Of a stretch of 64,000 bases of DNA, positions 1-64,000 are shown one piece after another. Each line of letters begins with the position of its first letter. The first letter of the stretch is position 1. The notes beneath the pieces were generated by a model. The model did not search any database. It saw only the letters and a program-made list of their open reading frames with translations, and was not told the origin of the DNA. The stretch comes from Streptomyces sp. DG2A-72. Lineage in GTDB: Bacteria; Actinomycetota; Actinomycetes; Streptomycetales; Streptomycetaceae. The position numbers and the translations under genes are program-made. The stretch covers positions 8,456,001 through 8,520,000 of the forward strand of contig NZ_JASTLC010000001.1 in assembly GCF_030499575.1 (NCBI RefSeq). The letters are read 5' to 3'.

Positions 1-142
1 GTCCGCCTCGGTGACTGCCTTGAGCGGCGAGTCGACGAACTGCTCCTGAACGCCGGCCCACCGGCCGTGTACTGCCACGTCCGGCGACCAGGACGGCGAC
101 CGCCACGATGACGAGCACGGCGGTGATCACGATGGTGAGCAT
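1..142 (-). pseudogene. Remnant of a membrane-anchored hypothetical protein, frameshifted, cut by window edge
   Basis: An ATG at 140-142 with an AGAAGG-type ribosome site opens a hydrophobic segment (MLTIVITAVLVIVAVAVLV). About 20 codons in, the same frame turns into Arg/Gly-rich nonsense. One frame over, the DNA reads RWAGVQEQFVDSPLKAVTEAD, which resembles the C-terminal half of a common Streptomyces hypothetical family: one N-terminal membrane helix, a basic middle with an RFGPEYD-like motif, then an RWxxVQxxFVDxPxxAVxEAD segment. The middle part is absent and the helix joins the C-terminal part almost directly, so both a deletion and a frame change are needed. I infer a broken gene near position 90. 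The family resemblance is from memory. A sequencing indel cannot be excluded, and the gene runs off position 1. Confidence 0.5.
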
Positions 143-219
143 GGCTGCCTTCTCTGGCTCTCGGCTCGTAGGGTGCTCTGCTTCATTACCGTCCCGATCA
201 ATTCCTGTCGGCTGACCGC

Positions 220-361
220 GCGTTGGCCTGCTGCGTCCGCGCATCGCGAAGCCGACGATCCAGACGACCAGGAGTACGGCGGCGACCCATCAAAGGGTCT
301 GCATGGTGAAGCCGAACCCGAACACCACCAGGATCAGCAGGAGGAGAGGAATCCATGACAT
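220..361 (-). pseudogene. Small hydrophobic protein gene interrupted by an in-frame TGA
   Basis: From the ATG at 359-361 the frame encodes MSWIPLLLLILVVFGFGF and a few more residues, then hits TGA at 290-292 after codon 23. Beyond the stop the same frame continues WVAAVLLVVWIVGFAMRG, so the protein would be a two-helix peptide with an LWWVAA centre in which one Trp codon (TGG) has become TGA. The intact paralogue at 1075-1353 has LWWVAA at the same place, which supports this reading. The frame stays open into the next remnant's ATG at 142, so the original terminator is also gone. The function of this short hydrophobic family is unknown. Confidence 0.55.
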
Positions 362-478
362 CGCCGGGCCTCCAGATCGCGGGAAGCTCCTGAGTTCCGC
401 GGGGTCCGGGCGAAGCGGGAAGGTGGAATGCGTCGCCCGTGTGATCCGGAGTGGCATAGCCCTACGCCGTGCTGTCAG

Positions 479-691
479 TCAACGCCCGACGACTTCCCTT
501 GTCAACACAGTGTCGACACGGGGGATTTCTGCGAGCTGGGCAGGGGTCGCTGGGACAAACGGAGCCTCGGCGGGGGCTTCGAGCGGCTCGGCCGACGGCG
601 TCGGCAGGACGTGGTCCTCCCACCAGGACAAGCCCATCACGGTGGCGAGCAGGACGAAGGGGGTCGAAGCGGGAACGATCAGCGCGTACAT
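479..691 (-). CDS. Small membrane protein, 70 residues
   Basis: An ATG at 689-691 opens a 70-codon frame. It has one N-terminal hydrophobic helix (about residues 3-22), the motif MGLSWWEDHVLP directly after it, and a Pro/Ala/Glu-rich tail of about 40 residues. A helix followed by SWWEDH looks like a recurrent small Streptomyces membrane protein, but I know no function for it. The ribosome site is weak (an AGG about 9 bases upstream). Its neighbours are also small hydrophobic proteins, so it may belong to a cell-envelope or stress group. Confidence 0.55.
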   Translation of the reverse strand: MYALIVPASTPFVLLATVMGLSWWEDHVLPTPSAEPLEAPAEAPFVPATPAQLAEIPRVDTVLTREVVGR

Positions 692-1074
692 GTGTATCGC
701 CTGTCGGTGGATACGTGCGACATGGCGGGCAGCCGATGGATGGTGCCCGCATGGGGCGCATCGAGGCTGAGCCGGGATCGCTCAGCGACGGCGAGTGCCG
801 GAGCGGCCCGCTGAGGGCGGGACGGGGTCCGGCACTGATGCGCAAGGTGCGCCCTCGAAGGAGCGCGAGAGGTGTTCGACGCTGCCGGGGGCTCGGGCCG
901 TACCGCACACGCTAACCTTCGCCGCGCTCCCTGGACAGATGTCAAGTGGCCATCTGGTCCCGGCGGAAGACGCTGACGTGGGTCGCTGTCCGCAACCTCG
1001 GGGCAGGGCTACGCTGTTGGTACTGGCCCCGGCCCCCGGCAGTGATGCTTTGTTCCGCTCCGGGGAGGCCCGCC
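692..1074. other. Stretch without a recognisable gene
   Basis: This 383-base interval separates the divergent small membrane genes. All open frames through it have the Arg/Pro/Gly-rich composition of out-of-frame high-GC DNA and none has a convincing ribosome site. It must hold the promoters of both flanking genes, but I could not identify -35/-10 pairs with confidence. Confidence 0.4.
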
Positions 1075-1353
1075 GTGTTCGTTCTGCTTCTCATCCTGAT
1101 CGTGGTCTTGTTCGGCCTCGGCTTCATCAGCCCCCTCTGGTGGGTGGCCGCGGCCGTGTTGGTCTTCGGCGCCACCCGGCACGGCCGCGATCGCGGGGGA
1201 GGCTGGATCCGTGACGACGGGTCCGATCTCGGGGGCTACCGGGACTACGAGAACCGCCGGGATTCTCAGGACCGCTGGAATCGTCGTTACAGCCGTCGGC
1301 ACCGGGCGCGCTGGAGGCGCGAGGACCGTCGGGACCATGGACGCCGCAGGTGA
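1075..1353 (+). CDS. Small hydrophobic protein with an Arg/Asp-rich tail
   Basis: The GTG at 1075 is preferred because GGGGAGG lies 8 bases upstream and the protein then starts directly with MFVLLLILIVVLFGLGF. The product has 92 residues: two short hydrophobic segments separated by a SPLWWVAA turn, followed by about 50 charged residues rich in Arg, Asp and Tyr. The hydrophobic half matches the broken gene at 220-361, so this is the surviving paralogue. It probably sits in the membrane with a cytoplasmic charged tail. Similar short hydrophobic proteins are common in Streptomyces and have no assigned activity. Confidence 0.6.
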   Translation: MFVLLLILIVVLFGLGFISPLWWVAAAVLVFGATRHGRDRGGGWIRDDGSDLGGYRDYENRRDSQDRWNRRYSRRHRARWRREDRRDHGRRR

Positions 1354-1436
1354 CCGATGAAGTTGCCCGACATCCAGAGATTCCGGGGCGGCTTCAGCCA
1401 AACCGGACGCGCGAAAATCGTGGAGAGGCAGATGCC

Positions 1437-1841
1437 ATGCATCGCACAACCGTGCTCCCAGAGAATTGGTGGGATCTGACGGCTGAAGCCTGGGCGGAGA
1501 ATGCGGCCGGTCAGGACGTCGTCGCACTGCGCGCCGAGAATGATCAGCTGCGGCGGGCACTGGCCGGCCGTATGGTCATCGACCAGGCCTGCGGCATGGT
1601 GATGGTCCTGGCCCCCTGCCGCCGTGGGCCGGCCAGGAAACTCCTCGTGGATATCTCGCGGCAGTGCAACAGCAAACTTCCGGAGGTGGCCGCGGCCGTG
1701 GTCGCCGCCTGGGAGGGGGAGCCGCTCTCGCGGCTGATGCAGCGGGCGCTGCGGCGTGCGCTGCGGCAGCTTTACGCGGAAGACCGGGGGTGCGGCGACT
1801 CCCCACCGGCCGATGAGTCGTCCGGAAGGGGAAGGGCATGA
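1437..1841 (+). CDS. ANTAR-domain protein (RNA-binding antiterminator type)
   Basis: The start is ATG 1437, with GGAGAGG 8 bases upstream. The 134-residue product carries an ANTAR domain at about residues 38-112: the lead-in LRAENDQLRRALAGR, then VIDQACGMVMV, then a helical block with KLPEVAAAVVAAW. ANTAR domains bind paired RNA hairpins and prevent transcription termination. Here no sensor domain (GAF, PAS or receiver) is fused, so the protein is an isolated ANTAR unit with a 37-residue N-terminal extension. Its target is unknown. A decayed second copy follows at once downstream. Confidence 0.75.
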   Translation: MHRTTVLPENWWDLTAEAWAENAAGQDVVALRAENDQLRRALAGRMVIDQACGMVMVLAPCRRGPARKLLVDISRQCNSKLPEVAAAVVAAWEGEPLSRLMQRALRRALRQLYAEDRGCGDSPPADESSGRGRA

Positions 1842-1867
1842 TTCACGCAGCCGACGTCCGGGAATGG

Positions 1868-2010
1868 CGCTGACCGCCTGCGGACGGGATGTCTGCCATG
1901 GTGACGGCCCTGGCACCGTGTTCCAGTGAGAACTGCAACATCAAGCTCCGGGATGTTGCTGCGGCCCTGACCGCAAAGCCGTTGAGCAGGCAGAACGCTC
2001 GAAGAGCGCC
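1868..2010 (+). pseudogene. Decayed tandem copy of the ANTAR gene
   Basis: The DNA contains CTGCGG, a 12-base insertion, then CATGGTGACGGCCCTGGCACC. This aligns with the intact ANTAR gene around its DQACGMVMVLAPC segment. The frame from the ATG at 1889 then reads MVTALAPC, NIKLRDVAAAL and KPLSRQNARRA, matching MVMVLAPC, NSKLPEVAAAV and EPLSRLMQRAL upstream, with about 10 and 5 residues missing between the blocks. The blocks are collinear, so this is a degenerate tandem duplicate. No function is expected. The frame continues into DNA antisense to the next gene. Confidence 0.6.
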
Positions 2011-2026
2011 GACCTCGCCGGTGGCG

Positions 2027-3418
2027 TCACTGCGGCGGTGGCAGGTAGACAGTGAGCGCACGCACCGACTTGTCGAGGAGGAGGGTGTCGGCGGCCGGGC
2101 TCACCTCGCCGTCACGGGTGTAGTCCCCCTCCTCTCCCACGCCGTCGATGCGCAGCCGGGTCACGGTGGTGGCCTGGTAGACGCGGGAGCGCGCGAGGGT
2201 GCCCGTGAGGAAGGCCGCGACGAGCCGTGTGCGGGCGAAGGGATGGCTGCCGTTGACGGCGCGGATGTCGAGGAGTCCGTCATTGAGGCTGCGGCGGTAG
2301 GAGGGGGCGAAACCGGGTGGGTCGTAACGGCTGTTGCCGGCGAAGAGCAGCCACAGTCGGCGGTGCCGCCCGTCGATGGTGACTTTGCGGGGCGTGCCGT
2401 CGGCGAGGACGCGGAGCAGGCCGACGGCGAGGGCGGGCCACTTGCCCAGGCGTGCCTCGCGGGCCTCCCGGGCCCGGACGAGTTCGGGGTAGACGCCGAT
2501 GCTGAAGGTGTTCAGGAAGTACGTGCTGGAGTCACCGTCGGCACTGCCCTCGGTCGTGACACGGCCGAGATCGACGGCTCCACCGCAGCCCGCCTCCACG
2601 GCGTCGGCAGTGGCCTTCAGGGTCGCCAGTCCCAGGTCGGCGGCGAAGTGGTTGAGGGTGCCGCCGGGGAACACGGCCAGTGGCAGTCCGCTCTCGGTGG
2701 CCCTGACCGCTGCCGCGTTGACCGTCCCGTCACCACCCACGACCCCGAGCGCGCCCCCGCGGGTGAGTACGTCCTTGGCGGCTCGGTCGAGCACCAGGTG
2801 CAGGTCGACACCGCTCTCGCACAGCCGAATGTCCGTCATCGGCAAGAGGATCCGCAGTTCGGCTTCGGCCGGCGTGTCGCCTCCCGCGTCGCTGTTGACG
2901 ACCGCGATCAGTCCCAGGCCTGCGGGTAGCGCGGGGACCGGGACGTTCGGCCGGGCCGCTTCGGCCGGTTCGTCCACGCGCAGCGGCCACCAGCGGCAGG
3001 TCGCCGCCGCGATGCCGATCCCGAGGGCCACGCCCGCGAGGACACCACCGGTGGAAGGTGTGGCGGTGCGGGCGCGGAAGGAGGTGGCCGCTGTAGCGAG
3101 GGGTAGGAGAGCGGCCCCCAGCCGAGGTGACTCCAACGTGGCGGCGGTGACGAAAGCGGCGACGGCTGCCGCGTGCCCGGACGGCACCACCCGGGTGGCG
3201 GGCCGCGGCAGAAGGCGGTGGCTGGAGGCCGACTTGGAGGCGATACTGACGGCGGCGGAGGCCAGGGCCAGGGAGCCGGCTGCGCGCAGTGCGGCACGGC
3301 GTGCACCGCGATTGCCGGACAGACCCATGACGGCCGCGCCGGTCAGCCACGGCAGCATGGGGTGGGCAGAGGCGACGCGTGCGAAGAGCCGTGCATCGAG
3401 CGCGCGGAGGTGTCTCAT
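2027..3418 (-). CDS. PAP2-like / diacylglycerol kinase fusion protein
   Basis: The 463-residue protein begins at ATG 3416-3418. Residues 1-145 resemble a PAP2 (phosphatidic acid phosphatase 2) membrane domain: RP at 72-73 and PSGHAA at 79-84 correspond to the first two signature motifs. Residues 165-460 form a diacylglycerol/sphingosine kinase catalytic domain with GVVGGDGTVNAAA at 225-237 and PGGTLNHFA a little later. Fusions of this kind are known in actinobacteria and are expected to act on membrane phospholipid. The third PAP2 motif (SRxxxGxHxxxD), which supplies the nucleophilic His and an Asp, is replaced by SFRARTATPSTGG, so phosphatase activity is doubtful while the kinase half looks complete. 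It is transcribed divergently from the sigma factor gene. Confidence 0.8.
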   Translation of the reverse strand: MRHLRALDARLFARVASAHPMLPWLTGAAVMGLSGNRGARRAALRAAGSLALASAAVSIASKSASSHRLLPRPATRVVPSGHAAAVAAFVTAATLESPRLGAALLPLATAATSFRARTATPSTGGVLAGVALGIGIAAATCRWWPLRVDEPAEAARPNVPVPALPAGLGLIAVVNSDAGGDTPAEAELRILLPMTDIRLCESGVDLHLVLDRAAKDVLTRGGALGVVGGDGTVNAAAVRATESGLPLAVFPGGTLNHFAADLGLATLKATADAVEAGCGGAVDLGRVTTEGSADGDSSTYFLNTFSIGVYPELVRAREAREARLGKWPALAVGLLRVLADGTPRKVTIDGRHRRLWLLFAGNSRYDPPGFAPSYRRSLNDGLLDIRAVNGSHPFARTRLVAAFLTGTLARSRVYQATTVTRLRIDGVGEEGDYTRDGEVSPAADTLLLDKSVRALTVYLPPPQ

Positions 3419-3427
3419 GCCGACTGG

Positions 3428-3452
3428 GTACCCTCGGCGATGCCGAACACGC
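3428..3452 (-). promoter_or_regulatory. Candidate SigB-type promoter for the PAP2/kinase gene
   Basis: On the minus strand GCGT is followed after 15 bases by GGGTAC (3433-3428), a fit to the loose GNNT-N14-16-GGGTAY pattern described for Streptomyces SigB-family promoters. It lies 9 bases before the ATG, so any transcript would be almost leaderless. The pattern is short, and the call rests partly on the adjacent SigB-family gene. Confidence 0.25.
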
Positions 3453-3620
3453 GGCCACCCGCACTCACGAATCGGCCAACGGCCCGTGCCCCGTTGTTCG
3501 TTGACCATCGGATTGCGGATCGGACATCGGCCGGGCCCTCTTGAGTCCGCTACCGCGCCCACCACGTTCTGTGCGTGCGCGGTCCCCGACGGATTGCCGC
3601 AGATGGGCTGCGGAGACCTT

Positions 3621-3645
3621 GTTTGAAAGGGGGTTGTCCGGGAAC
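3621..3645 (+). promoter_or_regulatory. Candidate SigB-type promoter for the sigma factor gene
   Basis: GTTT at 3621-3624 is followed after 15 bases by GGGAAC at 3640-3645, close to GTTT-N15-GGGTAC. It sits 116 bases upstream of the sigma factor start. Autoregulation is common for this sigma class, so the position is sensible, but the -10 differs from consensus at one key base. Confidence 0.3.
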
Positions 3646-3760
3646 TCGCTCGCTGTGCTTCAGACCGGAGGCACGCCCGTGGGAGCAACTGTCGCCGCTC
3701 CCCAGTGTGCTGCGGTCTGCCGGCTCCCACGATCAGTGACGCCACCGATCAGGGAGACAC

Positions 3761-4582
3761 ATGTCCGTGACGTACGAACGCCCGCAGAATCGGCGAAGTG
3801 ACCGCCCCTACCACGACGCACCGGACACCGAAGCCGCGTTCCTCCGTATCGCCGCCCTGCCGGACGGCCCGGAGAGGTCCGCGCTGCGGCAGGAGGTGGT
3901 GTGCGCCTGGATGCCGATGGCCGTACGGCTCGCCCGGCGCTTCCGCCATCGCGGTGAGACTTTCGAGGACCTCGGGCAGGTCGCCCAACTGGGCCTGGTC
4001 AAGGCGGTGGCCCGCTTCGACCCCAGCCGCGGCACCGCCTTCCCGAGCTTTGCCATACCGACGATCCTCGGCGAGGTGAAGCGGCACTTCCGTGACGAAC
4101 TCTGGGGCGTCCATGTACCGCGGCGCGTGCAGGAGTTGGGCGCCCGGGCCCGTTCCGCCGGCAGTGAGTGGGCCTCGCTCAACGGCCGCGAACCCTCGGT
4201 CCACGAGATCGCCTCACACAGCGGTCTGACCGAGGCTGAGGTTCGGCTGGGTCAGGGGGCGCTGGAGAGCTTCACCGCCCGGTCCTTGGACACCGTGCCC
4301 AGCCGCACCGGGGACAGTCACCAGCTGACCGACACCCTCGGCGACGTCGAGCCGGGCTTCGACCGGGTGATCAACCGCGAGGCGCTCCGCCCCCTGCTGC
4401 GGGCACTGCCCGAACGCGAACGGCAGATCTTGTACATGAGGTTCTTCTGCGAGATGACGCAGGCCCGCATCGGCCTGCAGCTCGGTGTCTCCCAGATGCA
4501 CGTCTCCCGTCTGATCACCCGCACCTGCGCACGCCTGCGCGACCAGGTGATGGCGGACCGCGATCTGAGGAGGGCATCGTGA
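3761..4582 (+). CDS. RNA polymerase sigma factor, SigB/SigF/SigG family
   Basis: The 273-residue product has the architecture of alternative sigma factors related to Bacillus SigB: region 2 at about residues 45-115 (RLARRFRHRGETFEDLGQVA, with FPSFAIPTILGEVKRHFRDE), region 3 at about 125-190 and a helix-turn-helix region 4 at the end (MTQARIGLQLGVSQMHVSRL). A strong ribosome site, AGGGAG, precedes ATG 3761. This family directs stress, osmotic and developmental genes in Streptomyces and is usually held by an anti-sigma kinase. No anti-sigma or anti-anti-sigma gene is adjacent. Its stop overlaps the next start by 4 bases, so the downstream membrane protein is co-expressed. Confidence 0.88.
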   Translation: MSVTYERPQNRRSDRPYHDAPDTEAAFLRIAALPDGPERSALRQEVVCAWMPMAVRLARRFRHRGETFEDLGQVAQLGLVKAVARFDPSRGTAFPSFAIPTILGEVKRHFRDELWGVHVPRRVQELGARARSAGSEWASLNGREPSVHEIASHSGLTEAEVRLGQGALESFTARSLDTVPSRTGDSHQLTDTLGDVEPGFDRVINREALRPLLRALPERERQILYMRFFCEMTQARIGLQLGVSQMHVSRLITRTCARLRDQVMADRDLRRAS

Positions 4583-5412
4583 CGACGTCCCGGGTGCACG
4601 GGCGGCACCGGACTGCCGGGCTCCGGACAAGGAACTCCGCGGAGCAGCAGACACTGACCGCAGCGGGGCGGGCGGGCTTTGCGGCACGTGGGGTGGTGTA
4701 CGTCCTGATCGGCGTACTGGCCGTCCGGATCGCCCTCGGCAGCGGCGGCGAGTCGGCGGACCGCCAGGGTGCGCTGGCCCAGGTCGCGGCGCAGCCCTTC
4801 GGGAAGGCGATGCTGTGGGCGATGGCCGTCGGCTTCGGCTGCATGGCGTTGTGGCGGGGCGCCCGCGCGCTTGGCAGGGGGCCCCGCCACAAGGCCGCCT
4901 CACGAGTCCTTGACGGCGGGCGGGCGGTCTTCTACGCCGCCATCTGCTGGGCCACGGCGGCGTACGCCGCCGGGGGCGGGCAGGGCTCCAGCGGCAATGC
5001 GCAGTCGCAGGACTGGACGGCGTCGGCGCTCAAACTGCCGTACGGCCGGGCGCTGGTGGGTGGCGCGGGCTGCCTCCTGATCGGTATCGGCGCGGTACTC
5101 GCCGTCCGGGCGGCCATGCGGCGCTTCCTTCGGCAGCTGGACACCGGCGCCATGAGCCATCGTACGAAGCAGGTCGTCACCGCTCTGGGCGTGGGCGGAG
5201 GCGTGGCACGTGGTGTGGTGTTCGCCGCGGCTGGGATCTTCATCCTGGTGGCAGCCGTCCGCTTCGACCCGGACGAGGCCAAGGGCGTGGACGCGACGCT
5301 CCGCAGCTTCACGCAGACACCGGTGGGGCCGTGGCTCCTGGTCGGCGTCGCGATCGGGCTGGTTCTCTTCGGCGTCTTCTCCTTCGCCTCGGCTCGCTGG
5401 CGCCGCCTGTGA
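4579..5412 (+). CDS. DUF1206 integral membrane protein
   Basis: GTG 4579 overlaps the sigma factor stop in a GTGA, which points to translational coupling. The 277-residue protein has six predicted membrane segments arranged as three repeated two-helix units, each opening with an ARG[VG]V[VF]-type motif (AARGVVYVLIG, GGRAVFYAAIC, VARGVVFAAAG). This is the internal triplication typical of DUF1206. The biochemical role is unknown. Coupling to a stress sigma factor suggests an envelope stress role or sigma sequestration, which is inference only. Confidence 0.75.
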   Translation: MTTSRVHGRHRTAGLRTRNSAEQQTLTAAGRAGFAARGVVYVLIGVLAVRIALGSGGESADRQGALAQVAAQPFGKAMLWAMAVGFGCMALWRGARALGRGPRHKAASRVLDGGRAVFYAAICWATAAYAAGGGQGSSGNAQSQDWTASALKLPYGRALVGGAGCLLIGIGAVLAVRAAMRRFLRQLDTGAMSHRTKQVVTALGVGGGVARGVVFAAAGIFILVAAVRFDPDEAKGVDATLRSFTQTPVGPWLLVGVAIGLVLFGVFSFASARWRRL

Positions 5413-5453
5413 GCGCTTGACTTGCACGCCGCTTGCGTAGGTGTCGGTCGACC

Positions 5454-6635
5454 CTAGAGCCAGTCTTTCCGCTTGAAAATCAGGTACAAGCTGACGCACA
5501 CCACGCCCATCAAGCCGACCGCGAAGGGATATCCGAACACCCAGTGCAACTCCGGCATGTGCTCGAAGTTCATCCCGTAGATCGTCCCGACCAGTGTCGG
5601 AGCGAAGAGGATCGCCGCCCACGACGAGATCTTCTTGATCTCCTCGTTCTGCTCGAAGCCCGCCTCCGCCAACGCCCGCATCTCCGCGTTCTGTTGCTGG
5701 GTGACCAGGGTCGTGTTCACGGTGAGGATCTCCGTGAGGGCCTGGCGGAAGCCGTCGACGCGTTCGCTGGTGTGGGTGACGTGGTCGGCGACGTCGCGGA
5801 GGTAGCGCTGGAGTTCCTCGTCCGTGCCGTATTTGGCGAAGCCGGCCATCAGGCCGTGCAGCATGCCGACGAGCGGGCGGGTGGCGCGCTGGAACTCGAC
5901 CATTTCGCGGGAGAGTTCGTAGATGCGGCGGGACACTTCGGGGTCGCCGCTGAAGACTTCCGTCTCGATCTCGTCGATGTCGTTCTGGACGCCGGAGACG
6001 ACGGGCACATAGCCGTCGACCACCGCGTCCAGGATGGCGTAGAGAACCGCCTCCGGGCCCAGCTTCAGCAGGTCCGGTGACTCCTCCATGCGGTGGCGGA
6101 CCGCCGACAGGTCCGGTGCCGCGCCATGGCGGACCGTGATCACGAAGTCGGGGCCGACGAACACATGCAGCTCGCCGAAGTCGACCTCCTCCGGCGCGTC
6201 GAGATACCTGGCCGCCCGCAGCACGACGAAGAGCGTCTCGCCGTAGCGCTCCAGTTTCGGGCGCTGGTGGGCCTCCATCGCGTCCTCGACCGAGAGGGGA
6301 TGGAGGTCGAACTCGGCGGCGAGGGAGAGGAGTTCGCTCTCGGTGGGGCGGGCGAGGCCGATCCATGCCATGCCGGCCGGCTTCTCGCGCAGCTCGCGGA
6401 AGGTCTCGGCGAGGGTGGCGGGGGAGGAGACGCGGACGCCGTCCTGGTAGAGGACGGCCTGGACGACGCTGGCCGGTTCGGGAGTGTCCGCCGATGCCGA
6501 AGAGGCCGGGGCGGGCTCGTGCTCTGTCTCGGGTGACGGCGGCTGGTGGTTGTGGTTCAGGGCGCGGCGCCAGACGGACTTCCTGGAGTTCTTCGCGGCG
6601 ATGGCGGCACCTCCCTGCTGGTCCCTGCTCGTCAT
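5454..6635 (-). CDS. corA: CorA-type magnesium/cobalt ion channel
   Basis: The protein has a long soluble N-terminal domain and ends with two membrane helices. The first closes with the signature YGMNFEHMP and the second ends in a short basic tail, FKRKDWL, exactly as in CorA. CorA forms pentameric channels that admit Mg2+ and also Co2+ or Ni2+. I place the start at ATG 6633-6635 (393 residues), because the frame upstream is Pro/Tyr-rich and atypical. No strong ribosome site supports this, and an ATG at 6684-6686 remains possible. It is convergent with the DUF1206 gene. Confidence 0.85.
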   Translation of the reverse strand: MTSRDQQGGAAIAAKNSRKSVWRRALNHNHQPPSPETEHEPAPASSASADTPEPASVVQAVLYQDGVRVSSPATLAETFRELREKPAGMAWIGLARPTESELLSLAAEFDLHPLSVEDAMEAHQRPKLERYGETLFVVLRAARYLDAPEEVDFGELHVFVGPDFVITVRHGAAPDLSAVRHRMEESPDLLKLGPEAVLYAILDAVVDGYVPVVSGVQNDIDEIETEVFSGDPEVSRRIYELSREMVEFQRATRPLVGMLHGLMAGFAKYGTDEELQRYLRDVADHVTHTSERVDGFRQALTEILTVNTTLVTQQQNAEMRALAEAGFEQNEEIKKISSWAAILFAPTLVGTIYGMNFEHMPELHWVFGYPFAVGLMGVVCVSLYLIFKRKDWL

Positions 6636-6763
6636 GCTCAAGCGGAGCGGTTGATCACGGAGCAGGATATACGGGGCATACGGCATCGGGGCGGGCGGGT
6701 GGTACGGGGTCAGGTGAGAGTTGCGGACGGAAGGTGTCCGCAAGCGGCGCTAGCGTGCGGAGC

Positions 6764-7876
6764 ATGACGAAGACGACGTCCGCGACGGCCCCCGTGCTCG
6801 GCATCCGCGCCCTCAACCGCGCGACCCTCGACCGGCAGCTCCTGCTGCGCCGCTCGCCACTGACCGTGCGGGCGGCCGTGGAGCACCTCGTCGGCCTCCA
6901 GGCCCAGGAGGTCAAACCGCCGTACTACGCGCTCGCCGCCCGGCTCGACGGCTTCACGCCCGAGGAGCTGTCCCGGCTGCTGGAGCGCCGTGAGGTGGTG
7001 CGTATCGTCACCATGCGCTCGACGATCCATCTGCACACCGCCGACGACAGCCTCGCCCTGCGCCCGCTGGTGCAGCCCGCCCGGGACCGGGAGATCAACT
7101 ACTTCCGCAAGGGTCTCGTCGGTGTCGACCTGGACCGGCTCGCCGTGCTCGCCCGCGAGCTCGTGGAGGACGGGCCGCGCACGATGAAGCAGCTGCGTGA
7201 GGCGCTGAGCGTCGAGTGGCCGGACGCCGACCCGCAGTCCCTGGCCGTCGCCGCCCGCTGCAAGCTGCCCCTCGTCCAGGTCACCCCGCGCGGAATGTGG
7301 GGCAGGAGCGCCCAGGTCTCCCTGACCAGCGTCGAGCACTGGCTGGGGCGTCCCGCCGAGCCCGCCGCCTCCGCCGACGCCACGGTTCTGCGCTATCTCG
7401 CCGCCTTCGGGCCGGCCTCCGTGAAGGACATGCAGACCTGGTGCGGTCTGACCCGGATGCGCCCCGCCTTCGAACGCCTCCGCCCTCAGCTGGTCACCTT
7501 CCGGGACGCAGGCGGCGTCGAACTCTTCGACCTCCCCGACGCCCCCCGCCCCGACCCGGACACCCCGGCCCCGCCCCGCTTCCTGCCCGAGTTCGACAAT
7601 CTGCTTCTCTCCCATGCCGACCGCACCCGGGTGGTGCCGCCCCCGGTCCGGGGCCGTACCTGGCAGGTGAACACGGTCTACTGCCCGTTCCTCGTCGACG
7701 GCTTCCTCGCGGGCGTGTGGCGGATCCTCGACGGCGCCCTCGTCATCGAGCCCTTCGGCAAGCTCACCAAGGCCCAGCGCGGCGAGGTGACGGAAGAGGG
7801 AGCGCGGATGCTCCAGACGATGCATCAGGACGCGGCGTACGACATCCGCTTCGGGACCGTGATCCCGGAATCGTGA
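6764..7876 (+). CDS. AlkZ/YcaQ-type DNA glycosylase (HTH_42 winged-helix family)
   Basis: This 370-residue protein belongs to the winged-helix family that includes Streptomyces AlkZ and E. coli YcaQ, enzymes that excise bulky alkylated bases and unhook interstrand crosslinks. The catalytic Q-x-Q motif is visible in HLVGLQAQEV (Gln46 and Gln48), and the HTH_42 core follows with TMRSTIHLHTADD and later RFLPEFDNLLLSHADR. Outside antibiotic clusters such proteins are thought to be general repair enzymes. ATG 6764 has almost no ribosome site, so the message may be leaderless. The gene ends 2 bases from the ancestral stop of the convergent lysE. Confidence 0.75.
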   Translation: MTKTTSATAPVLGIRALNRATLDRQLLLRRSPLTVRAAVEHLVGLQAQEVKPPYYALAARLDGFTPEELSRLLERREVVRIVTMRSTIHLHTADDSLALRPLVQPARDREINYFRKGLVGVDLDRLAVLARELVEDGPRTMKQLREALSVEWPDADPQSLAVAARCKLPLVQVTPRGMWGRSAQVSLTSVEHWLGRPAEPAASADATVLRYLAAFGPASVKDMQTWCGLTRMRPAFERLRPQLVTFRDAGGVELFDLPDAPRPDPDTPAPPRFLPEFDNLLLSHADRTRVVPPPVRGRTWQVNTVYCPFLVDGFLAGVWRILDGALVIEPFGKLTKAQRGEVTEEGARMLQTMHQDAAYDIRFGTVIPES

Positions 7877-8499
7877 GTCAGTCCGCCCGGCCCGTCACCG
7901 CCACCGTCACACCCAGCCCGATCATCGTGCAGCCGCCGGTCCGAACGGGCGAACCAGGTGCGGGCCGCCGACGCGGTCAGGCCCCACAGGGTGTCCGTGA
8001 CCAGGCCGATCACGATCGGGATCAGGCCCAACACCAGCATCTGCAAGGGGACTTGACCCGCGGCGTGGTCCACGAACTGGGGGAGTACGGCGGCGAAGAA
8101 CACGACACCCTTGGGATTGGTGACGCCGACCAGGGAGCCGTCGAGGACCGTACGGAGGTCCCCGCGGGCCGGGCGTGCGGAGGCCGGCCCGGTCGCCGTC
8201 ACCCGTAGCTCCTTGCGGTGCCGGAACGCCTGCACGCCCAGGAACACCAGGTACACCGCGCCCGCCAGCTTGACCGCGAGATAGAACGTCACGGACCGCT
8301 CGACCAGTGAGCCGATGCCCACCGCGACCGCAACCACCAGGAGGTAGGAGCCGAAGACGTTGCCGATCGCCGTCGCCACCGCGGTGCGGCGGCCGTGGGC
8401 CAGCGCACGTCCGATGACGAACAGCACGCCGTGACCCGGGATCAGGACCACCAGCAGCGACATCGCCGCGAAGGCCAGCAGCCGGTCGGCGGACACCAT
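7825..8499 (-). CDS. LysE/RhtB-family amino acid exporter with a frameshifted C-terminus
   Basis: ATG 8497-8499 is chosen because GGAGGTGA lies just upstream. The protein has the LysE pattern: helix 1 with a PGHGVLFVIGRALAHGRR motif, a central hydrophilic loop, then GVTNPKGVVFFAAVLPQF. It should export amino acids or related metabolites. After ...AARTWFARSD the frame becomes hydrophilic and non-homologous and runs to 7825 across the end of the glycosylase gene. In the neighbouring frame the DNA reads TGGCTMIGLGVTVAVTGRAD and stops at 7879-7881, which is a normal last helix. A small deletion that shifted the frame has therefore replaced the last helix. The protein may be impaired, or the assembly may hold an error. 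Confidence 0.75.
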   Translation of the reverse strand: MVSADRLLAFAAMSLLVVLIPGHGVLFVIGRALAHGRRTAVATAIGNVFGSYLLVVAVAVGIGSLVERSVTFYLAVKLAGAVYLVFLGVQAFRHRKELRVTATGPASARPARGDLRTVLDGSLVGVTNPKGVVFFAAVLPQFVDHAAGQVPLQMLVLGLIPIVIGLVTDTLWGLTASAARTWFARSDRRLHDDRAGCDGGGDGPGGLTHDSGITVPKRMSYAAS

Positions 8500-8554
8500 G
8501 ACCATCACCTCCGTAGAGGCGGCCATTCAAACCCGGGGCGGTCGGACATGGATA

Positions 8555-8595
8555 GGGGGCGTTGCGGGCTGCTCGTGGAAGCCCGCAACGCCCCC
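8555..8595 (-). terminator. Strong hairpin terminator after the serine protease gene
   Basis: Positions 8555-8570 and 8580-8595 form a perfect 16-base-pair stem with a 9-base loop. It lies between the protease stop and the lysE start, both on the minus strand. The stem is nearly symmetrical and has no U tract, as is common in Streptomyces. Confidence 0.8.
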
Positions 8596-8635
8596 TGGTC
8601 TTTCACCTGAGGGGTTGCTCAGGAGAACTGCCGGG

Positions 8636-9427
8636 TCACGAGTCGATCTGCTCCGTGACCTCGTCCGAGAACGTGGTCAGCCGGGTGTAGACACCCGGGT
8701 AACCGGCTGCCGCGCAGCCCTCGCCCCAGGAAGTGATGCCTGCCAGGACGCCCCCGATGAGCAGGGGACCGCCGCTGTCGCCCTGGCAGGTGTCGACGCC
8801 GCCGTCTTCATGACCGGCGCAAACCATGTCGGACTGGACGAAGTCCGAACCGTAGGAACTGCCGCAGTCGGCGTCGGACACGATCGGGACCGTGGCCGTC
8901 CGCAGCTGGTTGGAGGAGCTGCCGCCCGCGGAGGTGGTGCCCCAGCCGAGGATGCGGGCCGTGGCGCCCGTCGCGTACACGCCGGTGTCGTCGGCGGAGA
9001 CATACGGGGCGGTCGTGTACGGCATCGAGGTGGCCAGGGTCAGCACCGCCACGTCGTCGCCGTTGGTGGTGTCGGTGTAGTCGGGGTCGACCCAGATGTC
9101 GGTGACCCGGCTGACCGTGCCGTTCGTGCCGTTGAGGTAGGTGCGGCCGCCGACGACTCTGACGTTGCCGGCGCTCTCGCCGGCCATGCAGTGGGCCGCG
9201 GTGACGACCTTGGTGGCCGAGACGAGCGTGCCGCCGCAGAACTGGTCCTCCGCAGCGTCCGTGATCTGCATCATGAACGGGTACGCCGTCGTCGTGGTCG
9301 TCGTACCGCCCACGATGGGCTGCGGGGCGGCGACCGCGGTGGGGGCCGTCAGCAGCGCGGTCGCGGCGGCGGCAGCGGTCGCCGCGACGACGGCGGCGGT
9401 CTTCGTGGCACGGGTGAGCCCGAACAT
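8636..9427 (-). CDS. Secreted trypsin-like serine protease (S1 family)
   Basis: The start is ATG 9425-9427, with GAGGAG upstream. Residues 1-34 form a signal peptide with an Ala-rich core ending in AVAA, followed by a very short propeptide and the mature N-terminus IVGG. The catalytic triad is His79 (TAAHC), Asp125 (GDDVAVL) and Ser218 (CQGDSGGP). Asp212, six residues before the serine, is the S1-pocket aspartate that gives trypsin specificity for Lys/Arg. Cysteines are placed for three disulfides, as in Streptomyces griseus trypsin. The length (263 residues) is normal. It is probably exported and activated outside the cell by cleavage before IVGG. Confidence 0.9.
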   Translation of the reverse strand: MFGLTRATKTAAVVAATAAAAATALLTAPTAVAAPQPIVGGTTTTTTAYPFMMQITDAAEDQFCGGTLVSATKVVTAAHCMAGESAGNVRVVGGRTYLNGTNGTVSRVTDIWVDPDYTDTTNGDDVAVLTLATSMPYTTAPYVSADDTGVYATGATARILGWGTTSAGGSSSNQLRTATVPIVSDADCGSSYGSDFVQSDMVCAGHEDGGVDTCQGDSGGPLLIGGVLAGITSWGEGCAAAGYPGVYTRLTTFSDEVTEQIDS

Positions 9428-9628
9428 GAGTCTCCTCAAGAGGTTGCCGGTGGGGGGTCGCACGGGTGTGGGGGGTTGCACGGGGGTCTCGGGACCGACC
9501 CCCGTATGCCCGGGCGAGCGGCATGGCCATACGCTAGGCGGGCGCCCAGCCTCCTCCCAATGAGGGAACCCCCTAAGGGAGTTGGGGAGGGAAAACCCTC
9601 GGTGGCGCCCAGTAAACCCGCACCGGTC

Positions 9629-12439
9629 TCACTTCGCGCGGCGTCCTGCCGCCAGTCGGACGATATCCACGCGCGAACGGATCCCCAGCTTGCGGTAGAC
9701 CCGGGTCAGGGTCGCCTCGACCGTCTTGACGCTGATGAACAGATGCCCGGCGATCTCCCGGTTCGTCGCGCCCTCCATGACGAGCGCGGCGACCTGACGC
9801 TCCATCGAGGCGAGGCCCTCCAGCCCGTCGAGCGCGACCGGCGGCGGCGCGGCGGGCTCCGGCGGACCCGCGTCCGCCGCCGCGTCCACCTGCCGCAGCC
9901 ACGGCAGCGCCCGGCACCGGCGGAACAGCCGAGCCGCCTCGTCGTACGACGTCGGACCGGGCCGCCCGGTGCGCAGCGAGGCCAGTACGAACGCGGTGCG
10001 GGCCTCCTCCAGGCCGTAGCCCAGCTTGGCGAGCCGGTCCTGGACCGACGTCAACTGGGCGACGGCGGCGTCGTGTTCACCGCGTGACGCCCGTACCAGC
10101 GCCTCCGCCCGGTCCAGTACGGCGAGCACGCTCTCGCGGCCGAGCCGCATCGCCTGTTCTCGGGTGACGTCGATGAGGACCTGCGCCTCGGCCGGCTCGC
10201 CGATCCGCACCAGTGCCTCGGCGAGGTCGCCGTGCCAGCGGCCACGCGCCGGGTCGGTGATGCCGAGCCCCTGCTCCAGTTCCCGCACCCGCCGCAGCGA
10301 GCGGACCGCCTCGGGTGCGTCCCCGGCGACCAGCTGGGCGTACCCGAGGGCGGCCAAGGCCCGGGAGATGTACACCTGGTCGCCGCCCTCCTCGGCGTGC
10401 TCGACCGCTTCCCTGGCCAGTGCCAGCGCCCGGTCCACCTCGCCGCCCGAGGCCTCCGCGATCGAGGTGAGGACGGCGGAGGCCACCTCGCCGATCCCGC
10501 TGTCCCGGGCCAGCCGCAGACCCTCCCGGGCCAGGTCAAGCGCACGGCCGCAGTGCCCGGACCGCAGTTCGGTCTCGGCCACCCCGCGCAGGAAGTGCAC
10601 CTCGCTCTCGACGGAGCCGCGCCGCCGCACCTCGCGCAGCAGCGCGGTGACCGTCGCCCGCGCCTCGGCCAGCTGATCGCTCATGATCAGCCAGCGGAAC
10701 CGGGAGTAGCCGGCCCCGTTGTGATGGCAGGCCACCCGCGGGTCCTGAGGTTCCGTCAGTGCGCGCCGGATGGTCGCGGGGGCGTTCGTGTGGCCCATGA
10801 GGGTCTCGATCTGGGCCTGGAAGGAGAGCGCCATCAGCTCGGTGTACCGGTCGCCGGCCCGCTCGGCCAGCTTCGCCGAGTACGCCGCCGCCCGGCGGGC
10901 CTCGTCGAAGTCGCCCTCCACCAGCAGGCCCCGCCAGGCGAGCTGGTAGTGGATCAGGGCGAGCAGTTTCGGGTCGTCGCCCGCGTCGGCGAGGGCCTGC
11001 GGGAAGACCGAGTCGACCTCGGTCATGGCGTGGCCCGCCGTGTCGATCACGATGATCCAGGCCCGTACCCGGTCCTCGGGCACGGTCGTCCGGCTGAGCA
11101 CCTCCCGGGCGATGTCCCGGGCGAGGTCCAGGTCCCCGGCGGTGATCGCGTCCTCGGCGGCCTGCAGGCGCAGCACCTCCGGGGTCGGCTCGCCGTCCGC
11201 CGGGGTGTGCCGGGCCGCGAGCAGCCCGAGGGAGGCGGCCACGGACGGCGCGCCCCGGTCCCGGGCCAGGGTCGCGGCCTGAGCGAGCCGGGCCGCCACC
11301 TCCGGGTCGGTGCCGGTCGTCGCCAGGGCCAGATGCCGGGCCCGCTCGATCGGATCGGAGGCCGCGGTGGACAGCGCGACATGCGCGGCCCGCCGCTCCT
11401 GCGCGGCAGCCTCCGCATACAGCGCGGCCGAGATCAGCGGATGCGCGAACCGTACGGCCGGACCCTCGGACTCGGTCGCCAGCAGGCCCAGCGTGGCCGC
11501 CTGGGCGGTCTCGGCCTCGGCGTTCTCGCGGCCGGCCGCGTGCAGCAGGGCCAGCGTGGGGCGAGCGCCCGCGCTGGCCACGAGCAGGGTGTGGCGGACC
11601 TCGTCGGAGAGGTTCTCCAGCCGGCTGAGGACGAGGGCCCGCAGCGAGGTCGGCACCGGCAGTGGCTCGCCGGGCCGGGGGCGGGCGGGGCTCTCGGCGA
11701 GCGCGCGGCCCAGTTCGAGGGCGAACAGCGGGTTGCCGCCGCTGGTGCGGTGGATCTCGCGGACCGTGGACCGGGACAGGCCGGTGTAGCCGCGGTGGTC
11801 GAGGAGTTCGGAGACCTGGGTGCGGGAGAGCGGGTTGAGGCGGACCGCAAGGGTGTCCGGTGGGGACGCGCGTAGATGACGGTCGTACTCCTGGCCCTCG
11901 GTCCGCACCGCGCACAGCATCCGCACCGGGGTGTCGCCGAGGCGGCGGGCGGCGAAGCCGAGGAGTTCGGCGCTGGCCGGGTCCAGCCACTGCAGGTCGT
12001 CGGCAACGATCAGGACGGGACCCGCGGCGGCGAGCGCGCGCAGCGCGGACAGCACCGCCAGGCGCAGCGCGAGTCCGTCGCGCTGGAGGGTGGACTCGCC
12101 GCGGCCGGTGAGCGCCGACTCCAGGGCGGTGCGCTGGGCGGCGGGCAGCTGGTCGGACACCTCGTCCAGGGCGAGTCCGAGCAGGTCGGCCAGGGCGAGG
12201 AAGGGGAGATGGGATTCGGACTCGGTGGCCGAGCAGCGCAACACGGTCCGTGCCGCTTCGGCATATTGCGCGGCCAACGCCCGCAGAAGTGTCGACTTTC
12301 CTATTCCGGCGGGACCGTGGAGCAGCACGCTGCCGCCCCGGCCGAGTTGCTCACGCGCCTGAGCGACCTGCTCCTCCCGGCCGATGACCAGGTCGGGGCG
12401 GCATCTGGCAGGCTCCTTGAAGTCCCGTCGCACGGTCAC
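9629..12439 (-). CDS. Large ATP-binding LuxR-family (LAL) transcriptional regulator
   Basis: GTG 12437-12439 follows GGAGGGGAG. The 936-residue protein has a Walker A motif (GPAGIGKST, residues 42-50), a Walker B region with LIVADDLQWLD at about 150, a long helical tetratricopeptide-like middle (about 400-860), and a C-terminal LuxR helix-turn-helix (LASMERQVAALVMEGATNREIAGHL). This is the STAND/LAL architecture of regulators such as MalT, in which ATP and an inducer drive oligomerisation and activation. It is divergent from the acyl-CoA synthetase pair across 293 bases, so those genes are likely targets. The ligand is unknown. Confidence 0.88.
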   Translation of the reverse strand: MTVRRDFKEPARCRPDLVIGREEQVAQAREQLGRGGSVLLHGPAGIGKSTLLRALAAQYAEAARTVLRCSATESESHLPFLALADLLGLALDEVSDQLPAAQRTALESALTGRGESTLQRDGLALRLAVLSALRALAAAGPVLIVADDLQWLDPASAELLGFAARRLGDTPVRMLCAVRTEGQEYDRHLRASPPDTLAVRLNPLSRTQVSELLDHRGYTGLSRSTVREIHRTSGGNPLFALELGRALAESPARPRPGEPLPVPTSLRALVLSRLENLSDEVRHTLLVASAGARPTLALLHAAGRENAEAETAQAATLGLLATESEGPAVRFAHPLISAALYAEAAAQERRAAHVALSTAASDPIERARHLALATTGTDPEVAARLAQAATLARDRGAPSVAASLGLLAARHTPADGEPTPEVLRLQAAEDAITAGDLDLARDIAREVLSRTTVPEDRVRAWIIVIDTAGHAMTEVDSVFPQALADAGDDPKLLALIHYQLAWRGLLVEGDFDEARRAAAYSAKLAERAGDRYTELMALSFQAQIETLMGHTNAPATIRRALTEPQDPRVACHHNGAGYSRFRWLIMSDQLAEARATVTALLREVRRRGSVESEVHFLRGVAETELRSGHCGRALDLAREGLRLARDSGIGEVASAVLTSIAEASGGEVDRALALAREAVEHAEEGGDQVYISRALAALGYAQLVAGDAPEAVRSLRRVRELEQGLGITDPARGRWHGDLAEALVRIGEPAEAQVLIDVTREQAMRLGRESVLAVLDRAEALVRASRGEHDAAVAQLTSVQDRLAKLGYGLEEARTAFVLASLRTGRPGPTSYDEAARLFRRCRALPWLRQVDAAADAGPPEPAAPPPVALDGLEGLASMERQVAALVMEGATNREIAGHLFISVKTVEATLTRVYRKLGIRSRVDIVRLAAGRRAK

Positions 12440-12732
12440 CGCTCCCCTCCGTGTGTCGTGTCCGGGCCAATATTAGGCAACGGGTCTTTGAAATTCGGAC
12501 GTGTGACGAGGTGAGGGAAATAACAGAGGTGATCATCGGGTGTGGAGCATGGGGAAATTCAAAGCACGAGTGAATGAATAGTGGGTTGTCGCGGCGGGCT
12601 CGGTCCAGGCGCGTGACAGTGGCGTCCCGGCAGGGGTAGGCAGACCTGAGCAGGTCGGGGAGCCGTCCGGCCGGGTTCCGGTCACGAGCGGGAGCGCCCC
12701 GCAGGCGATCGACCAAAAAGCTGGGAGGACGG

Positions 12733-14403
12733 ATGACGACGCCGACGGAGGAGTTCCGCAGGGCACGGGACTTCCTGCTGGAGCACCGCGAGGACTACGC
12801 CGCCGCGTACGAGGGCTTCAGCTGGCCCCGGCCGGACCACTTCAACTGGGCGCTCGACTGGTTCGACGCCATCGCACACGGCAACGCCCGGACCGCGCTG
12901 CACATCGTCGAGGAGGACGGCGGCGAGGTCCGGCTGTCCTTCGGTGAGATGTCCGTGCGCTCCGACCAGTTCGCCAACTGGCTGCGCGGGCAGGGCGTCC
13001 GTGCCGGGGACCGGATCCTCGTCATGCTCGGCAACCAGGCGGAGCTGTGGATCACCGCGCTGGCCGCGATGAAGCTGCGGGCCGTCGTCATCCCGGCCAC
13101 CCCGCTGCTCGGCCCCGCCGACCTGCGGGACCGTGTCGAGCGCGGCCGGGTCCGGCAGGTGATCGTGCGCCCCGAGGACACGGCCAAGTTCGCCGAGGTG
13201 CCCGGCGACTACACCCGCATCGCGGTCGGCGACGCGCCCGCGGGCTGGCTGTCGTACGAGGAGGCGTACGAAGCCCCCGCCGACTTCACACCCGACGGCC
13301 CGACCCGCGCCGACGACCCGCTGATGCTCTACTTCACCTCCGGTACGACGGCCCGCCCCAAGCTCGTCGAGCACACCCACGCCTCCTACCCGATCGGGCA
13401 CCTCGCCACCATGTACTGGATCGGCCTCAAGCCCGGCGACGTACACCTCAACATCTCCTCCCCGGGCTGGGCCAAGCACGCCTGGTCCAATCTGTTCGCG
13501 CCCTGGAACGCGGAGGCGACCGTCTTCCTGCACAACTACACCCGCTTCGACGCGACCCGGCTGATGGCGGAGATGGACCGGGCGGGCGTGACCACTTTCT
13601 GCGCGCCGCCGACCGTGTGGCGCATGCTCATCCAGGCCGACCTGACCCAGCTGCGCACCCCGCCGCGCGAGGCCGTGGCGGCGGGGGAGCCCCTGAACCC
13701 CGAGGTCATCGAGCAGGTCCGGCGGGCCTGGGGCGTGACCATCCGCGACGGCTTCGGCCAGACCGAGACCGCCGTCCAGGTCTCCAACAGCCCCGGCCAG
13801 CCCTTGAAGACCGGCTCCATGGGCCGCCCCAGCCCCGGCTTCCGCGTCGACCTCCTCGACCCGGCCTCCGGCGCACCCGGCGCCGCGGAGGGCGAGATCG
13901 CCCTCGACCTCTCGGCCCGCCCGGTCGGCCTGATGACCGGCTACCACGGCGACCCGGAGCGTACGGCGGAGGCGATGGTCGACGGCTACTACCGCACCGG
14001 AGACATCGGCTCCCGGGACGCCGACGGCTACATCACGTACGTCGGCCGAGCGGACGACGTGTTCAAGGCCAGCGACTACAAGATCTCCCCGTTCGAGCTG
14101 GAGAGCGCCCTGCTGGAGCACGAGGCGGTCGCCGAGGCCGCCGTCGTGCCCGCACCGGACGAGCTGCGCCTCGCGGTGCCGAAGGCGTACGTCGTCCTGG
14201 CGGCGGGCTGGGAGCCGGGTCCCGACACGGCCAAGGTGCTGTTCGAGCACTCGCGGGAGGTCCTGGCGCCGTACAAGCGCGTGCGCCGCCTGGAGTTCGC
14301 ACCGCTGCCCAAGACCGTCTCCGGCAAGATCCGCCGCATCGAACTGCGCGAGGCCACCGCCGCCGGCTCGGACGCCGAGTACCGCGAGGAGGACTTCCGG
14401 TGA
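12733..14403 (+). CDS. AMP-forming acyl-CoA synthetase (medium-chain type)
   Basis: ATG 12733 has GGGAGGAC upstream. The 556-residue product is an ANL-superfamily ligase. The P-loop-like motif YFTSGTTARPK lies at about 200, the GFGQTET motif (A5) at about 340, YRTGDIGSRDADGYITYVGRADD (in two parts) marks the hinge, and KTVSGKIRR carries the catalytic C-terminal lysine. The N-terminus (HFNWALDWFDAIA) resembles medium-chain acyl-CoA synthetases (MACS). It should adenylate a carboxylic acid and transfer it to CoA. The next synthetase overlaps by 4 bases and is co-translated. Confidence 0.85.
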   Translation: MTTPTEEFRRARDFLLEHREDYAAAYEGFSWPRPDHFNWALDWFDAIAHGNARTALHIVEEDGGEVRLSFGEMSVRSDQFANWLRGQGVRAGDRILVMLGNQAELWITALAAMKLRAVVIPATPLLGPADLRDRVERGRVRQVIVRPEDTAKFAEVPGDYTRIAVGDAPAGWLSYEEAYEAPADFTPDGPTRADDPLMLYFTSGTTARPKLVEHTHASYPIGHLATMYWIGLKPGDVHLNISSPGWAKHAWSNLFAPWNAEATVFLHNYTRFDATRLMAEMDRAGVTTFCAPPTVWRMLIQADLTQLRTPPREAVAAGEPLNPEVIEQVRRAWGVTIRDGFGQTETAVQVSNSPGQPLKTGSMGRPSPGFRVDLLDPASGAPGAAEGEIALDLSARPVGLMTGYHGDPERTAEAMVDGYYRTGDIGSRDADGYITYVGRADDVFKASDYKISPFELESALLEHEAVAEAAVVPAPDELRLAVPKAYVVLAAGWEPGPDTAKVLFEHSREVLAPYKRVRRLEFAPLPKTVSGKIRRIELREATAAGSDAEYREEDFR

Positions 14404-15995
14404 GCTCGTCGAGTTCGTACACCCATGGGACCGGCGACACACCGCTGCTCGGCGACACGATCGGCGCCAGCCTGGACCGCGCGGTCGCCGCGTGGCCGGA
14501 CCGTGAGGCGCTGGTCGACGTCCCGTCCGGGCGGCGCTGGACCTACACCCGATTCGCCGCGGACGTCGACGAGTTGGCGTACGCGCTGCTGGCGAGCGGG
14601 GTCGCCAAGGGTGACCGGGTGGGCATCTGGGCGGTCAACTGCCCCGAATGGGTCCTGGTCCAGTACGCCACCGCCCGCATCGGCGCGATCATGGTGAACA
14701 TCAACCCGGCCTACCGCACGCACGAGGTCGAGTACGTCCTCAACCAGGCCGGCGTCTCCCTGCTGTTCGCCTCCCTCGGTCACAAGACGAGCGACTACCG
14801 GGCGATGGTCGAGCAAGTGCGGGGCCGGTGCCCGCGGTTGAGGGAGACGGTGTTCATCGGTGACCCGAGCTGGGAGGCGCTGATCGCACGGGGAACGCCT
14901 GCCGCGTACGAGGAACTGTCCTGCGACGACCCCATCAACATCCAGTACACCTCGGGCACGACGGGCTTCCCGAAGGGAGCCACGCTGTCCCATCACAACA
15001 TCCTCAACAACGGCTACTTCGTCGGTGAGTCGATCGCGTACACCGAGCAGGACCGGATCTGCATCCCCGTGCCCTTCTACCACTGCTTCGGCATGGTCAT
15101 GGGCAATCTGGCGGCCACCTCGCACGGGGCATGCATCGTCGTCCCGGCCCCGTCCTTCGACCCGAAAGCCACCCTGGAGGCAGTGCAGCAGGAGCGGTGC
15201 ACCTCGCTGTACGGCGTACCGACCATGTTCATCGCGGAGTTGAACCACCCGGACTTCGCCACGTACGACCTGTCGTCGCTGCGCACCGGGATCATGGCGG
15301 GCTCGCCCTGCCCGGTGGAGGTGATGAAACGGGTGGTCACCGAGATGCACATGGCCGAGGTGTCGATCTGCTACGGCATGACGGAGACCTCGCCGGTCTC
15401 CACGCAGACCCGGCGCGACGACGACCTGGAACACCGCACCGGCACGGTCGGCCGGGTGCTGCCGCACATCGAGGTCAAGATCGTCGACCCGGTGAGCGGA
15501 GTGACACAACCCCGGGGCGTCCCGGGCGAGTTGTGCACCCGCGGCTACAGCGTGATGCTCGGCTACTGGAACGAACCCGAGAAGACCGCCGAGTCCATCG
15601 ACGCCGCCCGCTGGATGCACACCGGCGACCTCGCCGTGATGCGCGAGGACGGCTATGTCGAGATCGTCGGCCGCATCAAGGACATGATCATCCGGGGCGG
15701 CGAGAACATCTACCCGCGCGAGATCGAGGAGTTCCTCTACGCCCATCCGAAGATCGCGGACGTCCAGGTGGTCGGCGTACCGCACGAGCGCTACGGCGAG
15801 GAGGTCCTCGCCTGCGTCATCGCACGTGACCCGGCCGACCCGCCGACCCTGGAGGAGCTGCGGTCCTTCTGCGACGGACGGCTGGCCCACTACAAGATCC
15901 CGAGCCGGCTGCGAATCCTGGAGTCCTTCCCGATGACCGTCTCCGGAAAGGTACGCAAGATCGAGCTGCGGGAGGAGGCCGCACGGGCGCTCTGA
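14400..15995 (+). CDS. AMP-forming fatty acyl-CoA synthetase
   Basis: The GTG at 14400 overlaps the upstream stop (GTGA), and the translated protein begins with a Ser-rich leader then [20 protein letters not shown]. It is a 531-residue ANL ligase with [16 protein letters not shown] at about 183, CYGMTETSP at about 325, the hinge [18 protein letters not shown] and the catalytic-lysine segment MTVSGKVRK near the end. This matches fatty/short-chain acyl-CoA synthetases of the FadD group more than the MACS type upstream, so the two enzymes probably have different chain-length ranges. A hairpin inside a repeat element follows the stop by about 10 bases. Confidence 0.87.
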
Positions 15996-16003
15996 CGGTT
16001 CGG

Positions 16004-16098
16004 AAGCGCCCCGAAGGGGCGCGGGGCTGTGTCAATATGCGGCTCCGCCGCGTGGGCGCGACCAGCCACGACGGGCCCGCAGACGCTCGACGGCCAAT
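16004..16098 (+). repeat. Streptomyces intergenic repeat with a GCGCCCC/GGGGCGC hairpin
   Basis: A 7-base-pair stem (16006-16012 with 16016-16022, loop GAA) is followed by GGGGCTGTGTCAATATGCGG and then CCAGCCACGACGGGCCCGCAG and a short tail. I recognise this from memory as a sequence scattered between genes in many Streptomyces chromosomes, usually after stop codons. It probably acts as the terminator of the acyl-CoA synthetase pair. Its mobility and origin are unknown to me. Confidence 0.6.
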
Positions 16099-16120
16099 CG
16101 CCGCACTTCCCGCGGAGCGC

Positions 16121-16801
16121 TTAGGCCCCCGCGTCCAGGTCGTCCGCGAGGCTGTTGACCGGCTGCGGGGTGCCGGTGAGGTCGAGGACGAACAGGGGGA
16201 CGCCCAGGTCGTCGGCGCGGGTGCGGGCGTCCGTGGCGTAGCCGGCGAGGGAGAAGTAGACGCAGTCGGCGGACTCCGTCATGGCCGTCAGCCACAGGCA
16301 CTCCACATCGCGGAGTGAGGCCGGGCGCACGGTCGGGTCGACCTGGGCCAGCAGGCCGCGGGCGGCCAGGCCGATGCCGGACGGGGGCCGCTGGTCCGCG
16401 CGGCGGATGTCCTGGTAGCCGAGCCAGCGCAGATACAGGGCCGCGGCGGTGACCGCGTCGCGGGCCGTGCGGATGGTCACCGGCGTGAAGGCGCGGCGGG
16501 GGGCGGGCGGCGCGGGCTCGGCCACCGCGCCCTCGGCATCCGCCCGCGCCACCGGGACCCGCAGCAGCGTCCCGCAGGGACAGCCCAGCTGCGGCCGCGG
16601 CCACTGGTCGCTGCGGCCGCACGCAGCGCAGCGCACGGTGACCCACTGCTCGTCCCAGACCTGGTGGGTGACGGCCGTCGCGGTCCCCGCCGGATCGAGC
16701 GGCGGGAGCACCGGCGCCCCGCACGCACACGGAAACGGCGGCGCCGAGTAGAGCTGCTCGCGCCGACAGGCGGGGCAGCGTACCGACACGCTCTCGGACA
16801 T
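16121..16801 (-). CDS. Zinc-ribbon protein with a degenerate restriction-endonuclease-like domain
   Basis: ATG 16799-16801 has GGAG 7 bases upstream. The 226-residue protein begins with two Cys-rich modules (CPACRREQLY...CACG and CAACGRSDQW...CPCG), each a plausible zinc ribbon. After a variable Ala/Pro linker, residues 115-220 resemble an Mrr-type PD-(D/E)xK fold: a leading helix (TAAALYLRWLGYQDIRRADQ), a central GIGLAARGLLAQVD strand pair and the trailing SLAGYATDARTRADDLGVPLFV typical of the restriction-endonuclease C-terminal half. The Q-x-K lysine expected in the third strand is replaced by QVD, so nuclease activity is unlikely. The function is unknown. Confidence 0.6.
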   Translation of the reverse strand: MSESVSVRCPACRREQLYSAPPFPCACGAPVLPPLDPAGTATAVTHQVWDEQWVTVRCAACGRSDQWPRPQLGCPCGTLLRVPVARADAEGAVAEPAPPAPRRAFTPVTIRTARDAVTAAALYLRWLGYQDIRRADQRPPSGIGLAARGLLAQVDPTVRPASLRDVECLWLTAMTESADCVYFSLAGYATDARTRADDLGVPLFVLDLTGTPQPVNSLADDLDAGA

Positions 16802-16883
16802 GGCCCACTCCAGGACGAGATCACGACCGCACACCGGGACAGCGAGGCCATCGTCCTCCAGAGAACGCCTGCTTGTCCGTCTC

Positions 16884-16913
16884 TTGACTGCCCTTCCCCG
16901 CCCCGCCTACATT
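16884..16913 (+). promoter_or_regulatory. Promoter of gcl
   Basis: TTGACT (16884-16889) and TACATT (16908-16913) are separated by 18 bases, a good fit to a housekeeping (HrdB) promoter. Transcription should start near 16920, inside the operator described separately. Confidence 0.65.
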
Positions 16914-16915
16914 GA

Positions 16916-16951
16916 TTCCAGATAGTAGAAAACTAATTCCACTATACGGAA
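16916..16951 (+). promoter_or_regulatory. Tandem operator of gcl
   Basis: Two 15-base boxes lie in tandem with a 21-base period: TTCCAGATAGTAGAA at 16916-16930 and TTCCACTATACGGAA at 16937-16951. The gene-proximal box is an imperfect TTCC-N7-GGAA palindrome. Its reverse complement matches the hyi operator at 13 of 15 positions. The boxes begin 3 bases after the -10, so a bound protein would block initiation. In Streptomyces coelicolor the IclR-type repressor AllR controls glyoxylate and allantoin genes, and I infer an AllR-like protein here. No such regulator is in the window. Confidence 0.65.
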
Positions 16952-17019
16952 GCTACACGGAAGTACTCACCGCGGGGCGCGACGGGAGTGCGAACCGACA
17001 GCCGAAGCAGGAGTACTCA

Positions 17020-18804
<1,785 letters not shown>

Positions 18805-18820
18805 CACCGCGAGCGCGAGA

Positions 18821-18856
18821 GGGGCGGTCCAGCCGGAAGGCTGGACCGCCCCTTTT
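18821..18856 (+). terminator. Intrinsic terminator of gcl
   Basis: A perfect 14-base-pair stem (18821-18834 with 18839-18852) has a GGAA tetraloop and is followed directly by TTTT. Confidence 0.9.
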
Positions 18857-19020
18857 CGTGTGCTCACTGGGCCGCTACGGGCCCGCCGCCCCCGTGCCGG
18901 CGGGCCCTGGCATGACATCAATGTGCCCCTCCGAGAGGGCGGTTGATGCCTCGCGGCACGCTGTTCAGAGCATGATCTGAGGGTTCCGTAGACCGTGTAC
19001 GACCGCTGGCGTACGTGGGC

Positions 19021-19275
19021 TCACTGCTCGTGGTGCTTGTGGTGCTCGTGGTGTTCCGACAGGCCCGGCCAGTCGTCGGGGCCGCCGCCCTGCCACTCGA
19101 TGAAGTCGCTCTCCGCGAGGTCCGTGACATACAGATCGGCCAGCCGCAGGATCTCGCTCACGTCGTCCTCGTGCGTGGCGATCCCCAGTGTCTCGTCGCC
19201 CGAGGTGACCCGCCGGGAGCCGTCCAGGGCCGGCGGATGCACCACGATGTGCGGATGCTCCGTTGGATGTGCCAT
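19021..19275 (-). CDS. Hypothetical 84-residue acidic/His-rich protein
   Basis: ATG 19273-19275 opens an 84-codon frame. The start is MAHPTEHPHIVVHPPALDGS, the middle contains a helical LRLADLYVTDLAESDFIEW and the tail alternates His and Glu (SEHHEHHKHHEQ). It has no signal peptide or membrane segment. The His-rich tail could bind metal. I do not recognise the family. It lies inside the glyoxylate cluster between gcl and the catalase gene, separated from the latter by a terminator, so its relation to the pathway is unclear. Confidence 0.55.
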   Translation of the reverse strand: MAHPTEHPHIVVHPPALDGSRRVTSGDETLGIATHEDDVSEILRLADLYVTDLAESDFIEWQGGGPDDWPGLSEHHEHHKHHEQ

Positions 19276-19322
19276 GTCTTCAGGCTGCTGCGGACGCGAT
19301 GGTTCCGCACCCCGGGAACACC

Positions 19323-19364
19323 GAAGAGCGCCGGATACGGGACCGTCCGTATCCGGCGCTCTTC
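19323..19364 (-). terminator. Terminator downstream of the catalase gene
   Basis: A perfect 18-base-pair stem (19323-19340 with 19347-19364) has a 6-base loop. It lies about 200 bases after the catalase stop and just upstream of the 84-residue protein gene, so it insulates the two minus-strand genes. The 200 bases between the catalase stop and this hairpin hold no gene that I can see. Confidence 0.75.
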
Positions 19365-19565
19365 AGCCCGGTGAGGGTGTGGCTGGGACCGCGGCGGATG
19401 CGACGGAGCCTGGAACGCCTTCCCTCAGGTCGAGAAGGGGAACTCGGGTCCTTCACCACCGCACTGGCTCGCACGCCGCCGCGGTCCTCGGCCTGCCCGC
19501 GCGATCCGACCGGCCACCCCTCATCCGGGCCGTTCGGCTGTCGCGGGCCGTCCTGGTCAGTCCTC

Positions 19566-21038
19566 TCAGTCCTCGCGCAGGGCGTGGACGGCCTCCTCCA
19601 CCCGCTTGCCGTACTCCGGGTCGGCGGCGTGGAAGTGGGCCAGGTTCTTCTCGATCACGTCGTCGCGGGAGACCTGGGAGAGGCCGCCGGCGATGTTCGC
19701 GACGAGGCGGGACTTCTCCTCCTCGGACATCAGCCGGTACAACTCGCCCGCCTGGAAGAAGTCGTCGTCCTTGGTGTGCAGCGGGGCCTCGTGCGTGCCC
19801 GTGTGGCCGTTCACCGCCAGCGGGGCCGACAGCGGGCGGCCGGTCTGAGCCGGGCCGTCGTACGAGTTGGGCTCGTAGTTCTTGGCGTGGCGGCCCTGGG
19901 AGTTGGACGCCATGAAGCCGTCGCGGCCGTAGTTGCTGGCGACCGTCGCCTTCGGGGCGTTCACGGCGAGCTGGGTGTGGTTGACGCCCAGGCGGTAGCG
20001 GTGGGCGTCCGCGTAGGCGAACAGACGGCCCTGGAGCATCTTGTCGGGGGAGGGGCCGATGCCCGGAACGAAGTTGTTCGGGGAGAACGCGGCCTGCTCG
20101 ACCTCGGCGAAGACGTTGTCCGGGTTGCGGTCCAGCACGAGCCGGCCCACGCGCTGGAGCGGGTAGTCCTTGTGCGGCCAGACCTTGGTCAGGTCGAAGG
20201 GGTTGAAGCGGTAGTCCGCCGCCTCGGCCGCCGGCATGACCTGGACGTGCAGGGTCCACGACGGGTTGACGCCCCGCTCGATCGCCTGGAGCAGGTCCGT
20301 CTGGTGGGAGTTGGGGTCCTTGCCCGCGATCTCCGCGGCCTGCTCGCTGCTGAGGCAGCGGATGCCCTGGTTGGTCTTGAAGTGGTACTTGACGAAGAAG
20401 ACCTCGCCGTCGGCGTTCGTCCACTGGTAGGTGTGCGAGCCGTAGCCGTTCATGTGGCGGTACGACGCCGGGATGCCGCGGTCGCCCATCAGCCAGGTCA
20501 CCTGGTGCGTGGCCTCGGGGGCGTGCGCCCAGAAGTCCCAGACGTTGTCCGGCTCCTGGCGGCCGGTGAACGGGTCGCGCTTCTGCGAGTGGATGAAGTC
20601 GGGGAACTTGATCGGGTCCTTGATGAAGAAGACCGGGGTGTTGTTGCCGACGAGGTCGTAATTGCCCTCTGCCGTATAGAACTTGACAGCGAAACCGCGC
20701 GGGTCGCGGACCGCGTCCGCACCGCCCAGGTTGTCGGCGACGGTCGAGAAGCGCAGGAAGACCTCGGTGCGCTTGCCGACCGTGTTCAGGAAGTCGGCGT
20801 GGGTGAAGCCGGTGACGTCGTCGGTCACCTCGAAGTAGCCGTACGCGCCGGAGCCGCGGGCGTGCACCACGCGCTCCGGGATCCGCTCCCGGTTGAAGCG
20901 CGCCAGCTTCTCCAGGAGGTGCTGGTCCTGGAGCAGGAGCGGGCCGCCGATGCCGGCGGAGGCGGAATTCTGGTTGTCTGCGACCGGGGCGCCGGACTCC
21001 GTAGTGAGTGTGCGAGCGGTGAGCACGCGCTTCGACAT
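19566..21038 (-). CDS. Monofunctional haem catalase
   Basis: The start is ATG 21036-21038, with GGAAGG upstream. The 490-residue length fits small-subunit clade 3 catalases. The active-site His is in [16 protein letters not shown], the distal Asn in [11 protein letters not shown], and the haem-ligating Tyr in [15 protein letters not shown]. It converts hydrogen peroxide to water and oxygen. Its place among glyoxylate genes and its shared operator suggest it removes peroxide made while purines or glycolate are oxidised. That link is inference, and a general oxidative-stress role cannot be excluded. Confidence 0.93.
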
Positions 21039-21084
21039 CGTGGACCTTCCGTGCGGGTGTCAGCGGGAAGTTTCGGAAAAGAAC

Positions 21085-21137
21085 TTCCGCTTTGTGGAGC
21101 CTAGGAGTGGGGTGTCTGGACGTCAACAGTTTGTTGA
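21085..21137 (-). promoter_or_regulatory. Catalase promoter with an operator after the -10
   Basis: On the minus strand TTGACG (21126-21121) and TAGGCT (21103-21098) are 17 bases apart. A box matching the gcl/hyi operator, TTCCGCTTTGTGGAG when read on the plus strand, occupies 21085-21099 and overlaps the last -10 bases. A second, perfect palindrome TCAACA-GTT-TGTTGA (21123-21137) overlaps the -35 and could bind another regulator. Confidence 0.55.
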
Positions 21138-21143
21138 AGTTGG

Positions 21144-21205
21144 TTCCGGGCCGCGGCGGCGCCTGGGCGCGACAGGACAGTTGTCAGCGCCGCCGCGGCC
21201 CGGAA
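21144..21205 (-). terminator. Long hairpin downstream of glxR
   Basis: Arms at 21144-21162 and 21187-21205 pair perfectly over 19 bases with a 24-base loop. It begins 17 bases after the glxR stop and separates glxR from the catalase promoter. Confidence 0.75.
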
Positions 21206-21221
21206 GTCTCTGGGGTGCTCG

Positions 21222-22112
21222 TCAGAGCTGGGCGCCGGAGAGGCGCTCGACCGCGCGCAGCAGCGCGCTGTGGTCCAGGTCGCCGTCGCCCTGCGCACGC
21301 AGGGACGCGACCAGCTGGGCGACCACCGCGCCGACGGGCAGGGCCGCGCCCACGTTGCGGGCGGCGTCCGTCACGATGCCCATGTCCTTGTGGTGCAGGT
21401 CGATCCGGAAGCCCGGCTTGAAGTCCCGGTTCAGGAAGTTGTCCTTCTTGCGGGTCAGCACGGTGGAGCCGGCCAGCCCGCCGTTCAGGACGTCCAGCGC
21501 GGCCGTCAGGTCCACGCCCGACTTCTCCAGGAAGACCACGGCCTCGGCGCACGCCTGGATGTTCACGGCGACGATCAGCTGGTTCGCGGCCTTCACGGTC
21601 TGACCCGAGCCGTGCGGACCGCACAGCACGATGGTCTTGCCCAGCGTCTCGAAGATCGGCTTCGCGGTGTCGAAGTCGGCCTGCTCACCGCCGACCATGA
21701 TCGACAGTACGGCCTCGATCGCGCCGGCCTCACCGCCGGACACGGGCGCGTCCAGGACGCGGATGCCCTTGTCCTTGGCGGCCTTCGCCAGGTCGACCGA
21801 GGTCTGCGGGGTGATCGAGGACATGTCGATCAGGAGCGCGCCGGACTTCGAGTTCTCCAGGATGCCGTCCGGGCCGTACGCGATGGCCTCGACCTGCGGA
21901 GAGGCGGGCACCATCGTGACGACCACGTCGGCGTCCCGCACGGCCTCGGCGATCGAACCGGCGGCGGTGCCACCGGCGGCGGCGAGCCGGTCCAGCTTGT
22001 CCTGCTCCAGGGTGAAGCCGGTGACGTCGTAACCCGCCTTGATCAGGTTCTCGGACATCGGGGAGCCCATGATGCCGAGGCCGATCCAGGCGATCTTGGG
22101 GAGTGTGCTCAT
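21222..22112 (-). CDS. glxR: Tartronate semialdehyde reductase (2-hydroxy-3-oxopropionate reductase)
   Basis: The 296-residue protein belongs to the beta-hydroxyacid dehydrogenase family. It has the N-terminal Rossmann motif WIGLGIMGSPM, the substrate-binding DAPVSGGEAGA and the catalytic lysine in GQTVKAANQLIV. It reduces tartronate semialdehyde, the product of Gcl, to D-glycerate with NAD(P)H. ATG 22110-22112 has GAGAGG upstream. It lies downstream of hyi on the same strand, separated by a repeat element. No TTCC-type operator was found directly in front of it, so it is probably transcribed with hyi. Confidence 0.92.
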   Translation of the reverse strand: MSTLPKIAWIGLGIMGSPMSENLIKAGYDVTGFTLEQDKLDRLAAAGGTAAGSIAEAVRDADVVVTMVPASPQVEAIAYGPDGILENSKSGALLIDMSSITPQTSVDLAKAAKDKGIRVLDAPVSGGEAGAIEAVLSIMVGGEQADFDTAKPIFETLGKTIVLCGPHGSGQTVKAANQLIVAVNIQACAEAVVFLEKSGVDLTAALDVLNGGLAGSTVLTRKKDNFLNRDFKPGFRIDLHHKDMGIVTDAARNVGAALPVGAVVAQLVASLRAQGDGDLDHSALLRAVERLSGAQL

Positions 22113-22159
22113 TGGGGGTGCCTCTCTAACTGCGGCAATGCGTCTGCGAATTGGCGGGT

Positions 22160-22258
22160 GTCGGCAAAATCAGCCCGTTGGGGGTGCCCCTCTGGGGGAG
22201 TTTGAGGACGAGGCCCGTTCAGGGCCGAAGCGGGGGTCTGGGGGCGGCAGCCCCCGGT
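22160..22258 (-). repeat. Second Streptomyces intergenic repeat family
   Basis: The segment includes TTTGAGGACGAGGCCCGTTC, AGGGCCGAAGCGGGGGTCTG and GGGGGCGGCAGCCCCC, the last being a hairpin. I recognise this from memory as a common Streptomyces intergenic sequence, different from the one at 16004. It fills most of the gap between hyi and glxR and could attenuate transcription into glxR. Confidence 0.6.
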
Positions 22259-22268
22259 GACGGCCACC

Positions 22269-23108
22269 TCAGCGGGCGGCGCGCTGTTCCACCGGCAGCC
22301 AGCCGAAGGCTTCCGCGCTCGGGCGGTCGCCCGGCTTGTACTCGAGGCCGACCCAGCCGTCGTAACCCGCCTTCTTCAGCTGGTCGAGGAGATCTTCCAG
22401 GGGCAGCGAGCCCGTGCCCGGGGCGCCGCGGCCCGGGTTGTCGGCGATCTGCACGTGGCCGGTCCTGGCGGCGAACTGCTCGATCACCTGCGGCAGGTCC
22501 TCGCCGTTCATGGACAGGTGGTAGAGGTCCATGAGGAAGCGCGCGTTGCCGAGCCCCGTCGCATCGTTGACCTTGTCGACGGTGCCGACGGCGGCGGGGG
22601 CGCTCACCAGCGGGTACAGCGGCGACTCGGGCTGGTTCAGGGCCTCGATCAGCAGGATCGCGCCGATCCGGTCGGCCGCCCGCGCCGCGAGGACGAGGTT
22701 CTCCAACGCCAGCGCGTCCTGCTCGGCCGGGTCCACGCCGTCGACGCGGTTGCCGTACAGGGCGTTGAGCGCCTTGCAGCCCAGGGACTGCGCGAAGTTG
22801 GCCGCCACGTCGATGTTGGCGCGGAACTTCTCCGACTCCTCGCCGGGGATCGACAGGGCCCCGCGGTCCGGGCCCGGCAGCTGACCGGCGTAGAAGTTCA
22901 GACCCGTGAGCTGGACGCCCGCGTCCTCGATGGCCCTCTTGAGGGCGTCGAGCTCGGACTGCTCGGGGATGGGGGAGTCGACCCAGGGCCACCACAGCTC
23001 GACCGCGGTGAAGCCTGCCGCGGCGGCAGCCGCGGGGCGCTCCAGGAGCGGGAGTTCCGTGAAGAGGATCGACAGGTTGACGTTGAAGCGCTGCTCTGCA
23101 AATCCCAT
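22269..23108 (-). CDS. hyi: Hydroxypyruvate isomerase
   Basis: ATG 23106-23108, with GGAAGGGAG upstream, gives 279 residues. The protein is a TIM barrel of the xylose-isomerase-like / AP endonuclease 2 fold: NVNLSILFTELPLLERPAAA at the start, then WPW, a metal-site region ILLIEALN, and DLYHLSMNGEDLP followed by HVQIADNPGRGAPGTG. It interconverts hydroxypyruvate and tartronate semialdehyde and feeds GlxR. Together with gcl and glxR it forms a complete route from glyoxylate to glycerate. Confidence 0.9.
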   Translation of the reverse strand: MGFAEQRFNVNLSILFTELPLLERPAAAAAAGFTAVELWWPWVDSPIPEQSELDALKRAIEDAGVQLTGLNFYAGQLPGPDRGALSIPGEESEKFRANIDVAANFAQSLGCKALNALYGNRVDGVDPAEQDALALENLVLAARAADRIGAILLIEALNQPESPLYPLVSAPAAVGTVDKVNDATGLGNARFLMDLYHLSMNGEDLPQVIEQFAARTGHVQIADNPGRGAPGTGSLPLEDLLDQLKKAGYDGWVGLEYKPGDRPSAEAFGWLPVEQRAAR

Positions 23109-23145
23109 CGGGGCCGGCGCTCCCTTCCGTTGCGATCGATCGAGA

Positions 23146-23181
23146 TTCCGTATTATGGAAGTTCGTTTCTGCTTAATGGAA
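23146..23181 (-). promoter_or_regulatory. Tandem operator of hyi
   Basis: The palindrome TTCCGTATTATGGAA (23146-23160) and a weaker copy TTCTGCTTAATGGAA (23167-23181) are spaced 21 bases apart, the same period as in front of gcl. The better box is again gene-proximal. The distal one abuts the -10 hexamer of the hyi promoter. Confidence 0.65.
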
Positions 23182-23210
23182 GACTGCCTGTGGCCTGCGG
23201 CGGCTGTCAA
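23181..23210 (-). promoter_or_regulatory. Promoter of hyi(-glxR)
   Basis: On the minus strand TTGACA (23210-23205) is followed after 18 bases by CAGTCT (23186-23181). The -35 is perfect and the -10 weak. The spacing equals that of the gcl promoter. Confidence 0.55.
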
Positions 23211-23225
23211 GAGCGACCGACAAAA

Positions 23226-23257
23226 AAGCGCCCCCGCGCGGGTACGCGGGGGCGCTT
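23226..23257 (-). terminator. Intrinsic terminator of the mce operon
   Basis: A 13-base-pair stem (23226-23238 with 23245-23257) has a 6-base loop. On the minus strand it runs into a stretch of T. It lies just after the last Mce-associated gene and upstream of hyi. Confidence 0.85.
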
Positions 23258-23272
23258 GCGGAACGGGGCGGC

Positions 23273-24028
23273 TCAGAGTGCGTCGACGGCGCTCACCTTC
23301 CACCCCTCTGACGTGCGGGTCATCGTCATCCGCACCCGGTTCAGATCCATGCGGGCTCCGGTGACCTGGGTGCTCTCGGTGACCTGGTTGACGAAGAGCA
23401 GGACCACGGCCTCGTCCGCCGAGGCCGACACCACGGAGGCCGCGGGCGTTCCCCCGTCGGCGGGCTCCGCGATCGTCGCCTTCACCACCCCGTCGTACTT
23501 CTTCGCCGTCGGCCCGACCACGGTCTGTGTGGTCTTCCGGTACTCGTCCCGGAACTTCCCGGTCAGCCGGTCGCCCGCCGCGGCGAAGTCCCGGTCCAGA
23601 TGCCGGTGGTCGTACGACAGCACGACCGGCGCCGCCTTCCGCGCGGCATCGAGCGCCTGCACGCGCGCCTGCTCGGCCTGCTCACCCGCCCGGTACCGCT
23701 GTCCGAGTACGGCGACGGCGACCAGGCCCGCCAGGAGCAGCACGGCCACGAGCACGGTGAGCAGTCCTCTCCGGGAACGCCGCACACCGGATCCGGAGTC
23801 GCCCTCCGCGAAGTCCTCCGGCAACGGCTCCGGCGGGTCGTCCCAGCCGTCCGGGGGCTCGATGACCACGGTGCGCCCGACGAGCGGAGGCGCCTCGGCC
23901 GCTGCGGTCGCCGGGCCGGCGTCGTGGTGGCCGCGTTCCGCGCGCCTGGCCGCGGCGCGGGCCGCCGCCGTCATCGTGTGCCGGGTCGGGGAACCGGCGC
24001 CGCGGCCTCGGGTGGTCGGTTTCGCCAC
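23273..24028 (-). CDS. Mce-associated membrane protein (second)
   Basis: GTG 24026-24028 is chosen because GAGGAG precedes it by 7 bases. An in-frame GTG 15 bases upstream is less likely. The 251-residue protein has a cytoplasmic Ala/Arg/Pro-rich leader, one membrane helix at about residues 93-112 (LLTVLVAVLLLAGLVAVAVL) and an outer domain ending in an NTF2-like fold (VTGARMDLNRVRMTMTRTSEGWKV). Proteins of this type follow mce genes and help stabilise the transporter. It is the last gene of the operon. Confidence 0.75.
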   Translation of the reverse strand: MAKPTTRGRGAGSPTRHTMTAAARAAARRAERGHHDAGPATAAAEAPPLVGRTVVIEPPDGWDDPPEPLPEDFAEGDSGSGVRRSRRGLLTVLVAVLLLAGLVAVAVLGQRYRAGEQAEQARVQALDAARKAAPVVLSYDHRHLDRDFAAAGDRLTGKFRDEYRKTTQTVVGPTAKKYDGVVKATIAEPADGGTPAASVVSASADEAVVLLFVNQVTESTQVTGARMDLNRVRMTMTRTSEGWKVSAVDAL

Positions 24029-24061
24029 GGTCTTACTCCTCACTCGGTGATACGGCGGTGG

Positions 24062-24613
24062 TCAGCCCACGAACTCGACGTCGGAGGTCAGCCAGCGGCC
24101 GTCCTCGTGGACGAGGTCGAGTTGCAGCCGGTACGTGCGAGCCTCCCCCTTGGGCACGGCGGTGTTGGTCACCTTGCTGTCGGCGACCACGAGCACACGA
24201 GCCGTGCGCTCGTCGGAGCGGACGATGCCCGCGTCGAGGACCTGGCCCTCGGACACGGACTTGTTCCGCGCGACAAGCTCGGTCAGCTCCTCGGTCTGCG
24301 CGGCGAACTCCTTCTTGAAGTCGCCGGTGGCGCCCTTGAGCACATTGCCGCTGTCCCGGTCGTAGCGCCGGTAGTCGAGGGAGGTGAAGTTGAGCGCCGA
24401 CTGCCGGGCCGCCGCCAGGATGTCCTGCCGGCGCTGCTCCGCCTGGCGCTGGTCGTAGAGCCGGCTGCTCAGCCAGAGCGCGGTCGCGGTGGTGAGGACG
24501 GTCGCCACGACGAGCCCCACGGACAGGGCTCTGGAGCGTCCGGCTCGGGTGGTCAGGCTCCGGGTCGCATGGAACACGAGCCCGCTCATGCCATCGGTCC
24601 GACGAGCAGCCAT
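24062..24613 (-). CDS. Mce-associated membrane protein (first)
   Basis: ATG 24611-24613 has a strong AAGGAG 8 bases upstream and starts inside the end of mceF (28-base overlap). A second ATG at 24587-24589 forms an ATGA with the mceF stop and is the alternative. The product, 183 residues from the first start, has one membrane helix (about 29-51) and an outer domain with FTSLDYRRYDRDSGNVLKGA, the pattern of Mce-associated proteins. It probably works with its downstream paralogue in the complex. Confidence 0.75.
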   Translation of the reverse strand: MAARRTDGMSGLVFHATRSLTTRAGRSRALSVGLVVATVLTTATALWLSSRLYDQRQAEQRRQDILAAARQSALNFTSLDYRRYDRDSGNVLKGATGDFKKEFAAQTEELTELVARNKSVSEGQVLDAGIVRSDERTARVLVVADSKVTNTAVPKGEARTYRLQLDLVHEDGRWLTSDVEFVG

Positions 24614-25860
24614 TGCCACGACTCCTTTCCGAAGACGGTCTGCTGGCCGCCCGTCGAGCCGATCTCGACGGGCGTTCCGTCCGGGCCGGTGAGAGTGCCG
24701 GTCTCCGGGTCGTACGGCGTGACGTACGCCGCCTGGTCGGCCCCGCCGCGCGCTGACGCGCCGGGGGCGTTCTGCGCGCCGCGCACCGAGGTGGCGCTGC
24801 CGCGTGGGGCCGTGCAGCGCGCGTCGGTGTTCGCCTCGCGGGTGCTGGTGTCCGCCGGGTTGCGCCGGGCGGTGCCGTAGCCCTGGGTGCAGGGCGGCGG
24901 GTCGTCGGCGTTCACCACCAGGCCGAAGTGGGTGGTGCCGTCACCGGGGACGACGGTGTGGCTGCCCGCGACCACCACCGGGAAGGTGACCAGGGCCTGC
25001 TCCACGCCGGGCAGCCGCGCGAGCGTGACCTGCCCCCCGCTGATCAGGTTGGCCAGCAGCACCGACAGCCGCGGCTCGACCGACTTCAGCAGCGAGTTGA
25101 GCTCGACCGCCGCCGGTGTCGCGTTGCCGATGAGCTTGCGCAGGTCCCCGTCGCTCGACTTCAACTCCGCGGTGAGCAGGGCGAGATCGTGTGAGAACGC
25201 CTTGATGGACGAGCCCTGGTCGGCCTGCGTCTTGAGCACCTTCCGGGAGTCCTCGATCAGCGAGATCGTCTCGGGCAGCGACTCGGACGCCGACTCGACG
25301 AGCGCGTTGCCCGAGTCGACCAGCCTGCTCAGATGCGGGCCGGTGCCGGAGAATGCCTTGCCCAGCTCGTCGACGGTGACGCGCAGATCGTCCTTGCCTA
25401 CCGAGTTGACCAGCCGGTCGAGGCTGAGCACCAGGTCCGTCGTGGGCAGCGGTACGCGCGTGCGGTCGCGGGGGATCGTGCTGCCCTGCAGCAGGTACGG
25501 CCCACCGGCCGCGCGTGGCTGGAGGTCGACGTACTGCTCGCCCACCGCCGAACGGTTCGCCACCACGGCGAGCGTGTCCGCCGGGATGCGTGGCGCCCCG
25601 TCCTCGATGTCGAGGGAGACCGAGACCCCGCTCGCGCCGGTCAGCTTCAGCGCGCCGACCCGGCCCACCGGCACCCCGCGGTAGGTGACCTCGGCGCCCT
25701 TGAAGATGCCCCCGGAGTCAGGGAAGTCGGCCCGCACGGTGTAGCCGCGGCCGAGGAGGCTGTCCACGAGGCCCGTGTACTCGGCGCCGACGTAGGACAC
25801 GCCGACGGCGGTGACGGTGGCGAAGGCGAGCAGTTGGGCCTTGACCGTACGTGTGATCAC
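24586..25860 (-). CDS. mceF: MCE family protein, MceF position
   Basis: GTG 25858-25860 overlaps the previous stop in GTGA. The 424-residue protein has an N-terminal membrane helix, an MCE domain at about residues 38-115 (FPDSGGIFKGAEVTYRGVPV...VVANRSAVGEQYVDL), a long helical stretch (about 140-300) and a low-complexity tail. MCE proteins form a hydrophobic tunnel carrying lipids or sterols from outside to the YrbE permeases. As the sixth MCE gene it occupies the mceF slot of the actinobacterial operon. The lipid carried is unknown; sterol or fatty acid uptake is described for related operons. Confidence 0.88.
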   Translation of the reverse strand: MITRTVKAQLLAFATVTAVGVSYVGAEYTGLVDSLLGRGYTVRADFPDSGGIFKGAEVTYRGVPVGRVGALKLTGASGVSVSLDIEDGAPRIPADTLAVVANRSAVGEQYVDLQPRAAGGPYLLQGSTIPRDRTRVPLPTTDLVLSLDRLVNSVGKDDLRVTVDELGKAFSGTGPHLSRLVDSGNALVESASESLPETISLIEDSRKVLKTQADQGSSIKAFSHDLALLTAELKSSDGDLRKLIGNATPAAVELNSLLKSVEPRLSVLLANLISGGQVTLARLPGVEQALVTFPVVVAGSHTVVPGDGTTHFGLVVNADDPPPCTQGYGTARRNPADTSTREANTDARCTAPRGSATSVRGAQNAPGASARGGADQAAYVTPYDPETGTLTGPDGTPVEIGSTGGQQTVFGKESWQWLLVGPMA

Positions 25861-27125
25861 GGCTGTATCCCCTTCAGCATCAGCTCCGCGAGCGCAAGGT
25901 CGATCCCCGGCGGCAGATCCCGGGCGGTGCCGGTGCCGTAGGCGGCGGTGCACACCGGTGGGCAGAGCGGGCCGCCGTCGGACGGCGCGGAAGGAGCCGC
26001 CGGTGCGTCGGGCAGCCCGGGTGCGGGCGTCGGCACGCTCGGCAGACCGGGGAGATCGGGTACGTCGGGGAGTTCCGGGGCATCCGGAAGGTCCGGTGCG
26101 TCGGGGGCGCCGCCCTCGTCACCCGGCTCCTCCGCCAGGTTGCCGTAGATGCTCGCCAGATCGAGGTCCGCGGTGACGGCGAGGTTCACGTAGTCGCCCT
26201 TGATGGCGTCGACCGCGTTGCGCGGGAAGGGGTAAGTGGTCAGCAGCTCAAGGGAGTTGGGCAGATCGTCGCCTGCCTTGTTGAGCTGCTCCAGGATCGG
26301 CCGCAGCTGCTTGAGGTTGGCGACCGTGTCGTCCCGGGAGGCCTTGACCACCCTGGTGCCCGTCGTGCCCAGCTTCGACAGCGCGGTGAGCATCCTGGTC
26401 AGGTCGCGCCGCTGGTCGGCGAGCACCTTGAGAGCGGGCGGCATCGTGTCGACGGCCTTGGCGATCGTCTTCTTCTCCTTCCCGAGCCGCCCCGCGAGCC
26501 GGTCGACGGCCTCGAGCGCGCGGACGATGTCCTCGCGCTGGTCGTCCAGGCCGCCGAGGAACGTGTTCAGCTCCTTGAGCAGGGACTTGACCCGGTTCTC
26601 GCGCCCCGCCAGGGCCTTGTTCAGCTCCACGGTGATCGTCTTGAGCTGGGCCACCCCACCGCCGTTGAGGAGCGCCGACAGGGCGGACAGCACCTCCTCG
26701 ATCTCGGGGTTGCGACCGCTGCGGCTGAGCGGGATGCGGTCGCCGTCGCGGAGCCGGCCCACGGGATCGGAACCGGGCGGGGCGGACAGCGCCACGTACT
26801 TCTCGCCGAGCATGCTGGTCTGCCTCAGCTCGGCGACCGCGTTGGCGGGCAGCTTCACCGAGTCGGCGACCCGCAGCCGTACACGCGCGTGCCAGCCGTC
26901 CAGCTCGACCTTCTCCACCGCGCCCACGGTCACGTTGTTGACCTTCACGGCGGACTGCGGCACCAGATCGAGGACGTCGCGGAACTCGACGGTGACGCGG
27001 TACGCGTGGCCGTCCGAGGCCGCGCCTCCCGGCAGCTCGACGTCGTACCAGCCGTTGAACTCGCAGCCGGACAGCAGCAGCGAAGCGATCGCCGCCCAGG
27101 CGAGCGCACCTGCCTTGCGCCTCAT
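25857..27125 (-). CDS. mceE: MCE family lipoprotein, MceE position
   Basis: ATG 27123-27125 overlaps the mceD stop (ATGA). The 422-residue protein starts with a lipoprotein signal (residues 1-21) ending in LLLSGC, so Cys22 should be lipidated. The MCE domain spans about 40-115, followed by helical tunnel-forming repeats to about 320. The tail (about 330-385) is a Pro/Asp repeat of the type PDAPDLPDAPELPDVPDLPG, then two Cys in LCPPVC. A lipoprotein at this position is normal for mce operons. The Pro/Asp repeat resembles the extracytoplasmic tail of the sigma factor encoded upstream of the operon. Confidence 0.88.
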   Translation of the reverse strand: MRRKAGALAWAAIASLLLSGCEFNGWYDVELPGGAASDGHAYRVTVEFRDVLDLVPQSAVKVNNVTVGAVEKVELDGWHARVRLRVADSVKLPANAVAELRQTSMLGEKYVALSAPPGSDPVGRLRDGDRIPLSRSGRNPEIEEVLSALSALLNGGGVAQLKTITVELNKALAGRENRVKSLLKELNTFLGGLDDQREDIVRALEAVDRLAGRLGKEKKTIAKAVDTMPPALKVLADQRRDLTRMLTALSKLGTTGTRVVKASRDDTVANLKQLRPILEQLNKAGDDLPNSLELLTTYPFPRNAVDAIKGDYVNLAVTADLDLASIYGNLAEEPGDEGGAPDAPDLPDAPELPDVPDLPGLPSVPTPAPGLPDAPAAPSAPSDGGPLCPPVCTAAYGTGTARDLPPGIDLALAELMLKGIQP

Positions 27126-28243
27126 GCGCGGCCCTCCAGGATTCCGCCGAGGGTCCGGTCGACCGTGCCCGTACTCGGCACGGCGGGGGCCTTCGGCACC
27201 TCGGGCAGGGCGCCGAAGAGCTTTTTCAACTGCGCACAGTCCGGGTTCTCGCCGCCCTCGTCGCCGGTGGTCCGCAGGACGGAGCACAGCAGCGCGGCCG
27301 GATCCTGTGATGTCTGCGCGTTGTTGCGGGTGTCGAGAGTCCCGGAGGACGCGTTGTAGGCGTTCTGGAGATTCGACAGACCGGTGGGGGCGACCTCCAA
27401 CAGCTCCTCCAGCGCGGCCCGTTGGTCGACGAGCACCTTGGTCACCTTGCTGAGGCCCTTCACGTTCGAGGTCAGCGACTTCTTGTTGGCCTTCACGAAC
27501 GCGGACACGTCGCCGAGCGCGGTGCCGAGGTTGCGCAGCGCCGCCGCGAGGTCCTTGCGCTCCCCGGCCAACTGCTCCGCCACCTCGGCGAGGCTGGTGT
27601 TGAACGACCGCACGCTCTTGTCGTCGGCCGCCAGCGCCGCCGTGAACACCTGGAGGTTGCGCACGGTGCCGAACAGGTCCCCGCGGCCGTCGGACAGCGT
27701 GGTGACCGCCTGAGAGAGGTCCTTCACGGTCTGGTGGATGTTCCCGCCCTGGCCCTCCAGGTTGTCCGCGCTCACTCCGAGCAGCCGGGACAGGGAGCCG
27801 TCCTTGTTGGCGCCCTCGGGGCCGAGCGCCTCGGCCGTGGTGTGCAGGCTGTCGAAGATCCGGTCCAGCTCGACCGGCACGGCCGTGCGCGACTCGGGGA
27901 TGACGGCGCCGTCCCGCAGCGCCGGGCCCTCCCGGTACACGGGCAGCAGCTGCACATAACGGTCACTGACCACCGAGGAGTTGATGATCGCGGCCTGGGC
28001 GTCGTCCGGCACCTTGCGCCCCTCGTCGTACTCCAGCTCCACCCGCACCCGGCCGCCCTCGGGCGTGATCGTCTTCACCTCGCCGATGCGGACGCCGAGG
28101 ACGCGGACGTCCGAGCCGGGGTAGATGCCGACGGTGCGCGGGAAGTACGCGGTGACGCGCACCTTCCCGGGGCGCGGCCACAGCACGAAGACGGCCGCGA
28201 CGACGAGGGTCAGGGCGAGGAGCAGTGCCAGGCGCCGCTTCAT
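27122..28243 (-). CDS. mceD: MCE family protein, MceD position
   Basis: ATG 28241-28243 overlaps the mceC stop. The 373-residue protein has a membrane helix at residues 5-23, an MCE domain at about 28-105 (YFPRTVGIYPGSDVRVLGVR, with IINSSVVSDRYVQLLP) and a long helical region to about 310. A C-terminal part with two Cys (ALLCS...PDCAQLKKLFG) is shared by MCE paralogues. It is one of six subunits of the heterohexameric lipid tunnel. Confidence 0.88.
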   Translation of the reverse strand: MKRRLALLLALTLVVAAVFVLWPRPGKVRVTAYFPRTVGIYPGSDVRVLGVRIGEVKTITPEGGRVRVELEYDEGRKVPDDAQAAIINSSVVSDRYVQLLPVYREGPALRDGAVIPESRTAVPVELDRIFDSLHTTAEALGPEGANKDGSLSRLLGVSADNLEGQGGNIHQTVKDLSQAVTTLSDGRGDLFGTVRNLQVFTAALAADDKSVRSFNTSLAEVAEQLAGERKDLAAALRNLGTALGDVSAFVKANKKSLTSNVKGLSKVTKVLVDQRAALEELLEVAPTGLSNLQNAYNASSGTLDTRNNAQTSQDPAALLCSVLRTTGDEGGENPDCAQLKKLFGALPEVPKAPAVPSTGTVDRTLGGILEGRA

Positions 28244-29313
28244 CGTGAGCCTCCCGTGCTCGGCACCACCGGGGCGGCGACCAGGTTCTGGACGTAGGAG
28301 TCGAACCAGCGGCCGTTGCCGAGGGTGTTGGAGAAGACCCGGACGTAGGGCGCGAGCAGCCGGACGCTGCGGTCCAGGCTCGACTGGTTGCGTTCGAGCA
28401 TCTCGACCACCTGGTTCAGGCCCTTGAGCGCCGGGCCGATCTCTTTGGCGTTGTCCTCGACCAGGCCGGAGAGTTCGACGCCGAGCGCGGCGGAGGTCTT
28501 CAGCAGCTTGTGAATGGCCTGGCGCCGCTTGCTGATCTCCCTGAACAGCGCGTCGCCGTCCTTGACCAGGGCGGTGAAGTCCCCGGTGCGCTCGGCCAGT
28601 ACGCCCGTGACGCCGTTGGCATGGTCGAGGAGTTCGCCCAGCGCCTTGTCGCGCGAGGCGACTGTCCGGGAGATCTTCGACAGGCCCTTGATGGAGGCCC
28701 GTACCTCGGCGGGCGAGTCCTGGAAAGTGGTGGAGATGGTGTCCAGGGCCGTCGCCAGCCGGTCGGTGTCGACCTCTTCCGTCGTGGTGGTGAGATCGCT
28801 GAAGGCTTGTACGACGTCGTACGCGGGAACGGTCCGCGTCAGCGGGATCTCAGTGCCGGGCTTCAACTGCCCTGGGCCCTTGGGGTGCAGGGCGAGGTAC
28901 TTGGCGCCGAGGATCGTCTTGACCCGGATCGAGGCCCCGGTCGCGGTGCCGAACCCCGGGTCACCCTTGATCTTGAAGGTGACCTTGACGTGGTCGCCGT
29001 CCAGGTCGACCTCCTCGACCTTTCCGACCTTGACCCCGGCGATCCGTACCTCGTCGCCGGGCTTGAGGCCGCCCGCCTCCGCGAAGGCCGCGCTGTACGT
29101 CTCGCCGTCGCCGATCACCGGAAGGCTGTCCGCGTTGAACGCGGCCACGGCCAGCAGCGCCAGGGTGGTCAGCCCGACGGCGCCGATCACCACCGGGTTC
29201 TGCTCGCGGAAGGGTGGGAGGTGCGGGAACCGGATACGCGGCAGCCTCGGCGGCTCGACGCGCACCTTGAACAACGGCTGGGGCTTGCGCTTCCTTCGGA
29301 CCCGGATGCTCAT
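28240..29313 (-). CDS. mceC: MCE family protein, MceC position
   Basis: ATG 29311-29313 overlaps the mceB stop (ATGA), which decides the start over longer frames. The 357-residue protein has an unusually basic N-terminal leader (RVRRKRKPQPLFKVRVEPPR), a membrane helix at about 43-62, an MCE domain at about 70-150 (FAEAGGLKPGDEVRIAGVKV) and a helical tail. The basic leader is cytoplasmic and could touch the ATPase or membrane lipids. Confidence 0.87.
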   Translation of the reverse strand: MSIRVRRKRKPQPLFKVRVEPPRLPRIRFPHLPPFREQNPVVIGAVGLTTLALLAVAAFNADSLPVIGDGETYSAAFAEAGGLKPGDEVRIAGVKVGKVEEVDLDGDHVKVTFKIKGDPGFGTATGASIRVKTILGAKYLALHPKGPGQLKPGTEIPLTRTVPAYDVVQAFSDLTTTTEEVDTDRLATALDTISTTFQDSPAEVRASIKGLSKISRTVASRDKALGELLDHANGVTGVLAERTGDFTALVKDGDALFREISKRRQAIHKLLKTSAALGVELSGLVEDNAKEIGPALKGLNQVVEMLERNQSSLDRSVRLLAPYVRVFSNTLGNGRWFDSYVQNLVAAPVVPSTGGSR

Positions 29314-30347
29314 CCCGCGCACCTCGCCCTCGCCACGTGCAGTTCGGGAGTGAGCACCTGCTTCGTCTTCGGCAGCACGATCCGGCCGTCGAAGTCGCAG
29401 AGGTAGAAGTTGAACCACGAGCCGTAGGACGCCGTCCCGGTCAGCTCGTTGAGCTTGTTCGGCAGTCGCTTCAGCACGCCCTCCACCGTCTTCTCGTTGT
29501 CGTTGAGCGTTCCGGTGAGATCGGTCAGCTCGGCGATGTCGTCCTTGAGGGGCGGACGCGCGTCCTGCAAGAGCCCCGACGTCGCCTCCGTCAGGTTGCC
29601 GATGCTCACCAGCGACTCGCCGATCGGCTTGCGGTCGGCGGACAGCCCCGAGATCACCCGGCGCAGTTGCTTGAGCAGCCCGGAGAATCGGGCGCCGCGC
29701 TTGTCGAGCGTCCCCAGCACGGTGTTGAGGTTGTCGATCACGGAGCCGATCAGCTTGTCCCGGCCGGCGAGCGTGGTGGTGAGCGAAGCCGTGTGCGCGA
29801 GCAGGCTGTTGACCGTGCCGCCCTCGCCCTGGAGTGTCTTGATGATTTCGGTCGCGAGCTGGTTGACGTCCTTCGGGCTGAGCGCGGCGAACAGCGGCTT
29901 GAAGCCGTTCAGCAGGGCGTTGAGGTCCAGCGCGGGCTGCGTCCGCGCCAGCGGGATCGTCGCGCCGGGCCGCAGCCGGGTGCCGTCGCCCGCGCCCTCG
30001 GTCAGGGCGACGTACCGCTGCCCGACGAGGTTCCGGTAGCGGACGACCGCGCCCGTGCTCTTGAGCAGCGGACGCTCCTCGCTGACCGTGAACGTGACCT
30101 CGGCGCGGGTCCGGTCCTTGATCCGGATGCCCTCGACCTCGCCGACCCGCACCCCGGCCACTCGTATGTCGTCGCCCTCCTCCAGGCCGGTGACGTCGCT
30201 GAACACGGCGCGATAGGTGTCTGTGGGGGTGAAGGAGATGTTCACGATGGTGGCGGCGAGCAGGGCCGTCGCCAGGATCGTCACCAGGGCGAAGAGGCCG
30301 AACTTGATCAGCGGACCGGCGGTCCGGCGAGCTTTCGTCGTGCTCAT
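29310..30347 (-). CDS. mceB: MCE family protein, MceB position
   Basis: ATG 30345-30347 overlaps the mceA stop. The 345-residue protein has one N-terminal membrane helix (about 14-37), an MCE domain at about 40-120 (FSDVTGLEEGDDIRVAGVRV, then YRNLVGQRYVAL) and helical repeats. The C-terminal GSWFNFYLCDFDGRI motif is typical of MceB-type proteins. It is a subunit of the lipid tunnel. Confidence 0.88.
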   Translation of the reverse strand: MSTTKARRTAGPLIKFGLFALVTILATALLAATIVNISFTPTDTYRAVFSDVTGLEEGDDIRVAGVRVGEVEGIRIKDRTRAEVTFTVSEERPLLKSTGAVVRYRNLVGQRYVALTEGAGDGTRLRPGATIPLARTQPALDLNALLNGFKPLFAALSPKDVNQLATEIIKTLQGEGGTVNSLLAHTASLTTTLAGRDKLIGSVIDNLNTVLGTLDKRGARFSGLLKQLRRVISGLSADRKPIGESLVSIGNLTEATSGLLQDARPPLKDDIAELTDLTGTLNDNEKTVEGVLKRLPNKLNELTGTASYGSWFNFYLCDFDGRIVLPKTKQVLTPELHVARARCAG

Positions 30348-31567
30348 GCGACGCTCACCGCCGTCCCGCGGGCCATCGGCCCGAACAGCAGCGTCGCGAC
30401 CGGCGGCACCTCGTCGGCGGGCATGCCCAGGACGGGGGCCACGAGGGAGCCGACGGCGCGCTGTTCGGCGCGGGTACCGGACACGTCGGACGTACCGTCA
30501 TTGAGCTTGGTGTGCGGCGCGGGCACGCTCGGGTGGGGCAGGCCCCGGCAGTCCGGGCCGGACCGCTCGCCGTAGTGGGGCTCCTCGCCGGGTTCGTACG
30601 CCGGCCGCTGCCGTACGACTTCCAGGGTGATCCGCATCTTCCCGCCGCGGAACGCCTCCTCCGAGGCCTCCTCCTGCCGGACCAGGCCGTCGAGCAGGCA
30701 CGGGTACTGAGGCGAGTAGCGGGCGAAGAGATCGAGGGTCGGGCGGGACACCCGGCCCAGGGCGATCAGCCGGTCACCGGTCCGGTCGAGGAAGCCGTCC
30801 GCCGTGTCGGCGGCGGTCGTGGTCGAGGTGAGCGCGGCGGCGAGCTGATCCTTCTGCTCCACCAGCGTGCGGCTGGTGGTCACCGTGTTGCGCAGGATCC
30901 GCATCAGGTCGGGCGCCGCGTCGCCGTACACCTCGGCGACGTCCGCGAACCGCGCGATGTCCTCCTTCAGGGACGGCAGATGTGGGTTGAGCCCCCGCAA
31001 GTAGGCCTCCACGCGCGTGAGGTTGGCGCCGATCCGGTCGCCGCGCCCTTCGAGGGCCGTGGCGAAGGCGGACAGCGTGGCGTTGAGCTCGCCGGGCTCG
31101 ACCGTCCGCAGCAGCGGCAGCAGGTCGTTCAGCAGCTGCTGGAGCTCGATGCCGACGCGGGTGCGGTCCTGGGTGATCACGTCCCCGGCGCGGATCGACC
31201 GCGCGGACGAGCCGGCCGGGACGACCAGATCGACGTACTTCTCGCCGAACAGCGTCTTGGGCAGCAGCCGTGCATGCACATCGGCGGGGATGTACGACAC
31301 ATGCTCCGGCTTGAGCGCGATGTCGAGCGTCGCCTTCGTCCCGTCGGCCCGAACCTCGCGCACCTCGCCGACCAGCAGCCCGCGCAACTTGACGTCGGCC
31401 CGCCGGTCCAGCTGGTTGCCCAGGCTGTCGGCCTCCAGCGTGATCCGCACGACCGGCGTGAACGCCTGCTGGTAGACGGCGACGGACAGCGACAGCAGCA
31501 GGGCGAGTACGGCGATGAAGACGACGCCGTACAACCGCAGTCTCAGTACCCTCATACGGCGGCTCAT
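30344..31567 (-). CDS. mceA: MCE family protein, MceA position
   Basis: ATG 31565-31567 overlaps the YrbEB stop. The 407-residue protein has a membrane helix at about 10-32, an MCE domain at about 37-118 (LEADSLGNQLDRRADVKLRG, then LLPKTLFGEKYVDLV) and helices to about 270. It ends with a Pro-rich region and the PVATLLFGPMARGT motif seen at the end of MceA-type proteins. The gene directly after the permeases is mceA in all actinobacterial mce operons. Confidence 0.88.
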   Translation of the reverse strand: MSRRMRVLRLRLYGVVFIAVLALLLSLSVAVYQQAFTPVVRITLEADSLGNQLDRRADVKLRGLLVGEVREVRADGTKATLDIALKPEHVSYIPADVHARLLPKTLFGEKYVDLVVPAGSSARSIRAGDVITQDRTRVGIELQQLLNDLLPLLRTVEPGELNATLSAFATALEGRGDRIGANLTRVEAYLRGLNPHLPSLKEDIARFADVAEVYGDAAPDLMRILRNTVTTSRTLVEQKDQLAAALTSTTTAADTADGFLDRTGDRLIALGRVSRPTLDLFARYSPQYPCLLDGLVRQEEASEEAFRGGKMRITLEVVRQRPAYEPGEEPHYGERSGPDCRGLPHPSVPAPHTKLNDGTSDVSGTRAEQRAVGSLVAPVLGMPADEVPPVATLLFGPMARGTAVSVA

Positions 31568-32379
31568 CCCGCAATCCGTACGGTCGTGTTGGCGCCCCAG
31601 ATCGCCAACGACAGGAAGAAATCAAGGACGTTGATCGCCACGATCGACGTCCGCACGGCCCGCCCCACCGCGACGCCGACGCCCGCAGGACCGCCGCTCG
31701 CGTAGTAGCCGTAGAAGCAGTGCACCAGGATGATCACGACGGCGAAGACCAGCACCTTGCCGAAGGACCACAGCACGTCGACCGGCGGCAGGTACTGCTG
31801 GAAGTAGTGGTCGTAGGTGCCCGCCGACTGCCCGTAGTAGCCGGTGGTGATCGTGCGGGCGGCGAAGTACGACGACAGCAGCCCGACCACGTACAGCGGG
31901 ATCACGGCGACGAAACCGGCGATCATCCGGGTGGTCACCAGGAACGGCAGCGAGGGCACGCCCATGACCTCCAGGGCGTCGGTCTCCTCGCTGATCCGCA
32001 TCGCGCCGAGCTGCGCGGTGAACCCGGCGCCGACCGTCGCGGACAGCGCCAGCCCGGCCACCAGCGGGGCGATCTCCCGGGTGTTGAAGTACGCCGAGAG
32101 GAATGCCACGAAGTTGGACGTGCCGAGCTGGTTGAGCGCGGCGTAGCCCTGGAGCCCCACCTCCGTGCCGGTGAAGAACGACAGGAAGGCGATGACGCCG
32201 ACCGTGCCGCCCACGACGGCGAGTGCGCCCCGGCCGAAGCTCACCTCGGCGAGCAGCCGCAGGATCTCCTTCTTGTAGCGGCGCAGAGTGCGGCCGGTCC
32301 AGGCCAGCGAGCGGCCGTAGAAGGAGAGTTGAGCGCCCAGGTCCTCAAGGGACTTCAGGGGGCGGTCGAGAAGTCTCAT
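31564..32379 (-). CDS. yrbEB: MlaE/YrbE-family permease, YrbEB position
   Basis: The 271-residue integral membrane protein has the MlaE pattern: a basic amphipathic N-terminus, a membrane-inserted helix with GALAVVGGTVGVIAFLSFFTGTE (in two parts), and the conserved segment ISEETDALEVMGVPSLPFLVTTRMIAGF, which contacts the ATPase. It starts 3 bases after the YrbEA stop. Two YrbE permeases form the transmembrane core on which the Mce tunnel sits. Confidence 0.9.
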   Translation of the reverse strand: MRLLDRPLKSLEDLGAQLSFYGRSLAWTGRTLRRYKKEILRLLAEVSFGRGALAVVGGTVGVIAFLSFFTGTEVGLQGYAALNQLGTSNFVAFLSAYFNTREIAPLVAGLALSATVGAGFTAQLGAMRISEETDALEVMGVPSLPFLVTTRMIAGFVAVIPLYVVGLLSSYFAARTITTGYYGQSAGTYDHYFQQYLPPVDVLWSFGKVLVFAVVIILVHCFYGYYASGGPAGVGVAVGRAVRTSIVAINVLDFFLSLAIWGANTTVRIAG

Positions 32380-32382
32380 CGC

Positions 32383-33153
32383 TCAGCCCCTCTGCGGAAC
32401 GACCTGGAAGTACACCGCGGTCATCACGAAGTTGGTCACGAACAGCAACATGAAGGTGATCACCACCGACTGGTTCACCGCGTCGCCCACACCCTTCGGG
32501 CCGCCCTTCGCGGTGAGTCCCTTGTACGAGGCGACGATCGCGGCGATCGCGCCGAACACGAGCGCCTTGAACTCGGCCGCCCACAGGTCCGAGAGCTGCG
32601 CGAGGGTGGTGAACGAGGCCAGATACGCGCCCGGTGTGCCGTCCTGGAGAACGACGTTGAAGAAATAGCCGCCCGCCACCCCGACCACCGACACCAGGCC
32701 GTTGAGCAGCACCGCCACCACCATCGAGGCCAGCACGCGCGGCACGACCAGCCGGTGGATCGGGTCGATGCCCAGCACCTGCATCGCGTCGATCTCCTCG
32801 CGGATCTTCCGCGCCCCGAGGTCCGCGCAGATCGCCGTGCCGCCGGCGCCCGCGATCAGCAGGGCGGTCACGATCGGCGAGGCCTCGCGCAGCACCGCGA
32901 GGACGGAGGCCGCGCCCGAGAAGGACTGGGCGCCGAGCTGCCGGGTGAGGCTGCCGATCTGGAGGGCGATGACCGCGCCGAAGGGGATGGAGACGAGGGC
33001 GGTCGGCAGGATCGTGACGCTCGCGATGAACCAGGCCTGCTGGATGAACTCCCTTATCTGGAACGGCCGTTTGGGGACGGTCCGTACGACGTCCAGGGCC
33101 ATCGCGAACAGGCTGCCGGAGTGGCGCAGCGCGCCGACGGGGTTGAGACTCAT
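32383..33153 (-). CDS. yrbEA: MlaE/YrbE-family permease, YrbEA position
   Basis: The 256-residue protein starts at ATG 33151-33153, overlapping the ATPase stop by 4 bases. It has five to six membrane helices and the coupling segment KIREEIDAMQVLGIDPIHRLVVPRVLASM typical of MlaE/YrbE, read here in two blocks. It pairs with YrbEB as the ABC permease of the Mce importer. Confidence 0.9.
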   Translation of the reverse strand: MSLNPVGALRHSGSLFAMALDVVRTVPKRPFQIREFIQQAWFIASVTILPTALVSIPFGAVIALQIGSLTRQLGAQSFSGAASVLAVLREASPIVTALLIAGAGGTAICADLGARKIREEIDAMQVLGIDPIHRLVVPRVLASMVVAVLLNGLVSVVGVAGGYFFNVVLQDGTPGAYLASFTTLAQLSDLWAAEFKALVFGAIAAIVASYKGLTAKGGPKGVGDAVNQSVVITFMLLFVTNFVMTAVYFQVVPQRG

Positions 33154-34064
33154 GCGTGCGCCACCTCCTCCTCCCGGCGGGCGATGGCCTGCCAGCGGGG
33201 CGGGCGGGGGATACCCGGGCTGGGCAGCAGCCGGGGCGTGAGGTGCTCCGGGTCGGTGACCTCGCCGATCTCGGCCAGCTCCTGCTCGACCTGGGCGGCG
33301 TCCTTCTCCTCCGCCATGCCGATCGGCCCCTGCATCCTGCCGTTGAGGAACTGCCGTACGACCGGTTCGTCGCTGGTCAGCAGACGGTCGCGCGGCCCGA
33401 ACATCACCAGCTCGCGGCGGAACAGCAGTCCGATGTTGTCCGGGACCTGGCGGGCCGAGGCGATGTCGTGCGTGACGATGAGGAAGGTCGCGTCGATCTG
33501 GGCGTTGAGGTCGACGATCAGCTGGTTGAGATACGCGACGCGCACGGGATCCAGCCCCGAGTCCGGCTCGTCGAAGAGAATGATCTCCGGGTCGAGGACG
33601 AGCGCCCGGGCCAGTCCGGCCCGTTTGCGCATACCGCCGGAGATCTCGCCGGGCAGCTTCTCCTCGGCGCCGATCAGACCGACCATGTCCATCTTCTCGA
33701 GGACGATCCGCCGGACCTCGCTCTCCGGCTTGCGGGTGTGCTCGCGCAACGGGAAGGCGATGTTGTCGTACAGGTTCATCGACCCGAACAGCGCGCCGTC
33801 CTGGAACAGCACGCCGAAGAGCTTCCGCACCTCGTACAGGTCGTGCTCACGCAGTTTGGTGATGTCCCGGCCCTGGACCGTGATCGACCCGCGCTCCGGC
33901 TTGAGCAGTCCGACGAGCGTCTTGAGGAACACCGACTTGCCCGTGCCCGAGGGGCCGAGCATGACCGAGACCTCCCCGGCGGGCAGCGTCAGTGAGACGT
34001 CCTGCCAGATGACCTGGTGACCGAAGGACTTGGTCAGCCCTTCCACACAGATCTCGACACCCAT
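33150..34064 (-). CDS. mceG: ABC transporter ATP-binding protein of the Mce system (MceG/Mkl type)
   Basis: ATG 34062-34064 is preferred because GAAGGG lies 8 bases upstream. An in-frame GTG 9 bases earlier overlaps that site. The 304-residue ATPase has Walker A GPSGTGKS, the signature EISGGMRKRAGLARAL, Walker B IILFDEPDSGLDP and the switch His in VTHD. After residue 230 a C-terminal extension typical of MceG continues to the end. In mycobacteria mceG lies away from the mce operons, while here it heads one. It powers lipid import through the YrbE/Mce complex. Confidence 0.92.
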   Translation of the reverse strand: MGVEICVEGLTKSFGHQVIWQDVSLTLPAGEVSVMLGPSGTGKSVFLKTLVGLLKPERGSITVQGRDITKLREHDLYEVRKLFGVLFQDGALFGSMNLYDNIAFPLREHTRKPESEVRRIVLEKMDMVGLIGAEEKLPGEISGGMRKRAGLARALVLDPEIILFDEPDSGLDPVRVAYLNQLIVDLNAQIDATFLIVTHDIASARQVPDNIGLLFRRELVMFGPRDRLLTSDEPVVRQFLNGRMQGPIGMAEEKDAAQVEQELAEIGEVTDPEHLTPRLLPSPGIPRPPRWQAIARREEEVAHA

Positions 34065-34122
34065 CCGGTTCACCCTTCAGCCGTGGAGCAGCCCTGACAT
34101 CTGCTCTACGGGGAGGGGCGGG

Positions 34123-34152
34123 GCGTCCGTCGCGGCGGACGCGAATTTTTTT
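34123..34152 (+). terminator. Plus-strand hairpin with T tract, antisense to the operon leader
   Basis: A 7-base-pair stem (34123-34129 with 34136-34142, loop TCGCGG) is followed by GAA and seven T on the plus strand. That is the shape of an intrinsic terminator for plus-strand transcription, although no plus-strand gene lies nearby. It could end antisense transcripts before they reach the sigma factor gene. Confidence 0.4.
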
Positions 34153-34436
34153 CGGACGGGCTGAGCGGGGGGCTATGGCAGCGCGTCGACCGGCGTGGTG
34201 GGAGCGGAGGGCATGGGGGGTGTGTCCGGAGTCTCGGGGGTGGCGGGGAGGGTGGGAGCGCTGGGTGCGGTTCGCGGCAGGTCGCGCGCGTCTTTTTTCG
34301 GATGGGCTGAGCGGGGCTATGGCAGCGTGTCGACCGGCGTGGTGGGAGCGGAGGGCATGGGGGGTGTGTCCGGAGTCTCGGGGGTGGCGGGGAGGGTGGG
34401 AGCGTTGGGTGCGGTTCGCGGCAGGTCGCGCACGTC
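34147..34436. repeat. Tandem direct repeat of about 145 bases over the sigma factor 3' end
   Basis: Copies at about 34147-34292 and 34293-34436 are nearly identical. They differ at a handful of single bases plus a 2-base length change in a G run, and one more T in the first copy. Each runs from a T tract through TCGGAYGGGCTGAGCGG to GCAGGTCGCGCRCGTC. The second copy encodes the last residues and stop of the sigma factor. The first lies between that stop and mceG and repeats the same coding sequence in frame after the stop. Confidence 0.85.
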
Positions 34437-35345
34437 CGGGACGGTCGGGAGTTCCGGCACGTCGGGCACGTCAGGCACCTCGGGAGCGGCCAGGTCCGGT
34501 GCCGCGGAGATCTTCGGCAGGGGCGGCACGGACAGCGGCAGCAGTGACCGGTCGCCCGGCGTCCGCCTCGCCTCCGGGGCGGCGGCGGTCGAGGCGTCCG
34601 GGGTCTCGCGCCCGCCCGGAGCCGTCGCCCGGCCCTCGTCGTCCGGCTGCTGCCACGCCTCCGGCACCGGGGAGACGGCGACCCGAGGCGCCGCCCCCTG
34701 TCCGTCCCAGTCGTCGGCGTACGGCAGCACAAAGCCGGCCACGGCCACAGTCGCCGCCGTCGAGGCCGCCGCCAGGGCCTGGGCATGACTCGCCCGCGGC
34801 CTGCCCCGGCCGCACAGGAACAGCGCGAGGCCGAGCGTGCCGGCCAGCGAGTTGCGCAGCGTCCGGCGGGCCCGGGCCAGCAGCGACTCGACCGTCCGAT
34901 AGCTCAGGCCCATCCGCACGGCGACCTGGCTCACGTCCAGGTCCTCCGACTTCAGCCGGATCGCCTCCGCCTGGCGCGCGGGCAGCTCCCCGCTGCGCAC
35001 GGCCAGCCATCTGGCCTCGGCCCGGTCGCACACCGCCTCCTCGACCGGCACCGGTCCGGGAGCGATCAGCGTCGGGCTGCTGCGCACCTCGGCCTCCCGG
35101 CTGACCTGCCGGTAACGGTCGATGCACAGCCGTATCGTCACCGTGGTCAGCCAGGCGGCGAGCCGCTCGTCGTCCAGGTCGGGGCGTTCCGCCGCGCGCA
35201 GCATCGCCTCGTGCACGGCGTCCTCGGCGTCCTCCAGGGACATCGACCTGCGGCGGGCCACCTTGATCAGCTGCTCACGGTGCGTCCACATGCGCTCCCA
35301 CCGGTCGTGGGCCGCCTGTATCTCCGCGGGCATGTCCATCGCCAT
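34317..35345 (-). CDS. ECF-type sigma factor with a transmembrane segment and Pro/Asp-rich tail
   Basis: ATG 35343-35345 has GAAGGGG 7 bases upstream. Residues 12-85 form sigma region 2 (SMSLEDAEDAVHEAMLRAAE, WLTTVTIRLCIDRYRQ) and 115-170 region 4 (SQVAVRMGLSYRTVESLLAR). A hydrophobic helix follows at about 188-208. The remaining 130 residues are Pro-rich with repeats such as PEVPDVPDVPELPTVPDV and no predicted fold. The sigma module is thus tethered to the membrane with an exported tail, an arrangement that could let envelope signals control it directly. It is co-directional with and 252 bases upstream of mceG, so it may govern the mce operon. No anti-sigma gene is adjacent. Confidence 0.75.
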   Translation of the reverse strand: MAMDMPAEIQAAHDRWERMWTHREQLIKVARRRSMSLEDAEDAVHEAMLRAAERPDLDDERLAAWLTTVTIRLCIDRYRQVSREAEVRSSPTLIAPGPVPVEEAVCDRAEARWLAVRSGELPARQAEAIRLKSEDLDVSQVAVRMGLSYRTVESLLARARRTLRNSLAGTLGLALFLCGRGRPRASHAQALAAASTAATVAVAGFVLPYADDWDGQGAAPRVAVSPVPEAWQQPDDEGRATAPGGRETPDASTAAAPEARRTPGDRSLLPLSVPPLPKISAAPDLAAPEVPDVPDVPELPTVPDVRDLPRTAPNAPTLPATPETPDTPPMPSAPTTPVDTLP

Positions 35346-35886
35346 GAGGGCCCCTTCGCGCTCACCCGCCGGCCACGTGCGTCCGGCGGGGCGCGACATT
35401 ACCGTCCGGTAGCGGCGGTTGTGGAGGGGGTGGCGTCCAACGTGTTCGCATCGTTGCCGGGCAGCGGAGCCGTGCTGGGCAGCACGTCGTCGCCGGGCAG
35501 GGGGAGCGAGGGCCGCGGCGACGGTTCGGCGGACGGGGTGCGGGGCGCCGGCCGCGGGGCGGTCGGGGGCGCGGATCGGGACGGGGACGGGGACGGCGTA
35601 GGGGGTACGACGCCTGCTGGGCCGGGGCTGCGGGCCAACACCGTGTGCCCCACCTGGGTGCGCGCAGTGCCCTTCGACTACCGCCTCGAAGAGGTCCGGC
35701 GGACCGCCGCTGCGACTCACTGACGAACTGGTGCCCGCGGACGGCAGCCGCTCCTATGACGTGCAGCAACTGTCTGCGCAGGCCGGCGAATTGGCAGGCT
35801 TCGTCGCCCAGGGCAGCTGGACGGCGAGGTCGTCGCCGTCCAGCTGCGTACAGGCGGCCCACATGCCGAAACGGCTGGTGCGGGGG
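35346..35886 (-). other. Stretch with a possible Pro-rich reading frame but no confident gene
   Basis: This interval lies upstream of the sigma factor gene. On the minus strand a GTG at 35651-35653 begins an 84-codon frame to 35399 (GHTVLARSPGPAG, then Pro/Ser/Arg-rich, then LPLPGDDVLPSTAPLPGNDA). Its composition is like the tails of secreted Streptomyces proteins and less like random high-GC shadow, but there is no ribosome site or signal peptide. It could be the C-terminal stub of a lost gene. From 35680 to 35886 I see nothing recognisable. Confidence 0.3.
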
Positions 35887-37434
35887 TCAGGCGACCTTGG
35901 CGGACTCCCGCTCGTCCGCGGGGTCCCCGCCGCCCACGGCGGCCCGTGCTTCGCGGCCCCGGACGAAGTCCAGGAAGGAGTTGAGCTCCCGCTTGACCAC
36001 GGGGGCCAGCAGGTAGAGGCCGATGATGTTGAACACCGACAGCAGGAAGAGCGCCGAGTCGGCCAGGCTGATCAGCGAGTCGAGGGAGAGCAGGGAGCCG
36101 AGGACGACGAACGCGCTCCAGATGGCCTTGAAGACGATCTCGCTGGTCCGGCTCTTGCCGAAGAGGTACGTCCACGCCTTGAGACCGTAGTAGCCCCAGG
36201 TCAGGATCGTGGAGAAGGCGAACAGCAGCACCGCGACGGTCAGCAGGTCCGGGAACCAGGGCAGTACGGTCTCGAAGGCGTCGGAGGTGATGGTGACGCC
36301 GCCGATTTCGTCCGCGTTGCCCTCGCGGGCCTCGGCCCAGCTGGGCGGGTTGGCGATGGCGATGGTCAGCGCGGTCATGGTGCAGATGATGACCGTGTCG
36401 ATGAACGGCTCCAGCAGGGCGACCAGGCCCTCGCTCGCGGGATGCTTGGTCTTGACCGCGGAGTGGGCGATCGGGGCCGAGCCGAGACCGGCCTCGTTGG
36501 AGAAGGCGGCGCGCTGGAAGCCGACGATCAGGGCGCCGATCACACCGCCCGCGACACCGTCGGCTTCGAACGCGCCCTTGAGGATGTCCTGGACCGCGTC
36601 GGGTACCGCGGTGACGTTCGCCAGGATGACGACCAGGCAGGCCACGATGTACATGCCGGCCATCGCCGGGACCAGCTTGCTGGTGACCGAGGCGATGGAG
36701 CGGATACCGCCGAGCAGCACCAGGCCGACCAGCGCGGCGACCACCAGGCCGAAGAGGACGGCACCGGTTGAGGAGGCCATGAAGCCGTCCTCTCCGCCGA
36801 AGTTCGAAGCGACCTGCGCGTAGCTCTGGTTGGTCTGGAACAGGTTGCCGCCGAAGAGGCCGAAGAAGAGGATCATGACGGAGGCGAGGACGGCGAGCAC
36901 CTTGCCGAACTTGGCGCCACCGCTGCCGAAGCGCTCGGCGAGCCCCTTGGGCAGGTAGTGCATCGGACCGCCGGAGACGGTGCCGTCCTCATGCTCCTCG
37001 CGGTACTTCACACCGAGGGTGACCTCGACGAACTTGCTCGCCATGCCGAGCAGGCCGCACAGGATCATCCAGAAGGTGGCGCCGGGGCCACCGATGGAGA
37101 CGGCGATGGCGACACCGGCGATGTTGCCGAGGCCGACGGTGCCGGAGACGGCGGCGGTCAGCGCCTGGAAGTGGTTGACCTCACCGGGCGAGCCCTCCTC
37201 GTCGTACTTGCCGCGTACGACGTCGATGGCGAGCTTGAACTTGCGTACCTGGATCAGCCCGAACCAGGTGGTGAAGATCAGGCCCGCGATCACGAGCCAG
37301 GCGACGATGAGCGGAAGGTCGGTGTCGCCGACGGGCACGGTGTAGAAGACAACCTTGCCGACGTTGGTGGCGACGGGCTCGAAGAAATCGCTGACGGCGT
37401 CGTCGATGGATGTGGTGACGGACTCGAGTGACAT
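35887..37434 (-). CDS. Alanine/glycine:cation symporter (AGCS family)
   Basis: The 515-residue protein has about eleven membrane segments and the AGCS signatures GTVGLGNIAGVAIAVSIGGPGATFWM (read in two parts) near residue 100 and FQRAAFSNEAGLGSAPIAHS near 310. It takes up alanine or glycine with sodium or protons. ATG 37432-37434 is followed by a normal cytoplasmic leader with no signal peptide. The gene stands alone, with long intergenic regions on both sides. Confidence 0.92.
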   Translation of the reverse strand: MSLESVTTSIDDAVSDFFEPVATNVGKVVFYTVPVGDTDLPLIVAWLVIAGLIFTTWFGLIQVRKFKLAIDVVRGKYDEEGSPGEVNHFQALTAAVSGTVGLGNIAGVAIAVSIGGPGATFWMILCGLLGMASKFVEVTLGVKYREEHEDGTVSGGPMHYLPKGLAERFGSGGAKFGKVLAVLASVMILFFGLFGGNLFQTNQSYAQVASNFGGEDGFMASSTGAVLFGLVVAALVGLVLLGGIRSIASVTSKLVPAMAGMYIVACLVVILANVTAVPDAVQDILKGAFEADGVAGGVIGALIVGFQRAAFSNEAGLGSAPIAHSAVKTKHPASEGLVALLEPFIDTVIICTMTALTIAIANPPSWAEAREGNADEIGGVTITSDAFETVLPWFPDLLTVAVLLFAFSTILTWGYYGLKAWTYLFGKSRTSEIVFKAIWSAFVVLGSLLSLDSLISLADSALFLLSVFNIIGLYLLAPVVKRELNSFLDFVRGREARAAVGGGDPADERESAKVA

Positions 37435-37969
37435 GTGGTCTACCTCGGTGGAGCGGGACGTGCTGGCGCGGCGCAGCAGTGGGGGGATGGGTAAAGGGAC
37501 GGTGTGCGCATGGCAAAGGTCGTCCCATGAAGGAATTGGGAAGTCCTATCACGCTCTGGGCGCGGTCTCGAGTGACCCAAGTCGCACAAAGATGCCCCTG
37601 TGGCACAAATCTCAGGGGGCGGCAATGCGATCGTTATCCGGATTTGAGCGTCCGCTGAGGAACGCAGCCTGAAAACGGCTTGACAGGTCACCTGAAGCCC
37701 AGCCTGGACGTTCCACTGCCACCTGCGTATGCCCCTGAGCTGCGCCCGGACCGGCCTTGCCCGGGGATCAGGGGAGCCGGACGACTGGCACGGCGGGATC
37801 CTGTGGTCATGGCGTGAAGTGGTCGCTCACGGTGCGCTGCGCCAGTACACCTCCGCTCGTTCGGCAAGTTCCTTGTCCCAGGGGTATCGCGGCTGTCCCA
37901 TATCGGGGTCCAATGGTGGGAGTCAGGCCTTTCGCGCCCGCATCGGTCAGAAGAGGCAAGAGGCACGCA
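37435..37969. other. Intergenic region between divergent genes
   Basis: This 535-base interval separates the symporter and NfeD genes. Open frames in it have shadow composition. GGGTAT occurs at about 37881 on the plus strand, compatible with a SigB -10, but no matching -35 was found at 14-16 bases. I see no riboswitch or repeat here. Confidence 0.4.
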
Positions 37970-38401
37970 ATGGATCCATGGCTGATCTGGTTGATCATCG
38001 CAGCCGTGTTGGCTGCGGCGGAGATCTTCACTCTTACTGCTGCGCTCGGAATGCTGAGTGCGGCCGCGTTGGTCACGGCGGGATCTGCCGCGGTGGGGCT
38101 GCCGCTGCCCTTCCAGTTCTTGGTATTCACCATCGTCGCTACGGTCACCGTGGTGTTCGTGCGCCCCATTGCGGTGCGCCACGTGCTCCAGCCTCAAGCG
38201 GCGCGATTCGGTGTGGACGCACTGGTCGGCAAGCCTGCCCATGTCGTTGCCGAGGTGACGGGCCTGGGCGGCAGGGTCCGTATCGACGGTGAGGAGTGGA
38301 CGGCCCGCGCCTACGACGAGACGCTGGTGATTCCTGCTGGAAAGACCGTCGACGTCATGGAGATAAGCGGCGCCACCGCGATCGTCTACCCACGGGACTG
38401 A
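37970..38401 (+). CDS. NfeD-family membrane protein
   Basis: ATG 37970 follows AAGAGGCAAGAGG. The 143-residue protein has two to three membrane helices (MDPWLIWLIIAAVLAAAEIF and two following) and a C-terminal OB-fold-like domain (LVGKPAHVVAEVTGLGGRVR, then GEEWTARAYDE, then VMEISGATAIV). Short NfeD proteins partner with SPFH-domain proteins, and the next gene, 4 bases downstream, encodes one. The pair probably organises membrane microdomains or protects against membrane stress. Confidence 0.88.
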   Translation: MDPWLIWLIIAAVLAAAEIFTLTAALGMLSAAALVTAGSAAVGLPLPFQFLVFTIVATVTVVFVRPIAVRHVLQPQAARFGVDALVGKPAHVVAEVTGLGGRVRIDGEEWTARAYDETLVIPAGKTVDVMEISGATAIVYPRD

Positions 38402-38405
38402 AGCC

Positions 38406-39443
38406 ATGGAAACCTCGGCGTTCCTCATTGCCGGCCTGATCGTCGCGCTGATCGCGGTGTTCACCGTGGTGCGGGCGGTCCGTATCGTGCCCCAGGCGCG
38501 CGCTCGTAATGTCGAGCGGCTCGGCCGCTATCACCGGACCCTGAATCCCGGCCTCAGCCTCGTGATCCCTTATATCGACCGCGTCCATCCGGTGATCGAT
38601 CTGCGGGAGCAGGTCGTCTCCTTCAAGCCGCAGCCGGTGATCACCGAGGACAATCTGGTCGTTGAGATCGACACCGTCCTGTATTTCCAGGTCACCGACC
38701 CGCGAGCGGCCTTTTACGAGATCGCGAATTTCCTTCAGGCGGTGGAGCAGCTCACCGTGACCACCTTGCGCAACGTCGTCGGATCCATGGACCTGGAGAA
38801 GACGCTCACCTCGCGGGACACCATCAACAGCCAGCTCCGTGGCGTGTTGGACGAGGCCACCGGAAAGTGGGGGCTGAGGGTCAACCGGGTGGAGATCAAG
38901 GCCATCGACCCTCCGCAGTCCATCAAGGACGCGATGCAGAAGCAGATGCGGGCCGAGCGGGACAAGCGGGCCGCGATTCTCGGGGCCGAAGGGCAACGCC
39001 AGTCGCAGATTCTCACCGCTGAAGGCGACAAGCAGGCCGCCGTCCTGCGCGCGGAGGGTAACCGTACCGCTGCGATCCTCCAGGCCGAGGGCCGGTCCCG
39101 GGCCATCGACGAGGTGTTCCAGGCCGTCCATCGCAACGATCCCGACCCCAAGCTGCTCGCCTACGAGTACCTCCAGATGCTGCCCCAACTCGCGCAGGGC
39201 TCGGGCAGCACTTTCTGGATGATCCCCAGCGAGGTCACTGCCGCGCTCCAGGGTGTGTCCCGCGCCTTCAGCGAGGTGCTGCCGCAGTCGCCGGCCACCC
39301 GCGAGAAGCCCTCGGACGACATGATTGCCCAGGCCGCCAACGACAAGGCTCAGGCCGCAGAAGCCGCCGCCGCGGCCCTCGCCGACGCAGCCAAGGCCGA
39401 GGGCGTCGCCTCTGACACCCTCCCGTCCAACCCCCCACGCTGA
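38406..39443 (+). CDS. SPFH/Band 7 (stomatin-like) protein
   Basis: The 345-residue protein has one N-terminal membrane helix (about 4-24), an SPFH domain at about 27-185 (VERLGRYHRTLNPGLSLVIP, then ITEDNLVVEIDTVLYFQVTD) and a coiled coil at 180-235. The coiled coil contains four AEG units (GAEGQRQSQ, TAEGDKQAA, RAEGNRTAA, QAEGRSRAI), each about 12 residues apart. It ends with an Ala-rich tail. It is stomatin/QmcA-like and should oligomerise at the inner membrane with the NfeD protein just upstream. Confidence 0.9.
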   Translation: METSAFLIAGLIVALIAVFTVVRAVRIVPQARARNVERLGRYHRTLNPGLSLVIPYIDRVHPVIDLREQVVSFKPQPVITEDNLVVEIDTVLYFQVTDPRAAFYEIANFLQAVEQLTVTTLRNVVGSMDLEKTLTSRDTINSQLRGVLDEATGKWGLRVNRVEIKAIDPPQSIKDAMQKQMRAERDKRAAILGAEGQRQSQILTAEGDKQAAVLRAEGNRTAAILQAEGRSRAIDEVFQAVHRNDPDPKLLAYEYLQMLPQLAQGSGSTFWMIPSEVTAALQGVSRAFSEVLPQSPATREKPSDDMIAQAANDKAQAAEAAAAALADAAKAEGVASDTLPSNPPR

Positions 39444-39517
39444 CCAGGGGCGACGATCGCCGATCCATAACGTCACCGTCGGCCCGCCCACCGATCGTGC
39501 CCCTCCCGCCCGGTTGT

Positions 39518-39535
39518 ACCGAGGCCGACCTCGGT
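39518..39535 (+). terminator. Weak hairpin after the NfeD-SPFH pair
   Basis: ACCGAGG (39518-39524) pairs with CCTCGGT (39529-39535) across a 4-base loop, 75 bases after the SPFH stop and before the trkH start. There is no T tract, so termination is only possible. Confidence 0.35.
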
Positions 39536-39610
39536 TAGGGTGGCCCGCTGGATCTTGACCAGATGCTGATGGATCCTTGACGGAACATTGGCAAGCAGGA
39601 AGGCCGGGGT

Positions 39611-40984
39611 GTGGCGGGACGCGCGGTGCGGGTGTGGCAGTCACTGCTGGCCGCGCACCCTGCTCGTACGGTCGTCATGGGCTTCGCTGCGGTGATCCTG
39701 CTGGGGACGGTGCTGCTGATGCTGCCCGTCGCCACCGAGGACGGCCGGAGCGCCGATGCGGTGACGGCGCTGTTCACGTCCACGTCCGCGGTGTGCGTGA
39801 CCGGACTGGTCGTGGTGGACACCGGCACGTACTGGAGCGGCTTCGGCGAGGGCGTGATCCTCGTCCTGTTCCAGATCGGCGGCTTCGGCATCATGACGAT
39901 GGCCTCGCTGCTTGGCCTGCTGATCTCCGGGAAACTGCGGCTGCGGATGCAGCTGACCGCGCAGGCGGAGACCAAGAGCCTGGACATCGGGGATGTACGG
40001 CGGGTGCTGCTCGGGGTCGCCGGATGCACGCTCGCGGTGGAACTCGCGGTGGGCGCGGTGCTGGCGCTGCGGCTGCGCTTCGGCTACGGCGAGTCCATCT
40101 GGGATGCCGCGTATCTGGGCTTCTTCCATGCAGTGTCGGCGTTCAACAACGCCGGGTTCGGCCTGCACGCCGACAGCCTCACGAAGTACGCGCAGGATCC
40201 GTGGGTGACGCTGCCCATCGCCGTGGCCGTGATTCTCGGCGGAATCGGTTTTCCTGTGCTGCTGGAGTTGCTGCGGCACCGCAACCGGGCCCGCGCCACG
40301 GGCCGGCGTCGCTGGTCGCTGCACTTCCGGCTGACGGTGATCACCACCGCCGTGCTGCTGTTCACCGGGACGCTGCTGACATGCGTGCTGGAGTGGACGA
40401 ACGGCGGCACGCTGGGCCCGTTCGACTGGCACAAGAAGATCCTGGCAGGCTTCTTCCACTCGGCGATGTCCCGAACAGCGGGGTTCAACAGTGTCGACAT
40501 CGGGGCGATGACGGACGCGACCCTGCTGCTGACCTGCATGCTGATGTTCATCGGCGGCGGCAGCGCGGGCACCGCGGGCGGCATCAAGGTCAGCACCTTC
40601 GCGGTGCTGGGTGCGGCGATGTTCGCCGAGGTGCGTGGTGAGCCCACGTCCTCGGTGATGGGCCGCAGGCTCGCACCGCATGTGCTGCGGCAGGCGCTGA
40701 CCGTGGCGCTGGCCGGCGTGGGCTTCGTGATGACGGCGACCCTCGCCCTGCTCGCCGTGGTCGACGAGCCCTTCGAGGAGGTGCTGTTCGAGTCGGTCTC
40801 GGCCTTCGGCACGGTGGGGCTGTCCACCGGTATCACCGCTGACCTGCCGACCGTCGGCCGACTGATCGTCATCGTGCTCATGTTCGTCGGCCGGCTCGGC
40901 CCGGTCACCCTGGTTTCGGCGCTTGCCCTGCGCGAGCGGAAGCGCCGCTACGAGCTACCCGAGGAGCGACCCGTCATTGGCTAA
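39611..40984 (+). CDS. Potassium transporter membrane subunit (TrkH/KtrB family)
   Basis: GTG 39611 has AGGAAGG upstream. The 457-residue protein has the four pore loops of the family, each with a central Gly: STSAVCVTGLVV, VSAFNNAGFGLH, SRTAGFNSVD and SAFGTVGLSTG. The third membrane repeat contains FIGGGSAGTAGGIKV, the intramembrane gating loop of KtrB/TrkH. It takes up K+ with Na+ or H+. Its stop overlaps the regulatory subunit's start by 8 bases, so both are made together. Confidence 0.92.
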   Translation: MAGRAVRVWQSLLAAHPARTVVMGFAAVILLGTVLLMLPVATEDGRSADAVTALFTSTSAVCVTGLVVVDTGTYWSGFGEGVILVLFQIGGFGIMTMASLLGLLISGKLRLRMQLTAQAETKSLDIGDVRRVLLGVAGCTLAVELAVGAVLALRLRFGYGESIWDAAYLGFFHAVSAFNNAGFGLHADSLTKYAQDPWVTLPIAVAVILGGIGFPVLLELLRHRNRARATGRRRWSLHFRLTVITTAVLLFTGTLLTCVLEWTNGGTLGPFDWHKKILAGFFHSAMSRTAGFNSVDIGAMTDATLLLTCMLMFIGGGSAGTAGGIKVSTFAVLGAAMFAEVRGEPTSSVMGRRLAPHVLRQALTVALAGVGFVMTATLALLAVVDEPFEEVLFESVSAFGTVGLSTGITADLPTVGRLIVIVLMFVGRLGPVTLVSALALRERKRRYELPEERPVIG

Positions 40985-41702
40985 CTTTCTGCACTCGCTG
41001 CGCCGGCGCCGCCGCAAGCGCCTCGCGGGGCACGCTGCTGCCGCCGGTCATGGTGACCAGCGTGTGGCCGTGATCGGTCTGGGCCGCTTCGGCAGCTCGC
41101 TGGCTCATGAGCTGATGCGGCGCGGCTGGGATGTCCTCGGCGTCGACACCGACCCCCACCTCGTCCAGAGGCTGAGCGACGATCTCACCCACACCGCGGT
41201 CGCCGACTGCACCGACCCCGAGGTGCTGCGCCAGCTCGGCGTGCACGAGTTCAGCAGCGCCGTGGTCGGTATCGGCACCGACATCGAGGCCAGCATTCTG
41301 ATCGCCTCCAACCTGATGGACGTGAACGTGCCCAACATCTGGGCCAAGGCCATCAGCCGCCAGCACGGCCAGATCCTCGAACGCCTCGGCGTGCACCACG
41401 TCGTGCTGCCCGAGCACGAGATGGGCGAGCGCGTCGCCCACCTGGTCACCGGCAGGATGCTCGACTTCATCGAGTTCGACGACGACTACGCCCTGGTGAA
41501 GACCGTCGCCCCGGCCATTTCCACCGGTATGCCACTCGGAGAGAGCCAGGTGCGCAGCAAGTACGGGGTGACGGTCGTCGGCATCAAGCGGCCCGGCGAG
41601 GGCTTCACCTACGCCACCGCCGAGACGGTCATAGAGAAAGGGGACGTCATCGTCGTCACCGGCAAGATCCACGATGTGGAGTCCTTCGCCGAACTCAGCT
41701 GA
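40977..41702 (+). CDS. Potassium uptake regulatory subunit (TrkA/KtrA, RCK domain)
   Basis: TTG 40977 is chosen because GAGGAG lies 10 bases upstream and the protein then begins LANFLHSLRRRRRKRLAG. The 241-residue protein has an RCK_N Rossmann domain with the NAD/ATP motif VIGLGRFGSSLAHEL at about 34, and an RCK_C domain from about 160 (PLGESQVRSKYGVTVVGIKR). It forms the cytosolic octameric ring that gates the TrkH/KtrB-type channel in response to nucleotides. The basic N-terminus of about 20 residues is extra. Confidence 0.9.
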   Translation: MANFLHSLRRRRRKRLAGHAAAAGHGDQRVAVIGLGRFGSSLAHELMRRGWDVLGVDTDPHLVQRLSDDLTHTAVADCTDPEVLRQLGVHEFSSAVVGIGTDIEASILIASNLMDVNVPNIWAKAISRQHGQILERLGVHHVVLPEHEMGERVAHLVTGRMLDFIEFDDDYALVKTVAPAISTGMPLGESQVRSKYGVTVVGIKRPGEGFTYATAETVIEKGDVIVVTGKIHDVESFAELS

Positions 41703-41776
41703 GTGAACCGCGAGCCGCCGTATCGCTGCTCTTTGCTTATGGGAGCAGCGCAGGTGACGCGGGGAAGGATGCGCTC

Positions 41777-42196
41777 ATGGTGGAGTGGCGACCGTTGCGA
41801 GCTGCGGTCAGGCCGGTACCCGAGCCTGTCCCCACACCCTTCGTCTGGGTGGCGGCCTTCATCGGGGCGCTGCTGACGGTGGGGGTGCTCAGCGCGGCGA
41901 ACGGGCTCACCGACCCGCTGCACGCCCTGCTTGTGCTGTGCGTCCTGGCGGCGCTGCTGGGAGTGTGCGCCCGCTTCGCCGCGGCGCCGGGCACCGCCGC
42001 GGTGTGCTGGCTGTTCCTCAACGGCTTCGCGGTGCCCCCGCAGGGCGAGCTTGCGTGGCAGGGGTATCCGGACGCCGGACGGCTCGCCTTCCTGATGGTC
42101 GCGGCGTTGCTGGGTACGGTGATCGCCCGCCTCGTCAACGCCCGCGGCGCGTACCGGCGGATCACGACTGGTGGGGACCGCGACGCGCGCTCCTGA
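41777..42196 (+). CDS. Stand-alone DUF4118-like membrane protein
   Basis: ATG 41777 has GAAGGA 7 bases upstream. The 139-residue protein has three to four membrane helices separated by a short loop (FLNGFAVPPQGELAWQGYPD). This resembles the four-helix sensor region of KdpD (LLNYFFTSPTHTWIIDDPAN in the neighbouring kinase) but lacks any kinase or USP part. It is convergent with the second kdpD, 11 bases apart. I infer a free-standing relative of the KdpD membrane domain. What it senses is unknown. Confidence 0.65.
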   Translation: MVEWRPLRAAVRPVPEPVPTPFVWVAAFIGALLTVGVLSAANGLTDPLHALLVLCVLAALLGVCARFAAAPGTAAVCWLFLNGFAVPPQGELAWQGYPDAGRLAFLMVAALLGTVIARLVNARGAYRRITTGGDRDARS

Positions 42197-42207
42197 GTTC
42201 CCGGCCG

Positions 42208-44772
42208 TTACGAGGTGAAGTGGGCGGGCAGGTCGGGGGGTACGGGTGGACGTCCTGGCGTGCTCTTGAGGGTGAGGACCATGGTCATGCCGCCGCCGGG
42301 GGTGTCCTCGGCGACGAGGGTGCCGCCCATGGCCTCGGCGAAACCGCGGGCCACCGCGAGGCCCAGACCGACCCCGGCGCCGCGAGGCGCATCCCCGTAC
42401 CGCTGGAACGGCTCGAAGATCCTCTCCTTGGCCTCGTCGGGTACACCGGGCCCGCGGTCGACGACGCGCAGCTCGACCCGGTCGCCGAGCGTGCTGGCGG
42501 AAACAAGCACCATCTCGTTCTCCGGGCCGTACTTCACGGCGTTCTCCACGACGTTGGCGACGGCCCGCTCCAGCAGCCCGGGGTCGGCCGAGACCATCGG
42601 CAGGGTTTCGGGAATCTCCAGGGCGACGGAGCCTTCGGGAACGCCGCCGAGGGCCATCGGCACCACTTCGTCCAGGTCCACGTCGCGGATCAGCGGTGTG
42701 ACGGTGCCGGTCTGCAGCCGGGACATGTCCAGCAGGTTGCCCACCAGGTGGTCGAGCCGGTCGGTGCCTTCCTCGATGCTCGCCAGCAGTTCCGCCTGGT
42801 CCTCTTCGGACCATTCGATGTCGTCGGAACGCAGCGAGGTGACCGCGGCCTTGATGGTGGCCAGCGGAGTCCGCAGATCATGGCTGACGGCGGCGAGCAG
42901 CGCGGTGCGGATCCGGTTGCCCTCGGCCAGTACGCGGGCCTGCCCGGCTTCCTGCTTGAGCCGCTGGCGGTCCAGGACGACGGCGGCCTGGGCGGCGAAG
43001 GCGGCCAGCACCCGGCGGTCCTCGGCGGGCAGCACCCGCCCGGACAGGGCGAGTACGAGGTGGTCGCCGACCGGCATGTCGACGTCGGCGTCCACCGGGC
43101 GCTCGATCGGACGGGCCGCCCCGACTCTGCCCGCGCAGGTCCACGGCTCGACCTCGCCGCTCCGCTCCAGCAAGGCCACCGACTCCATGCCGAAGGTCTC
43201 CCGCACCCGCTCCAGCAGCGCCTCCAGACCGTCCTCACCCCGCAGCACGCTGCCCGCCAGGAAGGACAGGGTCTCGGACTCGGCGCGCAGCCGGGCGGCC
43301 TGGTGGGTCCGGCGGGCGGCCAGGTCCACGACCGAGGCGACCGACACACCGACCGCGAAGAAGACGACGATGGCGAGGACGTTCGCCGGATCATCGATGA
43401 TCCAGGTGTGGGTGGGCGAGGTGAAGAAGTAGTTCAGCAGCAGCGAGCCGGCCGTGGCCGCGGCCAGCGCGGGCAGCAGCCCGCCGAGCAGTGCGGCCCC
43501 CACTGTCAGGGTCAGGAACAGCAGCACCTCGTTGGCGAAGCCGGGCCCGTCGTCGGCGGGCCGGGTGTTCCACACCGAGGTGAGCAGCAGGGTCAGCAGC
43601 ACCGGGCCGACCACACCGACCAGCCATCCGGCGATGATGCGGGAGCGGCCGAGCCGGGCGCCGCGCGCCACCGGCAGCCCGCGTCCCTTGGCGGCCTCCT
43701 CGTGGGTGACGATGTGGACATCGAGGTCCGGCCCGGACTCGCGGGCCACCGTGGCACTCACCCCGGGCCCGAAGGCGTACTGCCAGGCGCGCCGGCGGCT
43801 GACGCCGAGCACGATCTGGGTGGCGTTGACACTCCGGGCGAAGTCCAGCAGCGCCTGCGGTACGTCGTCGCCGACGACCTGGTGAAAGGTGCCGCCCAGG
43901 TCCTCGACGAGGGTGCGCTGTACGGCGAGTTCCTTGGGCGAGGCGGAGGTCAGCCCGTCGCTGCGGGAGACGTAGACCGCCAGCACCTCGCCGCCCGCGC
44001 CCTTCTCCGCCAGCCGGGCCGCTCGCCGGATCAGGGTCCGCCCTTCAGGGCCGCCGGTCAGCCCGACGACGATCCGCTCGCGGGCCTGCCAGGTGGAGCG
44101 GATGTCGTGTTCCCCGCGGTACTGCTGCAGGTACTCGTCGACCCGGTCCGCGGTCCACAGCAGCGCCAGCTCCCGCAGCGCGGTCAGATTGCCCGGCCGG
44201 AAGTAGTTCGACAAGGCCGCGTCGACCTTGTCGGGCTTGTAGATGTTGCCGTGCGCCATCCGGCGGCGGAGCGCCTGCGGTGACATGTCGACCAGCTCTA
44301 TCTGGTCGGCGCGACGGACCACCTCGTCCGGTACGGTCTCCCGCTGCCGTACGCCGGTTATCGACTCGACGACATCGCCGAGCGACTCCAGGTGCTGGAT
44401 GTTGACGGTCGTGATGACGTCGATCCCGGCTTCCAGCAGCTCCTCGACGTCCTGACACCGCTTGGGGTTCCGGGAGCCGGGCACGTTGGTGTGGGCCAGC
44501 TCGTCCACCAGGGCGACGGCCGGGCGGCGCTTCAATACGGCGTCCACATCCATCTCGGTGAACACCGCGTCCCGGTACGTCAGCTCCCGGCGCGGGATCT
44601 GCTCCAGGCCGTGCAGCATCACCTCGGTACGCGGCCGGTCGTGGTGCTCCACGAAGGCCACCACACAGTCGGTGCCGCGCTCCACGCGGCGGTGCGCCTC
44701 CGACAGCATCGCGTAGGTCTTGCCGACGCCCGGCGCCGCACCGAGGTAGATCCGAAGCTTGCCGCGTGCCAT
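42208..44772 (-). CDS. kdpD: Second KdpD-type sensor histidine kinase
   Basis: The 854-residue protein matches the other KdpD in this window along its whole length. It has the KdpD N-terminal domain with Walker A GAAPGVGKT (11-19), a USP domain at about 245-370, four DUF4118 helices at about 390-490 and a GAF-like segment. The HisKA box VSHDLRTPLATIKAAV is followed by HATPase motifs NVVENAVKYG, DRGPGVPDEAK and GAGVGLGLAVARGF. All catalytic motifs are intact, so it should autophosphorylate. KdpD senses low K+ or ionic stress. Upstream lie a kdpE stub, kdpF and a micropeptide gene, the remains of a duplicated kdp operon. Without an intact KdpE of its own it must use the KdpE at 51.3-52.0 kb or another regulator. 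Confidence 0.9.
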   Translation of the reverse strand: MARGKLRIYLGAAPGVGKTYAMLSEAHRRVERGTDCVVAFVEHHDRPRTEVMLHGLEQIPRRELTYRDAVFTEMDVDAVLKRRPAVALVDELAHTNVPGSRNPKRCQDVEELLEAGIDVITTVNIQHLESLGDVVESITGVRQRETVPDEVVRRADQIELVDMSPQALRRRMAHGNIYKPDKVDAALSNYFRPGNLTALRELALLWTADRVDEYLQQYRGEHDIRSTWQARERIVVGLTGGPEGRTLIRRAARLAEKGAGGEVLAVYVSRSDGLTSASPKELAVQRTLVEDLGGTFHQVVGDDVPQALLDFARSVNATQIVLGVSRRRAWQYAFGPGVSATVARESGPDLDVHIVTHEEAAKGRGLPVARGARLGRSRIIAGWLVGVVGPVLLTLLLTSVWNTRPADDGPGFANEVLLFLTLTVGAALLGGLLPALAAATAGSLLLNYFFTSPTHTWIIDDPANVLAIVVFFAVGVSVASVVDLAARRTHQAARLRAESETLSFLAGSVLRGEDGLEALLERVRETFGMESVALLERSGEVEPWTCAGRVGAARPIERPVDADVDMPVGDHLVLALSGRVLPAEDRRVLAAFAAQAAVVLDRQRLKQEAGQARVLAEGNRIRTALLAAVSHDLRTPLATIKAAVTSLRSDDIEWSEEDQAELLASIEEGTDRLDHLVGNLLDMSRLQTGTVTPLIRDVDLDEVVPMALGGVPEGSVALEIPETLPMVSADPGLLERAVANVVENAVKYGPENEMVLVSASTLGDRVELRVVDRGPGVPDEAKERIFEPFQRYGDAPRGAGVGLGLAVARGFAEAMGGTLVAEDTPGGGMTMVLTLKSTPGRPPVPPDLPAHFTS

Positions 44773-44803
44773 GGTTCAGGGGTTCCGATCGTTCTGCGCT
44801 GGC

Positions 44804-44953
44804 CGGCCCGGTGATGAGGTGGCGTGGATGCGATGGGTCTGCCTCCAGTTTGCGCCGCGGGCGTGTCACGTAGACCCGCAGGTTGTCGGTGTGTGTCTCG
44901 TACGAGGGTCCCCACACCTCCTGGAGCAGATGCCTTTGGCTGCCCAGCCGCCC
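44804..44953 (-). pseudogene. C-terminal stub of a duplicated kdpE
   Basis: Fifty codons read GRLGSQRHLLQEVWG, NLRVYVTRPRRKLEADPSHP and RHLITGP. These match the DNA-binding tail of the intact KdpE (GRLVTQGQLLQEVWG, NYLRVYMAQLRRKLEADPSH, RYLITEP). The receiver domain, the first part of the winged helix and the last eight residues are missing. The frame has no start, and its 5' edge is 10 bases from the kdpF stop. A deletion that fused kdpF to the end of kdpE explains this. Confidence 0.85.
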
Positions 44954-44963
44954 CGCGCCGTGC

Positions 44964-45053
44964 TCAGAACCTCTCTGGAAAGATCAGCGCGAGGACCAGA
45001 CGGCCCAGCAAGGTCACGGCCACGACCAGCCCGACGATGTTCTCGGTGCTCAC
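44964..45053 (-). CDS. kdpF: KdpF-like peptide of the duplicated kdp remnant
   Basis: GTG 45051-45053 to TGA 44964-44966 encodes 29 residues (STENIVGLVVAVTLLG...LALIFPERF). This matches the KdpF at 56.5 kb except for a few changes, including Arg for Tyr in the middle of the helix. KdpF is a single-helix peptide that stabilises KdpFABC. Here no kdpABC follows, so it may be orphaned, could join the distant complex in trans, or may be decaying. The Arg inside the helix argues for relaxed selection. Confidence 0.7.
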   Translation of the reverse strand: MSTENIVGLVVAVTLLGRLVLALIFPERF

Positions 45054-45133
45054 AGCCGTCCCACCCCCCGGGCAATGAGAGCCGCCAGCGCGAACACCGC
45101 GACCGTGGCGCATACGAAGGCCACATTGGCCAT
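45050..45133 (-). CDS. 27-residue membrane micropeptide, duplicated copy
   Basis: ATG 45131-45133 to TGA 45050-45052 encodes 27 residues beginning MANVAFVCATVAVFALAAL and ending in a GVGRL-type tail. It overlaps the kdpF start in GTGA. Compared with the copy at 56607-56690, 3 codon changes are synonymous and most others conservative (two Lys to Arg, Ile/Val swaps). It is one predicted helix with a basic C-terminal end. I know no described family, and I infer a Kdp-associated peptide. Confidence 0.6.
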   Translation of the reverse strand: MANVAFVCATVAVFALAALIARGVGRL

Positions 45134-45302
45134 CGCGAGCTCCTAGACGAGATTCGGAAGGAACGGACCTCTAGAAGTAACCCGCCGCAACGCCGATTTA
45201 CCCACCGTTGACACGGCTCTTACGCCCCCGGCCGCTTCCTTGACGCTTTCCTGACGCGGCCGCGCCCGACTTGCGGAGGCCCGGACGGGGCCGCTGCGGT
45301 TC

Positions 45303-45863
45303 CTACGCTTCTGCAACGGGGTGGTAACGCACATCGACCTCGGCAAAGGGCTGTGAGCCATGGGCGTGTCGCAGCCGGACCGGCCGGCCGCCGGGATTGT
45401 CGAAGAGCCGGATGCCGTCACCGAGCAGGACGGGTGCAATGTGCAGGTTGACTTCGTCGATCAGGCCGCGTTCGAGTAGTTGGCGGCCAATCGTCGGGGA
45501 GAGGACTTCGAGATTCTTGCCGTCGGCGGCTTCCAGGCCGATGCGTACCGCCTCGGCCACGTCGCAGTTCAGGAACGTGACACCGTCGGCGGGCGTGGCG
45601 TCTTCAGGGTGGTGGGTGAGGACGAAGATCCGGCCCTTCCAGTCCTCGCTGTAGGGCCGGGCGCCCGGGGCGCGGTCCCAGCCGTTCCGCCCGCCCAGAA
45701 CCGCGCCGGTGGTCTCGATGTACTCCTCTTCCACGCCGTCGCGGCCGGTGACCCCTGTCAGCCAGTCCATGGCGTGGTTCGGGCCCGCCACGAACCCGTC
45801 CAGCGACATGCTGAAGTGAAAGAGGACCTTGCCGGCAGCCTGTTGCGGTTCGATGTTGAGCAT
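45303..45863 (-). CDS. Dihydrofolate reductase-like (RibD C-terminal domain) protein
   Basis: The start is ATG 45861-45863, with AAGGAG 6 bases upstream. The 186-residue protein has the RibD_C/DHFR fold pattern: FHFSMSLDGFVAGPNHAMDW at the start, TGAVLGGRNGWDR, then IFVLTHHPED and GLIDEVNLHIAPVLLGDGIRLF near the end. Members of this group reduce small heterocyclic or unknown substrates with NADPH and are commonly listed as general stress proteins. It is not riboflavin RibD, since the deaminase domain is absent. It stands alone between the kdp remnant and the flotillin pair. Confidence 0.85.
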   Translation of the reverse strand: MLNIEPQQAAGKVLFHFSMSLDGFVAGPNHAMDWLTGVTGRDGVEEEYIETTGAVLGGRNGWDRAPGARPYSEDWKGRIFVLTHHPEDATPADGVTFLNCDVAEAVRIGLEAADGKNLEVLSPTIGRQLLERGLIDEVNLHIAPVLLGDGIRLFDNPGGRPVRLRHAHGSQPFAEVDVRYHPVAEA

Positions 45864-46088
45864 CTGGCGCTCCTTCGCTCGTCGTGCCGGCGCGAAAGCA
45901 CCCGCTACACAGGCAGACCAGACGGACGCCCCAAACTCATCGCCGCATCTCGGAGCGTTCAGGATGTGAAGAGCACGGCATCAAAGCCGAGTAAAGATTG
46001 CCGGAACAAGGCAATGTGCTTGGACTTGTCCAGGTGCGAACATGCGTTCAACCAGCACGAAGGCGTCGACGAGGGGTGGTGAACGAGG

Positions 46089-46604
46089 ATGGCCTGGTTT
46101 CTCGGTCTGGGCATTGCGGGGGTCGTACTGCTCGTGCTGTCGCTCGTCTTCGACGGCGTCCTTGAGGGACTCTTCGACGGGGTCGACGTGCTGGACGGCC
46201 TGTTCGACGGGTGGCTGTCGCTTCCGGTCATCGCCGGGTTCGTCTCCATGCTCGGCTTCTCCGGTGCGATCGCCATGGGCGCCACCGGGCTGGGCGCCGT
46301 CGGTGCCACCGTGATCGGCGTGCCGGCCGGAGTCGGCACGGGCTGGCTCGCGTACCGCCTCAGCCGTGCCCTGATGAACGACCGGTCCGGCGCCGCCCCG
46401 CGCGACGACGACCTGGTCGGTGTTTCGGGCTCTGTAGTCACCGCCATCCCAGCGGGCGGCTACGGCGAGGTACTGGTCCACCTGGCCGGACAACCCGTGA
46501 AGCTCGCGGCGAAGAGTTCCGCCCCGGTGGCGCGGGGCGCCGAGATCTGGGTGGAGGAGACGTTGTCGCATACATCGGTCTCCGTTCGCCGGGTGGAACG
46601 CTGA
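46089..46604 (+). CDS. NfeD-like membrane protein with an OB-type C-terminal domain
   Basis: The 171-residue protein has two or three membrane helices (MAWFLGLGIAGVVLLVLSLV near the start; Gly-rich helices at about 50-90) separated by an acidic loop of repeated FDG units. After a short linker, residues 110-170 (LVGVSGSVVTAIPAGGYGEV, ending in ETLSHTSVSVRRVE) look like the OB fold of NfeD/YqiJ proteins. It precedes a flotillin gene by about 100 bases, the usual partner arrangement. It may help assemble membrane microdomains. Confidence 0.75.
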   Translation: MAWFLGLGIAGVVLLVLSLVFDGVLEGLFDGVDVLDGLFDGWLSLPVIAGFVSMLGFSGAIAMGATGLGAVGATVIGVPAGVGTGWLAYRLSRALMNDRSGAAPRDDDLVGVSGSVVTAIPAGGYGEVLVHLAGQPVKLAAKSSAPVARGAEIWVEETLSHTSVSVRRVER

Positions 46605-46707
46605 CCGACCGCGCCGCCTACACATCCGGCACCGAGTCGGCGGTGCCCTTTCGTTCACATGAACCCATCGATCTGCCGTCCCCTGGGAGGGCTGAGGGGA
46701 ATTTGTC

Positions 46708-48141
46708 ATGAGCCCAGTTGTCATCGCTGTGATCGGAGTCGTCGTACTCCTTGTCCTGCTAGGCCTTGTCGTGATCACCCGCTACAAGGTGGCCGGGCCC
46801 AGCGAGGCGTTCATCGTCACCGGGCGGCGCGGGAAGACGTCCACCGACCCGGAGACCGGCCGGATCTTCACCGACAACAGTGGCCAGAAGGTCGTGGTCG
46901 GCGGCGGTGTCTTCGTGGTGCCGTTCGTGCAGCAGAAGTTCACGCTCGACCTGTCCAGCCGGCACATTCCGGTCGCGGTGCGTGGCGCGGTCACCCTGCG
47001 CGGGGTGAAGGCCCATTTGGAGGGTGTGGCCATCGTCAAGGTGGGCGGCAGTGAGGACTCCATCCGCGCCGCGGCCCAGCGGTTCCTGATGCAGCAGGAC
47101 GGCATCGTCGGCTTCACCCAGGAGGTGCTCTCCGGCGCGCTGCGTTCCATCGTGGGCCGGATGTCGGTGGAGGACATCATCCGGGACCGTGCCGCGTTCG
47201 CCGGGCAGGTCGCGGAGGAGGCCGAAGCGAGCCTGTCCGGGCAGGGCCTGGTGCTCGACGCCTTCCAGATCCAGGACATCACCACCGAGGGGTCTTACCT
47301 GGAGGACCTGGGCCGGCCCGAGGCCGCGCGCGCCAAGCAGGAGGCCGACATCGCGGAGGCGGTGGCCCGGCGTGCTTCCGAGCAGGCGCGACTGAAGGCC
47401 GAGGAGGAGATCGCGATCGCCCAGCGGACGTTCGCGCTGAAGCAGGCCGAGATCAAGGCTGAGACGGATCAGGCGGCTGCCCAGGCGAACGCCGCGGGTC
47501 CGCTGGCCGAGGCCGCTCGGCAGCAGGATGTGTTGAGCGAGCAGGAGAAGGTGGCCCAGCGGCAGGCCGCGTTGACCGACCGCGAGCTGGACACCAAGGT
47601 CCGCAAGCCCGCCGACGCCGCCCGCTACCAGGCCGAGCAGGAGGCCGAGGCCCGCCGTATCGCCCTGGTCAAGCAGGCAGAGGCGGATGCCCAGCGGTCC
47701 CGGCTGACCGGTGAGGGCGAGAAGGCGCACCGCGCCGCGCTCGCCGACGCGGTCCGCATCGAGGGCGAGGCCGAGGCCGCCGCCATCGGTGCCAAGGGTG
47801 CCGCCGAGGCGGAGGCCATGCAGAAGAAGGCCGACGCCTTCGCCCAGTACGGCGACGCGGCCGTGCTGCAGATGCTCGTCGAGGTGCTGCCGCAGGTGGT
47901 CGCCAAGGCGTCCGAGCCGCTCAGCGCCATCGACAAGATGACGGTCATCTCGACGGACGGCGCGAGCCAGCTGTCGCGCACCGTCGCCGACAACGTCGCC
48001 CAGGGCGTCGAACTCCTCAGCTCCACCACCGGAGTCGACCTCGCCGAGCTCCTGAAGAACATCACCCAGCGGGGCAGTGGTTCGCAGCCCGCGACCACGG
48101 CATCCGCCGAGGCCAACGGGAAGGTCGAAATCACCGGCTGA
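46708..48141 (+). CDS. Flotillin (FloT/YuaG-type SPFH protein)
   Basis: ATG 46708 follows GAGGGG. The 477-residue protein has an N-terminal hydrophobic hairpin/helix (residues 3-23), an SPFH domain at about 27-200 (VAGPSEAFIVTGRRGKTSTD, then VVPFVQQKFTLDLSSRHIPV) and a long Ala/Glu-rich flotillin coiled coil (about 210-390, with many EA and AEA repeats). A final region (PLSAIDKMTVISTDGASQLS) typical of flotillins follows. It should scaffold ordered lipid domains and influence transporters and kinases such as those nearby. Confidence 0.92.
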   Translation: MSPVVIAVIGVVVLLVLLGLVVITRYKVAGPSEAFIVTGRRGKTSTDPETGRIFTDNSGQKVVVGGGVFVVPFVQQKFTLDLSSRHIPVAVRGAVTLRGVKAHLEGVAIVKVGGSEDSIRAAAQRFLMQQDGIVGFTQEVLSGALRSIVGRMSVEDIIRDRAAFAGQVAEEAEASLSGQGLVLDAFQIQDITTEGSYLEDLGRPEAARAKQEADIAEAVARRASEQARLKAEEEIAIAQRTFALKQAEIKAETDQAAAQANAAGPLAEAARQQDVLSEQEKVAQRQAALTDRELDTKVRKPADAARYQAEQEAEARRIALVKQAEADAQRSRLTGEGEKAHRAALADAVRIEGEAEAAAIGAKGAAEAEAMQKKADAFAQYGDAAVLQMLVEVLPQVVAKASEPLSAIDKMTVISTDGASQLSRTVADNVAQGVELLSSTTGVDLAELLKNITQRGSGSQPATTASAEANGKVEITG

Positions 48142-48234
48142 CATCAGTACTGATCAGCGGAGCGAGCCCGGGCGGCCCTTGAGCTGCCCGGGCTCGTGGT
48201 CGCTGGGCGGCTTCCCGGAAGTGGAGTGCGAGCG

Positions 48235-48480
48235 GTGTTTCTGTGGCTCTGGCTGATCGGCTGGTCGGGATTTGCCCTGCCCCTGGCGATCGCCTCGCTG
48301 CGCGGCTGGGCGCCCAAGTCGGCCCGGCGCCGGACCACTCCGTGGGGCATGCGCGTACGGGGCGTCGCTCTGCTGGTCGTCTGGGTCGGCGGGCTGAGCG
48401 TTCCTCTGCTGCATGGAGTGGCTTGGACACCGAGGACGCCATGGAGAAGGCGACCCCACTGCGCAAGTCACTGCCGGTGA
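48235..48480 (+). CDS. Small two-helix membrane protein
   Basis: GTG 48235 has GGAG 8 bases upstream. The 81-residue frame encodes MFLWLWLIGWSGFALPLAIA, a basic loop (SARRRTTPWGMRVRG) and a second helix (VALLVVWVGGLSVPLLHGVA). The last 16 residues (TPRTPWRRRPHCASHCR) look like random high-GC frame, so the original C-terminus may be altered. I do not know the family. It may belong with the flotillin gene upstream, about 90 bases away. Confidence 0.5.
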   Translation: MFLWLWLIGWSGFALPLAIASLRGWAPKSARRRTTPWGMRVRGVALLVVWVGGLSVPLLHGVAWTPRTPWRRRPHCASHCR

Positions 48481-48692
48481 CGCACACGACGACCGGGATC
48501 GGGGGCGGCCTTGGGGGCGTCGTCGGTGGGCTGTTGGTCGGTCCGCCTGCCGAGGAAGCGGGGATCGACTGACTGAGTGAGGTCGCCGTCCGCTGCGTTG
48601 GAGACGGCCCGGTCGCCGCGATCGTCGGCGTGGCGGCCCTTGTCGACTTCCGCCGTATACGGCGGTTCTTCTCCGCCCACCGGGGGCTCTGT

Positions 48693-51245
48693 CTACGAGG
48701 TGGCCGTTGCCGGGAGACCAGGCCGTGTCGACGGAGGGCTGGTCGCCGCCGGGAGGGTGAGGACCATGGTGAGGCCGCCGCCGGGGGTGTCCTCGGCGGT
48801 GAGGGTGCCGCCGATGGCCTCGGCGAAGCCGCGGGCGACTGCCAGGCCGAGGCCGACGCCGGTGCCGCGTGGGGCGTCGCCGTAGCGCTGGAAGGGTTCG
48901 AAGATGCGGTCCTTGGCCTCGTCCGGGACGCCCGGGCCACGGTCCACGACACGGACCTCGACCCGGTCGGCGTGGGCGCTCGCCGATACGACGACCGGCT
49001 TGCCGTCGGGGCTGTACTTGACCGCGTTCTCCACGATGTTGGCGACCGACCGCTCCAGCAGACCTTTGTCGACGGCGACCATGGGCAGGGTTTCGGGGAT
49101 GTCCAGGACGACGGTCGACTCGGGGTCCGGGACGCCGCCCAGTGCCATGGGGACGACTTCGTCCACGTCGATCTCGCGGATGAGCGGGGCGAGTGTGCCG
49201 GTCTGCAGGCGGGACATGTCCAGAAGATTGCCCACGAGGTGGTCAAGGCGGTCGGCGCCCTCTTCGATGCCCTCCAGCAACTCCGCCTGGTCCTGTTCGG
49301 ACCACTCGACGTCGTCCGAACGCAGGGACGTCACCGCTGCCTTGATGCCCGCCAGCGGGGTGCGCAGGTCATGGCTCACTGCGGCCAGGAGCGCGGTGCG
49401 GATGCGGTTGCCCTCGGCCAGTTCCTTGGCCTGGTCCGCCTCGGACTGCAGCCGCTGACGGTCCAGGACCACCGCGGCCTGCACGGCGAAGGCGGCGAGG
49501 ACGCGGCGGTCCTCGGCGGGCAGGACCCGGCCGGACAGGGCGAGGGCCATGTGGTCGCCGACCGGCATGTCGACGTCCGCGTCCTCGGGCCGGTCGACAG
49601 GCTGTCCGGTCCCGGCGCGACCGGCGCAGGTCCATGGCTCGACGTCGCTCTCGCGCTCCAGAAGGGCGACCGACTCCATGGCGAAGGTCTCGCGGACCCG
49701 TTCCAGGAGGGCTTCCAGGCTGGTCTCGCCGCGCAGGACGTTGCCGGCCAGGAAGGAGAGGATCTCCGACTCGGCGCGCAGCCGGGCGGCCTGGTGGGTG
49801 CGGCGGGCCGCCAGGTCCACCACCGATGCCACCGAGGCCGCGACCAGGACGAAGATCGCCAGCGCGAGCATGTTCTTGGGGTCGGCGATGGTGATGCGGT
49901 GCACTGGGGGAGTGAAGAACCAGTTCAGGAGCAGCGTGCCGACCGCTGCCGAGGCCAGTGACGGAAGCAGGCCACCGAGCAGGGCGGCGCCCACGGTGAG
50001 CGTCAGGAACAGCAGCATGTTGTTGGTGAGGCCGAGGTCGGCGTCGCTGTGGGTCAGCAGCAGCGTGAGGAGTGCCGGGCCACCGATACCGGTCAGCCAG
50101 CCCCAGATGAGCCGGGACCGGCCGAGGCGCGCGCCCCGGGACACGGGCAGTCCGCGTCCCTTGCCCGCCTCGCTGTGCGTGATCAGGTGCACGTCGAGGT
50201 CGGGCCCCGAGTCCCGGGCGACCGTCGCGCCGACGCCGGGTCCGAAGACGTACTGCCATCCCTTGCGACGCGACACTCCGAGGACGATCTGGGTGGCGTT
50301 CACCCCGCGCGCGAAGTCCAGCAGCGCCACCGGGACGTTGTCGCCGACGACGTGGTGGAAGGTGCCGCCGAGGTCCTCCACCAGGGTGCGCTGGACGGCC
50401 AGTTCCTTGGGGGAGGCGGAGGTGAGCCCGTCGCTGCGGGCGATGTACACGGCCAGTACTTCGCCGCCCGCTCCCTTCTCCGCCAGCCGGGCGGCGCGGC
50501 GGATCAGGGTCCGCCCCTCCGGCCCTCCGGTGAGGCCGACCACGATGCGCTCCCGCGAACCCCAGATCTTCGACACCCGGTGCTCACTGCGGTACTGCTG
50601 CAAATATTCGTCGACCCGGTCGGCCACCCACAGCAGCGCCAACTCGCGCAGCGCGGTGAGATTGCCCGGCCGGAAGTAGTTGGACAGCGCCGCGTCGACC
50701 TTGTCCGGCTGGTAGATGTTGCCGTGCGCCATGCGCCTTCGCAGGGCCTGCGGGGACATGTCGACCAGCTCGATCTGGTCCGCCCGCCGCACCACCTCGT
50801 CCGGCACCGTCTCCTTCTGCCGTACGCCGGTTATCGACTCGACGACGTCGCCGAGCGACTCCAGGTGCTGGATGTTGACGGTCGACACGACATCGATCCC
50901 GGCCGCGAGCAACTCCTCGACGTCCTGCCACCGTTTGGCGTTGCGCGAGCCGGGGATGTTGGTGTGCGGCAGCTCGTCGACGAGGGCCACGGCGGGGGCG
51001 CGCCGCAGCACCGCGTCCACGTCCATCTCGGTGAACGTCGTGCCGCGGTACTCGATCTCCTTGCGGGGCACTTGCTCCAAGCCCTGGAGCATCACCTCGG
51101 TGCGCGGCCGGGCGTGGTGCTCCACGAAGGCGACCACGCAGTCGGTGCCCCGCTCGATGCGGCGATGGGCCTCGGACAGCATGGCGTAGGTCTTGCCGAC
51201 GCCCGGTGCGGCGCCGAGGTAGATCCGGAGCTTGCCGCGTGCCAT
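48693..51245 (-). CDS. kdpD: KdpD sensor histidine kinase of the main kdp locus
   Basis: The 850-residue protein has the full KdpD order: an N-terminal P-loop domain (GAAPGVGKTYAMLSEAHRR), a USP domain, four membrane helices (GAALLGGLLPSLASAAVGTL and followers), a GAF-like region, HisKA with VSHDLRTPLAGIKAAV, and HATPase with ENAVKYSPDGKP, DRGPGVPDEAK and GTGVGLGLAVARGF. It phosphorylates KdpE, encoded 47 bases upstream, when K+ is limiting, and so switches on kdpFABC. It is nearly a twin of the kinase at 42.2-44.8 kb, so two kinases may feed one regulator. Confidence 0.95.
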   Translation of the reverse strand: MARGKLRIYLGAAPGVGKTYAMLSEAHRRIERGTDCVVAFVEHHARPRTEVMLQGLEQVPRKEIEYRGTTFTEMDVDAVLRRAPAVALVDELPHTNIPGSRNAKRWQDVEELLAAGIDVVSTVNIQHLESLGDVVESITGVRQKETVPDEVVRRADQIELVDMSPQALRRRMAHGNIYQPDKVDAALSNYFRPGNLTALRELALLWVADRVDEYLQQYRSEHRVSKIWGSRERIVVGLTGGPEGRTLIRRAARLAEKGAGGEVLAVYIARSDGLTSASPKELAVQRTLVEDLGGTFHHVVGDNVPVALLDFARGVNATQIVLGVSRRKGWQYVFGPGVGATVARDSGPDLDVHLITHSEAGKGRGLPVSRGARLGRSRLIWGWLTGIGGPALLTLLLTHSDADLGLTNNMLLFLTLTVGAALLGGLLPSLASAAVGTLLLNWFFTPPVHRITIADPKNMLALAIFVLVAASVASVVDLAARRTHQAARLRAESEILSFLAGNVLRGETSLEALLERVRETFAMESVALLERESDVEPWTCAGRAGTGQPVDRPEDADVDMPVGDHMALALSGRVLPAEDRRVLAAFAVQAAVVLDRQRLQSEADQAKELAEGNRIRTALLAAVSHDLRTPLAGIKAAVTSLRSDDVEWSEQDQAELLEGIEEGADRLDHLVGNLLDMSRLQTGTLAPLIREIDVDEVVPMALGGVPDPESTVVLDIPETLPMVAVDKGLLERSVANIVENAVKYSPDGKPVVVSASAHADRVEVRVVDRGPGVPDEAKDRIFEPFQRYGDAPRGTGVGLGLAVARGFAEAIGGTLTAEDTPGGGLTMVLTLPAATSPPSTRPGLPATATS

Positions 51246-51291
51246 CTTCTCGTCTCTGAAGTCGTGTGCGGTCAGGAGGATCGAGAGCGCG

Positions 51292-51975
51292 TCATGACTC
51301 GAAGCGGTAACCCATGCCCGGCTCGGTGATGAGGTAGCGGGGGTGGGAGGGGTCCGCCTCGAGTTTCCGTCTCAACTGGGCCATGTAGACCCGAAGGTAG
51401 TTCGTCTTGGCGCTGTAGGTGGCCCCCCAGACCTCCTGGAGCAGCTGCCCTTGAGTGACCAGGCGGCCGGGGTTGCAGACCAGGATCTCCAGCAGGTGCC
51501 ACTCGGTAGGGGTGAGCCGGATGTCGTGGCCGCCTTTGGTGGCCTTCTTGGCCAGCAGGTCGATGGTGAAATCGCTCGTCGTGACCATGGTCGTCTCGGG
51601 CGCCATCGGCAGCGCCTCGGTACGCCGGACGGCGGCCCGCAGCCGGGCCAGCAGCTCGTTCATGCTGAACGGCTTGGTGATGTAGTCGTCGGCGCCCGCG
51701 TCGAGGGCTTCGACCTTCTCGTCGGACGCCGTCCGGGCGGACAGGACCAGTACGGGCACCCGGGTCCAGCCGCGCAGCGCCTTGATCACCTCGACGCCGT
51801 CCATGTCGGGCAGGCCCAGATCCAGCACCACCACGTCCGGCTGGCGGGCGGCGGCCAGTCGGAGCGCGGTGGCGCCGTCCGGCGCGGCGTCCACGCCGTA
51901 CTGGCGGGCCTGCATGTTGATCACGAGGGCTCGTACGAGCTGTGGATCGTCCTCCACCACCAGCACCCGGGTCAT
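51292..51975 (-). CDS. kdpE: KdpE response regulator
   Basis: The 227-residue protein has a receiver domain with the acidic pair EDD at 8-10, the phosphorylated Asp52 in VLDLGLPDMDG and the switch Lys in ITKPF. An OmpR-type winged helix follows (TPTEWHLLEILVCNPGRLVT, ending YLITEPGMGYRFES). It activates kdpFABC when phosphorylated by KdpD. Its order after kdpC and before kdpD is normal for actinobacteria. It is the only intact KdpE in the window. Confidence 0.95.
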   Translation of the reverse strand: MTRVLVVEDDPQLVRALVINMQARQYGVDAAPDGATALRLAAARQPDVVVLDLGLPDMDGVEVIKALRGWTRVPVLVLSARTASDEKVEALDAGADDYITKPFSMNELLARLRAAVRRTEALPMAPETTMVTTSDFTIDLLAKKATKGGHDIRLTPTEWHLLEILVCNPGRLVTQGQLLQEVWGATYSAKTNYLRVYMAQLRRKLEADPSHPRYLITEPGMGYRFES

Positions 51976-52093
51976 CGGTGTGCGGCCTTCCTGTCGTCGG
52001 TGGGGTCGGGGCCGTCGGGTCGGCGGCGGGAGCCGACGGAGCCGGATGCCCCGGTCCGCCGGCTCCCGGCCGCTGTCCGTGCCGCCAACGGCA

Positions 52094-52705
52094 TCAGCGG
52101 CCGGCCAGTTCCTTGAGCGCGATGTTGAGTTCGATGACGTTGACGCGCGGCTCGCCCATGAAGCCGAGGGCGCGGCCGTCGGTGTGGTCCTTGACCAGCT
52201 TGTCGACCTGGGCGACGGTCAGCCCGTTCGCCTCCGCGACCCGCTTCACCTGGATGTCCGCGTAGTCCGGGGAGATGTCCGGGTCGATGGCGGAGGCTGA
52301 GCCGGTGACCGCGTCGACGGGCACTTCGGACTCAGGTACGCCGTTGAACTCGGCAACCTGCTTCTTCGCCGCCTTCACCGTCTTCACGAGCTCGGGGTTG
52401 CCGGCGCTGAGCTGGCCGGAACCGGTGGCCAGCGGGTCGTAGTCGCTGTTGGACGGCCGTCCCTGGAACCACTTCGGGTCCGGCTTGTCGGTGCCCTTGA
52501 TGTTCCAGCTCTGGCCGATCAGCTGGGAGCCGACCTGCTTGCCGTCGACCTCGACCATCGAGCCGTTGGCCTTGTCGTGGAAGGCGAGTTGGCCGATGCC
52601 GGTGACCACGAGGGGGTAGATGACGCCGGTCACGACGGTGAGGACGAGGAGCATGCGCAGCGCCGCCCATGCCAGGCGTCCGGTGTTTGCCACGGAGTTG
52701 TTCAT
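52094..52705 (-). CDS. kdpC: Potassium-transporting ATPase subunit KdpC
   Basis: The 203-residue protein has one N-terminal membrane helix (residues 12-34) and the periplasmic KdpC domain. Signatures include VITGVIYPLVVTGIGQLAF, a GSQLIGQSW motif, the FQGRPSNSDYDPLATGSGQL segment and the conserved VTGSASAIDPDISPDYADIQ block. KdpC is a structural and catalytic chaperone of the pump. It starts 6 bases after the kdpB stop. Confidence 0.95.
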   Translation of the reverse strand: MNNSVANTGRLAWAALRMLLVLTVVTGVIYPLVVTGIGQLAFHDKANGSMVEVDGKQVGSQLIGQSWNIKGTDKPDPKWFQGRPSNSDYDPLATGSGQLSAGNPELVKTVKAAKKQVAEFNGVPESEVPVDAVTGSASAIDPDISPDYADIQVKRVAEANGLTVAQVDKLVKDHTDGRALGFMGEPRVNVIELNIALKELAGR

Positions 52706-52711
52706 GGTCCT

Positions 52712-54850
52712 TCACCCGATTCCGGGGAACAGCGAGATGAGCAGGTCGATGAGCTTGATGCCGATGAACGGGGCGATCAGACCGCCCAGGCCGTAGATCC
52801 CCAGGTTGCGGCGGAGCATCTTGTCGGCGCTCATCGGGCGGTACCGCACGCCGCGCAGGGCGAGCGGTACCAGGGCGATGATGATCAGCGCGTTGAAGAT
52901 GACCGCGGACAGGATCGCCGACTGAGGCGACGACAGGTTCATGATGTTGAGCTTGTCGAGCGACGGGTAGGCGACCGCGAACATCGCCGGGATGATCGCG
53001 AAGTACTTCGCGACGTCGTTGGCGATGGAGAACGTGGTCAACGCGCCCCGGGTGATGAGGAGTTGCTTGCCGATCTCGACGATCTCGATGAGCTTGGTCG
53101 GGTTGGAGTCGAGGTCGACCATGTTGCCGGCCTCCTTGGCGGCCGACGTACCGGTGTTCATCGCGACGCCGACGTCCGCCTGCGCGAGCGCGGGCGCGTC
53201 GTTCGTACCGTCACCGGTCATCGCGACCAGCTTGCCGCCCGCCTGCTCCCGTTTGATCAGCGCCATCTTGTCCTCGGGGGTGGCCTCCGCGAGGAAGTCG
53301 TCGACGCCCGCCTCGTCCGCGATCGCCTTGGCGGTCAGCGGGTTGTCTCCCGTGATCATGACGGTCTTGATGCCCATGCGGCGCAGTTCCTCGAACCGCT
53401 CCCGCATGCCGTCCTTGACGACGTCCTTGAGGTGGATGACGCCCAGGATCCGGGCGCCCTGGTCGTCCTGGATCGCGACCAGCAGCGGCGTACCGCCCGC
53501 CTCCGAGATGCGGCCCGCGATCTCGTCGGCGTCCTCGGCGACCGACCCGCCCTGCTCCCGCACCCAGGCGATGACCGAACCGGCCGCGCCCTTGCGGATG
53601 TTCTTGCCGTCCACGTCCACGCCCGACATGCGGGTCTGGGCGGTGAAGGCGATCCACTCGGCGTGCGCCAGCTCGCCCTGGTGGCGTTCGCGAAGCCCGT
53701 ACTTCTGCTTCGCCAGTACGACGATGGAGCGGCCCTCGGGCGTCTCGTCGGCCAGCGAGGAGAGCTGGGCGGCGTCGGCGACCTCGGCCTCGGTGGTGCC
53801 GCGCACCGGCACGAACTCGGCGGCCTGACGGTTGCCGAGGGTGATGGTGCCGGTCTTGTCGAGCAGCAGCGTGGAGACGTCACCGGCGGCCTCGACCGCC
53901 CGGCCGGACATGGCGAGTACGTTGCGCTGCACCAGCCGGTCCATGCCCGCGATGCCGATCGCGGAGAGCAGTGCGCCGATCGTGGTCGGGATCAGGCACA
54001 CCAGCAGCGCGGTGAGCACGATCAGCGAGGTCTGCTTGTCGGCGCCCGCGTAGACGGCGAACGGCTTCAGCGTCACGACCGCGAGCAGGAAGACGATGGT
54101 GAGCGAGGCGAGCAGGATGTTCAGCGCGATCTCGTTCGGCGTCTTCTGCCGGGCGGCGCCCTCGACCAGGTTGATCATCCGGTCGATGAAGGTCTCGCCC
54201 GGCTTCGTCGTGATCTTGATGACGATCCGGTCGGAGAGCACCTTCGTACCGCCGGTGACGGCGCTGCGGTCGCCGCCGGACTCGCGGATGACGGGCGCGG
54301 ACTCGCCGGTGATCGCCGACTCGTCGACGGAGGCGACGCCCTCGACGACGTCACCGTCGCCGGGGATGATGTCGCCCGCCTCGCAGACGACGAGGTCGCC
54401 GACCTTCAACTCCGTACCCGGGACCTGCTCTTCGGTGTCCCCGACGAGCCGGCGTGCCACGGTGTCGGTCTTGGCCTTGCGCAGGGTGTCCGCCTGCGCC
54501 TTGCCGCGGCCCTCGGCGACCGCCTCGGCCAGGTTGGCGAAGACGACGGTCAGCCACAGCCAGACGGCGATGACCCAGCCGAACCAGTCGCCCGGGGTCT
54601 TGACGGCCAGCACGGTGGTGACCACCGAGCCGATGAGCACGACGAACATCACGGGGGACTTGACCATCACCCGCGGATCGAGCTTGCGGAAGGCGTCCGG
54701 CAGCGACTTGACGAGCTGCTTGGGGTCGAACAGGCCCGCGCCGACGCGGCCCTCGGCGGGCTTGTGCCCGGTCGGTACGTCCTGGTGCGGTGCCCGGGTC
54801 GGGGTAACCGTGGACATCGGGTCCTCTTGCTTCTCGGTGTGGGTGGTCAT
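52712..54850 (-). CDS. kdpB: Potassium-transporting P-type ATPase subunit KdpB
   Basis: ATG 54848-54850 overlaps the kdpA stop (ATGA), giving 712 residues. An internal ATG at 54815-54817 gives an N-terminus ([10 protein letters not shown]) more like relatives and is an alternative. The P-type ATPase motifs are present: AITGESAPV in the actuator domain, the phosphorylated Asp331 in [13 protein letters not shown], and [20 protein letters not shown]. It hydrolyses ATP to drive K+ uptake through KdpA. Confidence 0.96.
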
Positions 54851-56511
54851 GCCGCCAGCCCCTCGGCGAGCGGGCCCAGCGCCAGGGCCGGGAAGAACGT
54901 CAGACCGGTGATGATCATGATGGCGCCGACCAACAGGCCGGTGAACAGCGGCTTTTCGGTGCGTAGGGTGCCCGCGGTGACGGGAATGGGCTTCTGTTCG
55001 GCGAGCGAACCGGCCAGCGCCAGCACGAACACCATCGGCAGGAACCGGCCCAGCGCCATGCACAGGCCCAACGTCGTGTTGAAGAACTCCGTGTTGGCGC
55101 CGAAGCCCGCGAACGCGGAGCCGTTGTTGTTGGAGGCCGACGTGTAGGCGTACAGCACCTCGGAGAAGCCGTGCGCCCCGACGTTGGTCATGGCGTCCTT
55201 GCCGTCCGGCAGGGCCATCGCCACCGCGGTGCCGATCAGGACCAGCGCGGGCGTGATGAGGATGTAGCAGGCGGCCAGCTTGATCTCGCGGGTGCCGATC
55301 TTCTTGCCCAGGTACTCGGGCGTACGGCCCACCATCAGACCGGCGAGGAACACCGCGATGATCGCCATGATCAGCATGCCGTAGAGGCCGGAACCGACGC
55401 CGCCGGGCGCGATCTCACCGAGCATCATGCCCAGCAGCAGCACACCGCCGGACAAGCCCTGGTAGGAGTCGTGGAAGGAGTTCACCGACCCGGTCGAGGT
55501 CATGGTCGTCGACACCGCGAACAGTGACGACGGGCCTTCGCCGAAGCGCTGCTCCTTGCCTTCCATCGAGCCGCCGGCGATCTGCGAGGCGGTCCCCGGG
55601 TGGGCGTACTCGATCCACGTCACCGCGACCACCGCGAGGAACCAGATGATCCCCATGGCGGCGACGATGGCGTAGCCCTGCTTGACGTTGCCGACCATCT
55701 TGCCGAAGGTGCGCGGCAGCGAGAACGGGATCACCAGCAGCAGGAAGATCTCCAGCAGGTTGGTGAAGCCGCCCGGGTTCTCGAACGGGTGCGAGCTGTT
55801 GGCGTTGAAGAAGCCGCCGCCGTTCGTCCCCAGGTCCTTGATGGCCTCCTGGGAGGCGACCGCGCCGGGGCTGATGGCCTGCTTGTCGCCGGTCAGCGTG
55901 GTGATCGTGTGAATGTCGCCGAAGTTCTGGATGGCACCGGCCGCGATGAGGATCACGGCCGCGACCACGGAGATGGGGAGCAGGATGCGGACGACGCCGC
56001 GCACCAGGTCCGCCCAGAAGTTGCCCAGGTCCCCGGTGCGGGAGCGGACGAAGCCGCGCACCAGGGCCACCGCGACGGCGATGCCGACAGCGGCGGAGAC
56101 GAAGTTCTGCACGGCCAGCCCGGCGGTCTGGGTGACGTGGCTCATCGTCGCCTCACCCGAGTACGACTGCCAGTTGGTGTTGGACACGAACGACACGGCG
56201 GTGTTGAACGCCTGGTCCGGCGTGATCGGCTTGAAGCCGAGCGACAGCGGCAGCTTGTCCTGGACGCGCTGCAGCACGTACAGGAACAGCACGCTCACTG
56301 CGGAGAAGGCCAGTACTCCGCGCAGGTAGGCGGGCCAGCGCATCTCCGTGTCGGGGTTGGCGCCGACCGAGCGGTAGATCCACTTCTCGATGCGCAGGTG
56401 CTTCTTGGACGAGTAGACGGCGGCCATGTAGTCGCCGAGGGGACGGTGCACCAGGGCGAGCGCGCCGATCAGCGCGGTCACCAGGAGCACGTCAGCAAGG
56501 ACGGGGCTCAT
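54847..56511 (-). CDS. kdpA: Potassium-transporting ATPase subunit KdpA
   Basis: The 554-residue channel-like subunit has ten membrane helices and the four Gly-rich selectivity loops typical of Kdp[51 protein letters not shown] and [12 protein letters not shown]. It binds K+ with high affinity and passes it to KdpB through an internal tunnel. ATG 56509-56511 lies 9 bases after the kdpF stop. Confidence 0.96.
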
Positions 56512-56520
56512 GACGGCGGC

Positions 56521-56610
56521 TCAGAACCTCTCCGGGAAGATCAGGGCGAGGACGAGATAGCCCAGCAGGGCGACGGCCACGACCAGGCCGACAATGTTCT
56601 CGGCGGTCAC
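56521..56610 (-). CDS. kdpF: KdpF peptide
   Basis: GTG 56608-56610 to TGA 56521-56523 encodes 29 residues: ENIVGLVVAVALLGYLVLAL followed by IFPERF. This is the single-helix KdpF that stabilises the KdpABC pump. Its start overlaps the stop of the 27-residue micropeptide gene in a GTGA, so translation of the two is coupled. Confidence 0.9.
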   Translation of the reverse strand: MTAENIVGLVVAVALLGYLVLALIFPERF

Positions 56611-56690
56611 AGCTTCGCCACCCCCTTGGCGACGAGAGCCACAAGCGCGAACACCGCGATCGTGGTGACGACGAAGGCCACGTTGGCCAT
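56607..56690 (-). CDS. 27-residue membrane micropeptide upstream of kdpF
   Basis: ATG 56688-56690, with AGGAG 6 bases upstream, opens 27 codons starting MANVAFVVTTIAVFALVAL and ending with a GVAKL tail. The product is one predicted helix with two Lys at the C-terminal side. It is the first gene of the kdp operon and is coupled to kdpF. The duplicated kdp remnant keeps the same peptide with synonymous and conservative changes only, strong evidence that it is translated and selected. It may be a second KdpF-like stabiliser or a leader that couples translation. Confidence 0.7.
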   Translation of the reverse strand: MANVAFVVTTIAVFALVALVAKGVAKL

Positions 56691-56763
56691 CGCAAGCTCC
56701 TGAATGAGGTTCGGAAATCCGTAAGAGGATCGGACCGCTACAGAAAACCCGCTTCCCGGCCGG

Positions 56764-56827
56764 ATACGGCCGCCCTTAACGGATCCCATACGGCGGCACG
56801 TCCACCTTTGACGCACCCCATACGGCG
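56764..56827 (-). promoter_or_regulatory. Repeated CCGTAT elements upstream of the kdp operon
   Basis: Three copies of ATACGG (plus strand) occur at 56764-56769, 56788-56793 and 56820-56825. The last two share the longer core CCCATACGGCG and lie 32 bases apart, close to three helical turns. They lie 74-137 bases upstream of the micropeptide start and could be KdpE binding sites. The duplicated remnant lacks them. Confidence 0.4.
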
Positions 56828-56970
56828 ACCCGCGCCGCACTGCTCTGCTGATGCCCGCTGAGGCGCATGCCGTCTCCATTTGCGCCATTTGTACGCATCA
56901 CGCGAAACCCTAACGGCCCCTTAAACCCATGCAGCGGGTCTGCCCTTCCCCCGCGGCCCCCCTCGCGGCT

Positions 56971-56986
56971 TACCCTCGCGCACGTG
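56971..56986 (+). promoter_or_regulatory. Candidate leaderless promoter of the permease gene
   Basis: TACCCT (56971-56976) lies 7 bases before GTG 56984, and no ribosome site precedes the start. This is the usual spacing of leaderless Streptomyces genes, in which transcription begins at the start codon. No good -35 was found. Confidence 0.3.
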
Positions 56987-59032
56987 CTCAACGTGACCGG
57001 TCTGCTCAAGCGCCTGGTGATCGGCCGGGCAAAGCGCAGCGAGGAGCTTCACGAGACGCTGCTCCCCAAACGGCTCGCCCTGCCGATCTTCGCCTCCGAC
57101 CCCCTGTCCTCGGTGGCGTACGCGACCCAGGAGATCCTCCTGGTCCTCAGCCTCGGCGGTCTGGCCTACCTGCACTTCACGCCGTGGATCGCGGCTGCCG
57201 TCGTGGTCCTGCTGACGGTGGTGGTGCTCTCGTACCGGCAGGTGGTGAGCGCGTATCCCAGCGGCGGCGGCTCGTACGAGGTCGTCTCCACCAACCTGGG
57301 CCCCTCGGCCGGGCTGGTGGTCGCCGCCTCGCTGCTCGTCGACTACGTCATGACGGTGGCCGTCTCGGTCGCCTCCGGCGTCGACAACATCATCTCGGCC
57401 GTCCCGGAAGTCGCCGACCACCGCGTGGCCATGGCCCTCGGCTTCGTCGCGCTGCTCACCGCCATGAACCTGCGGGGCGTACGCGAGTCAGGGCGGGCCT
57501 TTGCCGCTCCGACCTACCTGTTCGTCGGCGGCGTCCTCATCATGATCACGACCGGACTGTTCCGCTACCTGGTCGGTGACGCTCCGGTCGCCGAGTCCGC
57601 CAGGTACGGCATCACGGCCGAACCGCACGAAGCGCATCTGACCGGACTGGCGCTGGTGATGCTCGTGCTGCGCGCCTTCTCACAGGGCTGCACCGCGCTG
57701 ACCGGCGTCGAGGCGATCTCCAACGGGGTGCCCGCTTTCCGCAAACCCAAGCCGAAGAACGCGGCGACCACGATGGCCGTCATGGGAGCCATCTCCATCA
57801 CCATGTTCGTCGGGGTCACCACACTGGCGCTGATGGCGAAGGTCCACGTCACCGAAGACTCCTGCCGCCTGACCGGTCTCGACGGCAGCTGCGACAGCCA
57901 CACCCAGCGCACCGTCATCGCCCAGGTCGCGGCCGCCGTCTTCGGCGGCGAGCACAGCATCGGCTTCTACTGCATCCAGGCCGCCACCGCCCTCGTCCTC
58001 ATCCTCGCCGCGAACACCGCATACAACGGCTTCCCGCTGCTCGCCTCGATCCTGGCCCAACATCGCTACCTGCCCCGCCAGCTGCACAACCGCGGCGACC
58101 GGCTCGCCTTCTCCAACGGCATCCTGGCCCTCGCGATCGTCGCCGGCCTGCTGCTGTGGGGCTTCCAGGCCAACGTCACCAACCTCATCCATCTCTACAT
58201 CCTGGGCGTGTTCACCTCCTTCACGCTCTCCCAGACGGGCATGGTCCGGCACTGGAACCGCGAACTGCGCGCCGAGACCGACCCTGCCCTGCGCCGCCAC
58301 CACAAGATCACCCGGGTCATCAACGGCACGGGCGCCGTCGTCACCGGCCTGGTCCTGCTGATCGTGCTGGCCACCAAGTTCACTCAGGGTGCCTGGCTCG
58401 CGGTCGTCGCCGCGATCGTGCTGTGGGTGACGATGCGCGGCATCCGCCGCCACTACGACGCCACCGCCGCCGAACTCGCCGTCACCGACCCGGCAAGTGA
58501 ACTCGTCCCGCCCAGCCGCGTCTTCGCCGTCGTCCTCGTCTCCACCATCCACAAGCCGACCCTGCGCGCACTCTCGTATGCTCGCGCTTTCCGCCCCGAC
58601 CACCTGGAGGCACTCACCGTCTCGGTCGACCGGGACGAGGCGGCCCGGCTGCACGACCGCTGGGAGGAGTACGGCATCGAGGTCCCCTTGAAGATCCTCG
58701 ACTCTCCCTATCGGGAGGTGACCCGCCCGGTCGTCGACTACGTCCGCTCCATCCACCGCGAGAGCCCGCGCGACATCGTGGCCGTCTTCATCCCCGAGTA
58801 CGTCGTCGGCCACTGGTGGGAGAACCTCCTCCACAACCAGTCCGCCCTATGGCTCAAGAGCCGTCTGCTCTTCACTCCCGGCGTGATGGTCACCAGCGTC
58901 CCCTGGCAGCTGACGTCCTCGGTCCGAGCCGACCGCCCGGCGGCCCGCGCTCCCGGCTCCGTCCGCCGCGGCGAGCCCCCGACCCCGGCGGCACGGCCGG
59001 AGAGGCACCCAGGATCCCGGCGGCACCCGTGA
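56984..59032 (+). CDS. APC-superfamily permease, KimA-like potassium importer candidate
   Basis: GTG 56984 gives 682 residues. Twelve membrane helices (about 45-480) are followed by a cytosolic domain of about 170 residues (VFAVVLVSTIHKPTLRALSY, ending before HWWENLLHNQSALWLKSRLL). The segment ALPIFASDPLSSVAYATQEI and the long C-terminal USP-like domain match the KimA/YdaO group of proton-coupled K+ importers that c-di-AMP inhibits in Bacillus. The last 50 residues are Arg/Pro-rich. Its position divergent from kdp supports a K+ role. An amino acid substrate cannot be ruled out from sequence alone. Confidence 0.75.
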   Translation: MLNVTGLLKRLVIGRAKRSEELHETLLPKRLALPIFASDPLSSVAYATQEILLVLSLGGLAYLHFTPWIAAAVVVLLTVVVLSYRQVVSAYPSGGGSYEVVSTNLGPSAGLVVAASLLVDYVMTVAVSVASGVDNIISAVPEVADHRVAMALGFVALLTAMNLRGVRESGRAFAAPTYLFVGGVLIMITTGLFRYLVGDAPVAESARYGITAEPHEAHLTGLALVMLVLRAFSQGCTALTGVEAISNGVPAFRKPKPKNAATTMAVMGAISITMFVGVTTLALMAKVHVTEDSCRLTGLDGSCDSHTQRTVIAQVAAAVFGGEHSIGFYCIQAATALVLILAANTAYNGFPLLASILAQHRYLPRQLHNRGDRLAFSNGILALAIVAGLLLWGFQANVTNLIHLYILGVFTSFTLSQTGMVRHWNRELRAETDPALRRHHKITRVINGTGAVVTGLVLLIVLATKFTQGAWLAVVAAIVLWVTMRGIRRHYDATAAELAVTDPASELVPPSRVFAVVLVSTIHKPTLRALSYARAFRPDHLEALTVSVDRDEAARLHDRWEEYGIEVPLKILDSPYREVTRPVVDYVRSIHRESPRDIVAVFIPEYVVGHWWENLLHNQSALWLKSRLLFTPGVMVTSVPWQLTSSVRADRPAARAPGSVRRGEPPTPAARPERHPGSRRHP

Positions 59033-59232
59033 CCGGTACCGGCGGCGTCCGGCGCACCGCACTGTGTATCGAGCACGCCGCTCCCGGCGGGGCGAACGCG
59101 CTCGGTAATCGGAGCGGCGCGGTCCGTGTCCATCGAGGTCGCTGCGTATGTTTGGCGCCAATGACCTGGCCGAGACCCGGAATACGTACGACGCTGGGCA
59201 CAGGAACGTTTCCAGTAGATGAGGAGCCCGCC

Positions 59233-59709
59233 GTGCGCGCTCGTGACCTGGCGGTCGAATACGAAACAGTGAGCGTCGACAGCTACGCCATGGACGCGGC
59301 CCGGCTGATGGCCGAGCACAAGCTGCCCGGCCTGCTGGTACTCGACGAGCGGGGTGAGCCGAAGGCGATCCTGCCGGCCTCCCAGATGATCAAGGTGCTG
59401 GTGCCCGCCTACGTGATCGAGGACCCCACCCTTGCCGCGGTCGTCGACGAGAAGCACGCCGACCGGCTCTGCCAGGCACTGACGGGCCGTCGCGTCGGCG
59501 ACGTCCTGTCCAGCAAGTCGGCCCTACCGCCGATCGCCGCGCCGGACGACACCGCGCTGGAGGTGGCCGCGCTGATGGCGCAGGTGCGCAGCCCGTTGGT
59601 GGCGGTGGCGGAGAAGGCGAAGGACGGTACTCATCTGCTGGGTGTGATCACGGCTTCCCACTTGCTGCACGAACTCCTCGGCGCAGCAGGAGTGGTGAGT
59701 CCCCAGTAG
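59233..59709 (+). CDS. CBS-domain protein
   Basis: GTG 59233 has GAGGAG 6 bases upstream, which decides the start. The 158-residue protein is a tandem CBS pair: SYAMDAARLMAEHKLPGLLVLD (two blocks) in the first and TALEVAALMAQVRSPLVAVA then LLGVITASHLLHELL in the second. CBS pairs bind adenine nucleotides, including c-di-AMP or ATP, and often regulate transporters. Placed after a K+ permease, it may sense nucleotide or ionic state. Confidence 0.85.
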   Translation: MRARDLAVEYETVSVDSYAMDAARLMAEHKLPGLLVLDERGEPKAILPASQMIKVLVPAYVIEDPTLAAVVDEKHADRLCQALTGRRVGDVLSSKSALPPIAAPDDTALEVAALMAQVRSPLVAVAEKAKDGTHLLGVITASHLLHELLGAAGVVSPQ

Positions 59710-59737
59710 CCGCTTCCGGGCCCTGCGGCGCGCAGGG

Positions 59738-60304
59738 CTATTCCATGCCGGAGGCCCGGAGGACTCCGCGGCACGCATCTCCGTCGATCCGCCGCCCCAG
59801 CCGCTCCAGCACCGGCATGCCGCACCGCAGGGTCCCCTGCTTCAGGGATTGGCGGGCACCTTGATCCAGTTGGTGCCACAACAACGGGTTGGCGATCAGG
59901 ACGCGTGGATCCAGCATCAGCCGCCCGCCCGACGTGTCCGTGAGAATCACGCGCGGGCTGACGCCTTCGGACATGCGCACCGTCACGAGGCGGTTGGTGC
60001 GCACCCGGCGGTGGGTCACGAGCCCGCGTGCGTCGAGTCCGCCGTCAGTCGCACTCACCCGCGGCGGCGTCAGGATGATCAGGAGCAGCACGGCGAGCGC
60101 GGCCCACCATCCGGCGCGCACGGCGGTGAGCCGCACGAGCCCCCAGTCGAGCAGTACCAGTGCCCCGAAGAGCAACACGCCGCAGAGCACCGCGCTGCGC
60201 AACTCCCGTGTCCAGTAACGGTCATGGACCGCCCGAACGGCATCCGCGCGGGTATTACCGCCCACCAAGGCGCTCTTCTTGATGTGCCGTCCCATACGAG
60301 TCAC
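59738..60304 (-). CDS. Membrane protein with a PH-like soluble domain
   Basis: A GTG at 60302-60304 or an ATG at 60293-60295 starts the frame (188 or 185 residues). TAATGT lies 7 bases before the ATG, so a leaderless start there is plausible. Two membrane helices (LRSAVLCGVLLFGALVLLDW and AGWWAALAVLLLIILTPP) are followed by a beta-rich domain (TDGGLDARGLVTHRRVRTNR, then VILTDTSGGRLMLDPRVL) that resembles bacterial PH-like membrane proteins. The function is unknown. It is convergent with the CBS gene. Confidence 0.6.
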   Translation of the reverse strand: MTRMGRHIKKSALVGGNTRADAVRAVHDRYWTRELRSAVLCGVLLFGALVLLDWGLVRLTAVRAGWWAALAVLLLIILTPPRVSATDGGLDARGLVTHRRVRTNRLVTVRMSEGVSPRVILTDTSGGRLMLDPRVLIANPLLWHQLDQGARQSLKQGTLRCGMPVLERLGRRIDGDACRGVLRASGME

Positions 60305-60409
60305 ATTAGGGACGGCATCAGCTCGTGTCTTCAGCTGTGACAGGCCCGGTTTCGGGCTGACCGGTCAGCCGACGCCGCCCGCGAGAGGTGCTGCCGTGAA
60401 GGAACGTCG

Positions 60410-60820
60410 TCAGCAGTCGGACGGAGTGCGGTTCGCCAAGTCCCGTTGTCGCGGCCTGTGTTCGCTGGAGAACAGCCTGGCGAGTGGACCCGCGAGAGCA
60501 TGTGCCACCGACCAGCCCACGAGCGCGGACAGCACCAGCAGCATGATGCGTGCCAGGGCGGTGCCGAACCCTGCGACGCCGATCCGGTCCAACACGACCG
60601 TTCCGCAGAAGCTGACGAGCCAGCCGCTCACCGTGACGACGGAGGCGGCCACGGCGACCGGTGCTCCTCCGAACACCCTGGCCAGCGCCGGGGTGTCGGC
60701 ATCGAAGTCGCGTACACCGGCCCGCCCCAGCAGGACCAGGAACCAGAAGCCGAGCGCGACGACAAGAGCAGAGGTGAAGATGACGGTGGGGAACTGTGCG
60801 ATGGCGTCGATGACCTCCAA
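60410..60820 (-). CDS. Truncated YqiJ/NfeD-like membrane protein
   Basis: TTG 60818-60820 has GTGAGGA upstream. The 136 residues hold three or four membrane helices (FPTVIFTSALVVALGFWFLV, then SVVTVSGWLVSFCGTVVLDR, then IMLLVLSALVGWSVAHALAG). The protein ends RPRQRDLANRTPSDC, exactly where relatives continue into an OB-fold (RxDFVGRxCxIRTGRV). No OB-coding sequence follows in any frame, so the C-terminal half is deleted. Such proteins normally partner flotillins, and this one may still insert in the membrane or may be a decaying gene. Confidence 0.55.
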   Translation of the reverse strand: MEVIDAIAQFPTVIFTSALVVALGFWFLVLLGRAGVRDFDADTPALARVFGGAPVAVAASVVTVSGWLVSFCGTVVLDRIGVAGFGTALARIMLLVLSALVGWSVAHALAGPLARLFSSEHRPRQRDLANRTPSDC

Positions 60821-61165
60821 GGTTCCTCACCCCCAAGTCTCGCCGTAGTGTCCGGGTTTCCGCGGCCGTTGCCGGGGCCGGGCACCAGGACGCACCCGTG
60901 TGTGCGTCAAGGTCATTGTGAAATGGAGCTGTTACTCACCACATTGCTGTGTTGCGGCAGTCTTGACGTCTCGTTGATGCCGGACTGCGATACCCAGGCG
61001 TGCCGACTGGTCACTACTCATGCGTCATGATCAGTTCCGGTCACGCGGTGTGCGCTTCGCTGTTGCTGTCACGTGGATATCGGCATCGGGGGAAGGACAA
61101 GGGGTGGGCCGACTCGTATATGACGCTGCAGAACAAACGGGCATCGGCGGGAGGGGGTGCGCACC
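60821..61165 (+). other. Intergenic region with a candidate promoter
   Basis: The interval holds no gene that I can see. TTGACG (60963-60968) and TGCGAT (60986-60991) are 17 bases apart and point toward the RCK protein gene. The -35 is good and the -10 weak. Confidence 0.35.
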
Positions 61166-63106
61166 ATGAGGCGCATGCCCTCGCTTCCCGACCAGGCCCG
61201 GCATCCGGCTCTGCCGGGCCACATGGTGGTGTGCGGCGACGACGCCCTCGCCGAGCGCCTGGCCGCTGAACTGCGGGACTTGTACCGCACGCGGGTCACC
61301 GTCGTCCTACCGTCGCTGCCCGGTACCGCCGACACCGGGAACGGTACGGAGGGACGGGCACGGACCGCCGCGCTGCTCGCCCGTATGCAGGCGATCGTCA
61401 ACCGGGCCACCGACTCGGAGGCCACACAAGGCATCCGCGTCCTTCAGGCCCCACTCCTCGACGAGGAGACGCTCGCCGAGGCCGGTATCGCGCGCGCCGA
61501 TGCCCTCGCCCTCGTCCATGACGACGACGAGACCAACATCCGCGCCGCGCTCGCGGCCCGCCGCCTCAACCCCCGCCTGCGCCTGGTCATCCGGCTCTAC
61601 GACCGCAAACTCGGCCAGCACCTGGCCGACTTGCTGGACCAGGCCGCCGCGGTCGCCTCACCCGGCCTCGACCCGGCCGCCCTGGACACCTCCACCACCG
61701 TCCTCTCGGACGCGGACACCGCGGCCCCTGCCCTGGCGGCCACGGCCGTCGCGGGCACCAGCAAGGTCGTGCAGGCGGACGGCCTGCTGCTGCGGGCCGT
61801 CGAGCGCACCCCGCCAGGACGCGGCGAGGTCGCCGACCCCGGCCTGTGCACGCTCGCGCTGCTCTCCGCCACGGCCAACGACCCGGCGGGAGCGGAGGGT
61901 TCGGACGCCAGCGGCCAGGACGGACCGCTGCTGCTGCCGGACGACCGTACCGTCGCCGCTGCCGCCGGCCGTGGCACCGTCGTGCTGGAAACCGTCACGC
62001 ACGACGGCCCCGAGCGTCTCCCGAGCCGCAGTCTGCCGCTCGGCTCGCTCTTCTCGCGCCGCCTGCGCTGGTCCCTGGCCGGGCTCGTGCTGAGCGTCGT
62101 CGGCCTGGCGGTGGCGTCGTGGCTGACCACCGGTGATCACCCCCTGCACGCCGCCTACCTCACCCTCCTCGACCTCTTCGCCATCGGCGACCCGGCCCTC
62201 GGCGGTCCCACGGCCCGCCAGGTCCTCCAACTCCTGTCCGGCCTGACGGGACTGCTCCTGTTGCCTGTGCTGCTCGCTGCCGTACTGGAAGGACTCGGCA
62301 CCTTCCGCACCGCATCCGCCCTGCGCCGCCCGCCGCGCGGTCTGTCCGGCCACGTCGTCCTGCTCGGGCTCGGCAAGATCGGTACCCGCGTCCTGGCCCG
62401 GCTGTGCGAACTCGGTATCCCGGTGGTGTGCGTGGAGGAGGACCCCGAGGCACGCGGCATTCCGCTGGCGCGCAGACTGCACGTGCCCACCGTGATCGGC
62501 GACGTGACCCAGGAGGGCGTGCTGGAGGCCGCGAAGGTCCACCGCGCGCATGCACTGCTTGCCGTGACCAGCAGCGATACCACCAATCTCGAAGCCGCCC
62601 TGTACGCCCGATCCGTACAGCCGGCCCTGCGTGTGTCACTGCGTCTGTACGACGACGCCTTCGCCCTCGCTGTCTACCGCACCCTGCGCGCCGCCCACCC
62701 CCGGGCCCTCACCCGCAGCCGGAGCGTGTCCACCCTCGCCGCGCCCGCGTTCGCCGGGGCGATGATGGGCCGCCGGATCCTCGGCGCGATCCCCGTCGAG
62801 CGCCGAGTCCTCCTGTTCGCCGCGCTCGACGTGGCGGGGCATCCGCGGCTGGAGGGCCGCACGGTCGCGGAGTCGTTCCGCCCCGGTGCATGGCGCGTCC
62901 TGGCCATCGACTCCGCCGCCCCCGACGCACGCCTGCCCGACCTCGCGGCCTCACCGTCGTACGACGGCACCGAGCACCCCAGTGGCCTCCTCTGGGACCT
63001 GCATCCCGGCTACGTCCTGCGACCGCAGGACCGCGTGGTGCTGGCCGCCACTCGCCAGGGCCTGGCCGAACTCCTGAGTGCCGGCTCGGGGACCCGCCGA
63101 CGTTGA
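61166..63106 (+). CDS. RCK-TM2-RCK potassium channel-like protein
   Basis: ATG 61166 is preferred because GGGAGGGGG lies 8 bases upstream. An in-frame GTG at 61157 overlaps that site. The 646-residue protein has an N-terminal TrkA_N-like Rossmann domain (about 15-160), a variable linker, two membrane helices (about 302-320 and 352-376) with a pore-like loop (AAYLTLLDLFAIGDPALGG), and a second Rossmann domain starting HVVLLGLGKIGTRVLARL. The order resembles RCK-gated channels with RCK domains on both sides of the pore. The filter TVGYG is replaced by FAIGD, so K+ conduction is uncertain. It may be a regulatory relative. Confidence 0.7.
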   Translation: MRRMPSLPDQARHPALPGHMVVCGDDALAERLAAELRDLYRTRVTVVLPSLPGTADTGNGTEGRARTAALLARMQAIVNRATDSEATQGIRVLQAPLLDEETLAEAGIARADALALVHDDDETNIRAALAARRLNPRLRLVIRLYDRKLGQHLADLLDQAAAVASPGLDPAALDTSTTVLSDADTAAPALAATAVAGTSKVVQADGLLLRAVERTPPGRGEVADPGLCTLALLSATANDPAGAEGSDASGQDGPLLLPDDRTVAAAAGRGTVVLETVTHDGPERLPSRSLPLGSLFSRRLRWSLAGLVLSVVGLAVASWLTTGDHPLHAAYLTLLDLFAIGDPALGGPTARQVLQLLSGLTGLLLLPVLLAAVLEGLGTFRTASALRRPPRGLSGHVVLLGLGKIGTRVLARLCELGIPVVCVEEDPEARGIPLARRLHVPTVIGDVTQEGVLEAAKVHRAHALLAVTSSDTTNLEAALYARSVQPALRVSLRLYDDAFALAVYRTLRAAHPRALTRSRSVSTLAAPAFAGAMMGRRILGAIPVERRVLLFAALDVAGHPRLEGRTVAESFRPGAWRVLAIDSAAPDARLPDLAASPSYDGTEHPSGLLWDLHPGYVLRPQDRVVLAATRQGLAELLSAGSGTRRR

Positions 63107-63533
63107 CTCCTGTTGCGCCAACGGGCGGCTGGACGGCACCCGGCGGGCGGCCGGTGCCGTCGTACGGCTGCGACCTGGAAGCCGTACCGACCGCCGGCAA
63201 AAAGCGCTGCCGGCCCGGAACGGCGGGCAACAGACCAGACGGCCCACTGCCCGCTCCGTGTGCTGTGCGCCGGCTCCTCGTCGGTCGTCCTTCGGGAAGG
63301 CGCCCGTCCCTGTCGGCCGGCGCGGCAAGCTCGCCCGCTGGCTCGGTGAGCACGGCGAACCGGAGACCGCTGGTCCACAAGGAGTATGAGCACGCCGGTG
63401 AACGCGCCCGACAGACACCGGCAATCTTGATGCGCTGGTCATACCGGCTCTCTCACCGGCCCGGGGGTCTGCCACTCTTGTCCCTCGTGCGTCAGGAATA
63501 CGCCAGCAGGGCGTCAAGAGCAGGGGAGGCCGG
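63107..63533 (+). other. Stretch without a recognisable gene
   Basis: This 427-base interval lies between the channel-like gene and the last gene. Its frames have shadow composition. One plus-strand frame ends GKLARWLGEHGEPETAGPQGV near 63389 and looks protein-like, but it has no plausible start. It could be the tail of a lost gene. Confidence 0.35.
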
Positions 63534-64000
63534 GTGACCGGGCGTGAGGTACCCGACGAATATCTGGAGGGCTATGCCCAGATATTGGCCGAGGCGTGCG
63601 TGACAGGCCGCCGCCTCACGCGGGACGAGCTGGAGTCCCTGCGAAACCGGGGAGAGCGCGCCGCCGAGGCCGGGCTCGGGCTACGGACTCTCGTCCGTCG
63701 GCATCTGTCCGTGACCCGCGGGAGCTGGCCCACCCTCTCTCCCACGGACGCCGATAGCGTGCTCGCCGTCGTGGAGCAGGCGATCGACGCCTTCGCCGAA
63801 GGACACGAACGCGCACAGAGGCTCGCCGTGCGGCAGGAGGAGGCCATGCGCCGGGAGTTCATCGATGACCTCCTCTACGGCCGCAGCGACCTGGGCCGCC
63901 TGGCCGAACGTGCCGAGCGCTTCGGGCTGCTCCTTTCCCGGGCCCATGCGGTCGCGGTCGCCCAGGGCGGCAAACCGGTGGAGGACACGCACCCGGCCAC
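63534..64000 (+). CDS. PucR/CdaR-type helix-turn-helix regulator (5' part, cut by window end)
   Basis: GTG 63534 follows GGGGAGG. The 155 visible codons encode an N-terminal helical domain (EYLEGYAQILAEACVTGRRL, then GLGLRTLVRRHLS) and a linker helix with AFAEGHERAQRLAVRQEEAM. The segment RREFIDDLLYGRSDLGRLAERAERFGLLLS follows, read here in parts, and is the conserved entry to the GGDEF-like middle domain of PucR/CdaR regulators. The C-terminal PucR_2 helix-turn-helix would lie beyond the window. Such proteins control purine, sugar acid or proline use and many unknown targets in Streptomyces. No stop is reached by 64000. Confidence 0.8.
   Translation, partial: MTGREVPDEYLEGYAQILAEACVTGRRLTRDELESLRNRGERAAEAGLGLRTLVRRHLSVTRGSWPTLSPTDADSVLAVVEQAIDAFAEGHERAQRLAVRQEEAMRREFIDDLLYGRSDLGRLAERAERFGLLLSRAHAVAVAQGGKPVEDTHPA

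Follow-up and report, generated by a model that had tools for sequence, protein, structure and literature searches.

Kdp is a textbook K+ pump, and the closest described counterpart of the small gene reported here is the pump's own KdpF (PF09604/TIGR02115): like the peptide, KdpF is a tiny single helix, is encoded in the same operon, often by an overlapping gene, and is likely a stabilizer of KdpABC. CydX and AcrZ are likewise small single-helix proteins supporting a larger membrane complex, but their complexes are unrelated to Kdp and the likeness is one of description alone. MgrB, which acts on PhoQ, stands for another class, that of the sensor-kinase peptides, likewise small, single-pass and encoded near a two-component system. 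Two small hydrophobic-peptide ORFs, orfZ and orfY (kdpZ and kdpY), were reportedly noted before kdpA of Clostridium acetobutylicum by Treuner-Lange in 1997; these too are small ORFs ahead of kdpA, a likeness of description. The available part of PMC5401905 gives the operon order in that species as kdpZYABCXDE, and Streptomyces Kdp is given as KdpFABC in the available parts of PMC13011467 and PMC10117811.

The window, by which we mean the whole stretch of 64,000 nucleotides of Streptomyces sp. DG2A-72 that was analyzed, carries an intact kdpFABC-kdpE-kdpD cluster, of which gene 1 is an ORF of 27 codons with its ATG at 56690, its TGA at 56609-56607 and the product MANVAFVVTTIAVFALVALVAKGVAKL. 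A sequence-only reading had described it, and a second version of it elsewhere in the window, as a complete small gene with a ribosome site that overlaps kdpF by GTGA, and all of this was re-read as stated in both versions. The intact operon comprises the following.

56607..56690, minus strand: peptide ORF, provisionally a candidate fifth Kdp subunit (ORF reading and profile matches)
56697..56701, minus strand: ribosome binding site AGGAG of the peptide (read in the sequence)
56607..56610, minus strand: GTGA overlap of the peptide TGA with the kdpF GTG start (read in the sequence)
56521..56610, minus strand: kdpF, 29 aa (Pfam PF09604, E 6.5e-10; NCBIfam TIGR02115)
54847..56511, minus strand: kdpA, 554 aa (PF03814)
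56266..56280, minus strand: kdpA codons 78-82 (Tyr78 ... Arg82), proposed peptide docking residues
52712..55063, minus strand: kdpB ORF, within which the true start probably lies near the kdpA stop
52094..52705, minus strand: kdpC (PF02669)
51292..51975, minus strand: kdpE
48693..51245, minus strand: kdpD of the intact operon (PF02702)

Absence of the frame from other Streptomyces kdp loci, named beforehand as grounds for refutation, was not seen: the peptide is found in 37/37 loci of the genus, the window's included. In 35 of these it is a 27-aa ORF with the four-base kdpF overlap (an SD-like site in 34/35, an ATG start in 34/35), and the other two also have the peptide, one (L030) with extra DNA before kdpF and one (L035) with a kdpF missed by the filter. 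Codon positions 1 and 2 of the peptide vary about as those of kdpA do (0.157 and 0.099 vs kdpA window medians of 0.156 and 0.095), and the bases 5′ of its ribosome site are near saturation in the genus loci. Third positions are unusually constant across the 35 loci: with a variability of 0.156 they rank below all but 0.2% of kdpA windows, and those of kdpF (0.192) below all but 2.8%. Pooled dN/dS over the same loci is 0.59 for the peptide and 0.39 for kdpF, with 0.89 and 1.44 in the +1 and +2 frames and 0.71, 1.10 and 2.36 on the reverse strand, which is only moderate support for coding.

The sequence-only reading had argued chiefly from two kdp copies in the window. A second peptide/kdpF pair does exist, but it belongs to a remnant (42208-45133) and not to an operon: kdpABC has been deleted, and what is left is the peptide, kdpF, a 3′ piece of kdpE and an intact kdpD.

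45050..45133, minus strand: peptide ORF of the decayed kdp remnant, the second in the window, product MANVAFVCATVAVFALAALIARGVGRL
44964..45053, minus strand: remnant kdpF, with Tyr18 changed to Arg in the helix
44800..44953, minus strand: kdpE 3′ remnant (repeat D6, 73% to 51315-51468)
42208..44772, minus strand: intact second kdpD, 854 aa (dN/dS 0.10 to the G408 ortholog)

In length, ribosome site and kdpF overlap the remnant peptide (45050-45133) matches that of the intact operon, and the layout of the remnant is also present in a single further genome of the genus, G408 (L156). The two peptide versions do differ at 8 residues, with 3 codons changed only synonymously, as had been claimed; there are 10 nonsynonymous vs 6 synonymous changes between them, a dN/dS of 0.68, and the same comparison gives 0.21 for kdpF and 0.21 for kdpD. 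The two-copy evidence is weak because one copy is a remnant, and by itself this comparison is poor support for coding. The source genome has one full-length kdpA, whose product is a 93% match to KdpA of Streptomyces sp. NBC_00080, and pieces of another kdpA elsewhere; a third, scrambled kdp relic in it (G000:C1:1432966-1433559, L116) is made of pieces of the peptide, kdpF and kdpA.

Far more telling is the distribution. A profile of 20 actinobacterial peptides (A2, which includes members of the set searched) gave 53 matches at E<=6e-9 in 61 whole genomes, the next standing at 0.007; 50 of the 53 adjoin kdpA, two end at contig ends and one is the window's remnant. Put the other way, 50/51 ordinary full-length kdpA places in these genomes have the peptide, G037 being the exception, and six divergent kdpA copies in the set gave no A2 match. 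Among 296 genomes of the phylum there were 17 matches at 1e-3, 16 beside kdpA and one the remnant, and the 245 of them without KdpA gave none at E<=1e-3. A2 is narrow, detecting the peptide in only 16/51 KdpA-bearing genomes of this phylum sample, and a broader profile detects ORFs in several loci that it missed (e.g., L044, L047, L052, L066, L097 and L098).

Beyond the phylum, a KdpA scan of named genomes yielded 80 loci, three with too little upstream DNA. Another hydrophobic ORF, some 26-45 residues long, is found ahead of kdpF in alpha-, beta- and some gammaproteobacteria, delta/Myxococcota, Acidobacteria and Chloroflexota, and in one locus each of Planctomycetes, Binatia, Melainabacteria and Eremiobacterota; in this named set it was not seen in loci of Enterobacterales, Pseudomonas, Aeromonas, Enterococcus, Clostridia, Bacteroidota, Ignavibacteria or Elusimicrobia. 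Of the 67 named loci with a recognized kdpF, a fixed ORF rule finds another small hydrophobic ORF immediately upstream in 38; the chance level, from 60 dinucleotide shuffles, is 1.8 (sd 1.3, maximum 5). A combined profile finds the peptide in 40/80 named loci, 27 of these 40 being members of the profile, and 153/226 loci match at E<=0.01, near-duplicates and profile members counted. None of the Clostridia-class loci (L244-L250) was matched by the peptide profile; L244-L248 have a KdpF-like ORF, and L250 also has an unrelated-looking 29-aa hydrophobic ORF further upstream. Deinococcus and rhizobial plasmids also have the peptide. The gene is listed in none of 12 annotated plasmid records that contain the ORF (ten by profile, two by inspection), although the gene table is incomplete, and an E. 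coli kdp locus, one of 143 matched records, has no annotated gene at that place and no profile match better than E 0.6. We consider it almost certain, on this sequence conservation, that the ORF is a real, widely conserved and unannotated small membrane protein gene.

Ordinary searches do poorly here. With its low-complexity filter, tblastn on plasmids missed even the Azospirillum copy present in that collection, a failure that may help to explain how such peptides escape notice, and it returned zero matches with the window peptide; a scan of viruses for the peptide gave no match, direct protein searches being blind here.

The actinobacterial and other versions form one family by profile comparison, and that family is distinct from KdpF. 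Profile A5, built from non-actinobacterial peptides with zero actinobacterial sequences, aligns with A2 end to end and in register (hhalign 96%, E 4.7e-9), and it detects the peptide in 39/115 actinobacterial loci, with 0 on the reverse strand; in the reverse test, the narrow A2 found only 2/77. The family core, from which there are many departures, is Met-x-Asp, then Phe-Phe-Ala in the helix and (Cys/Val)-(Glu/Asp)-Arg-Leu at the end. Given their common size, single helix and neighboring genes, and one locus (L110) without a visible kdpF between the peptide and kdpA, one could envision a diverged KdpF duplicate able to replace KdpF. Profile comparison of the peptide with KdpF nevertheless yields hhalign values of only 0.7% and 3.8%, the window peptide has no Pfam or NCBIfam match, KdpF models included, and 10 of its relatives have no KdpF match and only weak, unrelated ones below cut-off. 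The conserved Tyr-Leu ... Pro-Glu-Arg-Phe of KdpF contrasts with the peptide's Met-x-Asp ... Phe-Phe-Ala ... Glu-Arg-Leu: the C-terminal P-E-R-F-type motif is absent from the peptide, whose alignments end mostly in Arg/Lys-Leu. KdpF, moreover, is normally present beside the peptide, and a replacement for it is thus extremely improbable. A search of the PDB with the peptide profile gave no credible match (best E 0.91).

Alternatively, the frame could be a leader or upstream ORF, translated only to feed ribosomes to kdpF or to sense something, with a functionless peptide sequence. The GTGA/ATGA overlap with kdpF occurs in many lineages, and synonymous sites are unusually conserved in the window's genus, both of which speak for a leader. 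Yet the sequence is kept across phyla in one register, and the overlap itself is missing in most alphaproteobacterial loci, which have a gap of about 10 bases in its place. At L225 the peptide lies about 300 bases from kdpF, and at L110 it stands at the start of kdpA, with no kdpF seen. A5 was also run on 34 whole genomes, 27 known to have the peptide ORF and seven without it; 25 matches at E<=1e-4 (19 of them A5 members) fell in 23/27 ORF-bearing genomes, four being missed, and the seven others gave no A5 match at 0.1. Three of the matches lie away from the known locus (G534, G513 and G529), each at a second kdp operon, and in one of these operons, L243 of Burkholderia cepacia LK29 (G529, the genome of L226), the order is kdpF-peptide-kdpA and the peptide has its own ATG 42 bases after kdpF, an arrangement that argues against a leader. 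No Rfam match lies near the peptide, and folding of 12 of the 35 genus loci showed no excess RNA structure (mean z -0.2). For the constancy of synonymous sites in the genus no explanation was found, RNA folding having given none. A leader is accordingly very unlikely, and the first reading's preference for a translated peptide over a leader or a chance frame gains from the cross-phylum conservation, the swapped order and a link to KdpA residues 78 and 82, all of which suggest translation.

This link, together with a topology signal, bears on where the peptide would sit. Lys or Arg occurs in residues 1-6 of 1/61 model peptides and in the last nine of 58/61, which by the positive-inside rule would place the N-terminus outside. 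When KdpA columns were compared between named loci with and without the peptide, residues 82 and 78 were picked; the association with KdpB columns was weaker. The window's KdpA has Tyr78 and Arg82 and that of E. coli Phe78 and Leu82, positions which, from topology, we take to lie near the outer end of the helix preceding the first selectivity-filter loop. In the PDB, three near-identical KdpA sequences related to the window's account for 25 entries, which are presumably the E. coli protein, and the one aligned has Phe78/Leu82. Neither the peptide nor the Tyr/Arg pair is present in the loci seen of Enterobacterales (with E. coli among them), Pseudomonas and Bacteroidota, or in most of those of Clostridia. 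Once L223 is re-read, Arg82 is present in the KdpA of 39/40 peptide-bearing loci of the named set, and outside the loci used for the pick it accompanies the peptide in 92/98 actinobacterial, 10/10 plasmid and 3/3 second-operon loci. Arg is also seen at 82 in 13/69 profile-negative loci: three are partial (L190, L216 and L069), one is misread (L166), six carry a by-eye peptide ORF with no profile support (L197, L238, L126, L130, L131 and L115), L013 has a degenerate 26-aa ORF at the right place, and L199 and L246 are true exceptions, in which no peptide was found.

Shared ancestry was taken into account on a FastTree KdpA tree built without the columns tested. Of its 135 rows 130 are labelled; most genus loci and other near-duplicates were left out, as were L166, L190, L216, L235, L069, L249 and L250 (most of them partial), and eight loci were treated as ambiguous (L197, L238, L126, L130, L131, L115, L045 and L013), five of them among the 135 rows. 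Arg82 is found in 68/75 peptide-bearing rows vs 2/55 other KdpAs, and columns 82 and 78 tie as the best of 177 (0.931; next 0.846). The peptide changes at least 10 times on the tree, and in 7 independent supported pairs Arg82 agrees with it in 6 and opposes it in none (median p 0.03, range 0.016-0.22), a result unchanged when L197, L238, L126 and L130 are counted as peptide-present. Seen from the side of Arg82, 10 pairs differ in that residue; on average the peptide goes along with it in 6.4 of them and is the same in 3.6, and it never runs counter to it.

The exceptions point to position 3 of the peptide. In all seven peptide-bearing KdpAs without Arg82 (L017, L048, L049, L053, L061, L102 and L165) the peptides have no acid there, taking an in-register GTG start over an upstream ATG in L061 and an in-register ATG over a longer start in L053; five of the seven belong to one actinobacterial family (f6), so they represent about three events. 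The sole peptide lacking the acid although its KdpA keeps Arg82 is the window's own (Asn3), starts having been re-set in L110 and L174. A covariation scan over KdpA residues 1-252 ranks the pair 3-82 highest, with a z of 8.4 against 5.9 for the runner-up. This is only marginally more than random re-pairings give, whose maxima stay within 7.9 in 95% of cases and go up to 9.5, and without f6 the pair is at rank 20 of 5967. Because of this marginal covariation and its dependence on f6, docking of Asp3 on Arg82 is a good hypothesis and no proof.

A pump subunit should be encoded in the kdp operon across lineages, as the peptide is, and its presence should be tied to features of another subunit, as it is to Tyr78/Arg82 of KdpA. 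Conservation, operon linkage, family unity, the topology signal and the KdpA correlation, all read from sequence, suggest a peptide that would be translated, dock on KdpA and have a stabilizing role. We consider it likely that the ORF encodes a single-pass membrane fifth Kdp subunit, held by KdpA, in those pumps where it is present. Such a peptide would be made together with KdpF and would insert with its N-terminus outside and its basic C-terminus in the cytoplasm, against the first transmembrane helices of KdpA; Asp3 would pair with Arg82 and lie close to Tyr78, where the helix leading into the first filter loop has its outer end, and the peptide would stabilize or tune the pump in the manner of KdpF. 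The earlier suggestion of a possible second stabilizer fits this picture, to which phylum-wide conservation, the swapped gene order and the KdpA 78/82 link all lend support. We also lean toward the wider proposal that in many phyla Kdp has five subunits, with an overlooked single-pass peptide of ~26-45 residues docking through Asp3-Arg82 at the outer face.

Several observations weigh against a docking subunit. E. coli Kdp works without the peptide; Asn, not Asp, stands at position 3 of the window's peptide, whose KdpA nevertheless has Arg82; L199 and L246 have Arg82 and no detected peptide; the narrow A2 reaches the peptide in just 16/51 KdpA-bearing genomes of the phylum sample; the pair 3-82 barely exceeds re-pairings and depends on f6; and Arg82 could be a feature of one lineage of pumps and make no contact with the peptide. 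Peptide and Arg82 might then both be marks of one transferred ancient pump lineage, with a pump peptide that does not dock at Arg82, and the covariation among peptide-bearing operons does rest largely on one family. Such common descent sits poorly with the KdpA tree, on which the peptide changes at least ten times and Arg82 changes along with it in 6 of the 7 independent pairs; we regard it as improbable.

A different partner has also to be weighed: the target of the peptide may be KdpD, the sensor kinase, or some membrane protein other than the pump, much as MgrB acts on PhoQ. The remnant is what suggests it. Lacking kdpABC, it keeps a constrained kdpD (dN/dS 0.10), and its peptide is better kept than its kdpF: between the window's remnant and that of G408, where the kdpF start codon is lost, the peptide shows 3 nonsynonymous to 6 synonymous changes (0.20) and kdpF 9 to 3 (1.24). 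This leaves room for a role with KdpD, which is also encoded in 39/39 peptide-bearing genomes. The remnant counts are tiny, though (Fisher p 0.087); two other copies, in G389 and G474, likewise have no full kdpA next to them, and in these the peptide and kdpF ORFs are both still open; and KdpD is also found in genomes that lack the peptide (controls including E. coli), so that its presence offers no contrast. That the peptide correlates with residues of KdpA argues for the pump, and its linkage to pump genes and KdpA residues sets it apart from the MgrB type. Action on KdpD is therefore unlikely, if not negligibly so. KdpF itself binds KdpD in a two-hybrid assay, with no major effect on kdp regulation (available part of PMC3618439).

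Kdp thus probably has a fifth, unstudied part. We propose that it was missed for two reasons, its gene being too short for annotation and E. coli, from which the solved structures come, belonging to lineages without it. If many Kdp pumps have such a subunit, the published models of stability, gating and inhibition would be incomplete for those pumps, and the claim gives one-residue predictions, at peptide Asp3 and KdpA Arg82. The peptide had been called undescribed, which holds within the literature searched, orfZ/orfY of 1997 being a possible precedent: the main texts on Kdp and kdpF, as far as available, yielded no description of the family. The available parts of PMC5716572, PMC11364881, PMC10903887 and PMC9650054 have nothing on a peptide ORF, the main texts of PMC9094748 and PMC11133741 do not contain "kdp", and PMC10117765 has 0 mentions of kdpF and 0 of kdpA. 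A start site 120 nt before kdpF of M. smegmatis is described as leaving a 5′-UTR (available part of PMC5401905), and Caulobacter kdp is given a 5′-UTR of about 100 nt (available part of PMC8552747); either of these so-called kdpF 5′-UTRs may hold a gene.

Further small ORFs and kdp variants were encountered. Five Bradyrhizobium kdp operons (L217, L222, L233, L237 and L239) have a third small hydrophobic ORF of 22-28 aa between kdpF and kdpA, and small hypothetical genes lie between kdpA and kdpB in Phyllobacterium (L119, 3192-3365) and between kdpF and kdpA in Acidithiobacillus (L121, 1306-1446). Some genomes with ordinary kdp genes also contain a KdpA of another, divergent kind (about 640-650 bits) that comes with no strong peptide match (G047:C143:130-1797, G043:C30, G041:C9, G046:C22:119370, G042:C236 and G060:C396:1474). 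In the window itself, 34169-34436 contains two 124-base repeats that start 144 bases apart and are 98% identical.
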